Assembly (NCBI RefSeq): GCF_028583425.1
Contig: NC_072791.1
Span: forward strand, 30,263,368-30,327,367
Direction of reading: 5' to 3'
DNA from: Eublepharis macularius
Lineage: Eukaryota > Chordata > Lepidosauria > Squamata > Eublepharidae
Length of the DNA: 64,000 nucleotides
How positions within the stretch are numbered: the stretch's first letter is position 1; each line of letters begins with the position of its first letter. Shown here one piece after another: positions 1-64,000 of this stretch. Made by a program: the position numbers and the translations under genes. The notes beneath the pieces were generated by a model. That model was given only the letters and a program-made list of their open reading frames with translations, was not told the origin of the DNA and ran no database searches.

Positions 1-870
1 ACTTGAACTATATACTATGCATTGTATATACAATGTATGGTATATACTAAATATAACTAGGTTATAGAATGTTTTGCTTCTCTCTCCTCTTTAATATCTT
101 TTTATTGCTATATTTTAATGAGTAGATGAATTTCTTTATATACACAGGTCAATTTATTAAATTTAGAATATATAATTAATATTAAAATAGATTAACTATT
201 GAGCTAAAGAGCCAAACTAATAAGTTAATATACTAAATAGTATGAGGCTGAACATAAGGTTGAACATAAAATGCTTAAAGTTTCGCCTAATGCTGCTGAA
301 TCTTTAAAATATGTTATTAGATATTTTACCTAGTAGTATTATAGTATGAATAGGTGTTTATGGGGAAATTAGCTGCTTTTTTATATAATAGACCAATCTT
401 AGAATTTTAGAAAAAATAGAAAAACTTGTTTCTTTTGAATAGGTGGTAGTATTCTAAAGGAAACTAAAAATGCCTACTGTTCAAGTGGATTAATTTTAAA
501 GTCAGTATTTTAGAATGTTGAATAGAAAATGCTTGCTGAGTAGGAGAAATTTAAGAAAAATGAAGAATGGCCACTGTCGAAGTGGATCAATTGTAAAATC
601 AAAATTTTAGAATATTGAATAGAAAATGCTGAGTATATGCAAGTAATAAGACGGAGAGAAGAAATAGTCTCTAGTCATGTGTTATACCTTTTGCTTTTTA
701 TTTTCATGTAACTGATCTTCATTCTCTTTGTATTACTCTATGCACTGTTTCTCTCTCCTTTGTTGTTTACTACCTATAACCATGTTATATTGTGCATGGT
801 TTACTATTTTTATTGTTACTGTAATACTCTCTATTTCTCCTTTTAAATAAAATCATTTAAAAGCTTTTTA
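1..870. other. AT-rich segment, no gene seen
   Basis: The segment is strongly AT-rich and no convincing coding frame is visible. It holds an imperfect direct duplication of about 70 bp at a spacing of 97 bp (around 467-535 and 564-632); both copies share AAGTGGAT and the ending TTGAATAGAAAATGCT. The last 150 bases are pyrimidine-rich and end in an AATAAA-like A/T run near 845-872. That resembles a LINE 3' end, but I cannot name a family. Confidence 0.4.
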
Positions 871-1621
871 AAAAAAGATCTCCTGGGACTCTTTTTGGAG
901 ACCCGCTCATTTCCCTCATATGACTCCAAGGCCAACACTAGGCCTCCAAACATGAGAGAAATAGTCGTACTCGTTAAAGGAAACAACACCACTTGGCAGC
1001 TTTGCTTCCACCTAAGACCGAAACCTCCCACCTACCCCTACACACCCAAGTCTTGCATCTTCTTTGCCCTGATACATGAGCCAACCATTAGACGAGCCCT
1101 GTTTCCTAACAAAGGTTTCCTAACAAAGAGAAAATAAGCTCTATAATTAATCTTTCACAGTTAAGCAGTAGAGAGCTTTGCAGCCTCAGCAGCTCCTGGG
1201 GACCTTTGAGTGGGTGTGAAGGCCTCAAGACTTGCCCTAGGAACTATTCACCTAAGGCTGTGAGCTTAACCTGCTCCCCTGCGCTTGGAGCCCTTACATG
1301 GGATATTCACTATGAATCCCAGTCCCGTAATGGTAAGAATCTAGTCCTCTGCTCTTGCCTGGTGAGTCCTCTGCTCTTGCCTGGTTAGTCCTCTGCTCTT
1401 GCCTATGGCATTTTTTATCTGATCTTTCCTTCAAGGAGCTCAGGGCTGCATTCAATAAACTGCCTCTAGAATTTCTAGGCAACTGGCAGGAGAGTGGGAG
1501 GCAGGGAGACGTGTGTGTGTGTATGAGCAACGTCAGTTATGAGTATGACATTACTTCCAGGTAAAATATCCCATTCCATCTGTACATGACAATATACAAA
1601 GCTGTACATGTTTCACCTTTG

Positions 1622-1880
1622 AAGCTAAAATGACAAAACTGAGTCTATCGCACTTTGATCATATCATGAGAAGACAAGATTCTCTGGAAAAGCCAGTAAT
1701 GCTAGGAAAAGTGGAAGGCAGTAGGAAAGGAGGAAGACCTAAAATGAGATGGCTTGACTCAATAAAAGAAGCCACGTCCTCCCATTTGCAGGATCTGAGC
1801 AGGTCTGTTAATGATAGGACATTCTGTTTCATTCATAGGGTTGCCATAGGTAGATGACTTGACAGCACATAATACACATG
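1622..1880 (+). mobile_element. BovB (RTE) LINE 3' end
   Basis: The translation around 1630-1857 gives MRRQDSLEKPVMLGKVEGSR followed by GRPKMRWLDSI. This is the C-terminal tail of the BovB/RTE LINE protein. It is followed by the usual GTTGCCATAGG...GACTTGACAGCACATAA end. The copy is heavily 5'-truncated, with only the last ~250 bp present. A SINE that borrowed the BovB tail is the alternative, but the coding part favours the LINE. A second copy lies at 26945-27160. Confidence 0.8.
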
Positions 1881-2260
1881 CAGGGCTGGCGCGCCCATTG
1901 AGGCCAGGTAGGCGGTGGCCTCAGGGTGCGAGGGCACCGGAGAGGCGCTGGGAGGGGATGTCGGGGGCGGACGTGTGCGCTGTGGAGCTGGCGTGGCTGG
2001 CCTGCAGCTGCTGCAGCCAGCCAGCCCCATGCCACTGCCGCTGCCACATGCCCCCAGCTGGGCACAGCAGTCACGAGTCGCTGCCGGGGTGGCGTGCGGA
2101 CTGCAGAGCAGCCTCCACCTGCCACCCCAGCCATCCACCGGTGAATGCCTCCGGCTTGCGCTGTGTGATGATGTCATTGCGCGATGACATCATCACGCAG
2201 TCCATGCGCGTGCGCTTGGGGGGGTTGCCACAGGTGCCAGAAACCCTGGCGCCGGCAGTG
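1881..2260. mobile_element. Non-autonomous hAT-type element with 8-bp TSD
   Basis: The ends are CAGGGCTGGCGC on the left and GCGCCGGCAGTG on the right, an imperfect terminal inverted repeat of hAT type. An exact 8-bp duplication TACACATG flanks it at 1873-1880 and 2261-2268. The 380-bp interior is GC-rich and non-coding despite long chance frames. It contains a near-palindrome GATGATGTCAT...ATGACATCATC at about 2166-2195. The element sits in the AC-rich tail of the BovB copy, so it is younger than that copy. Confidence 0.85.
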
Positions 2261-2696
2261 TACACATGTTACACCAGAAGTGCTACAAGGTCCAACTGAG
2301 ACTTCAGCTTAGACATGGAAGAATCTCTGCTGTCAGTGCAGGTGTAGGCTGGTTGGAAAGGTGCTGATTCCGCCCCCCGCCCTTGACCTCAAGAGAACTA
2401 GCATGGAAATATGACCTGAATCAACAGAATGTCCCTCACGGACATCTTGCCATATCAGACCAAGGCTTCTTTTTTCAACATTCTGTTTGCAACACTAGCC
2501 AATCCAGTGACTCGGAGGGCATAAGCAGGGCATGAAAAACAATGACGTCGTCTTGCTCAGAGGTATAGTGCCCCTGCTCATGGAGGGCCCATTTCATTAT
2601 TGTGATTAATAAGCATTGAGATGCCTGTCCTTCGTGAGTCTCTCTCTCTTTTGAAAAGCCATCTAAGATAACTGTCATCATCATCACATCTTTATG

Positions 2697-3150
2697 TTTA
2701 TTTTTATTTTACTTTATTCAGCTTGCACCCCACCCATTCCCGCAAGTGGGTTCAGGGCAGCTTACAACAAAAATATATAATTAAAGCATCATTACAGCAT
2801 AAAACCAATTTTACAGCTAAAACCCAGGTGCCTCTAAACAATACCAGTCTACTGCAAAACTACTATAAAACCACGAACACCACCATAACATAGGCCCAGG
2901 GTGGTTGCAGAGAGGGGCGTGGCCGTTAGAAAAGGGGACAACATGCTGGCTGTAAGTCAAAGGCCCAGTAGAACATCTCCATCTTGCAGGTCCTGCGGAA
3001 ATGTAAAAGGTCCCACAGGGCCCAGATCTCCATTGGGAGAGCCTTCCACCAGGCTGGGGCCAGGGCAGAGACTTTTAGTGTATGAACGAGTACAGTGTCC
3101 TGTCTTCCTCCTGTAAAAGGTTGAAAGTTGGACGTAACTTCTGGATCTGC
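2697..3150 (-). mobile_element. L2 LINE 3' end
   Basis: The left end is T/A-rich, followed by a CACCCCACCCATTCCCGCAAGTGGG-like stretch. After a gap comes CATCTCCATCTTGCAGG and CCCACAGGGCCCAG, text also present in the larger L2 copy at 18273-19445 and in a scrap at 42060-42130. Orientation is minus. No protein-coding part remains. Confidence 0.65.
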
Positions 3151-3159
3151 AAGCAATGC

Positions 3160-5620
3160 TATTTAGTAGACAGCAGCCAGACAGCTGGTGCCCATTGCAG
3201 AAATGCTGTCTATTGTGATTTTCCATAGATGCCTGGCACTTACCTTTCCCAAGGCCCCTTGGAACACTGAAAGGGTTTTCCCCCCTCCTTTGCTTAAATT
3301 GCTTCCACATTTCTATGGCGAATCTCAGTGAGGTAACATTTCCATTTATCATTCCAATCGCTAAAACCAGAACCTCAAATCTAAATGAGAGGGGAAAGTA
3401 TCTCTAAACAAAATGTTGCCTAGACTCTCTTTGAGTGTATCACTGCTCCCCATAGAAAACAGACTTTGTTTATGATGGCATAGTTCTGCTCTTTATCTGT
3501 AACTATTCGTACATTCTGGCTTCCTTCCCCCCTTCCCCTACACACACTTCCCCAAATCCACGTTTCCGCTTTAGCCTCAGGGTTTGGAAACATCACTGGA
3601 TTCTCTTTTCAGTTCTCATTCAAAAATGCACATTCCATACTTTCAGAAAAGCAAACTTGCTGTGACCAAAGCACATGTTCTGGGGACCAAATACGTATTG
3701 CCAATTTGTCTTTCTAATTTGCTGTTCTTCCACAAAATGTGTTATTTATGGTGTTCCTGCAAGACAGAAAGTTTTAACAACACACAACACCACAGACCTT
3801 AACACACAGCACAGGCCTTTTCAATCTCTTTCCTAGGTGAAATTTGTACAAGTACGGTTCTAAACGCCTAGTGACTTTGCTGTAAACCAATGATGGAGTG
3901 TCTCCCCTGAGTGCTGCTGCACAATGAAACCAGGACCAACAACTAGTCTTGTTCTCCAGCCCCCCCCCTAAATGTTGCCTAGAATGTCTGCAAAAACAAC
4001 CTGCTTCAGAGACTTATAGGTTAGCTCCACAGAGTTCATAATAACCAAGGAGAATAGCAGGGGAGGGGAGACCCAGCATCATTACTTTGTTCTGCAATTA
4101 ACAATGGCATACAAATGCCAGAGAAATGTGCTATTTAAATCAGAAAGTTAAAAAATGATCAGGCCAAGCCTAGACTATACATTAAATGGATTGGGACAAA
4201 CCTCGACGAATTCACATTTAATGTGTGATCCAGTACTACTCACCTTAAAAACAGTGTGTACATGTGTGTGTGTGTGGGGAGGGGGGAATCAGCTCTCAAG
4301 AACACATCTGGCAGCACAAGAGGCTTCACTATTCCTTCCTTTGCTTTTGCTCGCAGAAAAGGGCCTGGGAGGTGACCTGTTTGTCTCGCTGCCAGTTCCA
4401 TGTGTCTGCCCACCCGATTTCCCTGCCCCATACATGCTCATTATTTTTAGGTGAGTGCTAGGCCACGAATTAAACACGAGTTGGGTTGGGGTTTTCCCTC
4501 AACCCAACTCATGTTTAACGTATCATCTGATCAGACCCTTACTTGCCCCAAAGGGTCGGAGCAGAAAACACTGTCACTAAGAGCTGTGACTCTGACAACA
4601 GCCAGAGCTGAACCAGTTGTTTATAAGGGTGAATGCCTCCAGCTGTAGCCGTGGGCTGAAGTCCACTGGCAATTGCAACAGGACTTTGGTGCGGCCTCTT
4701 GCAAAGCCTCGTGGGGGAGCTTGATCTTCTAATGCCTGATGTTTCAACATCTTTGCACTGCTGTATACCATTTTGTAAAACTCTTACTCGTATTTTCCGT
4801 TTATACAATTTTATTTCCTATTTAAGGGGTGGCTTTTATTTGTATTAATTGTACTTTTTTGCCTTTGTGGTTCTATGGTGGCGGGCGGGCAGGGGGAGTG
4901 TCCCAGAGACCACAGAGTGGCTTGCATGTATTTCTCTCACTAGAGATGACAAGCTGTTTGTTACACTATCAATAGACATGACATCTCTTTTGGCAGCAAA
5001 GCCAATGCCACTCCTGCCAGCTGACATATAGCGCAAGCTGGTTTGCCAGAGGCTGTTGCCTCCCTCTTAATTAGAGCTCTGAGGAGCTGCTGCGGTTTCC
5101 ATGGGAAGGCACAGATTGATGTGCTCTCTGCAAACATGTGCACACTTAAGCCATGTTTAGGTTTGGCACACTTTAAGGAGGAACTCTCCATTTCATGAAG
5201 GGGGGAAAAAAAAAAACCTTTTTCCAGATTCCCACAGTTGTGAAGGTCAATCCAATACCACCAATCCAAGCTTCTCCGTTTCTTCCTCTGGCAGCCTCAC
5301 CGTCAATACTCTCTCATTTAGATTTTCTTGGTCTTTAAACCCCATTGATCATGGTCAACCACTTTCAAATTTCTTGCACTCTTCAAGACTTCTAGAATGG
5401 GTGGTCCTTACATCAAATTTGCAGGAATGTAAGCCTGTAAAGAAAGGGCTCCAGTGATGCTCTTAGCGCATGGCCTTAAGGAAGTTTAATCTGGCGCCAC
5501 AATCAGGAGAATCATAAAAGTTTTCCAAAGCAGGTACTTTATCTTAGCCTGATATAAAAGGCGATGGAGTCCCTAACTTAAGATGAGACCAGCCCATTTT
5601 TCAACCTACCATCACACTGT
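3160..5620. other. Intergenic stretch, no gene seen
   Basis: No frame here looks like a real exon. There is a short TG repeat near 4258-4277 and an inverted repeat at about 4471-4488 / 4500-4519 built on AACACGAGTTGGGTTG. The latter may be the end of a short fold-back element beginning near 4150. Confidence 0.4.
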
Positions 5621-5625
5621 CATTA

Positions 5626-5868
5626 ACAGTAACAACAACAACAACATTCGATTTATATACTGCCCGTCAGGATACTCAGAACACTTTACAAAGTATGTTA
5701 TTATTATCTTCACGACAATTACCCTGAGAGGTGGGTGGAGCTGAGAGAGCTCCTAGAAGCTGTGACTGACCCCAGGTCACCCAGCTGGCTTCAAGTGGAG
5801 GAGTGGGGAATCAAACCCTGTTCTCCAGATTAGAGTCCCGCGCTCTTAACAACTACACCAAACCTGAT
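5626..5868 (-). mobile_element. MIR-like tRNA-derived SINE
   Basis: Read on the minus strand it runs from GGTGTAGTTGTTAAGAGCGC through a box-B-like TTTGATTCCCCAC, CCAGCTGGGTGACC and GGTGGGTGGAGCTG. It continues to a LINE-type tail ATATAAATCGAATGTTGTTG. The same layout occurs at 45885-46115, 47741-53215 (split) and 53324-53576. Pol III box A/B remnants mark the tRNA head. Confidence 0.8.
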
Positions 5869-6246
5869 TTGCTGCAATTAGCAAGTATTAGTGTTTGTTA
5901 CTAAGCTGTGAAAAACTTCTGCTCATTTCATTGGATCTGCACAAGATTTTCTTCCCATGTTTCCCCTATTTTAAGCTGTTGGGGAAAGGTGAAGGGAAGC
6001 CAAAATATTCTACATCTAAATTGGGTTTTCTTTTGAGTTATCTTTCTGGATATTTGAACAGAACGTGCCATTTTCTCCAGATTCACAGCTATGGAACCGA
6101 TTCTCACTTTCTTGGTTACCTGATATTTGAGTGCTGGTGGGTTTTGCCCATACACATTTAATCCTTGCGAGCCCCGTGCATGCTTAGCTGAGCCCATGCT
6201 AATTTTCTGAAGTAGAAGAGTATGATAATGGCATTGCTATGTATTG

Positions 6247-7300
6247 TGTACTGAGCCTGGAGCTCAGAATGATTTCAGCCCAGAGTGATTCAGCTCAAAC
6301 AATATGCTTTATTGCCAACCAGAACAGACAGACATTCAGCAGAACAGAACCCCTCAATATATACATACAAACCCCGCCCCTGGTTTAACCATAAACCAAT
6401 AATAACGAACCTTCCTGGATACTATCATTTGCATGAACTATATATAATATAACATATTTACAAGAATGTGATTGGCCTTTATTTAAAACGGGCCGTTGGC
6501 TGCCTGCCAACTGAAACCTCCAATGAGAATCAGGGTCAGGGAAACCTAACTTTTATTCAAGCTAGGGCCAGTACATAACACCTCTCCCCCCTAAGCTTGG
6601 GACAACCCGTTGCAGACAAAGTCCCGTAAGTGACCCGTGGGGTTCCGAGTCCTTTGAGACCTACGTAACTCCCGGGGAGTTTCAGGCTCACTGGCTGGCA
6701 GCCGACCGTCTGTTGCGGGCTCCCTTCTCTCGGCAACAGATCTCTCATTGCTTCCAGCAGCTTCAGCTCTGCCCTCTATAGGTCGCAGGTTAGGATGGGT
6801 CCTTCCCAGGGGGACCCCTTGGCTCTCGGTTGCCACAGCTGAAACAGTCCGGTTGTCCACAGCAGCAGCAGGGGCAAGTCCCATACTTGGCTCCTGTTTG
6901 TGCTCCACCCATTACCATCAAAACTGGTCTATGTGCTGGTGGTAGACCTTGCCGGCGGAGTTGGCCACTTTGTAAGACACCGGCCCTGTGGGATGGGAGA
7001 TGGTTGCTAGGAACCACACAGGCCTGCTTCCGTAGCTCCGTGCATACACAAGGTCACCTTCCTGGAACCTCCGAGGTGCCTCAGAGGCCCCGGACTCTCT
7101 CTTGATGTCCGGGGCGAAGTCAGGGTGCAGGCGGTCAAGTAGCATTGTAAGCTGCCATCCCGTAAGCAGTCCAGTCGGGCTCCTACCGGTGATGGCTTGT
7201 GGAGTGATATGCTTCCTCCACCCGGCACTGACCCGATCCGGGCTGTTTTGGCCCCGATTGTGGCCGGTTTGGCCTGAATCAAGGCCTAAATGGCCCAAAA
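6247..7300 (-). mobile_element. Ty3/Gypsy LTR element remnant (pol 3' end plus LTR)
   Basis: The minus strand of about 6918-7298 encodes the C-terminal part of a Ty3/Gypsy integrase; recognisable text includes GDLVYARSYGSRPVWF and KVANSAGKVYHQHIDQ. The pol tail SQRTRNPTGHLRDFVCN follows at about 6600-6680. Next to it, about 6247-6583 has TG...CA borders and looks like the 3' LTR. Gag, protease, reverse transcriptase and the other LTR are absent. The copy is a broken fossil. Its still readable coding text suggests middle age. Confidence 0.75.
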
Positions 7301-7384
7301 TGTTTTAAAGTCAGGTGGGCGGGGCCACTTGACTTGGGGGAACTACTGGAACGGCGTTCTGGTGGGTTCCCCCTTGAAATGAAA

Positions 7385-7590
7385 CCTGTTTACTTCATTT
7401 ATACCCTTCATTTCTTCACAGTGGGATCCAAGCAGCCCCCCCTCTCCTGCATTTTATTCTTATAACTGCATTGTGATATAAGTTAGCCTGAGTGTGTGTG
7501 ACTGGCTCAAGGTCACCAAGTGAGCTTTCACCCCAGCGTGAGTTTGAACCTGTTTCCCACTTAGAATCTGAAATTCTAACCTTTATACAG
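7385..7590 (-). mobile_element. MIR-like SINE, diverged
   Basis: It reads TTTATACCCTTCATTTCTTC, then GTGTGTGACTGGCTCAAGG and AGTTTGAACCTGTTTCCCAC, ending in CTAACCTTTATACAGCAC. This is the minus-strand form of a second MIR-like SINE subfamily also present at 34014-34245 and, more decayed, at 28460-28665 and 10562-10890. Confidence 0.6.
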
Positions 7591-7894
7591 CACTGCTTAT
7601 CATGAGTTGGTTGCTATTGAACAGTATTAAGAAGCCAGGCCTCGGTGGATTATGCAAGTCGAGTGATACCACGTTGCCTAGAGGCTGTTGCCTGGCCCTG
7701 ATGAGTCCTTGCTCAAAGGCCAAAACAACACTGGAAAGGACTCTAGCCCTCTCCCTGCCTTTTGTTGACAGAAACCAAGACTTGAAGGCTAGTAATACTC
7801 TTGTGGTTGCCTAGCCACAGCCACTGAGAGTTTTTCTCTTAAACTTACAGTCACTGCTTCTATAATTTTGGAGGGTTTAAAATTACACAATTTT

Positions 7895-8884
7895 TTTTTT
7901 AGATTTCAGATTTTTCTGCAAAACTGGGACTTTTCTCAGATTAGTAGAAAGATCTGTATTATTGCCCCAGTCTCCAGATTTAAGTATCCACTGACGTGGC
8001 CACACTGAGAGTTAAATATATACAAACAGGGCCCGCAAACATTGCCGACAAGGAGGGGGGATTCCAGGGAGCCTTGCAAGGCTTCTGTCCCCTCTCTCAG
8101 TAGCACAGGGCCTTTCCCTTTTGTACCTCCCTTCTAAACACTAAAAGGGCCTGGGGAGGGAGGGGGGCCAAATGGGAAAGTTGTTTGAGATGGGGGTGGC
8201 AAAGTGGAAAGGTGTTTAGGACGAGGGTGTGATGGATATAGATATAGATGGATAAAGGGGAAAGTTTTTCGGAAGGTTCCCCCCACACTCTCTAACACCT
8301 TTTCCATTACCTCCCACCTCCCAGCCTTGGAGCTGCTCCTTACTGTGGCACCAGCCTCAGTGCAGCTAGTTCCAGCCATGCATGGCCTCACCACAGCTTG
8401 GAGATGTGGCACCCATGCTCTCCCAGCCTTGGGACAGCTCGTTCCAGACACGCACAACTTCAGTGTGGCTCACTGAGCCGGCGCCTGGGATCTTCCATCC
8501 TTGGCATGGCTTGTTGAGGCCACAGCAGGGCTCCTTACCATGGTAGCAGAGCTCTACCAGCCTCAGGACAGCTCACAGTGGAGCTGCCCAGGCTAGGGGC
8601 AGGGAAAGATGAGGGCTGGCACTCAGGTTGGCAACTCTGTGGTAAATTCTGTGGTAGCATTTCTTGCCTCTGCCCCAGTGCCTGCTGAGAATAGTTTGCT
8701 GTGCTTGCATAGTGAATTGTTCTCGGTTTTTCAGAGTTTTTGGAACCCTCGCCCCCTTTTTTCCCCTTCAGATTTTTTTGCAAACCCGGGGGGGGGGGTT
8801 CCCCAAATTTTGGAGGAAAATATCCCTTGTGTCAAGGTGGCCCCAATCCATGGATTTAAGTATCCGCAGATCAGGGGCACTTAG
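7895..8884 (+). repeat. Pair of diverged direct repeats around ~750 bp
   Basis: Segments near 7895-7998 and 8747-8884 share CAGATTTTTCTGCAAA-like text and the core GGATTTAAGTATCC in the same orientation. A third scrap with this core, inverted, lies near 31035-31055. The ~750 bp between them is unassigned, with a GATATA microsatellite near 8235. It could be an unrecognised element flanked by its own ends or two separate copies of one repeat. Confidence 0.35.
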
Positions 8885-10240
8885 TCATTGGTATATAAAA
8901 TATGATATTTTTACAAAGATGATTGTCATCAACTTTGGCCACATTTAATGAAGAGCACAATTTTCAATATATCTACATGCTTATGATGTAACACTTTGAA
9001 TCTTCTTTAATCTGGACACTCATACTTCTACAACTACTTAGTATAAATAAACACTTCCGAAAGGGGTGGTGGTGGTCTTTATCACTTTCAGTCAGCTTTG
9101 TATTAGCAATACCATCCATTTATTTAAGTCTACATTTCAAATTAATTTTCCCTGTTAAAATATTTTTAAACATGCTAGCTGGCTAAATGTAGAACAAGGA
9201 GCTCCTAAAAACCTCCGGCTGTTTCTTCCTGGATAGATCTTGTCTCTACCTATCTAATTCACGTTGTTTGGATTTAATTGTAATTTTTAACTATTTCTTT
9301 TGTTTATAATCAGTTGAAAGATTACAACAACTGAGGTGTGGATGGATAATTATTTATGCCTTCACAAGGGATTAAGTTTGATGAAAAGCTGTTCCCAAGC
9401 ATCAAGACATAGAAAGGTCATATAAACTAAATCACATGTCTCTTCAGCCCCACTGAAAGCCTAGTAAAACTAGTTCTCTTGTGGTTATGAGTCAGAACCT
9501 TTTGAGAAACTAGTTAGCCAACACAAAAGATGCTCTGCTCCCTTTGCCATTTCCAAAGGAAGTGAATGAGAGGTATTGCAGACAGCAAGAGAAAAACTGG
9601 ATCATATTGAATGCGCCGTAAGTAAAGTTCTCTTGGAATAGTGGCATTTGTGTTATGTTATATGAGAGATAATGACTTATCTGAAATGCAGGCTTCTTTA
9701 TACGTTGCTGACAAATCATAACAATTTTTGTAAGCTTGTGTAGGGTAACATGCTGATCATAAACACATTCTGAACAAAGTTAACTCTAGTAGACTTATTG
9801 ACTTCAATGAATTTAGATGCGCTCAGCTCCACTTAGGATGGCAGACAACCAGCTGCAAAGATGATAAAGTTTTTTTAAAAAAATGTAATTAAAAGTGTAA
9901 GATATAGGGACTATTTATTTGGAAACTGTCAAATTGTACAAAGGTACAGCGACAAAATGAGAAAACCAAAATGAGGGGGGAGTGAGACATGCACGGACTT
10001 GAAATTTTAAGAGAGGAAGAGCAAATGAAACACAAAAATATTTATTACAGTTGAATAGAGAATGTTTCAGTGGTGATTTCTGCAGCTGAGGTCAGAGGGA
10101 GTGTGGAAGTTCAGGGGCAAAAAGATGGAATGAGGATTTAGCTATTTGTCCCCCTCCCCCCCACCGCTGCCTGCCAGCTGATAGTTTAAAGGGATCTACC
10201 TCTTGCAAGGCAGGAAAGGCCCCTTTAAACTGCCAAATGC
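8885..10240. other. Intergenic stretch, no gene seen
   Basis: AT-rich sequence without a credible exon. A decayed copy of an interspersed repeat related to 30195-30300 may lie at about 9745-9845 (shared theme AGTAGACTTATTGACTTCAA). Nothing else could be assigned. Confidence 0.35.
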
Positions 10241-10252
10241 CCCTTTCCCTGC

Positions 10253-10394
10253 AGCTGCTAAATGGCCGGAAAGAGACATTTAAATCCCACGAACCACAAA
10301 CCACGAACTGGTTCGTAAACTGGACCCAGTTCATGCCAGTTTGTGATTCATAGTTCGTGGGGTTTAAATGCCCCTTTCCGGCCACTTAGCAGCT
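10253..10394. repeat. Inverted repeat with ~65-bp arms
   Basis: The left arm starts AGCTGCTAAATGGCCGGAAA and carries ATTTAAATCCCACGAAC. The right arm is its near-complement, GTTCGTGGGGTTTAAAT and TTTCCGGCCACTTAGCAGCT. The dyad lies near 10323. GTTCGTG motifs around it recur at 32655-33600, so it is probably part of the same non-autonomous DNA-element family. Confidence 0.6.
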
Positions 10395-10561
10395 CATGGT
10401 TCGGTTTTTTTTGTGGTTCGTGCCCACGTCTAGTTTTTAGCTACCATTTCGACAGTTTTACTGTTTTGGTGTTATTTTCTCTTTTTTTTCAACCAATGTT
10501 TTTAATTTTTTTAATTTGATTTATTGTTTTGGGGTTTTTATTTTATTGGTTGGTATTTCAT

Positions 10562-10890
10562 TTTATTTATTTATTTCATTATATTTATATGCTGCCTGCC
10601 TGGCATTATATTCAATATGGTTTATAATAAATGGTAGGCAGTCCCTGCCCTGAGCCTGCCCGTGTGGGGCGGGCAGAATAGAAATTGAAACAAACAAACA
10701 AACAAACATGCACAACACAAAAGGAAAAGAAGAGAGGGGAGAAAGCATACACATTGCTCCCCTCCTCCAATTTATCCCCAGAGCTACATTTAACTAGGTG
10801 ACAAAGTATGACTGGCTCAAGGTCAACTAGCAAACTTTTAGTTGAGCAGGATGTCCTCAGACCTACTCCAGTTCCCTAGCCACTATACCA
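10562..10890 (-). mobile_element. Decayed SINE with LINE-like tail
   Basis: ATTTATATGCTGCCTGCC opens it, a (CAAA)n run lies near 10690, and GACTGGCTCAAGGTCAACTAG followed by CCCTAGCCACTATACCACAC ends it. The layout matches the minus-strand MIR-like SINEs, but an insert or divergence in the middle makes the borders uncertain. Confidence 0.45.
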
Positions 10891-10902
10891 CACACAAAAT
10901 TT

Positions 10903-11335
10903 CATAGAATCATAGAATCATAGAGTTGGAAGGGGCCATACAGACCATCTAGTCCAACCCCCTGCCCAGTGCAGAATCGGCCTAAAGCATCTCTGACAAA
11001 TATTCATCTCAGCCTCTTCTTGAAAACTGCCAGTGAAGGGGAGCTCACCACATCCCTAGGCAGCTGATTCCACTTTTGAACTACTCTGACAGTGAAAAAG
11101 TTTTTCCTAATATCTAGCCGGTACCTTTGTGCATGTAGTTTTAGCCCATTGCTTCACGTCCTACCCTCTGCTGCCAACTGGAACAGCTCCTTGCCCTCCT
11201 CCAAATGACAGCCTTTCAAATATTTAAAGAGAGCAATCATGTCCCCCCTCAACCTCCTCTTCTCCAAACTAAACATTCCCAAGGCCCTCAGCCTTTCCTC
11301 GTAGGGCTCAGTCTCCAGACCCCTGACCGTTCATT
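10903..11335 (-). mobile_element. CR1 LINE 3' end
   Basis: The left border is a repeated ATAGAATCAT, the typical CR1 3' terminus seen from the minus strand. It is followed by GTTGGAAGGGGCCATACAGA. The remainder matches the CR1 copy at 55774-56200 in this window almost base for base, including CAACCTCCTCTTCTCC and TTCCTCGTAGGGCTCAGTC. It covers only the 3' part of the element. Confidence 0.9.
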
Positions 11336-11656
11336 TCCTGACCGTTCATTCCATAATAACCAGATGACATGATTCCTAGGAATGAGGGAACCAAATTACA
11401 GTTGGTGTAAGGCTGTCTGATGGAGCAGGACTTGCTGACTCACACACTGTAGATTACAAATGTCTGTAGAAGTCAAGTATGAATTGTGGCCTCTTTCCAA
11501 TTCCTGTACATGCCATGCTGCTTGTGCAGCCTGAGAAAATACTATTTGTGGAGAAGGGGCTTCAGTCTCTCCCCTCATGCTGTTTTCCTGACGTGAAATG
11601 GTCCCGGGAACGTGAATAGGTCAGCTGGGGAATCCTACATTACCGGGGTTATGTGT

Positions 11657-11905
11657 AGGGTTGCCAGGTCCCCTTACCCTCCTGGGGGTGGGGGTGAATG
11701 GCACTCACATTGTGTTTGCTCCTCATGCTTGTGCACTTCGCAGCAGGCCAATTTGCGCATGAAATAGGTGGGAAGTGATGTTGTCATGCTGCCCCAGGAG
11801 TGTGCCTGGAAGGCCCGTTTCCATGCCTCCCCCCCCCACTGGCCAGGTGAGTGGTGGCTGGGGGTGGAAGGTGGGAGTGGTGAATCCCCTGCCCCCACTG
11901 GAGGA
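11657..11905. mobile_element. AGGGTTGCCA-type short DNA element (partial)
   Basis: It starts AGGGTTGCCAGGTCCCC and carries GGAAGTGATG and CATGCTGCCCCAGGAG, themes shared with the members at 20929-21292 and 41659-42053. The right TGGCAACCCT end is not seen, so the copy is truncated or decayed. No coding capacity. Confidence 0.55.
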
Positions 11906-12179
11906 CATGGGATTCCTAGTTAGACGGGTTTTCCCAAAGGAACAAATAGTGCCTACTCAGGCGAGAATTTCAGGTCAGAAAAATGGGCACTGGATGCATG
12001 AGAATTGTGAAGTTCTCACAATTTATGTCTGTTATATAGGACAGGGACCTCAGACCCAACCTGTGTACTATGTAATGTGTGAATCTGCACACACCACCCT
12101 CCCTTCAATGCAGTAAACATAGTATCTTATTGATGTTGGGAGCCACCCCAAACATTTTATGAAGAGTGCAGTCAATAAA

Positions 12180-13740
12180 TATTTTAATCTTGATTAAAAG
12201 AAATTTTATTGGGTAGGTTAACATACATTTCACAGATTACATATTCCATCCATTTCCTTTTCAATTTCCAAGTACTAATTGTCTTACGTTTATCAATTAA
12301 AATACATATTTCCCACCCTCCCTCCCCCTTTTACCTTAGACCCCCAACAGCACTAAAACCTGTTTAAGTCTTATAATTTCCTTCTATTCTAATATTTGTC
12401 CCAGTTCTCAAACGTAAAGTTCTTACATAATTTCTAATTCTATTATCATATACACATTAATAACTATCCATAGACCATAGTTGTCCTTTTACATCCCACT
12501 TGTTTTCCAAGTACTCTTTAAATTTTTCCCAGTCCTTTAAAAATTCATTTGAGCTTTGTTCTTTCAATTTTCTTGTCAATTTGTCCATCTCCACCATGTA
12601 CAACAGTTTTTGTATCCAATCCTCAATTTCTGGTATCTCCTCTTCCTTCCAGTATTGCACATATAATAATCTTGCTGCCACCAACATGTAGTACAATAAT
12701 GTCCTGTCCAGTACATTAACTTTTTCCATATTAAGCCCTAACAGAAACAGTTCAGGGCATTTTGACAAATTACCTTTCGTAATTATCAATATTTCCGCAT
12801 ATATCTTAGACCAAAATTGCTTAGCTTTATCACAAGTCCACCACATATAATAGAAAGAGCCTTCATGTTGTTTACATTTCCAACATTTGTTTGACATAGC
12901 ATTACTCATATTTGCTAATTTTTTCAGTGTTAAATACCATCTACACATCATCTTATATCCATTCTCTTTTAAAAACACATGTAGATATTTTCATAGTATT
13001 TTTCCACAAAAATTCCCATGCCTCCATTGTAATCTCTTTATTAAAATTTAATGCCCATTTGACCATTTGTGTCTTGACCGTTTCATCTTCTGTGTACCAT
13101 TTCAGTAACAATTTGTAAAGCTTAGAAATTATTTTTGTTCCCTCTCCAAGTAGAAGTTCTTCTAACTCTGAATTTCTAGTTCTGAAACCTACTTTCCTTT
13201 TATCTACTTCAAATATATCTTTAATTTGTCGGTATTGTAACCATCCATATTTAAAAGGTAAGTCTTCTTCTTTCTTCATTTTAACAATGTCTCTTTCTAT
13301 CAACAATAATTCCTTATACGTTATCCAGTCTTCTCCTTGATAGTCTGTATGTGGTTTTATCACCTCTGCCGGCACAATCCACATAGGCCTTTTCTCCTCT
13401 ATATATTTTTTGTATTTTTGCCAAACCAAAAAAACATTTCTCCTTACAAAGTGGTGTTGAAACATACCATCCATTTTATATTTTTCATTACATAAGTATG
13501 CATGCCAACCAAACAAATTGTTATGACCCTCCAAAGTTAACAGCTTATAATTGGATAAATTTACCCAGTCTCTTAACCATGTTAAACATATCGCTTCATG
13601 ATAGTCTCAAATTTGGTAGTTGTAATCCGCCCCTTTCTTTTGCATCACACAAATATTTTAATCAATCTATCAGTTGTTAAAAGTTTAGTCAATTGATAGA
13701 TTGATTAAAATAATCCAAAATTGAGGGTATACCACAAAGC
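12180..13740 (-). mobile_element. L1 LINE, ORF2 C-terminal part and 3' UTR
   Basis: The minus strand encodes the C-terminal region of an L1 ORF2 protein. The part at 12457-12978 contains the cysteine motif CWKCKQHEGSFYYMWWTCDK followed by AKQFW. The upstream part, 12953-13534, is in another frame, so one frameshift separates them. The copy is 5'-truncated. Near its right border, 13653-13671 and 13696-13715 form a 19-bp inverted repeat (TTTTAATCAATCTATC), which may mark a 5' inversion. A related L1 3' end begins at 63497. Confidence 0.85.
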
Positions 13741-14128
13741 AAAAAAGAAAAAAGTCCCATGGAAATAAAGGGAATTTCTTCATGGATTGTGTCTTCTTGA
13801 CACCAAGGGTGAAACTACACAGATTGACCGCAAATCCATGTGGGGAAACTTGGATCTTACCCAATCACTTGAAAAAATATGGTGGCATCTGATATAAAAG
13901 ACAAAAGAGGTACATGGGGAGGAATAGGCAACTGTCCCTAAATCTTGCCCCCCAAGGTGATTATTTCCCTGTCTGCTTGGTTTCTGATACCGGAAATGTG
14001 CGTGGCCTGGGGTGTGTTTTACTGGAACACATAAGTTGAACCAATTCCATACTAACAAGGCTTTGGCAGAAATCATTCTTGTTTAAACATACAGAACTGA
14101 TGTTTTTTTCTTGGTTGTTGTTTTTTAG
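13741..14128. other. Sequence just upstream of serpin 1 coding exon 1
   Basis: No coding frame. The last ~30 bases form the pyrimidine-rich tract and AG acceptor (14127-14128) of the serpin exon, so this is intron behind one or more untranslated 5' exons. I did not find that 5' exon or its promoter. Confidence 0.5.
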
Positions 14129-14827
14129 GGAGAAAAATGAAGCCCATTGTTCTTCAATTTTTTGTTTCTGGGATCCTAGCTAACAATGTTTTCCCTCCCA
14201 GTTCTGGAAATCAATACTATAATAACAATTGTGATCACCTTCAGTATCCCCTAGAAAGGAACCGTCCAAATCAGCCCAGTCAAGGAAGAGGTCAAAATCG
14301 AAATGAGATTGTGGTAGACAGTAATTCCAAATTTGCATTCAGATTCTTGAAGCTGGCTTCTTCCAGTGGAGACCAGAGGGACAATTTAGGCAAGAAGAAC
14401 CTGGTCTTTTCTCCCATGTGTATCTCATCTGGGTTTGCTATGCTGGCTTTGGGCGCCAGGTCACATACTTTAGATCAAATCCTCAAAGGACTGACCTTTA
14501 AACCAACAGAGATTGCAGAAAGAAACATACACGAAGGTTTCCATGATCTCATCTATATGCTGAACAGTGAGGACTCTGGCCTTCATATGGAAATGGGGAG
14601 TTGTCTGTTTGTGCAAAACAAGCTGCATCCACAACCAGATTTCTTATATGGACTCAAAAATATTTACAGAGGAGATATCTATATGGAGAATTTTAAGAAC
14701 ACAGCAGAAACCATGCAACACATCAATAGTTATGTTGAAAGGAAAACTCACGGGAAGATTTCTAAGCTTGTGGATAGAGTTGATCCGATCACTGAAATAC
14801 TAATGGTTAGCTACTTCTACATAAAAG
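14129..14827 (+). CDS. SERPINA1-like: Serpin 1, first coding exon
   Basis: The acceptor TTTTTTAG ends at 14128. Eight untranslated bases precede ATG at 14137 in the context GAAAAATGA. The donor GTAAGG starts at 14828 after one base of codon 231. The start was chosen because it is the first ATG after the acceptor and opens a hydrophobic leader; clade A serpins usually place the start in this exon. A polar Asn/Gln-rich stretch at about residues 24-58 precedes the serpin core, longer than in human alpha-1-antitrypsin. Confidence 0.93.
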
Positions 14828-17800
14828 GTAAGGGATGATAGTCTGCCTTTAATCTCATCTGTTTGCACCCTAGACAATCTAGACTGTCACCACATTTCAT
14901 AGAATTCTAAGTGGAACTTTATTCTCTGCACTGAAATTAGGGGTGGTTTTAAATTTCTGAACCAAACTAGTTTAAAAAATTATTCAAAAATATCTAAATT
15001 ACATTTTCATAATATTTATTATCTATGATCAACAAATAAGATAAAACATACACTAAATGAACCTTTGTTACAAAAATTCCCGTTTCCTTTACCTTCTTCC
15101 TTGCATGAATCAATCCGTTCTAAGGATCCTTTTTTTTGCACCATTTTCTCTTTCCTCGTACCCAGATTTCCCCCTAAAATGTACTGATTTTTCAATTTCA
15201 TCTATGTGTTAATATATTAATATTGTACATGTGTCTTATACATATAGATGATATACTGTAGGCATAAGTACAATATAATTGCATAGTAAAACCATAAATG
15301 TCCCTAAAGAATGTCAATAAGTCTACAAAAGCAACAGCGGAAAGCAGAGATTTGGAACTGTTAACAAAAATACATAAACCTTTGCACAGCTCATCCCTTT
15401 CCCCTTAGAAAATCTATTTGGACTGGCCATTGATTGTGTTCCCAGTAATATTCTGACTGTGATATTTCAGTAGAAATGCTAAAGAAATGGACATTCTCGA
15501 CTTATCAGTCCTATTACTCACCTTTAGCAACAAGCAACTACATGTTTAGGAACACCATGAGTGCAAATTGTTTAAAAATCAGCTACAAATTATATCAATC
15601 ATTTATAATGCCAAGTATTTTCAAAAATCCTACTGTTCGGTATTTATCAAGGTATTTCTTAGCAACGTGAATGGCTGCTGATTTGTTTGGATTAGCAGCA
15701 TTTTCACACATGCACAGCTTTTGGGGGGAAAACACACCTGTTTGTCAAGCTTTCAGTTATGCAGTGCCAAGCCAAACATAACCAGTAATCAGCTCACATC
15801 TGATCAACAAAGTCAACAAATACATTCAGTGCAAAATTTGCAGTGTTCCTAAGTGGGATCAGCATGAGGGGTGGAAGTCACATTTTCAATGTAAAAATTC
15901 CTGCAGTTCTTAAAAAAATTAATGTAACAAGGAGAAATGCTGTAGCTCAGCCTATTGTACTAGCGTTGCAATTACAGGGAATTAGTAACATAATCGTTTT
16001 ATTTATTTGATGCATTTTTATCCCATCCTAAATGCAAGGTGGCATACATAGTTCTCCTTGGGGCTTTTTTTCTGGGAAAAGAGGTGGTGGAACTCAGTGG
16101 TGGGACTCAGGACCACACAATGACGTCACTTTGGGTCAGCTGGAACAAGGGGGGAGTTTTTTAAAGTTTAAATCGCTCTTGGCGAAAATAATCACATGGC
16201 TGGTGGCCCCGCTCCCTGATCTCCAGACAGAGGGGAGTTTAGATTGCCCTCCATGGCAGACATGGAGGGCAATCTAAACTCCCCTCTGTCTGGAGATCAG
16301 GGGGCGGGGCCACCAGCCATGTGACCATATTCAAGAGGTGCCAGGACTCTGTTCCACCACGGTCCGGCTGAAAAAAAGCCCTGGTTCTCCTTGCTTTATT
16401 TGCATCCTCACAACAATCTATGAGTTAGGTTGGGCTGAAAGATCACCTAACTTATTACATGGCAGCATGGAGACTAGAACACGGTTTTACCAGTCCCCTT
16501 GTCCAATGAGGGTTGCCAACCCAGCACTGGCAACTAGAGGGAGACACTAGGGGGCAGGGACATGTAGATTGCCATTGCCACAAGGCACAATATCAATTTT
16601 GGCACAGTCCTGGAAGGACAACATTGTGTTGGGCTGACACTAAAGAATATTCCACTGAAACTCTAAGGATTTACCGTAGAGGTTCAGTGGAACACTAGAG
16701 CATCACCCGCAACAGGATGCTGTCAGTTCTGAGTTTGTGCCGGAAGTGACATCACCTAATTGGAGCAATGGCAATTCCTCCCCCCCCCCACACACACACT
16801 GCCCAACGGATCAGAGCTTTCAGGGTGGAGGTCTCCCACTATAGCACAAGACCTGGCTACCTTAAGTCAATACAGTATATACAAATACAGAGGAGTTAGG
16901 CGTGTTAGTCTGTAGTAGCAAAATAGAAAAGAATCCAGTAGCTCTTTTAAGACTAACCAACTTTACTGTAGCATAAGATTTCAAGAATCCCAGTTCTCTT
17001 CGTCAGATGCATGACAATTACTGTATACAAATACAGTAATTATTATACCATTCTGGCTGTCAAAAACTTGAAAAATTTAATCCTTTTCCTGCAGTCTGAA
17101 GTGTAAAATCCATCCCACCACCTCAGCACTCTGCTACCTCATTCTGCTACACGTGTAATCCAGGTCTATGTTTTGTGTGATGAACTGATACAAGAAACAA
17201 TAGGAAGATCTGCAAACAATTGCCTAGACTCCATAATAAATGACTGAGCAAATACCATTTCCTGTCCACTTCCCCCTGAACAAATATGAATGGCATAGGC
17301 TGTCAAAAGACTGAATTACATTCCCGCTTTTCATGTTATTTATGACTGTTAAAGGGATGTGTGCCCCCCCTCCTCATTTTAGCCACCATCTCCCATTGCA
17401 AAACAGAATGAAGGTGACTCTCCTGGCTAGTGAGGGCAAGAAATGCTTGGTACTTTAAACTTTTCTACATTGTTTGAATTATTATAGTCACAAAGCAGCC
17501 ACTTTGATGTTCCAAAGTATTAATTATTTCTTAGGACACTTCCAGTAGGTAGGAAAGCATTAGTGACCCCGTATTACAGATGAGGAAACAAAGGGTGTAT
17601 CAAAGGATTATGAGGCTTGCCCGAGGTTTCCCCATGACTCACTGTGAGAACTGGGATCTGAACTCATGAGCCTACTGTTCTCCATTCCGGGTTTAAACAA
17701 CAACACTGGTTTCTTAACTGGCATGAGAGGATTGTTTTGTTAGCTGTTTTGTTATCTGTGCGTCTGGAGGTGTGTGGGATTACCTGGGATTAACCATTTC

Positions 17801-20800
17801 TAAATACAATCTGTTCTCACTCATCCCCTAAGTTCCCTCAGGGCAGCATATGTAGTTAGTTACCTTTCTCCTCCATTTTGTTTTGTAAGATAGTTTGGTT
17901 GAGATGTGGTAACTATCCCAAGGTAACAATATGAGTTTCATTACTGGGTCAAGATTTGAGCCGAGGTCTCTCTAGTCCAGAACTTGAACCACTATACTGC
18001 ACAGCTGTAAGGAAAGTTGATCCCCTCTGACTTTTCCATTTCTTTCATACCGCTATTCACCCAAGAATGAACTCAGGAATAACTGCATTCACAAGCTCTT
18101 CCAAGCAGTCACCCAATAATATACCAGTGGTGCTTTGTCCCTGTCTTATTTACACAGAAAGGCCTTTAGAATGGCCTTCAGAGTAGCAAAACATTCAAGA
18201 CAAGTGAATGCCAAAAAACAGTGATAAGGGCTATCAGAGAACTATACCCTTTTGGTGGCAAGCTGACCGGGACATTTATTTTTATTTATTTATTTGTTGG
18301 ATTTATATCTCACCCTCCCCGCAAGCGGGCTCAGGGCTAGTCACATCATAAAACCAGTTTAAAATACAATAAATAACAGTTAAAATCATAAAACAATAAA
18401 ATCAACAGATCTCATTGGCCAGTGGCGCAGAACAAAACAAAACAGGCAAGGGATCAGCAGGGTAGTTCACCAGCTCCTCAATCACTCTCATAGGTCTGGC
18501 TTAACATCTCCATTTTACAGACTTGGCAGAACTGTAATAAGTCCTACAGGGCCCAGGTCTCAACTGGGAGAGCATTTCACCAGGCCAGAGCCAACCAAAA
18601 AGGCTCTGGCCCTGGTTGAGGCCAAGCAAACATCCTTGGGGCCAGGGACCACCAGCAGATGTTGATCTACAGAGTGTAATGCCCTCTGGGAAATATCCAG
18701 GGAGAGACAATCCTGAAGATATGCAGGACACAGTCCATTAAGGGCCTTAAAGATTAGCACCAGCATCTTGAACTTGACCCAGAATTCAACAGGGAGCCAG
18801 TGCAGATGGTACAGTACACGTTGATTATGTGTCCTAAACAGGGTTCCCTTGAGGATACGTGCCACCACATTCTGGACCAGTTACAATTTCCGGGTCAGTT
18901 TCAAGAGAAGCCTTGCATAGAGTGAGTTACAGTAGTCCAATCTGGAGGTGACCATTGTGTGGATCACTGTAGCTAGGTCATGGATGGAGAGGTAGGGAGC
19001 AAGTTGCCTGACCTGCCGAAGATAGAAAAATGCAGATCTGGCAACCAACGAGACCTAGGCTTCCATTTATAAGGAGGCATCCAGAATCATACCCAGGCTC
19101 CTCACTGGTGACGCAGGCATCAAAGGCACCTCATCTAAGGCTGGGAGATGGATTCCCAAGCTCAGCAACCCCGACCTAGATACAGGACCTCTGTCTTCAT
19201 AGGGTTCAACAGCTGACTCTGCTTCATCCACACAGTCACAGTGTCCAAAGCCCTGGCCAAAACATCTGGGATGGCATTCCGGACGGCTGTCCATCAACTG
19301 GGTGTCATCAGCGTATTGATGTCATCCCAGTCCGAAACTTTGGGCTAACAGGGCAAGGGGGCGCATAGAGATATTAAATAGCATTGGGGAGAGAATCGCT
19401 CCTTGAGGAACACCACATACCAGTGGGTACCTTAGCGACATCTGCTCCCCAAGCACCACCCTTGCATTGCACATTGCACTCAGGTTCTGCATTTAACAAA
19501 TGCTGAACAAGCTGTTTGATTCTGGGCTTCTCTGTCTGCCATTAGGCTGGTCACTAGTTACTTTATTACACACCCTTTTCTTCAACAAAGAAAGTATCAC
19601 TCAGATATACCATGATGCTTGAAAATGATGCGTGTTCATCTTGTAGTGAGGGAGCAGGTCTCCATTGGCTCTCCATTCCCCACTACTGCTTCAAAGGCTG
19701 GCTGGGGGGTGGGGGTGGGAATTGTCAGGCTATGGATGACAGGATATGGCAGACAGATTCCTGGACCATTGTAGCAAGACACAGGTCATTGGTTAAATGG
19801 TTTTTATTCAGAAATCACATCATTTCCATGTATATGTCCATAGGACTGCTCAGAAGCAAGGTAAGCACCTGAGCAGCAAGAGTAAAAGTTGATAGGAATG
19901 ACATCATGTGAGAGAGACTTCTCTTTTAACATTCAGGTCTGCTCTTTTCCCCCCTCCCAATTATAAACAAGGTTTTGGCGCTCTCCTTGTGGGAGAACGT
20001 TCTACATATTTGTACTATCAAGTTGAGTCACTAGGAAGTAAGACATAGCAAAGTCTGAGAGGGAATAGCATACAAGGTCAACAACACTGGAAACCGTTGC
20101 AGTTCATTAAATAAACACCTGTGAAAGCTTGGGAGAGAAATAGTTATGACATTGGTAACATGACATTTAGTTACAGCAGGATACATTGGTTCAGAACAGC
20201 AGGATCATTAAAATTAGCATGGATGGGGCTCAGACATGACAGGAATGGAGATGTTCATCAGCACTGAACAAATGCATGACATCACTTCTGGCACAAAATC
20301 AGAAGTGACATCATCAGGACCAGTTCCAGGTTTTGAGGCCCTGGGCAGAGAGTGCTCAGGCCCCATGGTATACCCACTACTAGGCTCCTCTTCTTACCCT
20401 CCCACCAATGTGCCCGCCTGCCTGCTCATTCTTCCTTTGCCCACTCACAAGCTGTCCCACCACCTGCAGTCATAGGTGCCTATGCTGCTTGCACACCCTT
20501 TCCCCAATGGTGCTGAGCGTAGCTAGAAGTTACCACTGCCATTGTCATCAGGAATGCTGATACCTTGTGTTCCACCCACATCCCCTTCTCCAGCAGTGCT
20601 AGGTAGCATATGCAGGTGGGAGCAGAAATGGCATGTACTCACGAGCAGGAAGGGTGTAAATGCAGGCATCAGAGGAGAGATGTGTGAGTAGGGTGCAGTA
20701 GTGGGCCCCACCAGAATCCATGCATCTCACCAGAATCCAGGGGAACCTGCCTCACCTCACCATGTGCTAACACTGGCCTTGAATGTCATCTTGTCAAGAT

Positions 20801-23800
20801 GGCATTCTAGGATTTGCCTAAAACTATATGGTTTAATCATAAAATTTGGGACAAATCCTAGAGTATTGTCCCGATGTAATGACATCACTTGTTTTTGTGC
20901 CAGAAGTGACTTCACGTTAGGGTTGCCAGGTCTCATTACTGTCAGAGCAGGAGGCTGGGAACCTGGTGCTTTCCTGTCTTTCATGCGAGTGGCCCCACAC
21001 CTGCACAATGACGTTACTTCCGTTGATGTCACTTCCAGATGACGTCACCGCACGGGTGCAGGAGCATGCATGCACTTTGCAATGGGCCGATTTGGGCCTC
21101 AAATGGGTCCAGTTCAGCTCATTTGGAGCCCAAATTGGCCCACTGCAAAGCGTGCGTGCTCTTGAGGTGCTGCAATGATGTCACTCCTAGGAGTGAAGTC
21201 GTTGTGCTGCTCCTGGGAGCGCCCCCAGGAGGCCCATTCCTGCATTCTTCTCACCCACCTACTTTACGTGTTGGCAGGATGCTGGCAAACCTGGCTCCGA
21301 TCCCCAATTTCTCCCAGCAGTTTATCAGTTCTGAGGCCTAGATCCCAGTATCTGGGATGCATCACTGCTTCGGACTGCAGTTTGGGCTCACAAATTGAAT
21401 GCTTTCCCATATACAGTATATTTCCTTCACAAAGAATATAAGATGTCAGGGTAGGGTTGCCAACTCAAGAAGCCTGTGGAGGGCACAGAGTATGGGGAGG
21501 GGAGGGTCCTCTCACCAAGGTATAATGCCTTGGAGTTCAAAAATCCTCAAAAGGATTTTCTTTAGGGGAACTGATCTCTGTAACCTGAAAGATCTCCAGG
21601 CCCCACTTCGAGATCGGCAACCCTATATCAGGGACCTCCTTTGTCACCCACCTTTCTAATTGTAGGAGGTTTTTTTTTTTAAAATGGAGGAGCATTTAGC
21701 CATGGGAGCACCCACTTTTCATCTGAAGAAGTACAGTCCAAACAGATTATCACCATATTGAGAACAAGGCCACAGAAGAGAAATAAAATAGGCCGGTCAA
21801 TATTTGGCATGCATCCCTTAGTTATATATTTAAAAGCCTCAGAAACACAGCTGCGGTGTGGCTGTGGGGAACCTGAGTTGGGACTGGGGAACTCTTTAAT
21901 AACCTGCATGTCTAGTTTGACCCTAAGTAATTTTCCTTTCCTAGAGCTCTTAGCACAACCAGCCTAGGTTTTCTTTCCTGCCATTTTCCCATAGAGCCAA
22001 GTTCAGTGGCTGGTAAGCCATCTACTGACAATTTTCATTAAGGCTCAGGAGAAAGGAGAGAAAAAAACTTGCTAGGGAGAGAGAAAACCCTGTGGAGATT
22101 GCTGACAGATAGATTAGGTTGTCATACCTATTCTGATAGACTTGTTGATATTCCTCTTGAACCAGCCTGGAGATGCTTTGCTGTTTATGGAGAGTTCCTT
22201 ACACTTGAGTAGTGGCTGACCAGTCTATTGACTATGGGCTGGTGTTGTTAAGAGAAATTGTTGTAATTCCTCTTTACCCAGTTTCTCTCTGAAATCTAAC
22301 ATTCCATTTATTTTCCTGTATTTGGAGTCTGTTTCTAGTCAACTTAGTTTTCACCAAAGAGAAATTTGAAGCAAGTAGCAACAGGAATGAAGTTTCTGCA
22401 AAATTTCAGAATTTCATTTCCCAACCTCTTCAAGCCTGTGGGAACATTTGGAATTCTGGCATGGGGTGGTGGGTGCAGCAACAAAATGGCTGCTACAGTT
22501 TACCTTCAATCACATAGTGAAGATCCTTGTGCTATGGAAGCAGCTTCTGCTAAAGCAATGTTTTAAAAAATCTGCACAGCCAATCAATATGCCATTGGCC
22601 AATCAGAAGCCATGTTTTGCAAAAGCCCCACCTATTTTCTACAAATACTTGGCAGGCACTGGAAAAGATGTTGGTGGGCACAATTACCCTTACAGGCACC
22701 ACACTGGGCATCCTGCTGTACATGCTCAGAGACATAAAGTGCCTTCCCAAACATTCCAGTCCTCCTGATAGAGAACCACCCTGTGGTATGTTACATAAAC
22801 AGCCGCGAGGGCAGAAGTTATAAAACAGTGTACTGATTTTTCTTCAAAAAGGAATGAAAGACAAATCTTTTTAAAAGAAAAAAAGAGAATAAAAGGAATC
22901 AATGGATACATCTAAAAAAGTGAATTTCAGAAAAAGAAATTCCCCTCCCCTTAACAATGCTACTAAATTCAGCAAGTATTTATGGCACCTCTGCAAAGTT
23001 GCCGATAACAGAGCTGCAAAGGGGAGGATTCAATTATGCACGCACTGACAAAACAAAAAGAATCCATGATGTGCAAAAAGTTAACCTTTAATGCAATCAA
23101 GTTAAGAGGGTGCACAGAATTTATAAATTTAAAAAGAATGGAGAATTTATAAAAGAATGATCTTTCTTTACATACAGGCATGGATGTGTCCTCTCCCTTC
23201 AGTTGGAAAGAGTGACCCTTCTCTAAGTCCTGACTGGAGCTCAGACAGAGCCTATCGTTTAAGGCCCACTGAGGAAACCTCTGTGGTCATTAAGAAACAT
23301 TACCATTCTTTTGTCATAGGTTCTACCTCCCTCTCTCCCCAAGTATGCCACATTAACCCAAGCCCAGAGGACAGACTGATCCACAGTAACAAGACAAACA
23401 AATAACAATATTCTAAATTTATGTATGCAATGCAATGGTGAAGAGTGCCATCAAGTCATATCTGACTTATGGAGACCCCTGCTGGGGTTTGCAAAGCAAG
23501 AGACCAACAGAGGTGGCTTCTTATTGCCTGTCTCTGCATAACAACTCTGTTCTTATTTGGAGGTCTCCTATCCGGGTATTAACCAAGTGCTTCCAAGATC
23601 TGATGAGACTGGGCTATCCAGGGCAGGGCAGGCAAGAATAGGGTGGTTTTAATTAACAGAATTTGTATGCCTTCTACTTAAAATGTCCACTTATTATTCC
23701 TTTCTTCTGTAAGCCAAATGGAAGAAGCCTTTTAATCCAAAGTACACTGTTCTGCGTGAGTTCTACGTCGATCCTTACACAGTTGTGAAAGTGCCAACTA

Positions 23801-26800
23801 TGTTCCAGATGGGCATGTTTGAAAATGGCCGTGACGACCAGAGGGCTTGCACAGTTTTGAAAATGCCTTACGAAGGACATGCCGATGCATATTTTATCCT
23901 TCCTGACAAAGGAGAAATGGACAGGGTGATCAGGAGCTTGTCAAATGAAGCTGTGCAAGCTTGGAAGAGAATACTCTTCAAGAGGTAAGCGTTTGTTGAT
24001 TTTGGTGCTGACTGAGCAACTCGGTTTAACAACACTGATGAACTTGAGGGATGAACTTTTGGAGAAAAGGCCTTGCTTGATGAATCAAAAGAAGCCAAAA
24101 GGGCCTCAAAAATTATTTGAAGAGGACTGAAAACGGGCTAGAGGGGCTGGAACGTTGAGAGCAGCTGAACATCATTTAAAGGGGAAGGATGGGGGTAAGA
24201 AATCAGCTTGTCAAGATCCCAAAGGAGCCAATTAAGTCTGACAGAAAAAGGGCTGAGGCCAACGTGGATAACAAAAAATATACAATAAGGCCACTCACAG
24301 ACAAAAGAGGGGACTGGTGCTATTACAGGGGAAGGAGGGAGAAGCAGTCTCCTAGAAGTCTTTCGGTTATTGTCCACGGTCAGAATGTCTGTCCCCTCAT
24401 TTCTATTGTCTCAGGGTTCTCTCTGGGAAATGGCAAGAGCCAATTCCTTGCATGAATTAATCCCCTGACTGGAGTTATTATGGCTGATTGTTCTCTTGTC
24501 AGTGATTAGAACAATACATTTTTGTAAATTAAAATTTCCTCCATAAACTATGTTGAGATTTTCTAGTTGGTATCCCAAAGTATGATTACAATTCAAACAT
24601 CAGTTTCCCTGAAGGACTTGAAGAACGCTAAAGCTAGAAATAGGCAACCAGGTTATGAAGTGTTGGTCTGTATTGTATTTTAATGTGTTTGTAGTGTATT
24701 TAAGTCAACCATTGCTATGTTCATGGTTTGCAAAACCAAATACCTCATCAGTGGTGTATATGACTAGTTAACAGGGTTGGAGTGAGAGCAGAACCTGTTC
24801 TCCTGTCATCCAGTTCTTTGATCTATGGGAGTCTGTAATTATCTACCAAATGGAGAACTTATCATGGCTGGTCATAATATTTGTTTGGATACTTTTAACC
24901 TGCTTTTCTCTGCTTAGCATGGACTGAAAGTAGCTTGTGGTATGAGAAAACATTAGTAAACCATAAAATACAACAAATCTACCAAGATCTGAGCAGAGTG
25001 GAGCAAGTAGTAAAAGCCCAGCCCCTGATGCCACAATCTCTCCTCAGGCACCTCTTTATTCCTTCCAGGAGGCAGCTTTCCTTCCAGGGGTTAGAGGAGA
25101 GGAGCAGAATAGGTGGTAAAAGCTCTGCCCCTGGGGGCAACAGTCTCTCCCCAGGCACTTATGAAGGGATGGTGATTCTAGTAGGATTGTCTGCTCTATA
25201 GTGATATTAGCAGGGCCACATTATCCATAAGGCTGACTAGGCTGAAGCCTAGGGGCCTTTTTGCTGAGGCACTGTCACCTGCGCCCAGCTCACGCAATAA
25301 AAATATTTTAAAAATGTGAATAGAATTCTTCAGCAGACCCTCAAAATGGATATAGGGCTATGTACTGCAGTCTAGTACCTACCATACCAGGGACAGGCTG
25401 TCAGCTGTAGTGGGATGAAATATTGAAGTGCCAGAGGGGGCCCGAAGAACCTGAAAGCCTAGGAGCCTGGCCATTAGGGGAGATCAGTAGCACATATTTG
25501 ATTATCTGCCACGAGGATAGTTTTAAGTGGGTATCCTTGTTGTTGTGCACTAGAACAGTAGGATTTGAGTCTAGTGGCATTCTAGAGATCAACAAGATTT
25601 TCAGGGTGAAAACTTTCGATAGTCTGAAGAAGGGAGTTCTGACTCTTGAAAGCTTACACCCTAAATATCTTGTTGGTCTCTAAGGTGCCACAGGACTCAA
25701 ATCCTGTTGATTATCTACGTGTCACATCCATTTACACAACGCAACCATACATATTTTAAATGTGGTTCACCTGTTTTTGTCCAACCAATAAAGCATGCAC
25801 ATAGCTCTACTATATAAGGAAACAGTTACACAACTAAACAAGGATGTGGTACTGGACAGCAGATCCTCTTGTGGTCTTTTAGGTGCACCTCAGTACTTTC
25901 AGTTAACAAGGAAAAGGAGGGAATTGACTAGGAGTTGAGTACTAATCTCCCAACACTTCTCTCTGTATCCTAGCCTGGTTATGGCAATTTAAATTATAGC
26001 CACCTCTCAAGTAAGACTCTGAAGAGATGGCACAGAAATACCCTAGACAGACAGAGTGGGCTTCATGGGGAACCAGAAGCCTACTCATAGCTGATACGGG
26101 ATCAGCTGGAAAAGGACTTCTGAACTCCATTCCCTCTGAGAAAAACTGTTATTCATTGGAGATCAGCAGTTATCAACTTCTTGATAGCTTGAGAAGGAGA
26201 GAAGAGATCTGTTTCTTTCCCCCTATCCCAAACAGAGAGCTTGGGCTGAGGAGAACAAGAATGGTCCCCTCCATTTCTATACAGGCTGAGCTAATAATTT
26301 AAGGTGGAGAGAAGATAAAGAGAATCAGCTGGCTTCTCATCATCACCTCCCCCTACCCCATCTGTCAATTAATTGGCTGCCTGATCACCATTAGCAAACA
26401 GAATGTGATCCGAACCAGCATTTATTTGAGCAGTCCTAGTTTAAACATGCCTCAGAATGAAATGAGGTAGAGGTGGTAGAATTCTGAGGTGCTAGAAAAA
26501 ACAATACTACACAGGGCCAAGCTAGAAATGATGAATTACACTTGAATGGCAAGTGAATAGACTCAGAGCCAATCTACAAGTGATGCCTGACACAGGTTGG
26601 ACACTTGTCAGCTTCCCTCAGGTTTTGATGGGAAATGTAGGCATCCTGGTCTTGCAGCTTGGCTCTCTGACTGCTGTCCAAAGGACATTTCAACTGTCAC
26701 TTGTCCAACATTCTACCAAGCTGCCTACATTTCCCATCAAAACTTGAGGGAAGCTGACAAGTGTCCAACTTGTGTCAGGCATCATTTGTAGTTTGGCTCT

Positions 26801-29635
26801 CACATGAATTCCTCCCTGTTCACTTGCACTCCACTTGATCGAGTGGAGCACAAGTGGAGCACAAGTGAACAGGGAGGAATACATGTCTGTTCACTTGCCA
26901 TTCCAGTGTAATTCGTCACTTCTAGCTTGGCCCACAGAGACATTATTGACTCTGGAAAAGTCAATGCTGGGAAAAGTGGAAGGCAGTAGGAAAAGAAGAA
27001 GACCCAAAATGAGATGGCTTGACTCAATAAGAGAAGCCACATCCTCCAGTTTGCAGGATCTGAGCAAGTCTGTTAAAGACAGGACATTTTGGAGGTGTCT
27101 CGTTCATAGGATTGCCATAGGTTGGAGGTGACGACGGCACATAACACACACACACATGGAGACAGATGCCCCATATTTTCAAAAGTCCTGAAAATGAAAA
27201 AGTGAGGTTCTCACCTTCTCACCTAAGCCTTTGCCCCCTGAGCTATTTCCTATATGTGTAAATCTATTGGGAAGCATCAAAAACATGGCCTGCATTCCCA
27301 AGTGGCACAGCCTCTTCCATCATCTCCTTCTGCTCCATGTATGGACTAAGTCTGATGAATTACATATTTTGTCCTAGGTTTAACAAATCCTTCTCTCTCT
27401 CCTCTTTTCCAACTAGCTCTGTAAATGTGTATATCCCAAAATGTACAGCTAAGGGAGAGGTGAATCTGAAGGACATAGTGTATTCCATGGGGATGGTGGA
27501 TGTCTTCACCGAGAAAGCCGATCTGTCTGGAATCACAGGGCAGCCTCAGCACAGGCTTTCTGGTGTAAGTTATGGCATTTCCCCCCTTATACCTGCATGG
27601 ACTAAGTCTGACGGATTATGCAGAAGCACTTTTCATATGCATATGTATCTATAATTTGTGTTCTAAAGAGGGGACAACTTGCCCTACTTGGAAAGTGTTA
27701 TAAACATGTATGTCTCTACTCTGCTGCATATCTGCACACTGCTCACTTATGTTGGCTTGATGGCAGTTTCAACAACATGGCCTTCCCCAAAAGAGCACTG
27801 TTAGCTATCTCTAGCCCCTTTCACAGTTCCCAGGAGTCCCTGGAGTGAGAAAAAGGATTATTAGACCAGTTTTGTTATGGTTTCAGGGCCAAACTACATG
27901 TGGCTATATGGTCCGCTTTTTCAAAATGCAGTTGCTGAGACCCTGTTTGAGAGCAGAGCTGTGGTTAAGAGGAGAAGGATGGTTTAATCCTTATCCTTTT
28001 CTCACTCATTGCATCTGACAAAGGGAGCATTGACTCACAAAAGCTCATACCCTAGAAACCTAGTTGGTCTCTAAACTGCAAATGGACTTGAATCTTGCTC
28101 CTTACCCACTGTGCAGTTTTCCTCATGAAAGTCACAGACGTATGCATGGATCCTAGAGCTTAACTGCCCCCCTCAAGGCAAAAAGCAGCCTTGTAAGGTT
28201 ATTTGTATCAGGAATATGGGCCAGGGAAAGAATGAACTCATGCCAGGGCTCCATGCCAGATCACTCCCCAGATTTCTTCGAGCATTTTAAAAAGTGCAGA
28301 AGGTTCACAGTGGCATTGAATCCAGTGAATTTAGAAGGGTGGTACTCTGCTTAGGATGGCACTGACTGTCATAGATCTCCTGCAGCCATGACTCATTTGG
28401 CCCGTACCAATAATTGTGTCAAGGACATCTTGGGCATCTCTCATGAAGCAAGGTACCCCATCCATTCTTATCCCTCCTTTCTCCAAGGCACTCAGGGGAG
28501 TGTACACACTTCTTCCCTCCCCGCTGTGTCCTTGCAATAACCCTAGGATGTTGATCAGAGAAAAAATGACTGGCTCAAAGTTGCTAGTGAAGTCCATGGC
28601 TTCAGGCTTCATTGGAATCTGAGTCCTCCCAGTCCTTGTTCAACACTAACCACTCCACCACATTGTCTATATCTCCGCTACCAATTGGGAAGGAAAACAA
28701 CCTTAAGGAGTAAGTCTTATATGCCAATAATCAACAAAACCATCCTGCAGGATTCTGTCTATTGACTTCTGTCAATAGATGGGTAGCTGTGTTGGGCCAA
28801 TTCCACACAGCTTACCTGAAGCTGGGACGTTGCGCTACGTTGTGGATCATGCCGGGAAAACCGCGAAATATCGTGTTTTCTCGCGCAAGTTTTGCATGAC
28901 GTCGTGCAAAACTCGTGCAAGAAAACGCGATATTTCGCATTTTTCCTGGCATGATCCGCAACGTAGCGCAACATCCCAGCTTCAGGTAAGCTGCGTGGCA
29001 TCGGCCTTGGTCTGTAGTAGAAGAACAAGATTCAGTTCTGGTTGGCACCGTAAAGACCAACAAGATTTCCAGGATATAAGCTTTTGAAACTTAAAGCACT
29101 TGATGAAGGGAGATTGATTCTCAAAAGCTTATCTGATGAAGGGAACTCAAATCTTGAAAGCTTATACTACCAACAGGTCTTTAAGATACTACCTGACTTG
29201 AAATTTGTGAAACAATAAGACAATATCCAATGATGTGTAGTTTGAATTTTTTAAAATTGGCTTTAACAATGAGGACCAGATGCTAAAGATGTATCTTCAC
29301 AGAATGCAAAAAAAATAAAAATAAAATGCGGGAAGATAACTGAATTTGCAGTATTTGCAGAGTATGTTTGTAATTGTGTAATGGCATAGCCAAATTTATC
29401 TCTCTGTAGAATGAATGACACTTGAATTTTCTTTTCTTCCTAGGCCATGCATAAGGCTGTAATGATCATAGATGAGAAAGGAACAGAAGCATCAGCAGCC
29501 TCTGCGATGGATCTGGTGCCCATGTCTATGCCAACTATAATTAAAATCAACAGAGCTTTCTTAGTTATTGTTGTTGACGAAATGACCCACTGTATTACCT
29601 TCATGGCAAAGATCTCAAACCCTGCTGAGAGCTAA
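14137..29635 (+). CDS. SERPINA1-like: Clade A serpin, alpha-1-antitrypsin-like (complete, 4 coding exons)
   Basis: The gene encodes a secreted inhibitor of serine proteases, joined from 14137-14827, 23714-23984, 27417-27564 and 29444-29635 (433 residues). Phases are 1, 2 and 0, and exons of 271 and 148 nt are the known sizes of alpha-1-antitrypsin exons III and IV. Visible family marks: a hydrophobic N-terminus (MKPIVLQFFVSGILA), FSP at about 91-93, IHEGF, KTHGKI, KWKKPF at 232-237, ADLSGITG, MHKAV with the shutter His at 373, the hinge EKGTEASAAS at 381-390, and VPMSMP, putting P1 Met397 and P1' Ser398 at human spacing. The end NPAES matches the family C-terminus. Oddities: positions equal to human Ser56 and Asn186 are Cys95 and Ser225, and I see no N-x-S/T sequon. 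SERPINA3 or a lizard-specific paralogue is possible; clade A is near certain. By family, liver expression and secretion are expected (inference). Confidence 0.93.
14828..16050. other. Serpin 1 intron, no element named
   Basis: AT-rich intron sequence without a recognisable exon or repeat. Short TATA-rich runs lie near 15210-15260. Confidence 0.35.
16060..16384. mobile_element. hAT-type hairpin element with 8-bp TSD
   Basis: TTCTCCTT is duplicated at 16052-16059 and 16385-16392, an 8-bp target duplication. The ends share GGGCTTTTTTTC in inverted orientation. Inside, 16192-16255 and 16261-16324 are 64-nt arms that I read as complementary with one mismatch, around a 5-nt loop. The arms include TCACATGGCTGGTGG and GGGAGTTTAGATTGCC. 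The element is non-coding and lies in the first large intron of serpin 1. Confidence 0.85.
16509..16862. mobile_element. AGGGTTGCCA-type short DNA element
   Basis: It begins GAGGGTTGCCAACCC and ends near ACCTGGCTACCTT, the diverged complement of the start. It contains GGAAGTGACATCACC, the theme shared with other members. Non-coding. Confidence 0.5.
16891..17025 (+). repeat. Interspersed repeat (GTGTTAGTCTGTAGTAG family)
   Basis: GTGTTAGTCTGTAGTAGCAA leads into AGACTAACCAACTTTACTG, TAGCATAAGATTTCAAGAA and CTTCGTCAGATGCATGAC. Other members, some fold-back, are at 25543-25710, 28005-28100 and 28780-29190. I recognise this as a common reptile repeat but cannot give its database name. Confidence 0.6.
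17030..18270. other. Serpin 1 intron with decayed SINE scraps
   Basis: Two MIR-like scraps can be guessed near 17570-17690 (ATTACAGATGAGGAAACAAA, then GGGATCTGAACTC) and 17830-18000 (GAACCACTATACTGCAC). No exon seen. Confidence 0.35.
18273..19445 (-). mobile_element. L2 LINE, RT C-terminal part and 3' end
   Basis: The left border is a (TTTA)n run, followed by CACCCTCCCCGCAAGCGGG. The minus-strand translation near 18560-18868 contains LYHLHWLPVEFWVKFKMLV then FKALNGLCPAYLQD, the L2 reverse transcriptase C-terminal signature. VRSLGMILDASL at about 19067-19110 is an earlier L2 motif in another frame. The copy is 5'-truncated with several frame breaks, hence old. Confidence 0.85.
19446..20925. 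other. Serpin 1 intron, partly repeat-like
   Basis: No exon seen. An inverted pair TGACATCACTTCTG / CAGAAGTGACATCA sits at about 20277-20312, and a related motif at 20880-20912. These are scraps of the AGGGTTGCCA-type family. Confidence 0.35.
20929..21292. mobile_element. AGGGTTGCCA-type short DNA element with internal palindrome
   Basis: The ends are AGGGTTGCCAGGTCT and CTGGCAAACCT, an imperfect inverted pair. The middle folds back: GCACTTTGCAATGGGCC...GGGCCTCAAAT pairs with ATTTGGAGCCCAAATTGGCC and CACTGCAAAGCGTGC, with arms near 37 bp. Several TGACGTCA/TGATGTCACT motifs lie between. Non-coding. Confidence 0.65.
21453..21626. mobile_element. Short AGGGTTGCCA...GGCAACCCT element
   Basis: A compact 174-bp copy whose ends, TAGGGTTGCCAACT and GATCGGCAACCCTA, are inverted. 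The interior carries GGGGAACTGATCTCTGTAA, also found in the fragment at 31198-31340. Non-coding. Confidence 0.7.
21630..23440. other. Serpin 1 intron, no gene seen
   Basis: No exon or named repeat could be supported. The part around 22360-22800 is less AT-rich but has no protein-like frame. Confidence 0.35.
23442..23632 (-). mobile_element. 5S-rRNA-derived SINE
   Basis: On the minus strand it reads CCCTGGATAGCCCAGTCTCA, ATCAGATCTTGGAAG-type text matching the 5S internal promoter region, GGAGACCTCC, GGCAATAAGAAGCCACC, and a BovB-like tail CATAAGTCAGATATGACTTG. The copy at 30525-30745 is clearer and on the other strand. It lies 80 bp before serpin exon 2. Confidence 0.75.
23714..23984 (+). CDS. 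SERPINA1-like: Serpin 1, second coding exon (271 nt)
   Basis: The acceptor TCTTCTGTAAG ends at 23713 and the donor GTAAGC begins at 23985. The exon completes codon 231 as Ala and reads KWKKPFNPKYTVLREFYVD, VKVPTMFQMGMF and PYEGHADAYFILPDKGEMD. These are the s3A/breach Trp and the serpin sheet B/C region. Its length equals alpha-1-antitrypsin exon III. Confidence 0.95.
23985..26510. other. Serpin 1 intron between coding exons 2 and 3 (first part)
   Basis: No further exon seen. A fold-back repeat lies at 25543-25710. The rest has no assignment. Confidence 0.4.
25543..25710. repeat. Fold-back copy of the GTCTGTAGTAG repeat family
   Basis: The left half reads GGATTTGAGTCTAGTGGCA then GATCAACAAGATTTTCAGG. 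The right half returns as AAATATCTTGTTGGTCTC and GCCACAGGACTCAAATCCTG. The dyad is near 25625. The two halves are diverged, so this is an old inverted structure. Confidence 0.6.
26514..26933. mobile_element. Fold-back DNA element with ~50-bp terminal inverted repeats
   Basis: The left end GGGCCAAGCTAGAAATGATG...GAATGGCAAGTGAATAGAC pairs with the right end GTCTGTTCACTTGCCATTCC...TCTAGCTTGGCCC. A second nested inverted pair links about 26582-26648 (GGTTGGACACTTGTCAGC) with 26716-26781 (GCTGACAAGTGTCCAAC), and a third lies around 26810-26880. Non-coding. Target duplication unclear. Confidence 0.8.
26945..27160 (+). mobile_element. BovB (RTE) LINE 3' end
   Basis: The translation contains MLGKVEGSRKRRRPKMRWLD and SIREATSSSLQDLSKSVKDR, the BovB C-terminal tail. 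ATTGCCATAGGTTGGAGG, GACGGCACATAACACAC and a short AC repeat follow. Strongly 5'-truncated, same orientation as the gene. Confidence 0.85.
27417..27564 (+). CDS. SERPINA1-like: Serpin 1, third coding exon (148 nt)
   Basis: The acceptor is TTTTCCAACTAG and the donor GTAAGT begins at 27565. The exon reads SVNVYIPKCTAKGEVNLKD and VFTEKADLSGITGQPQHRLS, the serpin helix F to strand 5 region with the ADLSGI motif. A GT two bases earlier could also serve, but GTAAGT keeps the family phase 0. Length equals alpha-1-antitrypsin exon IV. Confidence 0.95.
27565..28775. other. Serpin 1 last intron, repeat scraps
   Basis: A half-copy of the GTCTGTAGTAG family lies near 28005-28100 (CATCTGACAAAGGGAGC, CTAGTTGGTCTCTAAAC). 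A decayed minus-strand MIR-like SINE lies at about 28460-28665 (ACTGGCTCAAAGTTGC, CTAACCACTCCACCAC). No exon. Confidence 0.45.
28780..29190. repeat. GTCTGTAGTAG-family repeat, split by a palindromic element
   Basis: GGGTAGCTGTGTTGG at 28780-28795 continues as TTGGTCTGTAGTAG at 29007 onward, then ACCAACAAGATTTCCAGG and copies of GATGAAGGGA with AAAGCTTAT. The 212-bp palindrome at 28795-29006 sits between the two parts. Confidence 0.75.
28795..29006. mobile_element. Palindromic DNA element, 106-nt arms, no loop
   Basis: From GGCCAATTCCACACAGC to GCTGCGTGGCATCGGCC the sequence folds on a dyad between 28900 and 28901. Each arm is 106 nt, with few mismatches. It contains CTTACCTGAAGCTGGGA and its complement, and GAAATATCGTGTTTTC and its near-complement. 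A TTG or TTGG flank appears on both sides. Non-coding and CpG-rich (GCGCTACGT, CGCGAAATATCG). Confidence 0.85.
29444..29635 (+). CDS. SERPINA1-like: Serpin 1, last coding exon with reactive centre loop
   Basis: The acceptor is TTTTCTTCCTAG and the stop is TAA. The exon reads AMHKAVMIIDEKGTEASAAS then AMDLVPMSMPTIIKINRAF and ends FMAKISNPAES. P15 Gly, P14 Thr, P13 Glu and small residues at P12-P8 fit an inhibitory hinge. P2 Pro, P1 Met, P1' Ser are as in human alpha-1-antitrypsin, whose targets are elastase-like proteases (known for the family; target here inferred). Confidence 0.95.
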   Translation, partial: AMHKAVMIIDEKGTEASAASAMDLVPMSMPTIIKINRAFLVIVVDEMTHCITFMAKISNPAES

Positions 29636-29926
29636 ATAAGCAAAACACCGATGCCTATTAAGCTACAATTATTTCCTAATCATTTTGGCCTGATCTATGC
29701 TGAATTGACTTTTCATCTTTCCCACATGTCCTCCATGGTTAAACTGTAGAATTGGATTATGTGAAGAGAGGAAAGGGGAAGCAAAAGTAAGCTATGGGTA
29801 AAATTGGAAGACCTCATTCATAATACATCTCAGTGTAGTGACTGCTGGTCTGTTCTGCATACTGTTCATGCTTATTGCCTTGCTCAGCAGATTAATGCTC
29901 AGCACATGGTTTACCTCCAGTCAAGT

Positions 29927-29932
29927 AATAAA
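29927..29932 (+). other. Candidate polyadenylation signal of serpin 1
   Basis: AATAAA lies 292 bp after the stop, in AAGTAATAAATGTTCC. The 3' UTR is free of recognisable repeats up to here. A G/T-rich stretch lies further on at about 30065-30075. Confidence 0.5.
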
Positions 29933-30194
29933 TGTTCCTGATATTGACTTGCAGTGGCATAGAGATACACCACACAGTAGTAGCTAATTTGGGCAGGAAG
30001 CAGGTACACCAGAATGCTTCGTAAGGCTGAGCAGCTGCCCTGTGGAGGAAATTTCAAGGCAAATGTGTTGTCTTGAAGGATGCTCTTAATACATCTGCAC
30101 TGAATATTTTTTCCAGCTCACTTTCCTCTTACTCTAGATATACTTCCTGGTGAATGTAAATAGCTGTTGAATAAGGAGCTTCTTTAGAATATTT

Positions 30195-30300
30195 ATATAG
30201 GTCTACAGCTACAATCCTGAGCAAATTCACAAGTGAGTAACTCCCACTGAACTCCCTCAGACTTACTTTTGAGTAAACATGGTTAGGATCACATTGTGTG
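30195..30300. repeat. Interspersed amniote-type repeat
   Basis: TACAATCCTGAGCAAATTCA, AGTAACTCCCACTGAAC, and CTTACTTTTGAGTAAACATG then GTTAGGATCACA are the typical wording of a common reptile repeat. A decayed relative may lie near 9745-9845. Family name not known to me. Confidence 0.5.
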
Positions 30301-30524
30301 TTGTCGGTTCGCTTATTTGTTTCTCCTCTATCATGTCATGCTACTCTTAATTGGTGCTTTGCTGCCTTTCTGTTTACACGGCAGCAATATGCAAGCTTTT
30401 AGTCAGTCTCCCTACAAATGGGAATTGTGGATTACGGAAAATGTTATTTGTCTGAAAGGAACATATGTAGGAAAAGAGAACATTAATAAAAATTAAATTA
30501 ACAGGTCCCAATGTCCCTGGATCC

Positions 30525-30745
30525 TTGTGGCCTGGATAGCCCAGGCAAACCTGTTTCTCATCAAATCTCAGAAGAGAAACAGGGTCAACCTTGGTTAGTA
30601 ATCAGATGGGAGACTTCCAAAAAAGACCAGGGTTGCAGAGGCAGGCAATGGCAAACCACCTCTCTTGCCTTGAAAACCTCTGCAGGGTCACCATAACTCA
30701 GCTATGACTTGATGGCACTTTCCTCCACCACCGATGTCCCTCACT
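30525..30745 (+). mobile_element. 5S-rRNA-derived SINE with BovB-like tail
   Basis: CTGGATAGCCCAGGCAAACC, TCAAATCTCAGAAG, AGGGTCAACCTTGGTTAGTA and ATCAGATGGGAGAC follow the 5S rRNA internal control region. Then come GAGGCAGGCAATGGCAAACC and a tail CACCATAACTCAGCTATGAC-TTGATGGCAC that resembles the BovB end. It is a SINE, not a working 5S gene. Confidence 0.85.
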
Positions 30746-30749
30746 TCAG

Positions 30750-32640
30750 TTTTGTGGACCAATAATTAAGCAATTAAATAATTCAATTTCAGGTGTGGTA
30801 GAATGTGATAGCTTGCCTCTTAATGGAAGTAAATCACCATGAGCATGTTAGATCAAGTCTCCAGTATGGATGTTTTCAAATGTCTCAATCTCGCTGCTTC
30901 AACTTAAAAATCTTTGTTTCAATTTTGCAACTCCTTCGTGCCTACCAAACCCATGATTCTTTTTCCTCATGCCATTTTCAGTTTCCTACGACACATTTCT
31001 TCATCAATATATCTAATTCTCAACATAGCCAGATCTGTGGATACTTAAATCCAGAGAATGGAGCCATGAACAGACAAGACCTCACCTCTCACTGGGCAAG
31101 CCCAAGAGTATCTTGTTGTTTCTTAGCAATACCCAACACAGTCAGGCTCCACATTGCTGTGCATCCCGTCATGTTAGCAGCAGCCAGAGTCACTAAGTTT
31201 GGGTTGCAAAATTCCTGGAGGTTTGAGGGTGGAGCCCGGGGAGGGCAGGGTTTTTGGCAGGGGAGAGACTTCAGTTGGGTATAATGTCATGAAGTCTACC
31301 CTCTGGAGCAGCCATTTTCTCCTGGGGAACTGATCTCTGTTTCTAGCAGTAGCTTCACAAAACGTTGCTTCAGAGATAAATCTCAAACAGTACTTTGTTG
31401 GTTACAGATCTTGCGGGAATGAAAGGAAGGGCTTTGTCTTCTGTTGGTGGAAGTATATGTAGAAAAGGCTGTTGTGCCTGCCTGCACCCCTGCCGACATT
31501 TTCTCTTTCTTCTCCCCAGTTATAAAGGCAGGTCACAGTGGTACTGTATTGTGGAAACAGAAATGAAATAGATGTGGATGGATACCAACAATCAAAGGAA
31601 TTTGTTGTGCAGATGTGTTATGCAATCCTCCACTTGAGTCCCATTTCATTAGGATTGTTACCCACTCTGTGCATAGGTAGAATGTATGCTGATGAAACTA
31701 TGAACATCAGGCGAGAAACCTTGACAAATATTTATTATTTATTATCTTCTTCAATCAGTATTTACTTTCTGTTTAATGTTTAAACAAGGACACTCCATTT
31801 AAATGTTTTTTTAAAAATCCATGGAGAACTACAGAGAAAGATCTATTTAATGGAGTGTGCTCTGCCCTTTAATTAGAAATATCCTTTATCTAGCGACCCC
31901 TGAGATTGAATTTCCACACAAAGCTTGTATTCTACCATTGAGCAATGGCCTTTTCTCTTCATCAAACACTCAGGATGGAGAGATGGACCAGCTAAAACTG
32001 CAGAAGTGCAAATAAACTCATAAATAAACTCACTGCTCAGTTGCCTTTCCTAGAAAAAGCTTTTGGAGGACAACCTTGAAAGCATGGGTCCCAGCAATGC
32101 AAAGCCTTGCGTGTTGAGCCTTGGAAGCAGAGCTTAGCTGTAGAAGAAGGAGCCAAGCTGAGACAAACTCATGTTTGGAGAAAGGGAGACAGAGTTGAGG
32201 CTGAGAGTAGAATGAATGAGCGCTCTTCTATATACCTAATTCCTAAGTGGCTCCACTGTGTGGATCAAAAAATCCTCACAATGAGGCTGCCCTGAACTAC
32301 AGGAGATGTTAAATAAACCCATGGGAGCCTCCAGGATTACAGAAATAGGTGTATAGAAATTGCTAACCTGGGACTAAGTCTTTAGAGAAAATGGCTGAAC
32401 TTAAATTCAGGTTGTAAGTATTGTGAGGTTTGTGGCCTAGCACAGGAATGTGTTTGCTGGAGATGACTGGGAACACCTGCGGAACAGTCGCTAAATTCCC
32501 TAGAGATTTGACCTTGAAGAGACTGTTCTCAAGAGAGCTCATGGCTTAACTCCCTAGTTTTCACACAGCTGTGATGCCAATTAAGGGTTTAACCCTGATA
32601 AGTTCCTGCATCACTGGGTGATTCACTGAGGCCTGAAATG
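30750..32640. other. Intergenic stretch, no gene seen
   Basis: A fragment of the AGGGTTGCCA-type family lies at about 31198-31340 (GGAGGTTTGAGGGTGGAGC, CCATTTTCTCCTGGGGAAC). No other element or exon could be supported. Confidence 0.4.
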
Positions 32641-32654
32641 ATGGCTCCTCAGTA

Positions 32655-33600
32655 GAGATGGGTACGAACAGCAATACGAACAACAAAAAAGCCACGAACA
32701 GCCCAATCTTTTGTTCGCAAGCAAGCTGTTCGTGAGGCCCCATTCCCGGTGAACATGTGTTCGTTCCAAGCCCTCGTCATGGCATTTGTCAGCCGTTCGT
32801 AAAGCCAGACAGTCTGGTGCCTTTCAATCAATTCCCCTGGCAACATAGGCATGGACTATCTGAACTCTGTTTGAACTCCTTCTGGCTTTCCTTCTGGCTT
32901 GTAACCCCTCAAAGTAGCTTCCAGCAGACAGTCCAGTTTTTTCCACTGTGAGAATGACAGGAAAGGGAGGGACCCATGGATCGTAGCTTTCCCAGGGTCC
33001 AATGTCTTTGAAACTTGGGGGGGTCTTCAAAGAACAGTGAGGACTATGTCCCCTGCATATTTGGTGGGTATTGGACATTGGGAAGGTCAATTTGTAACCA
33101 CTCAAAGTAGCTTCCAGCAGACAGACCAGTTTTTGCCACTCTAAACAGAAAATGACATGAAAGGGGGAGACCCATGGATCATGCCTTTCACGGGGTGCAA
33201 TCTCTCTGAAACTTGGGTTTTTTTCAAAGGACAGTGAGGACTATTTCCCCTGCAAATTTGGTGGGTATTGGACATTAGGAAGGTAAGTTTGTAACTCCTC
33301 AATTAGCTTCCAGCAGACAGTCCAGTTTTTGCCACTGTGAAGAGAAAATGACATGAAAGGGGGAGACCCATGGACTCTCCTTTCCCTGGCTCAAGTTCAG
33401 CTAAGTCCCAAGGGGGCCATTCTGGCTCCCACGAACTTTCAACTACGAACATCTTAAGAAACTGGAGATGAGAAAGCCTAGCCTTTGGGAAAGGGAGAGC
33501 TTTTAATCTCACAGTTAACTTGAATCACATTCTGCCTGCCTGGTTTGTGGAGTGGCTGTGGGCGGTGCTCAGAACTGGGAGGTGTGGTTGTGGGTTCGTA
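32655..33600. repeat. GTTCGT-type element containing a ~195-bp tandem array
   Basis: It opens with AGAGATGGGTACGAACAGCA and closes near GTGGGTTCGTACAAG, ends that are roughly inverted. From 32901 to about 33410 a unit starting GTAACCCCTCAAAGTAGCTT and holding TTGGTGGGTATTGGACATT repeats about 2.6 times. Unit starts are at 32901, 33094 and 33291 (periods 193 and 197). Non-coding. Confidence 0.65.
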
Positions 33601-34013
33601 CAAGTAGGGTTACTAACCACTAGGGAGGGCCAGACGTTCTTCTAAAATTGCAACTGCTCTTGAGGCTATAGCAATCAGTTCCCATGGAGGAAGTGGTGGC
33701 ATTGGAGGACAAGTTCTATGGCATCACGTCCAGGTTCAATTCCCTCCTTTCCACAAACTCTGCTCTCCCCAAGCACTGCTACACAAATCTCTAGGGATTT
33801 TCCAAGCTTGATGGGGCATCTCTAATACAAGGCCTTAATGCTTTTGCTTTACCGGGTTCAGTCTTCACATCCAATGCATTAAGTATCATAAGTGTAGTGA
33901 ATAATAAATGGCTGAAGATTTTGTCTTTGATTTGAATATATTTTAGATAATTTGATTTCTTTATGCTTTTGTGGGTTTTTTTCAATATGTAGTACATAAT
34001 TTCATCTTTCCCT

Positions 34014-34245
34014 TATTTTATTTTTTACTTAATTTGTACCCCACCTTTGTCCCCAATGCGGACCCAAAGTGACTTGCATTGTTCTCTTCTCCTTCATTGT
34101 ATTCTCACAACACCCCTGTGAGGCAGGTTAGGCTAAAAGTATATGACTGGCCCAAGATCACCCAACAAGCTTCTCTAGCAGAGTGGATTCGAACTTGGGT
34201 CTCCCAGACCCTAGTCTGATATTCTAACCACTATATAAGCCTCTC
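34014..34245 (-). mobile_element. MIR-like SINE
   Basis: TTTGTACCCCACCTTTGTCC, GTGAGGCAGGTTAGGCTA, GACTGGCCCAAGATCACCC, GGATTCGAACTTGGGTCTCC and ATTCTAACCACTATATAAGC show the minus strand of a tRNA-headed SINE with a clear box B (GGTTCGAATCC-like on the minus strand). Confidence 0.75.
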
Positions 34246-34249
34246 TTAG

Positions 34250-36990
34250 CCTTCATCTGAACCTGAAGAGACGATTCAATACTTTTTTCTTCAGATGAGG
34301 AATAAGTATGGGGCTACAAAGAATGAGAAACTAGTGTACCTTCAATTTCTGTGGTTCACAGAATATTTTTTTTCAAGTCTACATTTCTTTAAGCATTATC
34401 CTTCTCATCACAGGCCACTAGATGCCAGTATAAGTCCAAGGGAGTCATCCCTATTTTCTTTCCCCTTCCTTTTCTGAAAAGGCAAGATCCAGCTGTACTC
34501 ACATAGCCATCGTTTTCTATTTGGAGAGGGCTTGGCTTTGTCTCTCTCCTGCAACAGCTGCAACCCAGGGCCTGAGAATACAGCTCATGTAAGAAGAACT
34601 GGAGAAGCAAATCAGATGCCTTGGCTTGGATTGCTATTGTTGTTGTTGCTCACCTCAGTGTCACTTGGGTCCCCCCAAAAGCCAAGCCTGCTGTAATCCA
34701 GTTCAGTCTCTCTCCTTTCCTGCTTTTCTACAACTGAGGCAAAGTGTGTACTGCCACACACACACACACACCCAGCAATAGATGGCAAGATGTGGACTGA
34801 GTGGCTCTGCCTCTGAGAGATATTTTGTAGTCCTGCTTCTTGAAGCAAAGCCTGGCTGTCTGAGGGCTGGTCATCATACCTGTTAACATTTGCGGATATC
34901 TTTTCTCCTGTGGCCCTTCCCACACAGTGTCTGAGATGAATTGTTTCACAGTGATTTTGTAATCAGTGGAGAGGGAGAAAAGAAGGCACGAAAGGTCTTT
35001 ATAGTCAGAAAGTACAATTGCTAAGCAATGGCTGAGTTCCAGAACTAGGTCTGAAAAATCTTTAACAGGGAACAACCAGAGCAGTTCCAGAGAAATGGCA
35101 CTTTGGTGGATAGAAGATCTGACCCAGCACATCCATGTGCTACTTCCAAGCAGAAGTGTGCATGATTTTGGCAGCTGAAAAATGCTCAGGTGACTCTCAA
35201 AACTGGATAGCATCAAGTGAAACTCTGGACATGTGTGTAATTTGCTTTATGAATTTCTGGCCATCGAGCAGAGTATGAAATCCTCTGTGACAGACTGTGC
35301 TTGAAAGCAGGTTTTCTAAGTGCAGCAAACAGAGAACTGGAAGGGAAACAGTTAACTCATGCTTGAAATAGAAAGCTGAATGAGAGGCTGCTCCCTCCTC
35401 TCTGATTTGTCAGTTCAACCAGCCTTTAGGTTGACAATGGGTTTCTGAAAGGATTTGAGGGAGTTTTTGAGTAAGTCTGACAGAGAAGGTTAGACAGGTT
35501 CCACTCTCAAGTGAGGGAATCTTTTGCCTTAACTGTAACATCACTGTCCTGAAGAAGAATATTTAAGAATTCAAAGTATGTGTCAGCATAAGCTGAAGCC
35601 TGCTTAACAGACACCATAGAACTGGGAGTGTGTTTTGGCAAGAATGATTGGGTAGTAGGTTGAGACTCCCTTTTAAGCCCAGTTTCTAGTTTGGCTCTGA
35701 GGAGGACCCTGGGTCTGTTGTTAAGGGAAAACAGTTTTAAAATAACTCCAGGAAACCTGAGCTGTCATAGGATACTGTGAAGAAACATGTTGCTTTAACT
35801 AAAGTATTAAGTAAAACACCTCTTACTGCTAAGAACCAAGAATATAAGAAGCTAAGCTTCAAAGAAACTATTTTGCCAGTTATTCAAAGTGTACTCTGTA
35901 CTGCCAACAAAATTTTACCTCAGCTTTTTCATTCCCTGACTGAACTTATCCAACCCCTGTCTGTTAAATAAAGTTATTTCTTTTTGAATGTTGTATACAG
36001 TCTCCAGCACCATTTCCAACAAAAAGGAAGTGGGCTTCTGCTTCTCCTCAAGTTCCTGGGCTGGGCTAAAATGCCAAAATTATATCTCACTGTCAGTGTG
36101 GGACAAACAGACTTTCAAACCACAAAGATTAACGTGCTACTTGGGGCTGCTCAGCCAAAGCAGGCAAACTGAATTTTGAAGGGAAAATCTGCCTCAAAGT
36201 GGAGTATTGAAAGGATTGAAAGACTGTCATGTCTTCATATAAGAAATCCAACCTGAGAAGAAAGTACTCACTCCAAATTCTGTTGCTGAAGTTGCCGGGC
36301 AAAGAGGGAACATACCAAGTTTCCCTGGTTGGGACAATTGTTCTAAGAAGGCTGGGGAAATTTGCTCTGTCTTTTATCATATGGTATACTTTACCACCCA
36401 TGCTTTTGATGAAGATTCATGGGTGTAGGCTTACCGTATGCCAGCTTTTGGCAGGCAATCTCCTGGCAAATGTTAGTGTTGGCCATCACCACTCTAGGAA
36501 TTGCCAAAAACTCTATGGTAAAATTATAGAGTTTACCATAAAGTTTCTGATGATTCCTAGAGCTTCCAGGTTGTATCTTGAAGTGGTATAGTGACGTTGG
36601 TGATGTTGCACACCTCTCCTCACATCCCCATCCCCCAACCCTCCCACTGGTTGCCAGGCTTGTCCTGGCAACTCTACACACTACAAATAGCTGTCTCTTG
36701 CTCCTCCCCCAAAACAATGGTATCAAAATTAGTATTGCATTCAGCAATCCTGGAATCTCATTCCACATTCAGAAGGGGCATTTATATGTGAGTATACACA
36801 CAGACAAACAATGTGGGGGTCAGGAGGTCTCCCACCCCATGCTTCTGGTCTCCTGCTGCTTCCTGATGCAATAAAGGAAAAAATGGAGGTGAAGAGTGAC
36901 ATCACAACAATGCCATGTCACTTCTGGTCATATAACTACAACAAGCAATGTCACATGTCACTGTGATGCTGTAGTAATTCCCCAGAATTT
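34250..36990. other. Intergenic stretch, no gene seen
   Basis: There is an AC repeat near 34755-34772. About 36430-36680 resembles 46860-47090: both carry CTCTATGGTAAAA followed by GATTCCTAGAGCT. This suggests a short repeat family of unknown type. No exon found. Confidence 0.4.
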
Positions 36991-37230
36991 AATAGCATGG
37001 GTCCCCAACCTTTAGGCACACGAGGGTCGCATTAGAGTGTCCAATGCCTAAATCTTAAATCAAAATGCAACAACATTATTAACCTGCCTCTTTAGAGCAA
37101 CAGTAAACATTCAGAGGTCAGTTGAGAAATGTTAACTTGAATGCAATCCAGTTTGGAACAATATTTTACTGTCGAATCCTTTTATCTAGCTACACATGCT
37201 AGTCAGTGTAGCTAGATAATCACACAGTGA

Positions 37231-37600
37231 TTATCTGTGTGATTTTCGTGATTGTTTTCTGTTAGCCAAGGCATTAATGTCCAAGACAAGGTTTGTGACA
37301 GACACCCTTATAATGTCATGTAAATGGTCATCTTTAAGTCTTGACTTACATTTGCATTTCACAATTTTCATCTTGAAAAAGGTTTGTTCACAGATGTATG
37401 TGCTGCCCAAAGACTGTGAACATGCCCGCAGCAAATTTCTTTAGGTTGATAAATATATCAGGTAGACCACAATAGAAATCTAATAGATTATTTTCTTTGT
37501 AAATGTCTCTGAGATGATGATTGACTTGCAAATCAATTTGTTCCATCTGAAACAAGTTATTTGCATCTTTTTGTTCTACTTCAAATGGATTCTGAAACAT
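37231..37600 (-). pseudogene. hAT transposase, C-terminal remnant
   Basis: The minus strand reads FGQHIHL with ACSQSLGSTYICEQTFFKMK, then SRLKDDHLHDIIRVSVTN in a second frame. This is the dimerisation region of the GTF2IRD2/FAM200/Charlie type of hAT transposase (family text: FGSTYVCEQ.FS.MK). The two frames overlap with a shift, and the piece ends without the rest of the protein. A small hairpin, TATCTAGCTACAC / GTGTAGCTAGATA, lies just outside at 37183-37218. Confidence 0.8.
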
Positions 37601-37742
37601 TCTTATTGCTTATGGCAATCAGTGAATGGTTCACCATAATACATCCTACACTCGAGTATAATGGAGGTAGGGCAGGCAGGCTGCAGCAGAGAGGCTGACT
37701 GGGCAGTTCGCCCATGCCAAGGGTTGCCAGTCCCTCATTGGG

Positions 37743-40700
37743 AAGCAACGACACTCAATGTGCAAAATCTCTCTTATAATAATAAATATTTGATTTACAA
37801 AGTGCACGTGCCTCTTACTTCTTCAAACAGTGTTACAAATCCATTCATAACTACAATTCCTAAACATACAATAATCCAAAGACGGCGCAGTATACAAATG
37901 GACTTAGGTTTGGTAGAAACTCAGTCCAGCTCCAGTCCTTCAAATACTTCCTTTAGTTAGTTTGTTCATTCTTCTCATGTTGTTATTTCAATCCCAGGTT
38001 CTTCCAGGTAGGTGATACCGTTCTCAACGTTAAGGGGAAAGAAGGACCGCCACGCTCAATCTGGGGCCGGCTACGAACACAGATTTCGTGCCACCTTCTT
38101 CAGGAGCGTGTCACCTGTGGTTGACAAGGATCTATGAGTCTAATACCAGCTATAAACACTTCTCCCACATTTATACTTGTCATTTTGTACTCACACTCCC
38201 CCTCCGAGGAACCATCACCACTTCATATCTCTCCCGTCCTGGACAATGGCTAGACCTGCGCTCTCTTGCGTATTCACCCCTGTGAACTGCACCCTTATCT
38301 TCTACACCAGTTGATTGGGAACACTCCTTCTTAAAAAGACAGCACATAATTTTCACATCACCTAGCATAATCACTGTTCTACGTGGACCACTCACAAAAA
38401 ACAACTCAAGGACAGTTCATTGTTCAGTCCCTTGGGCCTGACGGTATCAAGTCTGTGTATCCAAAAGGCTTCTTGGCGGAGAAGCCAAGTTTGTAATGTG
38501 TCAGCACTACTCCTAGTAATGACCTCCAGAATCATTACCTTAAGGGCATTCTCTACATGACTATACTCCTTGTAATGTTGTGTAAGGGGGGCTTCCTGAA
38601 TGTTGTTGCGGATGCGTGATATGTGTTCTAATATTCTCACTTTCACAGGTCTTAACGTGCACCCCACATACAACAATCCACAGGAGCACTCCAAAGCATA
38701 TATGACCCCTTTAGTATTGCAATTTGCAAAATGGTCAATGGTCACCCTAAATCCTCTTATCATAATTTCCTTCCCCTCACAAAATACATTACATATTTGG
38801 CAGTGGCCACATCTGAAATTCCCCCGTGGTAAGTTGTGTAACCTGTCTCCGTCTTTAATATCTGCCCGTATCAGATCATCTCTCAAGCTTTTAGTTTTAC
38901 GAAAGCCTATTCTGGGTTTCAATTCACAGCCTTCTATGCCTTCTAACAGCGTCCAATGTTGATACACTATCCTTTTGATCTGATTGGCTCTCGGGGTAAA
39001 ATCCAAAGCCCAGACCATTCTTTTTTCCTGGTCCCTAACAGCTGGTTTAAAGAGCGACTCCCTTCCTACACTGTTTGCTCTCTCCCAGGCTGTCTGTACA
39101 ACCTTTTGAGGATAGCTCCTTCTACTGAACTGATTGCAAAGCTTCCTCCCGTCTGTCTCAAAATCAATTGTGGAAGAGGAGTTGCGCTTAATTCTTAGTA
39201 ACTGGCTGAAGGGAATATTCACACGTAGGTGCCGGGGATGGAAGGACTTAAAGTGCAAGTATGAGTTCTTGTCAGTTTCCTTGTTGTAAGTCTTTACCTT
39301 AAGCTCATTTCCCACCCCCCTGAACGTAATCACGTCCAAATAATTGATTTCATGTCTATTATATTGCCAAGTAAATTTCACATTGGGGTCTCTAGTATTA
39401 AGCCACCCACAAAACTCCTCCACTGTACCTATTCCTTTGTACACAAAGTAAAGATCATCAATGTACCGGAAGTACTGGATGATCTTTGTTCCGAATGGAT
39501 TGGATGGGTGTAAAATATGTTGATTCTCCCATCTACTCATAAATAAATTTGTTATGCTCGGCGCTGCCGAGCACCCCATGGCTACTCCCCTACGTTGAAA
39601 AAAGAACTGGTCCTGGAAGCGAAAATAATTTTTTTCTAGCACAAGGTCTAATAATTGCAACAGGAAATTTTTATCTAGTTGCTTCCCTGTCTCACATTCC
39701 AATGCCTCTTCCACTACTATTCTAGCTAGGTCATGCGGGATGATGGTATATAAAGACGCTACGTCCATGGTGAGGAGACAAGCATCCTCCTCCATGTAAG
39801 TGCCTTCTATCCTCTTAATAAAGTCTCTGGTGTCTAATAAGAGAGGGCGTATAGCTGCTACTGCTGGTCTCAGGGCCGAGTCAATCAGTATTGCTAATGG
39901 TTCCAAAATGGACCCACACCCCGAGATGATCGGGCGGCCTGGGGGGGGGAGTCTTTTTATGTATTTTAGGTAGTATATAAAAGACCGGAATGCGTGGTGT
40001 CTTAGCCTGTAATAACTTGTGCAATTGGTCATCAATTTCCCCCATTTCCCTTGCCTCATCAATGACCACCTTAATAACGTCTTTGATGTGGTCCGTTAGA
40101 TCAGAGGGAATCCACAAGTAACTGGAGGTATCTCCTAATTGCCTCATAACTTCCCCTATGTACATATCACGGTCCATTACTACCACCCCTCCTCCCTTGT
40201 CAGCCTGTTTTATTATTATGTTCCTGTCATTCTTTAAGGTGTTAATTGCTCTTTTTTCCGCACTAGATAAGTTTTGCCATACTCTCATGGGTTCCCTTTC
40301 CAATCGCTCAATGTCCCGCATGACCATATATTCAAACGTGTCGATCCTGTGATCAGACGTGGGAGGCATGAAAGTGGATTTTTGTTTAAGGCGGTTTGGT
40401 ATCTCAAACTCTGGGTTGTTGTTACTCCCAGATGTGCCACTGAAAAATGCTTTTAATTTTATCAGCCGGATCAATTTGAAAACATCTATTCTTGTTTGAA
40501 AAGACTGGTATCTAGGTGTGGGCACATAGCCCAACCCTTTGTTAAGCACCGAATACTCTGCCGGTTCTAAAGTGCGTGTGGAGAGATTGACCACTAAGGT
40601 TTCTGTCTGGGTTTGGGAAATGGTCTTTTCTTGCCTTTGCCTAAAAAAGGTTCCCTATTGCTGGAAAATATCGTTCTGCTCCGCAGTCGGCGGTTGCTAG

Positions 40701-41658
40701 GTCCCTCTTCCCCAGAGCTGTCAGAGGGGCCAGAGGTCTCTGTCAGAGAAGGATCCTAACGGTTCTGCCCAAGTGACCCTGCGATTTATGTCTTTACTGG
40801 TGTTGGAAGTATCCCACCATAAATATACTCTGTTGTTTGTGTAATCTAAGGAGTCTCGCCGAGAAGCCTTTTGGATACACAGACTTGATACCGTCAGGCC
40901 CAAGGGACTGAACAATGAACTGTCCTTGAGTTGTTTTTTGTGAGTGGTCCACGTAGAACAGTGATTATGCTAGGTGATGTGAAAATTATGTGCTGTCTTT
41001 TTAAGAAGGAGTGTTCCCAATCAACTGGTGTAGAAGATAAGGGTGCAGTTCGCAGGGGTGAATACGCAAGAGAGCGCAGGTCTAGCCATTGTCCAGGACG
41101 GGAGAGATATGAAGTGGTGATGGTTCCTCGGAGGGGGAGTGTGAGTACAAAATGACAAGTATAAATGTGGGAGAAGTGTTTATAGCTGGTATTAGACTCA
41201 TAGATCCTTGTCAACCACAGGTGACACGCTCCTGAAGAAGGTGGCACGAAATCTGTGTTCGTAGCCGGCCCCAGATTGAGCGTGGCGGTCCTTCTTTCCC
41301 CTTAACGTTGAGAACGGTATCACCTACCTGGAAGAACCTGGGATTGAAATAACAACATGAGAAGAATGAACAAACTAACTAAAGGAAGTATTTGAAGGAC
41401 TGGAGCTGGACTGAGTTTCTACCAAACCTAAGTCCATTTGTATACTGCGCCGTCTTTGGATTATTGTATGTTTAGGAATTGTAGTTATGAATGGATTTGT
41501 AACACTGTTTGAAGAAGTAAGAGGCACGTGCACTTTGTAAATCAAATATTTATTATTATAAGAGAGATTTTGCACATTGAGTGTCGTTGCTTCCTGCAGG
41601 GAATTTTCCCTTCTTCTTTCCAACCGGTATTGTTGCAGGAACAGCCATTTTTGGGTTG
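37743..41658 (-). mobile_element. Penelope-like element 1 with partial inverted copy
   Basis: The main copy runs on the minus strand from about 40860 down to 37743. It encodes an N-terminal domain, a reverse transcriptase (GRPIISGCGSILEPL, RYIDDLYFVY), a CGHC-type zinc-finger linker (FRCGHCQIC) and a GIY-YIG endonuclease (GVIYALECSCGLLYVGCTLR). A 5'-truncated copy on the plus strand, 40861-41658, carries only the last ~20 codons and the 3' end, so the two 3' ends face outward. CAGTCCCTCATTGGG is duplicated at 37728-37742 and 41659-41673. A nearly whole fossil with about one or two breaks. Relatively young. Confidence 0.9.
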
Positions 41659-42053
41659 CAGTCCCTCATTGGGGGCAGGGGATCCCCTACTTCCACCCTC
41701 CACCCCCACTTAACTGTTCAGCATGGGGGGGGGAGACATGCCTCCCGGGGTGTGCTCCTGGGTCATGTGGCGAGCTCCTGGGCCATGCGGTGTGCTGCCG
41801 TGCACTGCAGAGGCCTGATCTGGACCTGAATCAGGGCTGGATTGGCATGGATCAGGCCACTGTGGAGGGCAGCAGCACTCCACAGCAGTCCAATTTGGGC
41901 CCCTGTGGAGCACAGGAGCGCTCCCAGGGTGGCCTGTGCCCTGCATGATGATGTTACTTCCCAGAAGTGATGTCATTGCCCAGGCCGGGAGAAGTACCGG
42001 GCCTCCCACCTCCCACCCGGGGGGTAGGAGGACCTGGCAACCCTACCCACGCC
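41659..42053. mobile_element. AGGGTTGCCA-type element, right part (left part at 37720-37742)
   Basis: It ends ACCTGGCAACCCT, the complement of the start AGGGTTGCCAG seen at 37720. TTACTTCCCAGAAGTGATG is the shared internal theme. Penelope element 1 interrupts it about 20 bp from its left end. GC-rich, non-coding. Confidence 0.7.
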
Positions 42054-42134
42054 TCAACCACTACTATAGGCCTGGTGGGACATCTCCATCTTACAGGCCT
42101 GGCGGAACTGTAACAAGTCCCACACGGCCCATTG

Positions 42135-42330
42135 TACTCCTTTAATACTGAGGCAATTTCAAGACATACCAGGCAAACTACTTTATCCTTGTTAAAAACA
42201 AAGAAGTACGCAGTAGTCCATTTGTCATCAAAGACGTCGTTCTCATCTGCAATTTTTCATTTCTTTGAAACAGCACTTTCTTTTCCAAACATCTTCTTAC
42301 AGAATTTTTAGCAGAGGAGTAGAGATTCAA
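42135..42330 (-). pseudogene. hAT transposase, N-terminal BED-like remnant
   Basis: The minus strand gives KIADENDVFDDKWTTAYFFV then FNKDKVVCLVCLEIASVLKE, the opening of the GTF2IRD2/SCAND3-like hAT transposase with the CxxC half of its zinc finger. The histidine half has been lost to the neighbouring inserted sequence. Orientation agrees with the C-terminal remnant at 37231-37600. Confidence 0.7.
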
Positions 42331-42334
42331 GATT

Positions 42335-43520
42335 ATCCTTGAATAAATAAAAATATGAGGAGCATAGTTGTAGGAGACTAACGCTTCCCTTTCCCATCAA
42401 ATCCACCCCACTCCAGCTGCTGTTAGCTGAGAATTTGCAGTTCAACCATGCCAAAGAAGAGACATTTGCCTCTACAGTTCTCAGGCATATTGGGCCTTAT
42501 GCACAGGCTAGGAAGATTTTTTAAAAAATGGATTATGAATCTGACCTACCAGATGGCACAATTGCAGCCCTAAGAGCAGCCTTCCACCTGGAGCAGAGGA
42601 TATATCATTGTTGGCTTCAAATTATATGCAGGGTGCACTACACATCACTGCCTGCCAGCCAAGCCTCACTCAAGAGAAGCAAAATGGCAGCTGGGGGGAG
42701 GGGAACTTGGCTGGAGGAAGATGTCTAAAGGGGAATCCCATAAGCTTCCCTGCTAAGAGAGTACTCCTTCCCTCTCTACCTAAGAGGCCGCTCACCGGCT
42801 TCTGCAATCACGAATGTATGAGAAGACTTCTAGCTGGAGTGGGTGGGAGAGGAGAGACAGAAGCAAGCGAGGCAAAAAGCCAGAACAACCAGCTCTTGTT
42901 GAGGAAGGAAGAATGCTTTTGCCTGCAGCAGCAACCTCCCTGGTAACCTTGGAAGCCACTTGGAGCAGCCTTGACGGGTGGAGCATCTAGAAATGTTCAG
43001 CATGCAAAAGACTTTGTATCCTTTTTTTATATGTGCAAAAATACCAGCCCTTTTGCTGTCCTTTAAAAGTCATATATAGCCTTTAACATGGTAATGCATA
43101 GAGAGAAGGAGTGAAAAAGCTAAGTGGTACAGATACCTGAGTTTTGCTGGCCATTAAAGCACCCAGAACAGCCTGGTATGGAGGATAAGACCAAGAGGAG
43201 GCTGACAGAAGGATCTATGGAGACCAGAAGAAACAATGGTGCTATTGTGTTTTTTGCCATAAAGGAACAGGAAGAACAGCAGTCGGAAGAGGCAGGAAGC
43301 ATATCGTGGGTCTGAGGGAAAATGCCTTGAGGGTGATAGCAGCAAACAAGCAGGTTGAAGTGCCGCACAAAAAGAGCTCAGGGGCCACAGGCAGCCTATG
43401 GAGCACAGGTTGGGGACCGCTGCTCTATAGTAAACCCATGAAGTTTGGGGGGATTGATAGAGCATGTGGCAACACGTGACATCACTTCTGATTAAGTGAC
43501 CAGATTTGGCATTGCAGCAT
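42335..43520. other. hAT 5' flank and neighbouring sequence, no gene seen
   Basis: Up to 43435 this is probably untranslated hAT sequence ending in the right terminal repeat. The frames here are not protein-like. Confidence 0.4.
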
Positions 43521-43529
43521 GGTTTTTAT

Positions 43530-43960
43530 GTATGTATGTATGGTTTTTGTACAATAATTTCATAAGTCACAATTCCACAAGTCTCATTTATAGTAGAAGA
43601 CAGACAGGAACAAAAAGTCAATGCTAAAAAGCAGAGAACCTCAAGCCTCTATAAATAATCCTATTATAGCAAGAAATTTTACTTCATTTAAAGTGCTAAT
43701 GCCGGTAAGTCCATTCATAAATAAGTTTCAAAAAACATCTGCAAAGTCCTGCTACATAAGAAATAATCCAAGGAGTCCAGGAATCACATGAGAAAGTCCC
43801 AGTCCACCTGTGACTACAACGGGAATCAGGCTGTAGTCCTGTTTCCAGAGATCTTCTTCAGAGTCAGTGGTATAACGTGATAAATGTAATAAAAATTACA
43901 AAAAGTGGAATTTTGAATTGTGACATGTAATCATTGTACAAAAACCATACATATTTATTT
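43530..43960. mobile_element. Short Penelope-like terminal relic (inverted ends)
   Basis: The two ends are inverted: ATGGTTTTTGTACAAT near 43540 and ATTGTACAAAAACCAT near 43935, followed inward by CACAATTC and GAATTGTG. The inner text AGATCTTCTTCAGAG recalls the CTTCTTCAGGAG that opens the 3' region of Penelope element 1. It may be a 3' end plus a very short inverted copy, without coding part. Confidence 0.4.
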
Positions 43961-43964
43961 AAAT

Positions 43965-45880
43965 CAAATATATTTATTCTTCCTTGCACTTTACCAAAAA
44001 GATATTGATATTGCTATAAAACTCTTGACAATTCCTTAACTGTTTGTCATTAGCTTTCACAATGTTCTGTTAACTATAGTTCTTGTTCCGTGATACTCTG
44101 CTGCTATATAACCACTTGGATGCTGGCAAGTTGGCAACTCTATTTTCAGGCAACGTCTACTTCTTAATTAATAGACATGGTTGCTACATTACAGCAATAA
44201 TAGCGATTTCAGTAGGGATACTCCATAATAATGGTTTCCTGCATTGCAACCTTATTATCAGAAAACAAACCACAAGAAAAGTGATTTGTCAGTTGTTCTG
44301 ATATGGGACCAGAAATTGCTCTTATGCATCATCCTGACAATATATTTGCTGTGGCTGCTTGATCTAGGGGACAATTGGCAATGGACTTAGGACTCAGGGT
44401 GTCCATGAAAAATAATTCTTGATCAATATTTGTTCTTCTCGCGCCAGCCTTACAGTATCTATTTATTGTTTAAAGGAAAGCATAGATTTCTCAACAATAT
44501 CCCACCATATAAATGATAGTTTTACACAGAGATCTCCTTCCTCCTCCCCTCTCATTTTCAGACAGAGACCTTTGAATGTAAAGGTAAGTCTTGAAAGACT
44601 CTTTTCTGACCAGTATTAAAACTGGTCAGAATGGTTTGCACAATAGCTGATTGGTTTCACTGGATGAATTTTTAACATTTCTGATTTTTCAGGAGGGACT
44701 GTATTTCACTGCATCCATTCTCTTCCCCAAGTCATGAGTGTATTGTCAACCACAGGTGAAATACAGAGTGGTTCTATATTGACTTTCTTGTGGTCTCAAG
44801 GGAGAAAAGATATAGAAGACCATCGAACATTGTCTGAAAAGTTTTTGAAACAGGAGTGTGGGTTACAAATGTTCTAAACAAGCAGAAAAGAGAAGATTAG
44901 AGTCTAATAAATAGCAAAGTACCTGCTAAATTATTGCTCTTGCACCATGTAACTAACTCCACAAAGAAATGGTATAACTTAGAATCTATCAAGTGCTAAT
45001 TCCAATTTTCCTTCCCTGTTTCATGTTGTTTTTACCATTGTTTGCATTGCCGCCTGTTTCCCCCAGTCCTTCTCTTTAGCCCCCTTGCATCTGGCCGCTA
45101 CTGGGCTGGCTGACTGCAAGGTTTGGAGGTGAAGGGCAGCCTTGGTTCTTCCTGGTGCCTGTCACTGATCCCTCCATCAGAGGAGTTGGGCAAGCACTGC
45201 AAAGAAGAGAAGCAGCAGGGTCAGAGCTGGCAGTGAGCCCCTCGTTGCCAGGGCTCTTGGCTCAGTGGTACTGCCTCCTGTCACAGTCTCCTTGTCTACT
45301 TCTGCTCCTTCCCTCAGGCCCCTGCTGCTTCCTTTTTTTTCTCTTCCCCCCCCCTGCATCCACCCAATTTTCTATACTCCCCATAGTACTAGTCTCTTTT
45401 CTTTGACTCTTCTGTGCCTCTGTCTTTTCCCTCCAACTTTCCTTCTGTCAGGCCCCTTGCCAAAGTCTGCTTTGTCCTGTGGCCCCTTGACCTGATGTCA
45501 CTTTCCCCCACTTCTCAGCTTCATTCCCACCCAGGGGAGGTCCTTCCTAATGTCCCAGAATCAAAATGAACCAGTGGCTATGGCTATGGTATATAAGCTT
45601 GGATGAATAAATGGTATGTAATTAGTAGAGTGTATGGTTGTTGCATTACCAAAACCACAGAGAATGGAATTTTCCACATAGGGTCAGCATTTTGTGGTTT
45701 CCCTGTTGCTGGTACAGCTGCAGATAAAGCACATCAGCAACGAGGCTTCCGCATAGCTGGTTTCCTCACAGTTTTCCTGCCCCAATCCCTCAGAAGTGAC
45801 TACCCGCCTTCCCTCATTCTTTTTTTTTTTTAAAGAAAATGGCAGTACAATATCATTATATCAATTATATCATTATAGCC
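43965..45880. other. Intergenic stretch, no gene seen
   Basis: AT-rich up to about 45000, then a pyrimidine-rich block at 45230-45500 whose long frames are low-complexity Pro/Leu/Ser. No exon or named repeat. Confidence 0.4.
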
Positions 45881-45884
45881 AGTT

Positions 45885-46115
45885 TGGCATAGTGCTTAAG
45901 AGTGCAGGACTCTAATCTAGAGAACCAGGTTTGATTCCTCACTTCTCCACTTGAAGCCAGCTGGGTGACCTTGGGCTAGTCATGGCTCTCTGGAGCTCTC
46001 TCAGCCCCATTCACCTCACAGGGTGTTTGTTGTGGGGATAATAGTAACATACTTTGTAAAGTGCTCTGAGTGGGTGTTAAGTCATCCTGCAGGGTGGTAT
46101 ATAAAGCAAATGTTG
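45885..46115 (+). mobile_element. MIR-like tRNA-derived SINE
   Basis: AGCCAGTTTGGCATAGTGC, TTAAGAGTGCAGGACTCTAA, GGTTTGATTCCTCACTTC (box B), GCCAGCTGGGTGACCTTGGG, GTGGGGATAATAGTAACAT and the tail GGTATATAAAGCAAATGTTG make a full-length copy. Confidence 0.85.
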
Positions 46116-46119
46116 TTGT

Positions 46120-47735
46120 TATGATGATGATGATGATTATATACCACAAAAGTAGTTGTAGCAGGTTTGCTGAATTCCCAGTTTTCATTTAAAAAAAATA
46201 AGTCTCTAGCCCCTTCCCTTGCTGAGATGTAAGGGGAAAGGTATATCTTTGCAAGGGAAGGGACTGCAGCTGGGGATTCAAATAAAATAAAAAGCACCCT
46301 GCTAGCAGGAGAAGAAAGGGGCAGCTGCAGGGACAGGGTCTGGGAAAATGGATGCCATGTGGCTCAAGAATCCAGATTTCACACCCACATAGCATCCATT
46401 CAGGCTTTACTGTGATCTTTCACAAAACTTCAGAGCAAAGCATGTTTGAGAAAGATTTGAGAAAATCCAGGGGGACCCATGTAGGTGCATGAGTGCATTA
46501 TGATCCTGTGTGGAAGCGGGAAAAAATGCTTCCCAAAAGCATTGAACTTGGGGCAGATAAGCAGAATTTAAAACCCTAATGTGTTCTTGGGCTGGATCTA
46601 GTGGAGGATTTCCACAAACAGAAGGGATGGCCATAATGCAGAACTCTGACACCCCTATCATGCTATTCCTGGAGACCCTGTCCCCCAGATACAACTTTGG
46701 GAGGATCATTTGTCCTTCTGCAGGAGAGGAGAGATGAGGAAGTCGCACTCTGCAGACAGAAATCCATTCTGTCTGTAGAAATTGTGTTTAGATCCAACCC
46801 CTTGCTCCCCAAAGTCCTACGCTAGCATATAGGTGTGTACCTAATGGTAGTTTGTTGTTAGGACTGCCAAGACCCCAGCAGGGGCAGGAGATTCCCCCTT
46901 TCCAAGCTCTTATTTCCAAACACTGCTCCAAGTGAAGGGGGTAAATAAAGAAAACAGCACTGTCACAAGAGTGATAATATCATTTTTGTGGTTTCCCAGA
47001 TGGTGGGTAGCTCTATGGTAAAACCATAGTGTTTGAAGCGATTCCTAGAGCTACCAGCCATCATACCATGTCCTGCCCCTAACCCTCCTCTATTTGTTGA
47101 TTCTGTGTCCAAGCTGATTCTGACTCATTTTATCCATAACAATCTTTGCCCCCTATAACAGATCTCAAGATTTCCTTAGATGGTGGTGAAATTTTTGAAT
47201 TAAAAACCCTGCAATGTTTCACAGATGAGAATCAGATATATTTCTGAGCATGACTGCGGAAGTCTGTGGACAATAGTGGAGCCAACATGATCACGATTAA
47301 AATGTTCCATAACCTGCAAACCATAAGTCAAATCAATTATCTACAGCAGGCATATATACCCTTAATGACATATTCAATTCTAACGACATTTGTTCCACTT
47401 TAAAGAAGAGGGACAATAAGGCACAGTCATAATAACTCACTCAATGATCTATCACAGAGAATTCTGATTCTGATGAGGCATAAAAGTTTAGTAATGAGAG
47501 AAGAGTGCCTCTGAACATATGCAGAGTGCTTTCAGAGTGAGTGATGGCAGCCTTCCTCACTACACACCTTGAATGAAGGAACAGCATGCATTTGAATGTA
47601 AGCAAAGTGACTTTCACTTCCAACTCAGCCTCTCTTCTCACAACACACTTAAAAAGCGGTAGTGATGGGATATCTCACATGTTTATTAAAGTCCTAGAAC
47701 TCCTAACTAGTTGTGCTCAATTATTATCTAGAACC
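46120..47735. other. Intergenic stretch, no gene seen
   Basis: A repeat scrap lies near 46860-47090 (GACTGCCAAGACCCC, CTCTATGGTAAAACC) related to 36430-36680. No exon. Confidence 0.4.
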
Positions 47736-47740
47736 TGCTT

Positions 47741-50700
47741 GACAGTTTGGTGTAGTGGTTAAGAGCACGGGACTCTAATTTGGAGAGCTGGGATTGATTC
47801 CCCACTCCTCCACTTGAAGCCAGTTGGGTGACCTTGGGCAAGTCACAGCTTCTAGGAGCTCTCTCAGCCTCACCTACCTCACAGGGTGTTTTGTTATGGG
47901 GATAATAATAAACAAGGAAGGTGCAAGCACAAAAGTAGGCATAAGCAATGAATCAGTTACAAAGTATCAAATGTGTTCTATTGGAGTACCAACACTCTCC
48001 AATATATCAAGAAATAACATTCAACAGTGAACACAAAAACAGTTAATTGACCAGTGTACAAAGAATCAAAATAAGTACAATGGTTAGAGAATTCCAAGGA
48101 AGAAATTGGGTCCAAAAACGGTAAGTCCAACAGAGTAAATATTTCTTTTCAAATAAACTTCCTTTCTTCCAGGTAGAAAAGGGAACCAAAGGGCTGCTGA
48201 ATAGCTGCCTGTTGTGCCCTGCTGAATAGCTGCCTGCTGCGCCCAACAGTCAGGGCCGGCTGAATACTGCTGTTTCGTGATGTTCACGTCATCAGGGGCG
48301 AAATTCTATCATTAACAACATAAAAAAGTGTAACAGTGCACATATAATCAACCATAACATGATACTTATAAAGAACAAAGTATGAAAGACTTACCACCAG
48401 TCAAAAGTAAATTCTTACAGAGTGCACATGAAGTCAAAGATGAGTCTCAGCCAGTATCATATGGCACAGTAGCACCATGCAAAGCCACCGGGGCAATTAT
48501 ATATCAATGAATAATAGCAGAGAAGAGATCCTGACAAAACTTACTGTTTTGTATATACATCAACAAAATACAACTCACAAAAAACAGGAGAGATCAAGGT
48601 CACTATTCAAGCCTCTGGGTCTAAGGCTCTTTAAGGTAAATATCCATTGTGCTTCCTTTCTGAGTAATACTTTCTGAAGATCATATTTAGGGATCCTTGG
48701 ATCAGAGAACAAAACAGTGAATTTGAAATCATCATGTCTATGATTATTGTTCACAAAATGTTCCACCATAGGTGCATCCATTACTTTGAGTCTAATTCTG
48801 GACATATGTTCCAGTAACCGGGCTTTTAAATGTCTAACTGTGCTACCTACATACACCATATTGCATTTACATAGTATTAAATAGACAGCACCCGCAGTTT
48901 GACAGGTAGTAAAGGTTTTAAGTCTAATTATCTTGTCATAAGTAGGAATCTGGACTTGGTCTCCTGTGATAGCAAGAGAGCAGAGATTACAATGACCACA
49001 CCTAAAGTGGCCAGTAGGACGATTACCATCAGCTGTAGATGTTTTAAAGTCAGAGTGGATAACTAAATCCTTCAAGTTTTTAGTACGACTAAACCCTATT
49101 GAGGGGGGCAATTCACATCCCCCAATATCATGCAATAAAGACCAATATTTATGGACAATGTTTTTTAACTGTTGTGCCTTCGGTGTGAAATCCACTGCCC
49201 ATCTAATGCGATCCTCATAGGGCTTATGTTTAGGTGTAAGTAACCCCTGACGTGATGCTAATTGTGCACACTCATGGGCGGCAAATAAAGTCTTTTGGGG
49301 GTAACTCCTGTTGTAGAATGACTGTAACATCTTTCTGGATTCCTGCCTAAACTGGGAATCTGCAATGGCATTACGTTTCAAACGGAGTAATTGTCCAAGG
49401 GGTATGTTAGTTTTTAAGTCATGGGGATGATAGGAGCCAAATTCTAAATAAGAATTCCGGTCTGTGGGTTTCTTATAAGGTCTGACTTCTAAAGTGTTCC
49501 TAGGAGATCTGTAGACTGTAAGATCAAGAAAGTGTACCTATCCAAACTGGCTGTCCATGTAAAGTGGATGTGTTCATCAACTGTATTGAACCATGTTCCT
49601 ATCTCATCAAAGTTATCCACACACTACATGCATTTGCACATGACCTCCTTATGTGAATACCGTAGACTACAGCAAATTCCACGTGGTCTGCGTATGAATA
49701 AGCCTCCGGGCATGTTTGGAGAAAAGGATGCTTTTCGCCAATGCTGGGCCGCTATCCTTAATAAATGCAGCCTAGATTTGATTGCTTTGATTTTGGAAAC
49801 TTGCAAAGAGGAGATAGCAGATCTTGACAAAGAGATCACTCGGGTTTCAGAAACACTAAAAGTGTCGGTACCCACCACTGAGTTTGATAAAAAATTGGAA
49901 GATTTAAAGAGACACATTCAGGAATATGAGTCCAAAATTAGGACAATTAAAGCCAAAAATTAAAACGTGACTCGAATGATTATGCCACTGGGAAAATATA
50001 CCCATGGTGGGACCAGGAGTCCTTTAAGAAAGAGAGATTCACTTGGGCTAGACCATTAACACAATACTCCGACTTAGATACTTCGGAACCCTCCGAAACT
50101 GATAACTCAGGTGATGAGGGTACCAGCAGCCATAATCTCAGAAACCACACCGTTTACCCTAGGTCCTCTTTTTTGGCCAAACGCTCCTTTCACCGCAACA
50201 GAAGGAAAGTTTATTTTTTAATTTATCCTCCAGACAGCTTAATTCCATTGAGATGGATGTACTTAATAAAGGTCTTTTGTTTGTGCCCACACCTTCTTAT
50301 AATGCCTTTCCGAGCAGAATTGATTTATTTAAACTGATTAGGTTAATCAAATTGAAAAAGTTTTTTGGCAATGAGCACAGCCAGGGGGACACCTTTAAGA
50401 AACTGAAGAGTCATTCTACATTTGTCCCACCAGTATTTGATTCCAGTATCACTACTTTTGAGAAGATGGTGCTTAGGGACCTAGAGAAAATAGAAAGCTC
50501 CCCTGATCATGTTTGGTATAACTTTACTAAAATGGAATGGGAGGCTCTGAGATCCCTTGATCAAGGTCCTACTATTACTATCAAAGCAGCAGATAAAGGA
50601 GGAGGCATTGTCATCCTTGACACTGATGTTTACGTGGGTGAGATCATGAGACAACTTACTAACACAGAGCATTATCTCCGTATTGCTCATGACCCTACTC

Positions 50701-53215
50701 CCCACATACAATTGTTAATTAGGACAGTTCTGGATGAGGCATTATTATTAGGAGAAATTGATGATAAGACCCATAGAGCCTTTTTGAATCCTTCACCTAG
50801 GATCCCTCTCTTCTATATAATGCCCAAAGTCCATAAGGAGGTATTTCCACCTCCTGGCCGCCCCATCATTTCAGGGAGTAATTCCATATTAGAACCTTTG
50901 GTGAGATACATAGACTCATTTCTCCAACCTGCTGTGCAAGTTACATCATCCTACATCAGGGACTCTTGTGACTTTATACATCACATTGAGGGCATGTTGA
51001 TTGACAAGCAAGCGTTGCTAGTTACTATGGACGTTACGTCCTTATATACAAGTATATCCCATGAGGGTGCTCGCAACATTATTGAGACAGTTTTGCGTGC
51101 ACGCCCTGTTAAAATGCCATCCACAGAATTTCTTATTCAATTGTACGATCTGGTAGTTGAAAAGAACTTTTTTCGATTTGGTAGTCAGTTTTACTTTCAA
51201 CAAAAAGAAGTAGCCATGGGGTGTGCTACAGCCCCCAGTGTGGCTAACCTTTACATGGCTAGCCTGGAAGATTCCTTCATATCTAATAGACTCACCAATC
51301 CATTTTTTGAACAGATTGTCTATTACTGTAGGTACATTGATGATTGCTTTTTGGTAGTATGGGGTGTAGATAACTATGATGAGATAGGAACATGATTCAA
51401 TACAGTTGATGAACACATCCACTTTACATGGACAGCCAGTTTGGATAGTGTACACTTTCTTGATCTTACAGTGTACAGATCTCCTAGGAACACTTTAGAA
51501 GTCAGACCTTATAAGAAACCCACAGACCGGAATTCTTATTTAGAATTTGGCTCCTATCATCCCCATGACTTAAAAACTAACATACCCCTTGGACAATTAC
51601 TCCGTTTGAAACGTAATGCCATTGCAGATTCCCAGTTTAGGCAGGAATCCAGAAAGATGTTACAGTCATTCTACAACAGGAGTTACCCCCAAAAGACTTT
51701 ATTTGCCGCCCATGAGTGTGCACAATTAGCATCACGTCAGGGGTTACTTACACCTAAACATAAGCCCTATGAGGATCGCATTAGATGGGCAGTGGATTTC
51801 ACACCGAAGGCACAACAGTTAAAAAACATTGTCCATAAATATTGGTCTTTATTGCATGATATTGGGGGATGTGAATTGCCCCCCTCAATAGGGTTTAGTC
51901 GTACTAAAAACTTGAAGGATTTAGTTATCCACTCTGACTTTAAAACATCTACAGCTGATGGTAATCGTCCTACTGGCCACTTTAGGTGTGGTCATTGTAA
52001 TCTCTGCTCTCTTGCTATCACAGGAGACCAAGTCCAGATTCCTACTTATGACAAGATAATTAGACTTAAAACCTTTACTACCTGTCAAACTGCGGGTGTT
52101 GTCTATTTAATACTATGTAAATGCAATATGGTGTATGTAGATAGCACAGTTAGACATTTAAAATCCTGGTTACTGGAACATATGTCCAGAATTAGACTCA
52201 AAGTAATGGATGCACCTATGGTGGAACATTTTGTGAACAATAATCATAGACATGATGATTTCAAATTCACTGTTTTGTTCTCTGATCCAAGGATCCCTAA
52301 ATATGATCTTCAGAAAGTATTACTCAGAAAGGAAGCACAATGGATATTTACCTTAAAGAGCCTTAGACCCAGAGGCTTGAATAGTGACCTTGATCTCTCC
52401 TGTTTTTTGTAAGTTGTATTTTGTTGATGTATATACAAAACAGTAAGTTTTGTCAGGATCTCTTCCCTGTTATTATTCATTGATATATAATTGCCCCGGT
52501 GGCTTTGCAGGGTGCTACTGTGCCATATGATACTGGCTGAGACTCATCTTTGACTGTTTGACTTCATGTGCACTCTGTAAGAATTTACTTTTGACTGGTG
52601 GTCTTTCATACTTTGTTCTTTATAAGTATCATGTTATGGTTGATTATATGTGCACTGTTACACTTTTTTATGTTGTTAATGATAGAATTTCGCCCCTGAT
52701 GACGTGAACATCACGAAACAGCAGTATTCAGCCGGCCCTGACTGTTGGGCGCAGCAGGCAGCTATTCAGCAGGGCACAACAGGCAGCTATTCAGCAGCCC
52801 TTTGGTTCCCTTTTCTACCTGGAAGAAAGGAAGTTTATTTGAAAAGAAATATTTACTCTGTTGGACTTACCGTTTTTGGACCCAATTTCTTCCTTGGAAT
52901 TATCTAACCATTGTACTTAATTTGATTCTTTGTACACTGGTCAATTAACTGTTTTTGTGTTCACTGTTGAATGTTATTTCTTGATATACTGGAGAGTGTT
53001 GGTACTCCAATAGAACACATTTGATACTTTGTAACTGATTCATTGCTTATGCCTACTTTTGTGCTTGCACCTTCTTTGTTTATTGTTGATTAGTAGCTGC
53101 CTCTCTTTTGCTAAGGTGGGGATAATAATGGCATACTTTGTAAACCGCTTCTAGTGGGCATTAAATTGTTCTGAAGGGCGGTATATAAATTGAATGTTGT
53201 TGTTGTTGCTTCTTG
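47741..53215 (+). mobile_element. MIR-like SINE split by Penelope element 2
   Basis: The head, 47741-47909, runs from GACAGTTTGGTGTAGTGGTT to GGGGATAATAAT. The tail resumes at 53117 with TGGGGATAATAATGGCATAC and ends ATATAAATTGAATGTTGTTG. The 13-bp TGGGGATAATAAT at 47897-47909 recurs at 53117-53129 as the target duplication of the Penelope insertion. Confidence 0.85.
47910..53116 (+). mobile_element. Penelope-like element 2 with partial inverted copy
   Basis: The main copy is on the plus strand from about 49622 to 53116. Parts in order: a leading segment with a coiled coil (about 49640-49963), an N-terminal domain homologous to that of element 1 (VLNKGLLFVPTPSY, FKLIRLIKLKKFF), a reverse transcriptase (GRPIISGSNSILEPL, RYIDDCFLVV), a zinc-finger linker (FRCGHCNLC) and a GIY-YIG endonuclease region to 52412. 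A 5'-truncated copy on the minus strand, 47910-49621, matches 51365-53085 nearly base for base. A 13-bp target duplication surrounds both, so they arrived as one unit. Almost whole, about two breaks, relatively young. Confidence 0.9.
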
Positions 53216-53323
53216 GCAATAGGGAGCTGGTGGTGGGCACAGTTTTGCCACTGGGGAGAACCTCATGTTCCCTGGGTTTCTACGGTGGGCTCAATAGATC
53301 ATTTTGAGTCAGGAAAGTGGGAA

Positions 53324-53576
53324 GAGCCAGTTTGGTGTACTGGTTAAGAGTGCGGGACTGTAATCTGGAGAACTGGGTTTGATTCCCCACTCCTCCGCTT
53401 GAAACCAGCTGGGTGACCTTGGGTCAGTCACAGCTTCTAGGAGCTCTCTCAGCCCCACCCTCTTCACAGGGTGTTTTGTTGTGGGGATAATTATGACATA
53501 CTTTGTAAACTGCTCTGAGTGGACATTAAGTTGTCCTGAAGGGTGGTATATAAATCAAATGTTGTTGTTGTTATTA
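53324..53576 (+). mobile_element. MIR-like tRNA-derived SINE
   Basis: GAGCCAGTTTGGTGTACTGG, GGGTTTGATTCCCCACTCC (box B), CCAGCTGGGTGACCTTGGG, TTGTGGGGATAATTATGAC and the tail GGTATATAAATCAAATGTTG. Full length with a (GTT)n end. Confidence 0.85.
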
Positions 53577-53826
53577 GGAAGAGGGGAAGACGGAAGCTCA
53601 TGGTATTCTGTATTCCCAATCGAAACTGGGCTCCTCACACACAGGAACTGAGGTGATCTCATAACTGTCATCAGTGTTATAAAGGGTGCGAACTCCAGAC
53701 CTAAACTGTGTGTTCTTCAATGTATGAAGTCAAGGATGGCACATTTTGATTACAGGGCAAATAAACATCTTTCATTATATTCTTGAGGTCTTCAATGTGA
53801 ATATGACTCTCTTCTTTTTTGTATAG

Positions 53827-54510
53827 GTCCTCTCCCAAAGGGCACCATGTCGAATATCTACCTGTGTGTGCTACTTGCTGGTCTCTGTGTGCTTGCCAAC
53901 TGCCATCATGTCCCTGGACACCAGGGTGGCCACGATGGGCATGAACATCCACAGGAGGACCAACCACCAACTGAAAGTCACCAAGAGAATGGCCTTTTGT
54001 CCTATTGGAAGATAGCCCCAAGTGCTCTTGATTTTACCCTTAAATTCTACTACCAGGTGCATCCCGACACTGATGGAAAAAACATTTTATTTTCTCCAGT
54101 GGGCATTATCAATGCCTTTTTTCTGGTAGCCCTGGGAGCTAAAGGAAACACGGTCGATCAGATTCTTTCAGGACTTTGCTATAACCAGTCTGTGAACAGC
54201 TTGCAGGAAATAGATGACGGAGTCTACCACCTCCTACAATGGCTGTACCGTCCAGAGGCTAAACTTAAGCTGAGGCCTGGGAGTGCCCTTTTCACAGCTG
54301 ACAAATTTCAACTGCAACAGGAGATCCTGAATAAGGCTCAAGATTTGCTCCATGCAGATGTCATTCCTGCAGATTTCAAGAACACTGAAGAAGCTGTGAC
54401 CCAGATCAACAGCTACATAGAAAGTAAAACCCACGGGAAACTGGTGGATGTTGTCAAGGGTCTAGACCCAGAAATGGCAACGGTTCTTGTAAACTGTGTT
54501 TTCGTGACAG
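53827..54510 (+). CDS. SERPINA1-like: Clade A serpin 2, first coding exon (gene continues beyond window)
   Basis: The acceptor TTTTTTGTATAG ends at 53826, ATG is at 53847 in context GGCACCATGT, and the donor GTGAGG starts at 54511 in phase 1, as in serpin 1. It encodes 221 residues plus one base: signal peptide MSNIYLCVLLAGLCVLANC, a His-rich segment at 20-45 with seven His, then core text ILFSPVGIINAFFLVALGAK, VDQILSGLCYNQS and SKTHGKLVDVVKGLDPEM. NQS matches the human Asn83 glycosylation site. Oddities: the Ser56 position is Gly86, and the FKG ending strand 3A is VTG. Exons 2-4 and the reactive loop are not visible by 64000; serpin 1's first intron is 8.9 kb, so this need not mean loss. A neighbouring paralogue of serpin 1; the target cannot be predicted. 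Confidence 0.9.
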
Positions 54511-54652
54511 GTGAGGCACTTTGTTTTTCCAGGCTTATTTTATTACAGAACACAATCTACATAATATTATGTTTTAAAACCAGCACTGTCATTAACAACT
54601 TCTTTCTTATTTTATTTTACTCCTTTTACGTAGTATTTAGATGTCCATTAGA

Positions 54653-55010
54653 TTTCATAGAATCATAGATCTGGAAGGAACCTCTAGGATCATTAGTCCA
54701 ATCCCCTGCACAATGCAGGATATTCAGAACAACCTCCCCTCCCCACACACCCAGTGACCCCTTGCTCCATGCCCCGAAGATGGCAAAACACTGTCAGGAT
54801 CCTAGCTGAATTGGCCTGGAGGAAATTGCTACCTGACCCCAAGGTGGCAATTCTCATTACCTTGGGCATGTAAGAAGGGGCCACAAGAACTGAGCACTGA
54901 TGTAACCCTTCCTGCCTCCCCTCTCTTGATCTGCCTAGGTTCACAGAATCAGCATTGCTGTCAGATGGCAGTCTAGCCTCTGCTTAAAAACCTCCAAAGA
55001 AGGTAACCTT
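54653..55010 (-). mobile_element. CR1 LINE 3' end, second subfamily
   Basis: ATAGAATCATAGATCTGGAA at the left border is the CR1 3' terminus; ATTAGTCCAATCCCCTGCAC and TGCTACCTGACCCCAAGGTG follow. Wording differs from the copies at 10903 and 55774, so it belongs to another, older subfamily. It begins 140 bp after the serpin 2 exon, inside its intron. Confidence 0.8.
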
Positions 55011-55773
55011 TTTGGGGTTACCTGCCCACATTAAGGCTGTTTACACTCTGAACTCCACCTTCTCAGAAGAAGCAGAAGCTAGCTTTTTTCAGTTGTTAAG
55101 ATCTTCTTCTGGAACATCTTCTGGAAATGTGGTTATCGGGTGTATTTTTAGCCTTGTTACACTCTGAACAATTAGGGTTATGGAATGTATGTTCTGAAGC
55201 TGGAACTTACGAGTAGAGATGGGCACGATCGGCATTACGATCGGAAAATACCCCCGATAATGGCGTTCGTGCCATCGGGACCTGGCTGATCAGTGCCGTC
55301 CACGTCAACAGATCCAGCGGTCGGGGGCGGGGGGAGCTTGTTCAGGGCTTGATCAGGTCGATTGGTATCTGATCTGGATGCAGACACTCTGATGCCAGCA
55401 ATCTATTGCCCTGGCAACAGAGCCAGGGGAATGCCTGAGCTGTGTTTCCCCTCCTTCTGTTGCCCTGGAAACCTGAATGGAAGCCCAGATTTCCTTGATC
55501 AGCAGGGCTTCCTTCCAACCACAGAGCAGCAATGCACTCACCAGTTGGGAGAAGACACCCAAGGGAGGGAGGGGGAAGGGGTGTTCTGTAGCCATGGGCA
55601 CTCCAATCTCATCCCTGCAAACCCTGAGAGGCAGCTCTGACGGCCAAACACAGCCCTCCTGTATTGGTCTATGGGACCCAGGCTTATAAATAGCCACGTG
55701 CGCCGAGGCTGGATTTCACTTTCTCCTAGCGGTGGAGTGGGACAGAGCTGTTGTTTGCCGCTTTTGGAGAGAA
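55011..55773. other. Intron of serpin 2, GTTCGT-type element part
   Basis: From about 55215, AGAGATGGGCACGATCGGCA and GCGTTCGTGCCATCGGGAC begin a GC-rich non-coding element resembling the start of the one at 32655. Its other end is not seen before the CR1 copy at 55774. Confidence 0.45.
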
Positions 55774-56970
55774 AGAATCATAGAATCATTGGGTTGGAAG
55801 GGGCCATACAGACCATCTAGTCCAACCCCCTGCCCAGTACAGGATCAGCCTAAAGCATCTCTGACAAGTATTCATCCAGCCTCTTCTTGAAAACTGCTAG
55901 TGAAGGGGAGCTCACCACCTCCCTAGGCAGCTGATTCCACTTTTGAACTACTCTGACCGTGAAAAGTTTTTCCCAATATCCAGTTGGTACCTTTGTACAT
56001 GTAGTTTTAGCCCATTGCTTCGCGTCCTACCCTCTGCTGCCAACTGGAACAGCTCTTTGCCCTCCTCCAAATGACAGCCTTTCAAATATTTAAAGAGAGC
56101 AATCATGTCCCCCCTCAACCTCCTCTTCTCCAAACTAAACATTCCCAAGGCCCTCAGCCTTTCCTCGTAGGGCTCAGTCTCCAGACCCCTGATCATTCTT
56201 GTCGCTCTCCTCTGCACCCTCTCAATTTTGTCCACATCCTTTTTGAAGTGAGGCCTCCAGAAATGCACACAATACTCCAGGTGTGGCCTGACCAAGGCAG
56301 CATAGAGAGGGGCTATGACCTCTTGCGATTTCAATGCTATGGCCCCTTTGATAAAACCCAGGATTGAATTAGCCTTTTTTGCCACTGCATCACACTGACT
56401 GCTTATATTCAGTTTACAGTCCACTCTTACCCCAAGATCCCTTTCACATATACTACTGCCCAGAAGTGTATCCCCCATCCAGTATTTGTGCTTCTCATTT
56501 TTGTGGCCCAGATGTAATACTGTGCACTTGTCTTTGTTGAATTGCATCCTATTCACAGCTGCCCACTTCTCCAGAGTATTCAGGTCTTGTTGAATTTTAA
56601 TTCTATCTTCTTGGGTGTTTGTTACTGCTCCCAATTTGGTATCATCAGCAAATTTAATGAGCAGCCCTTCATCCAGATCATTGATAAAAATATTGAAAAG
56701 TACCGGGCCCAAAACCAAGCCCTGCGGCACCCCACTGGACACCTCCCTCCAATCTGATGAAACGCAGTTGACCACCACTCTTTGAGTGCGGTCCTCCAAC
56801 CAGTTCCCTATCCACCGAACTGTCCTATAGTCTACTCCACAGTCTTCCAGTTTGCCCATCAGAATGTCATGGGGACCTTATCAAAAGTTTTACTGAAATC
56901 CAGATAAATCACGTCAACAGAGTTCCCCCAATCCAGTAAGCTGGTCACTCGATCAAAGAAGGAAACCAGG

Positions 56971-58495
56971 GATTCGGTTTCGTTTTCTCAGCCATGTCGG
57001 ACGCTCCTCTCCGCGGGTCCGGGAGGAAGCGCCCGAGCACCCTGACCGGGCGGCTGATCTGCAAGGATTAGCCCCCAGGACTCCCAGTTAGGGAGGCAGG
57101 GTCCAGGACGCTGCGGGAAGAACCCCCCGAAATCTATGCGGGGGGGGGAATTGCCCATTTGTCCCTATGGAGGCCGGCAGACGTGCGCGGCGCCTTGAGT
57201 GCCGCCGGGCAATGAGAAACGGCAAATAAAAGAAACAGGCGGAAGCCTGTAAACAAGCGAATCCCTTCTGTTCTACAAGCGTTTGTGAAGGAGTGGTGGA
57301 TCTGAAGAAGACTCGCTCTTCCCCTTCGGTGAGTTCCAGAATTCGGCTGGCGCCCCCCCCCCCTAAAATGGCTGCAAAGAAGCAAAGTCCCGCTCTGGGT
57401 AAGTCAATCTCGGCTACCTTACAGAAGGGAGACTCGCTCGAAGAATTGGTGCGCAGGGCGGGGGTGGAAGCTATAAAACCCTTTGTTGACAAGCTGAACG
57501 AAACTGATCAAAGGGTGGGCTTAATTGAAAGCGAAGTGAAAACCATTAAGGAAGCAGCGGGGGGGGCAGAGAAGTCTGCTCTGGAAAGTGCGTCACTTGT
57601 GAAGGCTACGAAAAAAGAGCTGAAGTTGGTGGAGAACCAGCTGATCGGGCTACAGGTGGAACGAACGCAGACAATTTTGCACCTCCAAAATATGAAAGAG
57701 GAGGAAAATGAGGATCTGTGGGGTTTGGTCTCGGAACTACTGGCGACACCCGCGAGGACAACTAAAGAAGAGGTCAAAAGCGCCATTTTGGAGGTCCGTC
57801 GGGCTTCTTCAAAATATGCAATAAAGCGACAGCTGCCTCGCGAGATCATCATTGACTTTTCATTTAAAAAGATTCGGGACACTATCCTATATAACTCATA
57901 CAATGCGGATTTGGACTTTATGGGCAATAAAGTCAAGATTCTGAAGGACGTTCCATTTCTAGTCCGGAAAAGACGTTTTAAGTACAAAAAGTTCGCAGCT
58001 CTTCTGAGGGACCGTGGAATAAAGTATAAATGGTTACTTCCGGAAGGAATATGGTTTGGACATAAAGATCAAGCCTATAAGATATTATCAGAAGATCAAC
58101 TAAAGGATTTTGAAGAGAAAAACCCGGAATTCCAGTGCACCAAGCAGGAAGAAAGGGAGAAGTCTGAGGGGGGGGGGGAGGAGACGAGCACCGCAGTGGC
58201 GGCTGCTCAGAGAGAATTGCGTCCGGGACCCAGAAGGTGGAGGAATGTTTAATTAGAATTTGGAATGTGTATTCTGTATGATTAACCACTCCATCATTAT
58301 CTTATTGAGCTATTTTTTTTATTATGGCAGTACGAAGGGAAAACATTGAAGTGTAGTGTTGATTGTAGGTTATCCTCCCTTTTTTTTCCTAATCTCCCCG
58401 CTCCTTTCCCTTTTCTCCATCTTTTCCCTTCCCTTGTGATAGTCTTGTGTAGTGTTTTGTATATTAAAAAATAAAAAATTATTAAAAAAAAAAAA
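56971..58495 (+). mobile_element. HAL1-like element: L1 with ORF1 only
   Basis: CAAAGAAGGAAACCAGG (17 bp) occurs exactly at 56954-56970 and 58496-58512. Between them lie a GC-rich leader of about 400 bp, one open reading frame for an L1 ORF1 protein, a 243-bp 3' UTR and a poly-A tail (58481-58495). There is no ORF2. The perfect duplication and open frame point to a recent insertion. An L1 copy with internal deletion of ORF2 is the alternative. Confidence 0.85.
57368..58252 (+). CDS. L1-type ORF1 protein (RNA-binding chaperone)
   Basis: 294 residues from ATG at 57368 (MAAKKQSPALGKSISATL) to TAA. Upstream in-frame codons to 57293 contain no other ATG. ORF1 proteins trimerise through a coiled coil, bind LINE RNA and help retrotransposition (known for the family). 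Visible: a heptad-rich helix at about residues 25-120 (LNETDQRVGLIESEVKTIKE), then the RRM-like part (PREIIIDFSFKKIRDTIL) and the C-terminal domain (KVKILKDVPFLVRKRRFKYK, RGIKYKWLLPEGIW) near 165-250, and a charged Gly/Glu/Ala tail. It belongs to the mobile element, not to the host. Confidence 0.85.
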   Translation: MAAKKQSPALGKSISATLQKGDSLEELVRRAGVEAIKPFVDKLNETDQRVGLIESEVKTIKEAAGGAEKSALESASLVKATKKELKLVENQLIGLQVERTQTILHLQNMKEEENEDLWGLVSELLATPARTTKEEVKSAILEVRRASSKYAIKRQLPREIIIDFSFKKIRDTILYNSYNADLDFMGNKVKILKDVPFLVRKRRFKYKKFAALLRDRGIKYKWLLPEGIWFGHKDQAYKILSEDQLKDFEEKNPEFQCTKQEEREKSEGGGEETSTAVAAAQRELRPGPRRWRNV

Positions 58496-59075
58496 CAAAG
58501 AAGGAAACCAGGTTGGTCTAGCAAGATCTGTTAGGAACAAAACCATGCTGACTTCCCCGGATCACTGAGTGGTCCTTCAGATGCTTACAGATTGATCCCT
58601 TTAAAATCTGCTCTAATATCTTCCCAGCAACAGAAGTCAGATTGACCGGCCTGTAGTTTCCCGGGTCATCCTTCCTCCCTTTCTTAAAGTTTGGGATAAC
58701 ATTCGCTCTTCTCCAATCTTGTGGCGCATCCCCAGTCCTCCAGGAGGCCTTGAAGATGATGGACAGGGGTTCTGCAAGTTCTCTGGAAAGTTCTTTCAGC
58801 ACTCTTGGGTGCACCCCATCCGGCCCAGGGGATTTGTATTCATCCAGTGCAGCCAAACGCCTCTCCACTACCTCTCTGTCAATGTCAATTAGCCACTCAG
58901 GTGTCCTGCCACATTTTCTACTATCTCTAGATGTCCCTGAGTTCTTCAGGGAGAAAACAGAGGCAAAAAAGTCATTAAGCCTGTCTGCTTTTTCTCTGTC
59001 CTGCATCAGAGTTTCTCCATCTACTCCCAACAGCGGTCCAATTGCCTCTTTTACCTTGCGTTTGCTTCTCTCAAA

Positions 59076-59620
59076 GAGAGAGAGAGAGACTGAGAGAGTA
59101 CAATTGTGCTGGGCTTTAGTGGATAGGGAATTAGGGATCTATCTCCTCTGCTTCCAGGGCTGCTGCCTGGCTCTGGGACCAAGCTCTGTGGGCACCTTGG
59201 CTGAGGGCTCACATACATTAGTGCCTGGTCATGTCTGTGGGAGTGGTGGTGGGCTAGGACTCTAGTCCCTCTCTCTCTCTGGTTCCAGGGCTGCTGCCTG
59301 GCTCTGGGACCAAGCTCAGTGGGCACCTTGGCTGAGGGCTCACATACATTAGTGCCTGGTCATGTCTGTGGGAGTGGTGGTGGGCTAGGACTCTAGTCCC
59401 TCTCTCTCTCTGGTTCCAGGGCTGCTGCCTGGCTCTGGGACCAAGCTCAGTGGGCACCTTGGCTGAGGGCTCACATACATTAGTGCCTGGTCATGTCTGT
59501 GGGAGTGGTGGTGGGCTAGGACTCTAGTCCCTCTCTCTCTCTGGTTCCAGGGCTGCTGCCTGGCTCTGGGACCAAGCTCAGTGGGCACCTCGACTGAGGG
59601 CTCACACAATGTCATCTCCT
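59076..59620 (+). repeat. 131-bp tandem repeat array, about 4 copies
   Basis: Units beginning TTCCAGGGCTGCTGCCTGGC start at 59152, 59283, 59414 and 59545, exactly 131 bp apart. Each carries GGGACCAAGCTCAGTGGGCA, TTAGTGCCTGGTCATGTC and a (TC)n stretch before the next unit. The copies are nearly identical; the last runs into the ATG of the hAT reading frame at 59609. An AG-rich run at 59075-59100 marks the left side. Confidence 0.9.
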
Positions 59621-62128
59621 CCTGAATTGTTGGCTAGCACTATGGGGCTCTGGGTGGGGGACAAGAGTGGTCGTGGGGGGAAGTGCATGGATTGTCCCAG
59701 TTGCAGCACCGGAAGCAGTGCTGCACAGGGCTCTGGAGCAGCAGGGAGTCCCACTCCCCCCAAATCATCAGTTGAGGCTGTGGAGGAGGCCCAAGAGCTC
59801 TTGCTGGCGGCGGAAGAGGAACTCCTAAAAATTTTTGGGGAGGAGAAGGAGGCCGAGGGATCTTTGGAGGAATGGTTGGGGTTCGAGGAAACCTCCAGCC
59901 TGTCCCCATCCCAAACTACCGGTGCTGCTGTCCCTGCCTGCAATCCACCCACCACTCCGTCTTCCGTTGCCAGCACCGTGGCACAGCCAGCAGCAACCCT
60001 TCGTCCTCCCTCCCCTGGAACCATAAGCTGGCCACGGTTGAAAAGCAACGTTTGGAGGCACTTTTGGGCCATTGGTAATGATCCCCGTGCGGTGCTGTGT
60101 GTGTGGGCCCCTGGTGCAAAGAGGCAACAACCTGCAGCACCTGTCATCGTCGAACCTCACTCTGCACCTGAAAAGGTACCACCCGAGCCTGTGGTCTCTG
60201 TCCTCAGGCAGCAAAACTTCTGTCGGGGGAAAACGGAGGGCCACCAGTGAGTCTGATCCAGGATTGGTGGGAGGGTCTCCAGAATGCACCCAGAGCAAGA
60301 AGCCTTGCCCCGAGGATGCGGCTGGTGGGAGCGGAAGGCTCAGGCAGGCCTCCCTGGGGGAAGTTGTTCCCTCAGGGTCGAGGGTGGTGCCGCTGAAAAG
60401 GGTGAGGTCAAGGGCTCAGGAGGCGGAAATTCGTGCAGCGGCACAGATGATCGCCCTGCAAGGCTTCCCCCTGTTGGTCGTGGAGGGCATGGGTTTCCAA
60501 CTGCTGTTTGAGCACTTTGCCCCATGGTTCTCGATGCCATCACAGTGCACCATTTGGCGTCGAGTCATGCCTGCCCTGTATGAGGCGGTGCGAGACATGG
60601 TGCACAGAGACCTGTCAGCCACCAAGGGCAGAACAGTCCACTTCACGGCCGACCTGTAGAGCGGCTGCCATCACGAGTACCTGGCCATCACTGCCCACTG
60701 GTGGCAACCACAGGAACTCCACCTCCCCAGGCCAAGATCTGGTCGATGTAAAAAGGCGCCCAAATTGAGCCCAGACTATAGAGTGGTTCTCCTTCAGGCC
60801 CGGGGGATGGATGAGGTCCACACCGGCAAGAACATCGCCACCACTGTCAAGGCGGCTCTGAGGGAGTGGATGTCTGGGGTGGACCATGGCTACATGGTCA
60901 TGGACACGGGAGCCAACATGTTGGCAGCCCTGAGAGAGGCATCCCTCCCGGGCCTGGTGTGCATGGCACAAAAGCTGCACCTTGTCATGCGGGACGTGCT
61001 CGGGCTGGGGAGCAAGCTGAGGGACAGCTGGGACGAGGGAACCTTGCGGACGCGCAGTGTGCTGGACAGCTGCCGTCTCATTGCTTCCCACTTCTCCCGC
61101 AGCATCAATTCGTCCCGAGAGCTGTTCCAGAGGCAGAGAGAGGAAGGGGACCCCGAGCACCAACTGTTCCAGGACCTGCCCACGCGCTGGAACTCCACCT
61201 ACGACATGATCTGTCGTCTGGTGGAGCAGCAGTGCGTGGTGCAAGACATCTTATTGTCCTCGGATGTGCTGAGTAGGGGAGAGGAGTTGGGCCTCAGCGC
61301 CATGGACTGGAGAGTCCTTGACCAGATGTCCCAGATCCTCAAGCCCTTCAAGGATGCCACAGAGCTCCTATACTCCTACGAGGCCAGCCTGGGTTAGGTC
61401 CTCCCCATGATCCATGGCCTTGACCAGTTTCTGGCCCAGGAGCTCCAGCGGCAAGAGCTGCTCCCCAGGGTCCGGGAATTTCTCCAGAGGATCCATGCCT
61501 GTGTCGCTGAATGCCTGCATCCTCTCCACCGCGAGGCACCCTACTAACTTGCCTCCCTCCGTGACCCCTGCATCAAGGGCAGCATTGCCATGCAGGTGGG
61601 GCAGATGCAGCACTGGAAGAAGGAGCTCCGCAGAGCAGTGCTCCGTTTCCAGAGACAGAGGGCAGGAGACAAGGAACTGGGCAGCGGCGAGGGGCAGGCG
61701 GCGGAGGAGGAGGGTGAGGGGCAGGAGGTGGGAAGAGAGCCAGGCAAGGGAAGAGCCATGGACATCTTCAATCTGTGCGCCTCGTCGGTGGGCAGCGTCG
61801 TTGGCTGCAGCACGGCGGGCAGGTCCCACCCGGGTCCCACCCAGTAGAGGACTCAGCAGGGGCCATGGTGCGTGAGTACCTTTCGGAGCCCACCGAGCCT
61901 CCCCCCCATGCCAACCCATTGCAGTATTGGGCGAGAAAATCAGACCGCAGGCCGGACCTGTCTATCGTCGGCACCAACATCCTTTCCACCAGCGTGCAGA
62001 GCGAGTGGGTGTTCTCCCACCTGGGAGACCTCTTCCGTCCCCGCCTGGTGAGCATGTTGATGTTCATCAAGGTGAACCTCAACCTACTGGGGCACCCTCC
62101 CGTGGACCTGGACCTCCCCGGGCTCTGA
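59609..62128 (+). pseudogene. hAT transposase with BED finger and hATC domain (decayed)
   Basis: Parts in order: an acidic Ser/Pro-rich N-terminus (59609-60050); a BED finger (SNVWRHFWAIGNDPRAV, then CCVCG...LTLHLKRYH near 60090-60175) split by a frameshift near 60100; the early transposase region (GFPLLVVEGMGFQLLFEHF, SATKGRTVHFTADL); TAG in place of the expected Trp codon at 60657-60659; the central region HGYMVMDTGANMLAALREA and DLPTRWNSTYDMICRLVEQQ; another in-frame TAG near 61396; and the hATC region NPLQYWARKSDRRPDLS...TSVQSEWVFSHLGDLF near 61910-62090. At least four breaks in all. GC content is far above the flanks. No terminal repeats were found. A domesticated ZBED gene is unlikely given the stops. 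Confidence 0.85.
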
Positions 62129-62129
62129 G

Positions 62130-63495
62130 CCCCCCTAGGGTTGTGGCCAGCCCAGCTCATCCACAGCGGGCTCAAGCCTCCCTCAGTTCTCGGGGCTGTT
62201 TCCATGGATGATGACCCTTTGCCCTCCTCTTCCAGACGAGTTCCCATTCCCTCTTCACACCTCTGGATCTGCTCAGATGCCTCCCAACCTCTCCTGTCTT
62301 TCCCATCCCGTCCTTTCCGCGAAGGCTGGAACGTGCTGTGCTGCTTGCTGATGCTGCTGCTGGCCACGAGAAACAGCTCTGCTGCTGTTGCTGATGTCAG
62401 AGTGGCACTGTACGCCCCCCCCCATCCATGGCACCTGGTGTCCCCTCTGAGCAGGGGGTATGGCTCCCTCCCACCCTTTCCACGAAGGCAGGGGTGCTGT
62501 CTGCTGCTGCCCGTTTGGACCCCAAGGGGCAGCTCAGCTGCTCATGCTGAGATTGACAGGTTCGAGCTGCATGGGGCACCCCTATCCATGTGCACTGGCT
62601 GACCTCTCTGTGCATGGGGGGAATGGGTCCCACAACTGATGTCCTTTCCATGAAGGCAAGAAGGTGGGTGGTGCCGACTGCTACTGCTCTTGAGCACGGG
62701 GAACTACCATGCCACAGCCACCTTCTTTGGGCCTTTCCAGTCCTGCTCTGCCATGTGTCTTTGACAAACAACCGTTTTTGCAACTCTTCCAATCAAGGTC
62801 ATGGACATTCCCTCATTCGAACTCACCCTCTCTGAAACTGCTCCAACTCCTCCCCGCGACCTCTCCTTTCCAGGCCACCCCATCCTTTCTGCAAAGGCAG
62901 GAAGGTGGTTGATGTCTGCTAGTGGTGGTTTTGGCCATGAGGGGCAGCTCAAGAGCTGTTGCATATATGGTTGTGCAGCATGGAACGCCCCTTTCCATGG
63001 GCACATGCTGTATGCGAGGGCAGGAAGGTTGTTGAGGTCTGCTGCTGCTGCTTTGGGGCATGAGGGGCGGCTCCGGAGATGTTGCCGATGTGAGAGTGGG
63101 ACTGTGCGTTGTCTCCCCCTCCTGTCCTGCCCATCCCCCACATTCCGCAAAGGCAGGATGGCGGGTCAGGTCTGCCCCTGCTTCATAAGAGACGATCCTG
63201 TTACTGCTCCCTCCTTGGTTACACAGCTTGGTTGCGATCGAGCAGCCGATTGTACCATATAGGGGAAGAGTTGGTTGACAACGTGGTGGTTACCCTGTCT
63301 ACGGGACTGATGGGACCTCTTTCAGCTGGGTGGGAATGTGTCCTGCAATTCTGGTCCTTTATGGTGAGGCAGGAAGGTGGATGGGTGCAGTCAGCTGCTG
63401 TCGGCTATCTTACTGCTCTCCCTTTGGTTACACAGCTTGGTTGTGATCATGCGGCCGATTGTAAGGATGCAGTTGGTTGACAATGTGGAGGCTCC
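62130..63495 (+). repeat. GC-rich degenerate repeats downstream of the hAT transposase
   Basis: A diverged unit recurs several times: CCTTTCC(G/A)CGAAGGC(A)GG, then CTGCTGCTGCT and GGGGCAGCTC, near 62305, 62475, 62645, 62885, 63015 and 63145. At the right, TTGGTTACACAGCTTGGTTG appears at about 63213 and 63423, 210 bp apart, each followed by GCCGATTGTA. Probably the 3' subterminal region of the hAT. No coding frame is credible. Confidence 0.6.
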
Positions 63496-63496
63496 C

Positions 63497-64000
63497 CTTT
63501 CTTTTTTTTTAATTTTTTTTTAATTGGGTGAGTAATAAAAGACAGGAAAAAAATACAGATTTTCCATTAATCCCCTTGTTTTCTTATTCCTCCACCCTTT
63601 CTCCCCTCCTTATCTTAGACTTCCAACAGTTTTCCAACCCGCTGTCCACCTCTACATCTAATATCTCTATTTAACTTCTATAATTAATTCTTATAGCCTT
63701 AATTACCTTCTTTAAATGCTTTCCATATTAAAATACATTTCTAAACCATAAATTACATTTCTAACTTACCTATATTTCTTGTAAAGATCAACATCTCCTC
63801 TCTAGTTATTCAGTTAATAATTATCTAGCCCCCATAACTCCCCCTTCACGTCCCATTTCTTCTCTAAATACTGTTTCAATTTTCCCCAGTCATTAAAAAT
63901 TTCTTCTGAATTCTGTTCTCTTAGCTTCCTTGTTAGTTTGTCCATTTCTGCCATGTACAGCAATTTTTGTATCCAATTTTCTATGGATGGTATTTCTTGC
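63497..64000 (-). mobile_element. L1 LINE 3' end, continues beyond window
   Basis: A poly-T run at about 63500-63522 is the minus-strand poly-A tail. From 63840 the text CGTCCCATTTCTTCTC, TTCCCCAGTCATTAAAAATT and GTTAGTTTGTCCATTTCTGC matches the L1 ORF2 C-terminus seen at 12490-12690. The family is related to but distinct from the copy at 12180. Its 5' part lies outside the window. Confidence 0.85.

What the first reader, a model, noticed from the sequence alone, without database searches (positions are those of the whole stretch)
56954..58512. Young ORF1-only L1 (half-LINE) inserted into a CR1 element
A 17-bp exact duplication brackets a 1.5-kb unit with leader, open ORF1, short 3' UTR and poly-A but no ORF2. 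Half-LINEs (HAL1) are described in mammals; an equivalent in a squamate with intact ORF1 would be a separate origin or an undescribed family that borrows another element's reverse transcriptase.
Basis: partly seen in the sequence, partly recalled or inferred. Interest (0 to 1): 0.8.

Follow-up and report, generated by a model that had tools for sequence, protein, structure and literature searches.

The report
Gecko-type jumping gene carrying ORF1 only
This is a member of a large family of short jumping genes that keep one gene of the LINE-1 element (the RNA-packaging protein) but lack the copying enzyme, so they must borrow it; such "half-LINEs" are known from mammals, and this looks like a separate, deep lineage in what appears to be a reptile.

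Summary
Window 56971-58495 is a complete 1,525-bp element (leader, open 294-codon ORF1, 0.23-kb 3' UTR, A-tail) inside an exact 17-bp duplication in a CR1-like relic. In the same genome 40 of 40 scored copies share the ORF1-to-3' UTR junction, each with a duplication of 11-22 bp, mostly at an L1-endonuclease-like site. A 34-base junction pattern has 1,875 places. None of the 56 copies read through the junction has ORF2. A second family (F2), 75% identical in ORF1, has the same build; ORF1 differs between them at dN/dS 0.17, so the protein was kept by selection, most simply after ORF2 was lost. The protein is L1 ORF1p by profile, yet only 18-34% identical to four L1 ORF1s of this genome and a separate clade. 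Best reading: an independent half-LINE lineage that makes its own ORF1p and borrows an L1's ORF2p. Its ORF2-bearing parent was not found and is not excluded; helper and mobility are untested.

The parts
56954..56970 (.). left copy of the 17-bp target-site duplication
   Evidence: exact match to 58496-58512; 40 of 40 copies have such duplications, 11-22 bp
56971..57367 (+). leader / putative internal promoter; GC 0.60, CpG o/e 0.84 (ORF1 0.82, 3' UTR 0.33, whole window 0.28)
   Evidence: starts with GATTCGG in 33 of 40 copies; 79% identical to the leader of family F2
57368..58252 (+). ORF1, 294 codons and stop: coiled-coil, RRM-like and C-terminal domains of L1 ORF1p
   Evidence: window protein alone is under the Pfam cutoff for PF02994 (14.3 of 22.4 bits)
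57559..57566 (+). G8 tract in ORF1; length changes shift the frame in 11 of 51 full copies
58168..58178 (+). G11 tract near the ORF1 C-terminus; length differs from the window copy in nearly all other copies and alters only about the last 30 residues
58253..58483 (+). 3' UTR with pyrimidine-rich tract and AATAAA at 58470-58475; no similarity to the 3' UTRs of three L1s tested
   Evidence: homologous to the 3' UTR of family F2
58484..58495 (+). poly-A tail (A12)
58496..58512 (.). right copy of the target-site duplication
55948..56877 (-). CR1-like reverse transcriptase fragment on one side of the insertion
   Evidence: RVT_1 E 2.6e-16; the CR1 label is recalled from the sequence, no call names it
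58518..59138 (-). CR1-like reverse transcriptase fragment on the other side of the insertion
   Evidence: RVT_1 E 1.5e-4, 22 bits, under the curated cutoff of 29.6

Best explanation
A non-autonomous 'half-LINE' retrotransposon family of the L1 clade. Shown: a fixed unit of leader, ORF1, short 3' UTR and A-tail; well over a thousand places with its junction; long target-site duplications, mostly at an L1-endonuclease-like site; at least two families, 25% apart in ORF1, that lack ORF2; and ORF1 kept under purifying selection between them. Inferred: the leader drives RNA polymerase II transcription; the RNA is translated into ORF1p, which coats its own RNA in cis; an autonomous L1 in the same cell supplies ORF2p (endonuclease and reverse transcriptase) in trans, which copies the A-tailed RNA into a TY/AARA site. 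Also inferred: ORF2 was lost once, before the two families split, and the ORF1 lineage is now far from that of the L1s that help it.
For: 40 of 40 scored copies (of 6,358 first-look candidates) with the same junction; TSDs in 40 of 40, 37 of 40 at 15 bp or more, mismatched-pair control at most 9; site T-Y|A-A-R-A as the commonest letters. 3' UTR-only search: 16 fetched of 33 new places are all half-LINEs, 11 full and 5 truncated at the 5' end. Junction pattern 1,875 places, reversed control 0. ORF1-first test: of 190 exact ORF1 places 100 were listed; 83 of these 100 have the junction or 3' UTR 120-230 bp downstream or lie in a fully read copy, 17 are unresolved. Family F2: 40 of 40 scored (of 3,641 candidates) contiguous over most of ORF1 and the 3' UTR, 39 of them at 97-98% besides the query itself. 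F1-F2 3' UTR alignment score 75 against shuffles 28.9 +- 4.6, maximum 52 of 1,000. ORF1 dN/dS F1-F2 0.172, bootstrap 0.105-0.253. Within F1, shared and group-fixed changes 22 N: 23 S against a neutral 2.37: 1, p 0.002. L1 ORF1p homology: hhalign probability 99.1, E 9.7e-19 against L1 ORF1s of this genome; human L1 ORF1p E 4.1e-4. Possible helpers exist: L1s with endonuclease and RT domains and open frames up to 1,004 aa.
Against: No transcription, translation or mobility data. The helper L1 was not identified. The genome search scores only the most similar places, so older or more distant ORF2-bearing relatives would be missed, and 17 of 100 ORF1 places have an unread downstream side. Within F1 the contrast between shared and private changes is not significant (Fisher p 0.28 and 0.52), and private changes are also short of nonsynonymous ones (57 N: 38 S, p 0.02), so that test is not clean. 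9 of 51 full copies have a stop or a frameshift outside the G tracts, 11 of 51 a frameshift in the G8 tract, and the C-terminal G tract varies in nearly all. CpG richness is hardly higher in the leader than in ORF1 (0.84 and 0.82), so it is weak evidence for a promoter. The leader is more conserved than silent sites of ORF1, which leaves room for exchange of leaders. The AlphaFold model is poor (mean pLDDT 54). No Pfam match of a half-LINE ORF1 passes the curated cutoff.
Confidence: 0.87

Rival explanations
1. A single L1 that lost ORF2 by deletion (or a deletion copied with its surroundings).
For: No ORF2 at this locus.
Against: 1,875 junction places; the 40 copies read sit in different flanks with their own TSDs; a second family shares the build.
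Confidence: 0.01
2. A hidden full-length L1 with this ORF1 still exists, and the short copies are made over and over from prematurely polyadenylated or spliced L1 transcripts.
For: The genome search scores only the best candidates, so distant ORF2-bearing relatives are not excluded; 17 of 100 ORF1 places have an unread downstream side. That 3'-truncated L1 RNAs with ORF1 might be mobilised is said in PMC4859970 (passage).
Against: No ORF2-bearing copy among 56 read through the junction; groups with their own fixed changes run through the element, as expected if short copies are themselves the sources.
Confidence: 0.06
3. Two or more independent ORF2 losses from related L1 parents, as in mammalian HAL1, so that the selection on ORF1 acted in full-length ancestors.
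For: HAL1s arose several times in mammals (PMC5753468, passage); dS between F1 and F2 is about 1.07, leaving ample time.
Against: F1 and F2 3' UTRs are homologous and collinear from shortly after the ORF1 stop, so the same junction would have to arise twice; a further relative in the L016 flank has the same order.
Confidence: 0.15
4. Retrocopies of a host gene made from a domesticated L1 ORF1 (like mammalian L1TD1).
For: One long ORF and an A-tail would fit processed copies.
Against: Fixed 5' start and subfamily structure across copies, two families with homologous leaders and 3' UTRs, over a thousand junction places. An intron-bearing parent gene was not searched for.
Confidence: 0.03
5. Mobilised by another LINE (CR1, RTE) rather than L1.
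For: Other LINEs are present; a CR1-like relic is the insertion target here.
Against: Long TSDs, homopolymer A-tail and TY/AARA site are L1 hallmarks (the hallmarks are recalled).
Confidence: 0.04

Closest known systems
HAL1 (half-L1) of mammals
   Same: ORF1 only, poly-A tail, TSDs, no ORF2, nearly 2,100 copies in human, said to depend on L1 RT/EN (PMC5322556, passage; PMC5753468, passage)
   Different: Host is apparently a reptile; ORF1 is a clade apart from the L1 ORF1s sampled in the same genome; its 3' UTR matches none of three L1s and its leader neither of two. How close mammalian HAL1s stay to coexisting L1s I could not read: Bao and Jurka 2010 is not held.
Autonomous L1 of the same genome (for example L053, L055, L056)
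   Same: ORF1p domain order; AATAAA and A-tail; a 15-bp TSD found for L055 (none found for L053 and L056)
   Different: L1 has EN and RT; ORF1 identity to the half-LINE 18-34% over four rows; G-rich tract in the 3' UTR (by eye)
L1TD1
   Same: L1-derived protein-coding sequence (PMC4161310: start of abstract in a search listing, and passages); that it stems from ORF1 and lacks ORF2 is recalled in part
   Different: a host gene, not a repeated mobile unit

Membership tests
Half-LINE (HAL1-like element) | ORF1 homologous to L1 ORF1p | tested here: met
   hhalign 99.1%, E 9.7e-19; human L1 ORF1p E 4.1e-4. PF02994: 20.7 and 17.7 bits for two F2 copies, 17.8 for an F1 copy, 14.3 for the window copy, against 18.7 and 16.0 for two L1 ORF1s of this genome; cutoff 22.4, so none passes
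Half-LINE (HAL1-like element) | no ORF2 in the family | tested here: met
   0 of 56 F1 copies read through the junction (40, 16); F2 40 of 40 scored contiguous. Only the best-scoring places were seen.
Half-LINE (HAL1-like element) | multicopy with a shared junction | tested here: met
   1,875 places, control 0
Half-LINE (HAL1-like element) | A-tail and TSDs at an L1 EN-like site | tested here: met
Half-LINE (HAL1-like element) | mobilised in trans by L1 ORF2p | not testable with these tools
   needs a cell assay
Mammalian HAL1 proper | descent from a mammalian L1 lineage | not tested
   no HAL1 sequence was at hand
Derivative of an L1 family now in this genome | ORF1, leader or 3' UTR close to a coexisting L1 | tested here: not met
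   for the L1s sampled only: ORF1 18-34% over four rows, local matches 21-35%, separate clade 100/100 against 5 L1 rows; 3' UTR z 1.7, 0.0, 0.3 against three L1s; leader z 2.9 (score under the best shuffle) and 0.1 against two
Autonomous L1 | ORF2 with EN and RT | tested here: not met

The most novel reading that the evidence does not exclude
A long-lived, self-diversifying clade of ORF1-only retrotransposons in a squamate: it lost ORF2 once, outlived or left its parent L1, and has kept its own selected ORF1p while drawing ORF2p from L1 lineages whose ORF1p is only about a quarter to a third identical. That would show that ORF1p and ORF2p need not co-evolve, and that ORF1 can be the selfish, cis-acting part of an L1.
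Probability: 0.45. Interest if true: 0.75.

Novelty: new variant of a known kind. Interest (0 to 1): 0.62.

Why it matters
It is a natural experiment on why a parasite of L1 would keep ORF1. In a cell assay a pol II-driven Alu transcript behaved like processed pseudogenes and needed L1 ORF1p as well as ORF2p (abstract of PMC2666806), so an element that brings its own ORF1p and borrows ORF2p tests cis preference and the ORF1p-ORF2p partnership outside mammals. Two families with near-identical copies and mostly open ORF1 give material for that test. Such copies could also be misfiled as truncated L1 in repeat annotation.

Tried and rejected
Searching for an ORF2-bearing parent: L1 ORF2 fragments were used to sample L1s. 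Where an ORF1 could be read it was of the distant type; no match to the half-LINE ORF1 came from L054, L075, L079 and L084. A more distant L1 lineage (fragment in L069, 52% in RT) was probed, but the one 501-base stretch fetched upstream of one copy (L092) held no ORF1. So the parent is neither found nor excluded.

The junction pattern (1,875 places) outnumbers an ORF1 pattern (435 places). This could have meant junctions without ORF1. Five of the junction places were fetched with their upstream side, and all five have ORF1 directly upstream, with 2-4 differences in the ORF1 pattern and 90-93% identity, so more diverged subfamilies explain at least part of the gap; the rest was not read.

Structure prediction gave a poor model; its best fold matches are nonetheless human L1 ORF1p, best E 0.036, with no match at E 0.001 or better. 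Literature: no squamate or other non-mammalian half-LINE appeared in the held library by searches; these are search listings, apart from the passages cited. Repbase and Dfam could not be searched, so the family may be catalogued there.

The organism was not tested. I recall that the leopard gecko assembly MPM_Emac_v1.0 has about this size, scaffold number and N50; searches for that paper did not bring it up.

Full report
What is there. The window holds a complete 1,525-bp insertion at 56971-58495: a GC-rich leader, an open ORF1 of 294 codons, a 0.23-kb 3' UTR with AATAAA and an A12 tail, inside an exact 17-bp duplication. It lies in a decayed CR1-like reverse transcriptase gene on the other strand.

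It is a family. The whole unit was searched in its own genome (2.24 Gb, 72 contigs): 40 of 40 scored, of 6,358 first-look candidates, are near full length, 92-100% identical, the window copy included. All 40 were read with their flanks: every one has a flanking direct repeat of 11-22 bp, 37 of 40 at 15 bp or more, where 40 mismatched flank pairs give at most 9. The site reads T (24 of 40), T or C (32), then A (28), A (36), A or G (35), A (25), as expected for L1 endonuclease (the L1 motif is recalled). In a search by 3' UTR alone 40 of 40 were scored of 1,694 candidates; 33 were not, and 16 of these 33 were fetched: 11 full-length and 5 5'-truncated half-LINEs, none with ORF2. A 34-base pattern across the ORF1 stop has 1,875 places at up to 3 mismatches, 0 for the reversed control. 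Starting from ORF1 instead, 100 of 190 exact ORF1 places were listed; 83 of these 100 run into the junction or 3' UTR or lie in a fully read copy, and 17 are unresolved because the junction list showed only exact matches.

Subfamilies. Among 51 full-length copies two groups (23 and 28) are 2.1-2.2% diverse inside and 6.0% apart; further variants at 90-93% were met. The window copy differs by 1.2% from its nearest relative among these. ORF1 starts with ATG in 51 of 51; 6 of 51 have a stop in the window's register and 3 of 51 another frameshift outside the G tracts; the G8 tract shifts the frame in 11 of 51, and the G11 tract near the C-terminus varies in nearly all. These copies are the ones most similar to the queries, so the counts are not a random sample.

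A second family. The copy L031 sits inside another half-LINE. Searching with ORF1 (without its first part) and 3' UTR of that host element gave 40 of 40 scored, of 3,641 candidates, 39 at 97-98% besides itself, contiguous; two copies, L085 and L086, show leader and open ORF1. F1 and F2 are 79% identical in the leader, 75% in ORF1 and 63% in the 3' UTR; the 3' UTR match is far above shuffles. A flank of L016 holds a further relative with ORF1 end and 3' UTR contiguous. The shared junction makes one ancestral ORF2 loss the simplest reading.

Selection on ORF1. Between F1 and F2, over 256 codons, dN is 0.184 and dS 1.074, ratio 0.172 (bootstrap 0.105-0.253). Within F1 the shared and group-fixed changes are 22 N to 23 S against 2.37 to 1 expected from the noncoding spectrum (p 0.002). 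Against this: private changes are also short of N (57 to 38, p 0.02), and shared and private do not differ significantly. The leader is more conserved between F1 and F2 than silent sites are, so it may be constrained too, or have been exchanged.

The protein. Profile comparison with L1 ORF1s of this genome gives E 9.7e-19 over 155 columns; human L1 ORF1p matches at E 4.1e-4 over residues 42-256; the model is poor, but its best fold matches are L1 ORF1p. Pfam's L1 domain PF02994 is reached only below its cutoff, by half-LINE and by true L1 ORF1s of this genome alike. Identity to four L1 ORF1 rows of this genome is 18-34%; the tree splits 6 half-LINE from 5 L1 rows with full support by a very long branch.

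Helpers and parent. Autonomous L1s are abundant (46,044 first-look candidates, 88 scored; open frames up to 1,004 aa) and carry EN and RT. None of the L1 ORF1s sampled is close to the half-LINE; the 3' UTR shows no similarity to three L1s, and the leader none to one L1 and a weak score below the best shuffle to another. The parent is therefore unsampled, extinct or changed beyond recognition.

Mechanism. Most likely the leader is a pol II promoter, ORF1p packages its own RNA, and ORF2p of an L1 inserts it. Only the anatomy, the insertion marks and the selection are shown. That a pol II-made transcript needs ORF1p as well as ORF2p in a cell assay is from the abstract of PMC2666806.

Known or new. 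Half-L1s (HAL1) of mammals are the same kind of thing (PMC5322556 and PMC5753468, passages). A reptile lineage did not appear in the library searches named in Tried and rejected; the leopard gecko draft genome paper, passages only, gives LINE totals. I file this as a half-LINE by build, not as a member of the mammalian HAL1 lineages.

Noticed in passing
window 48575-49537 (-) and 50163-52412 (+): Two Penelope-like pieces whose C-terminal proteins look nearly identical by eye and lie in opposite directions; another such element at 38392-40654 (-), where 38392-40095 matches RVT_1. The Penelope name is recalled.
   Followed up: partly
window 14101-14838 (+) and 53787-54668 (+): Two serpin coding stretches (PF00079), so the window may lie in a serpin cluster.
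   Followed up: partly
window 59528-62128 (+): Long frames resembling a BED-finger hAT transposase by eye; no Pfam match for the two pieces tested.
   Followed up: partly
L038, L069, L031, L036, L026: Half-LINE copies sit in or beside L1 ORF2 (L038, L069), an F2 half-LINE (L031) and L1 ORF1 (L036, L026): nested insertions that could be used for relative dating.
   Followed up: no
window 57559-57566 and 58168-58178: Poly-G tracts inside ORF1 whose length varies between copies; the C-terminal one gives alternative ends of the protein.
   Followed up: partly
window 12457-13606 (-) and 63817-63999 (-): L1 ORF2 C-terminal fragments, the second only 69% like the L1 query in protein, so of a different L1 family.
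   Followed up: partly
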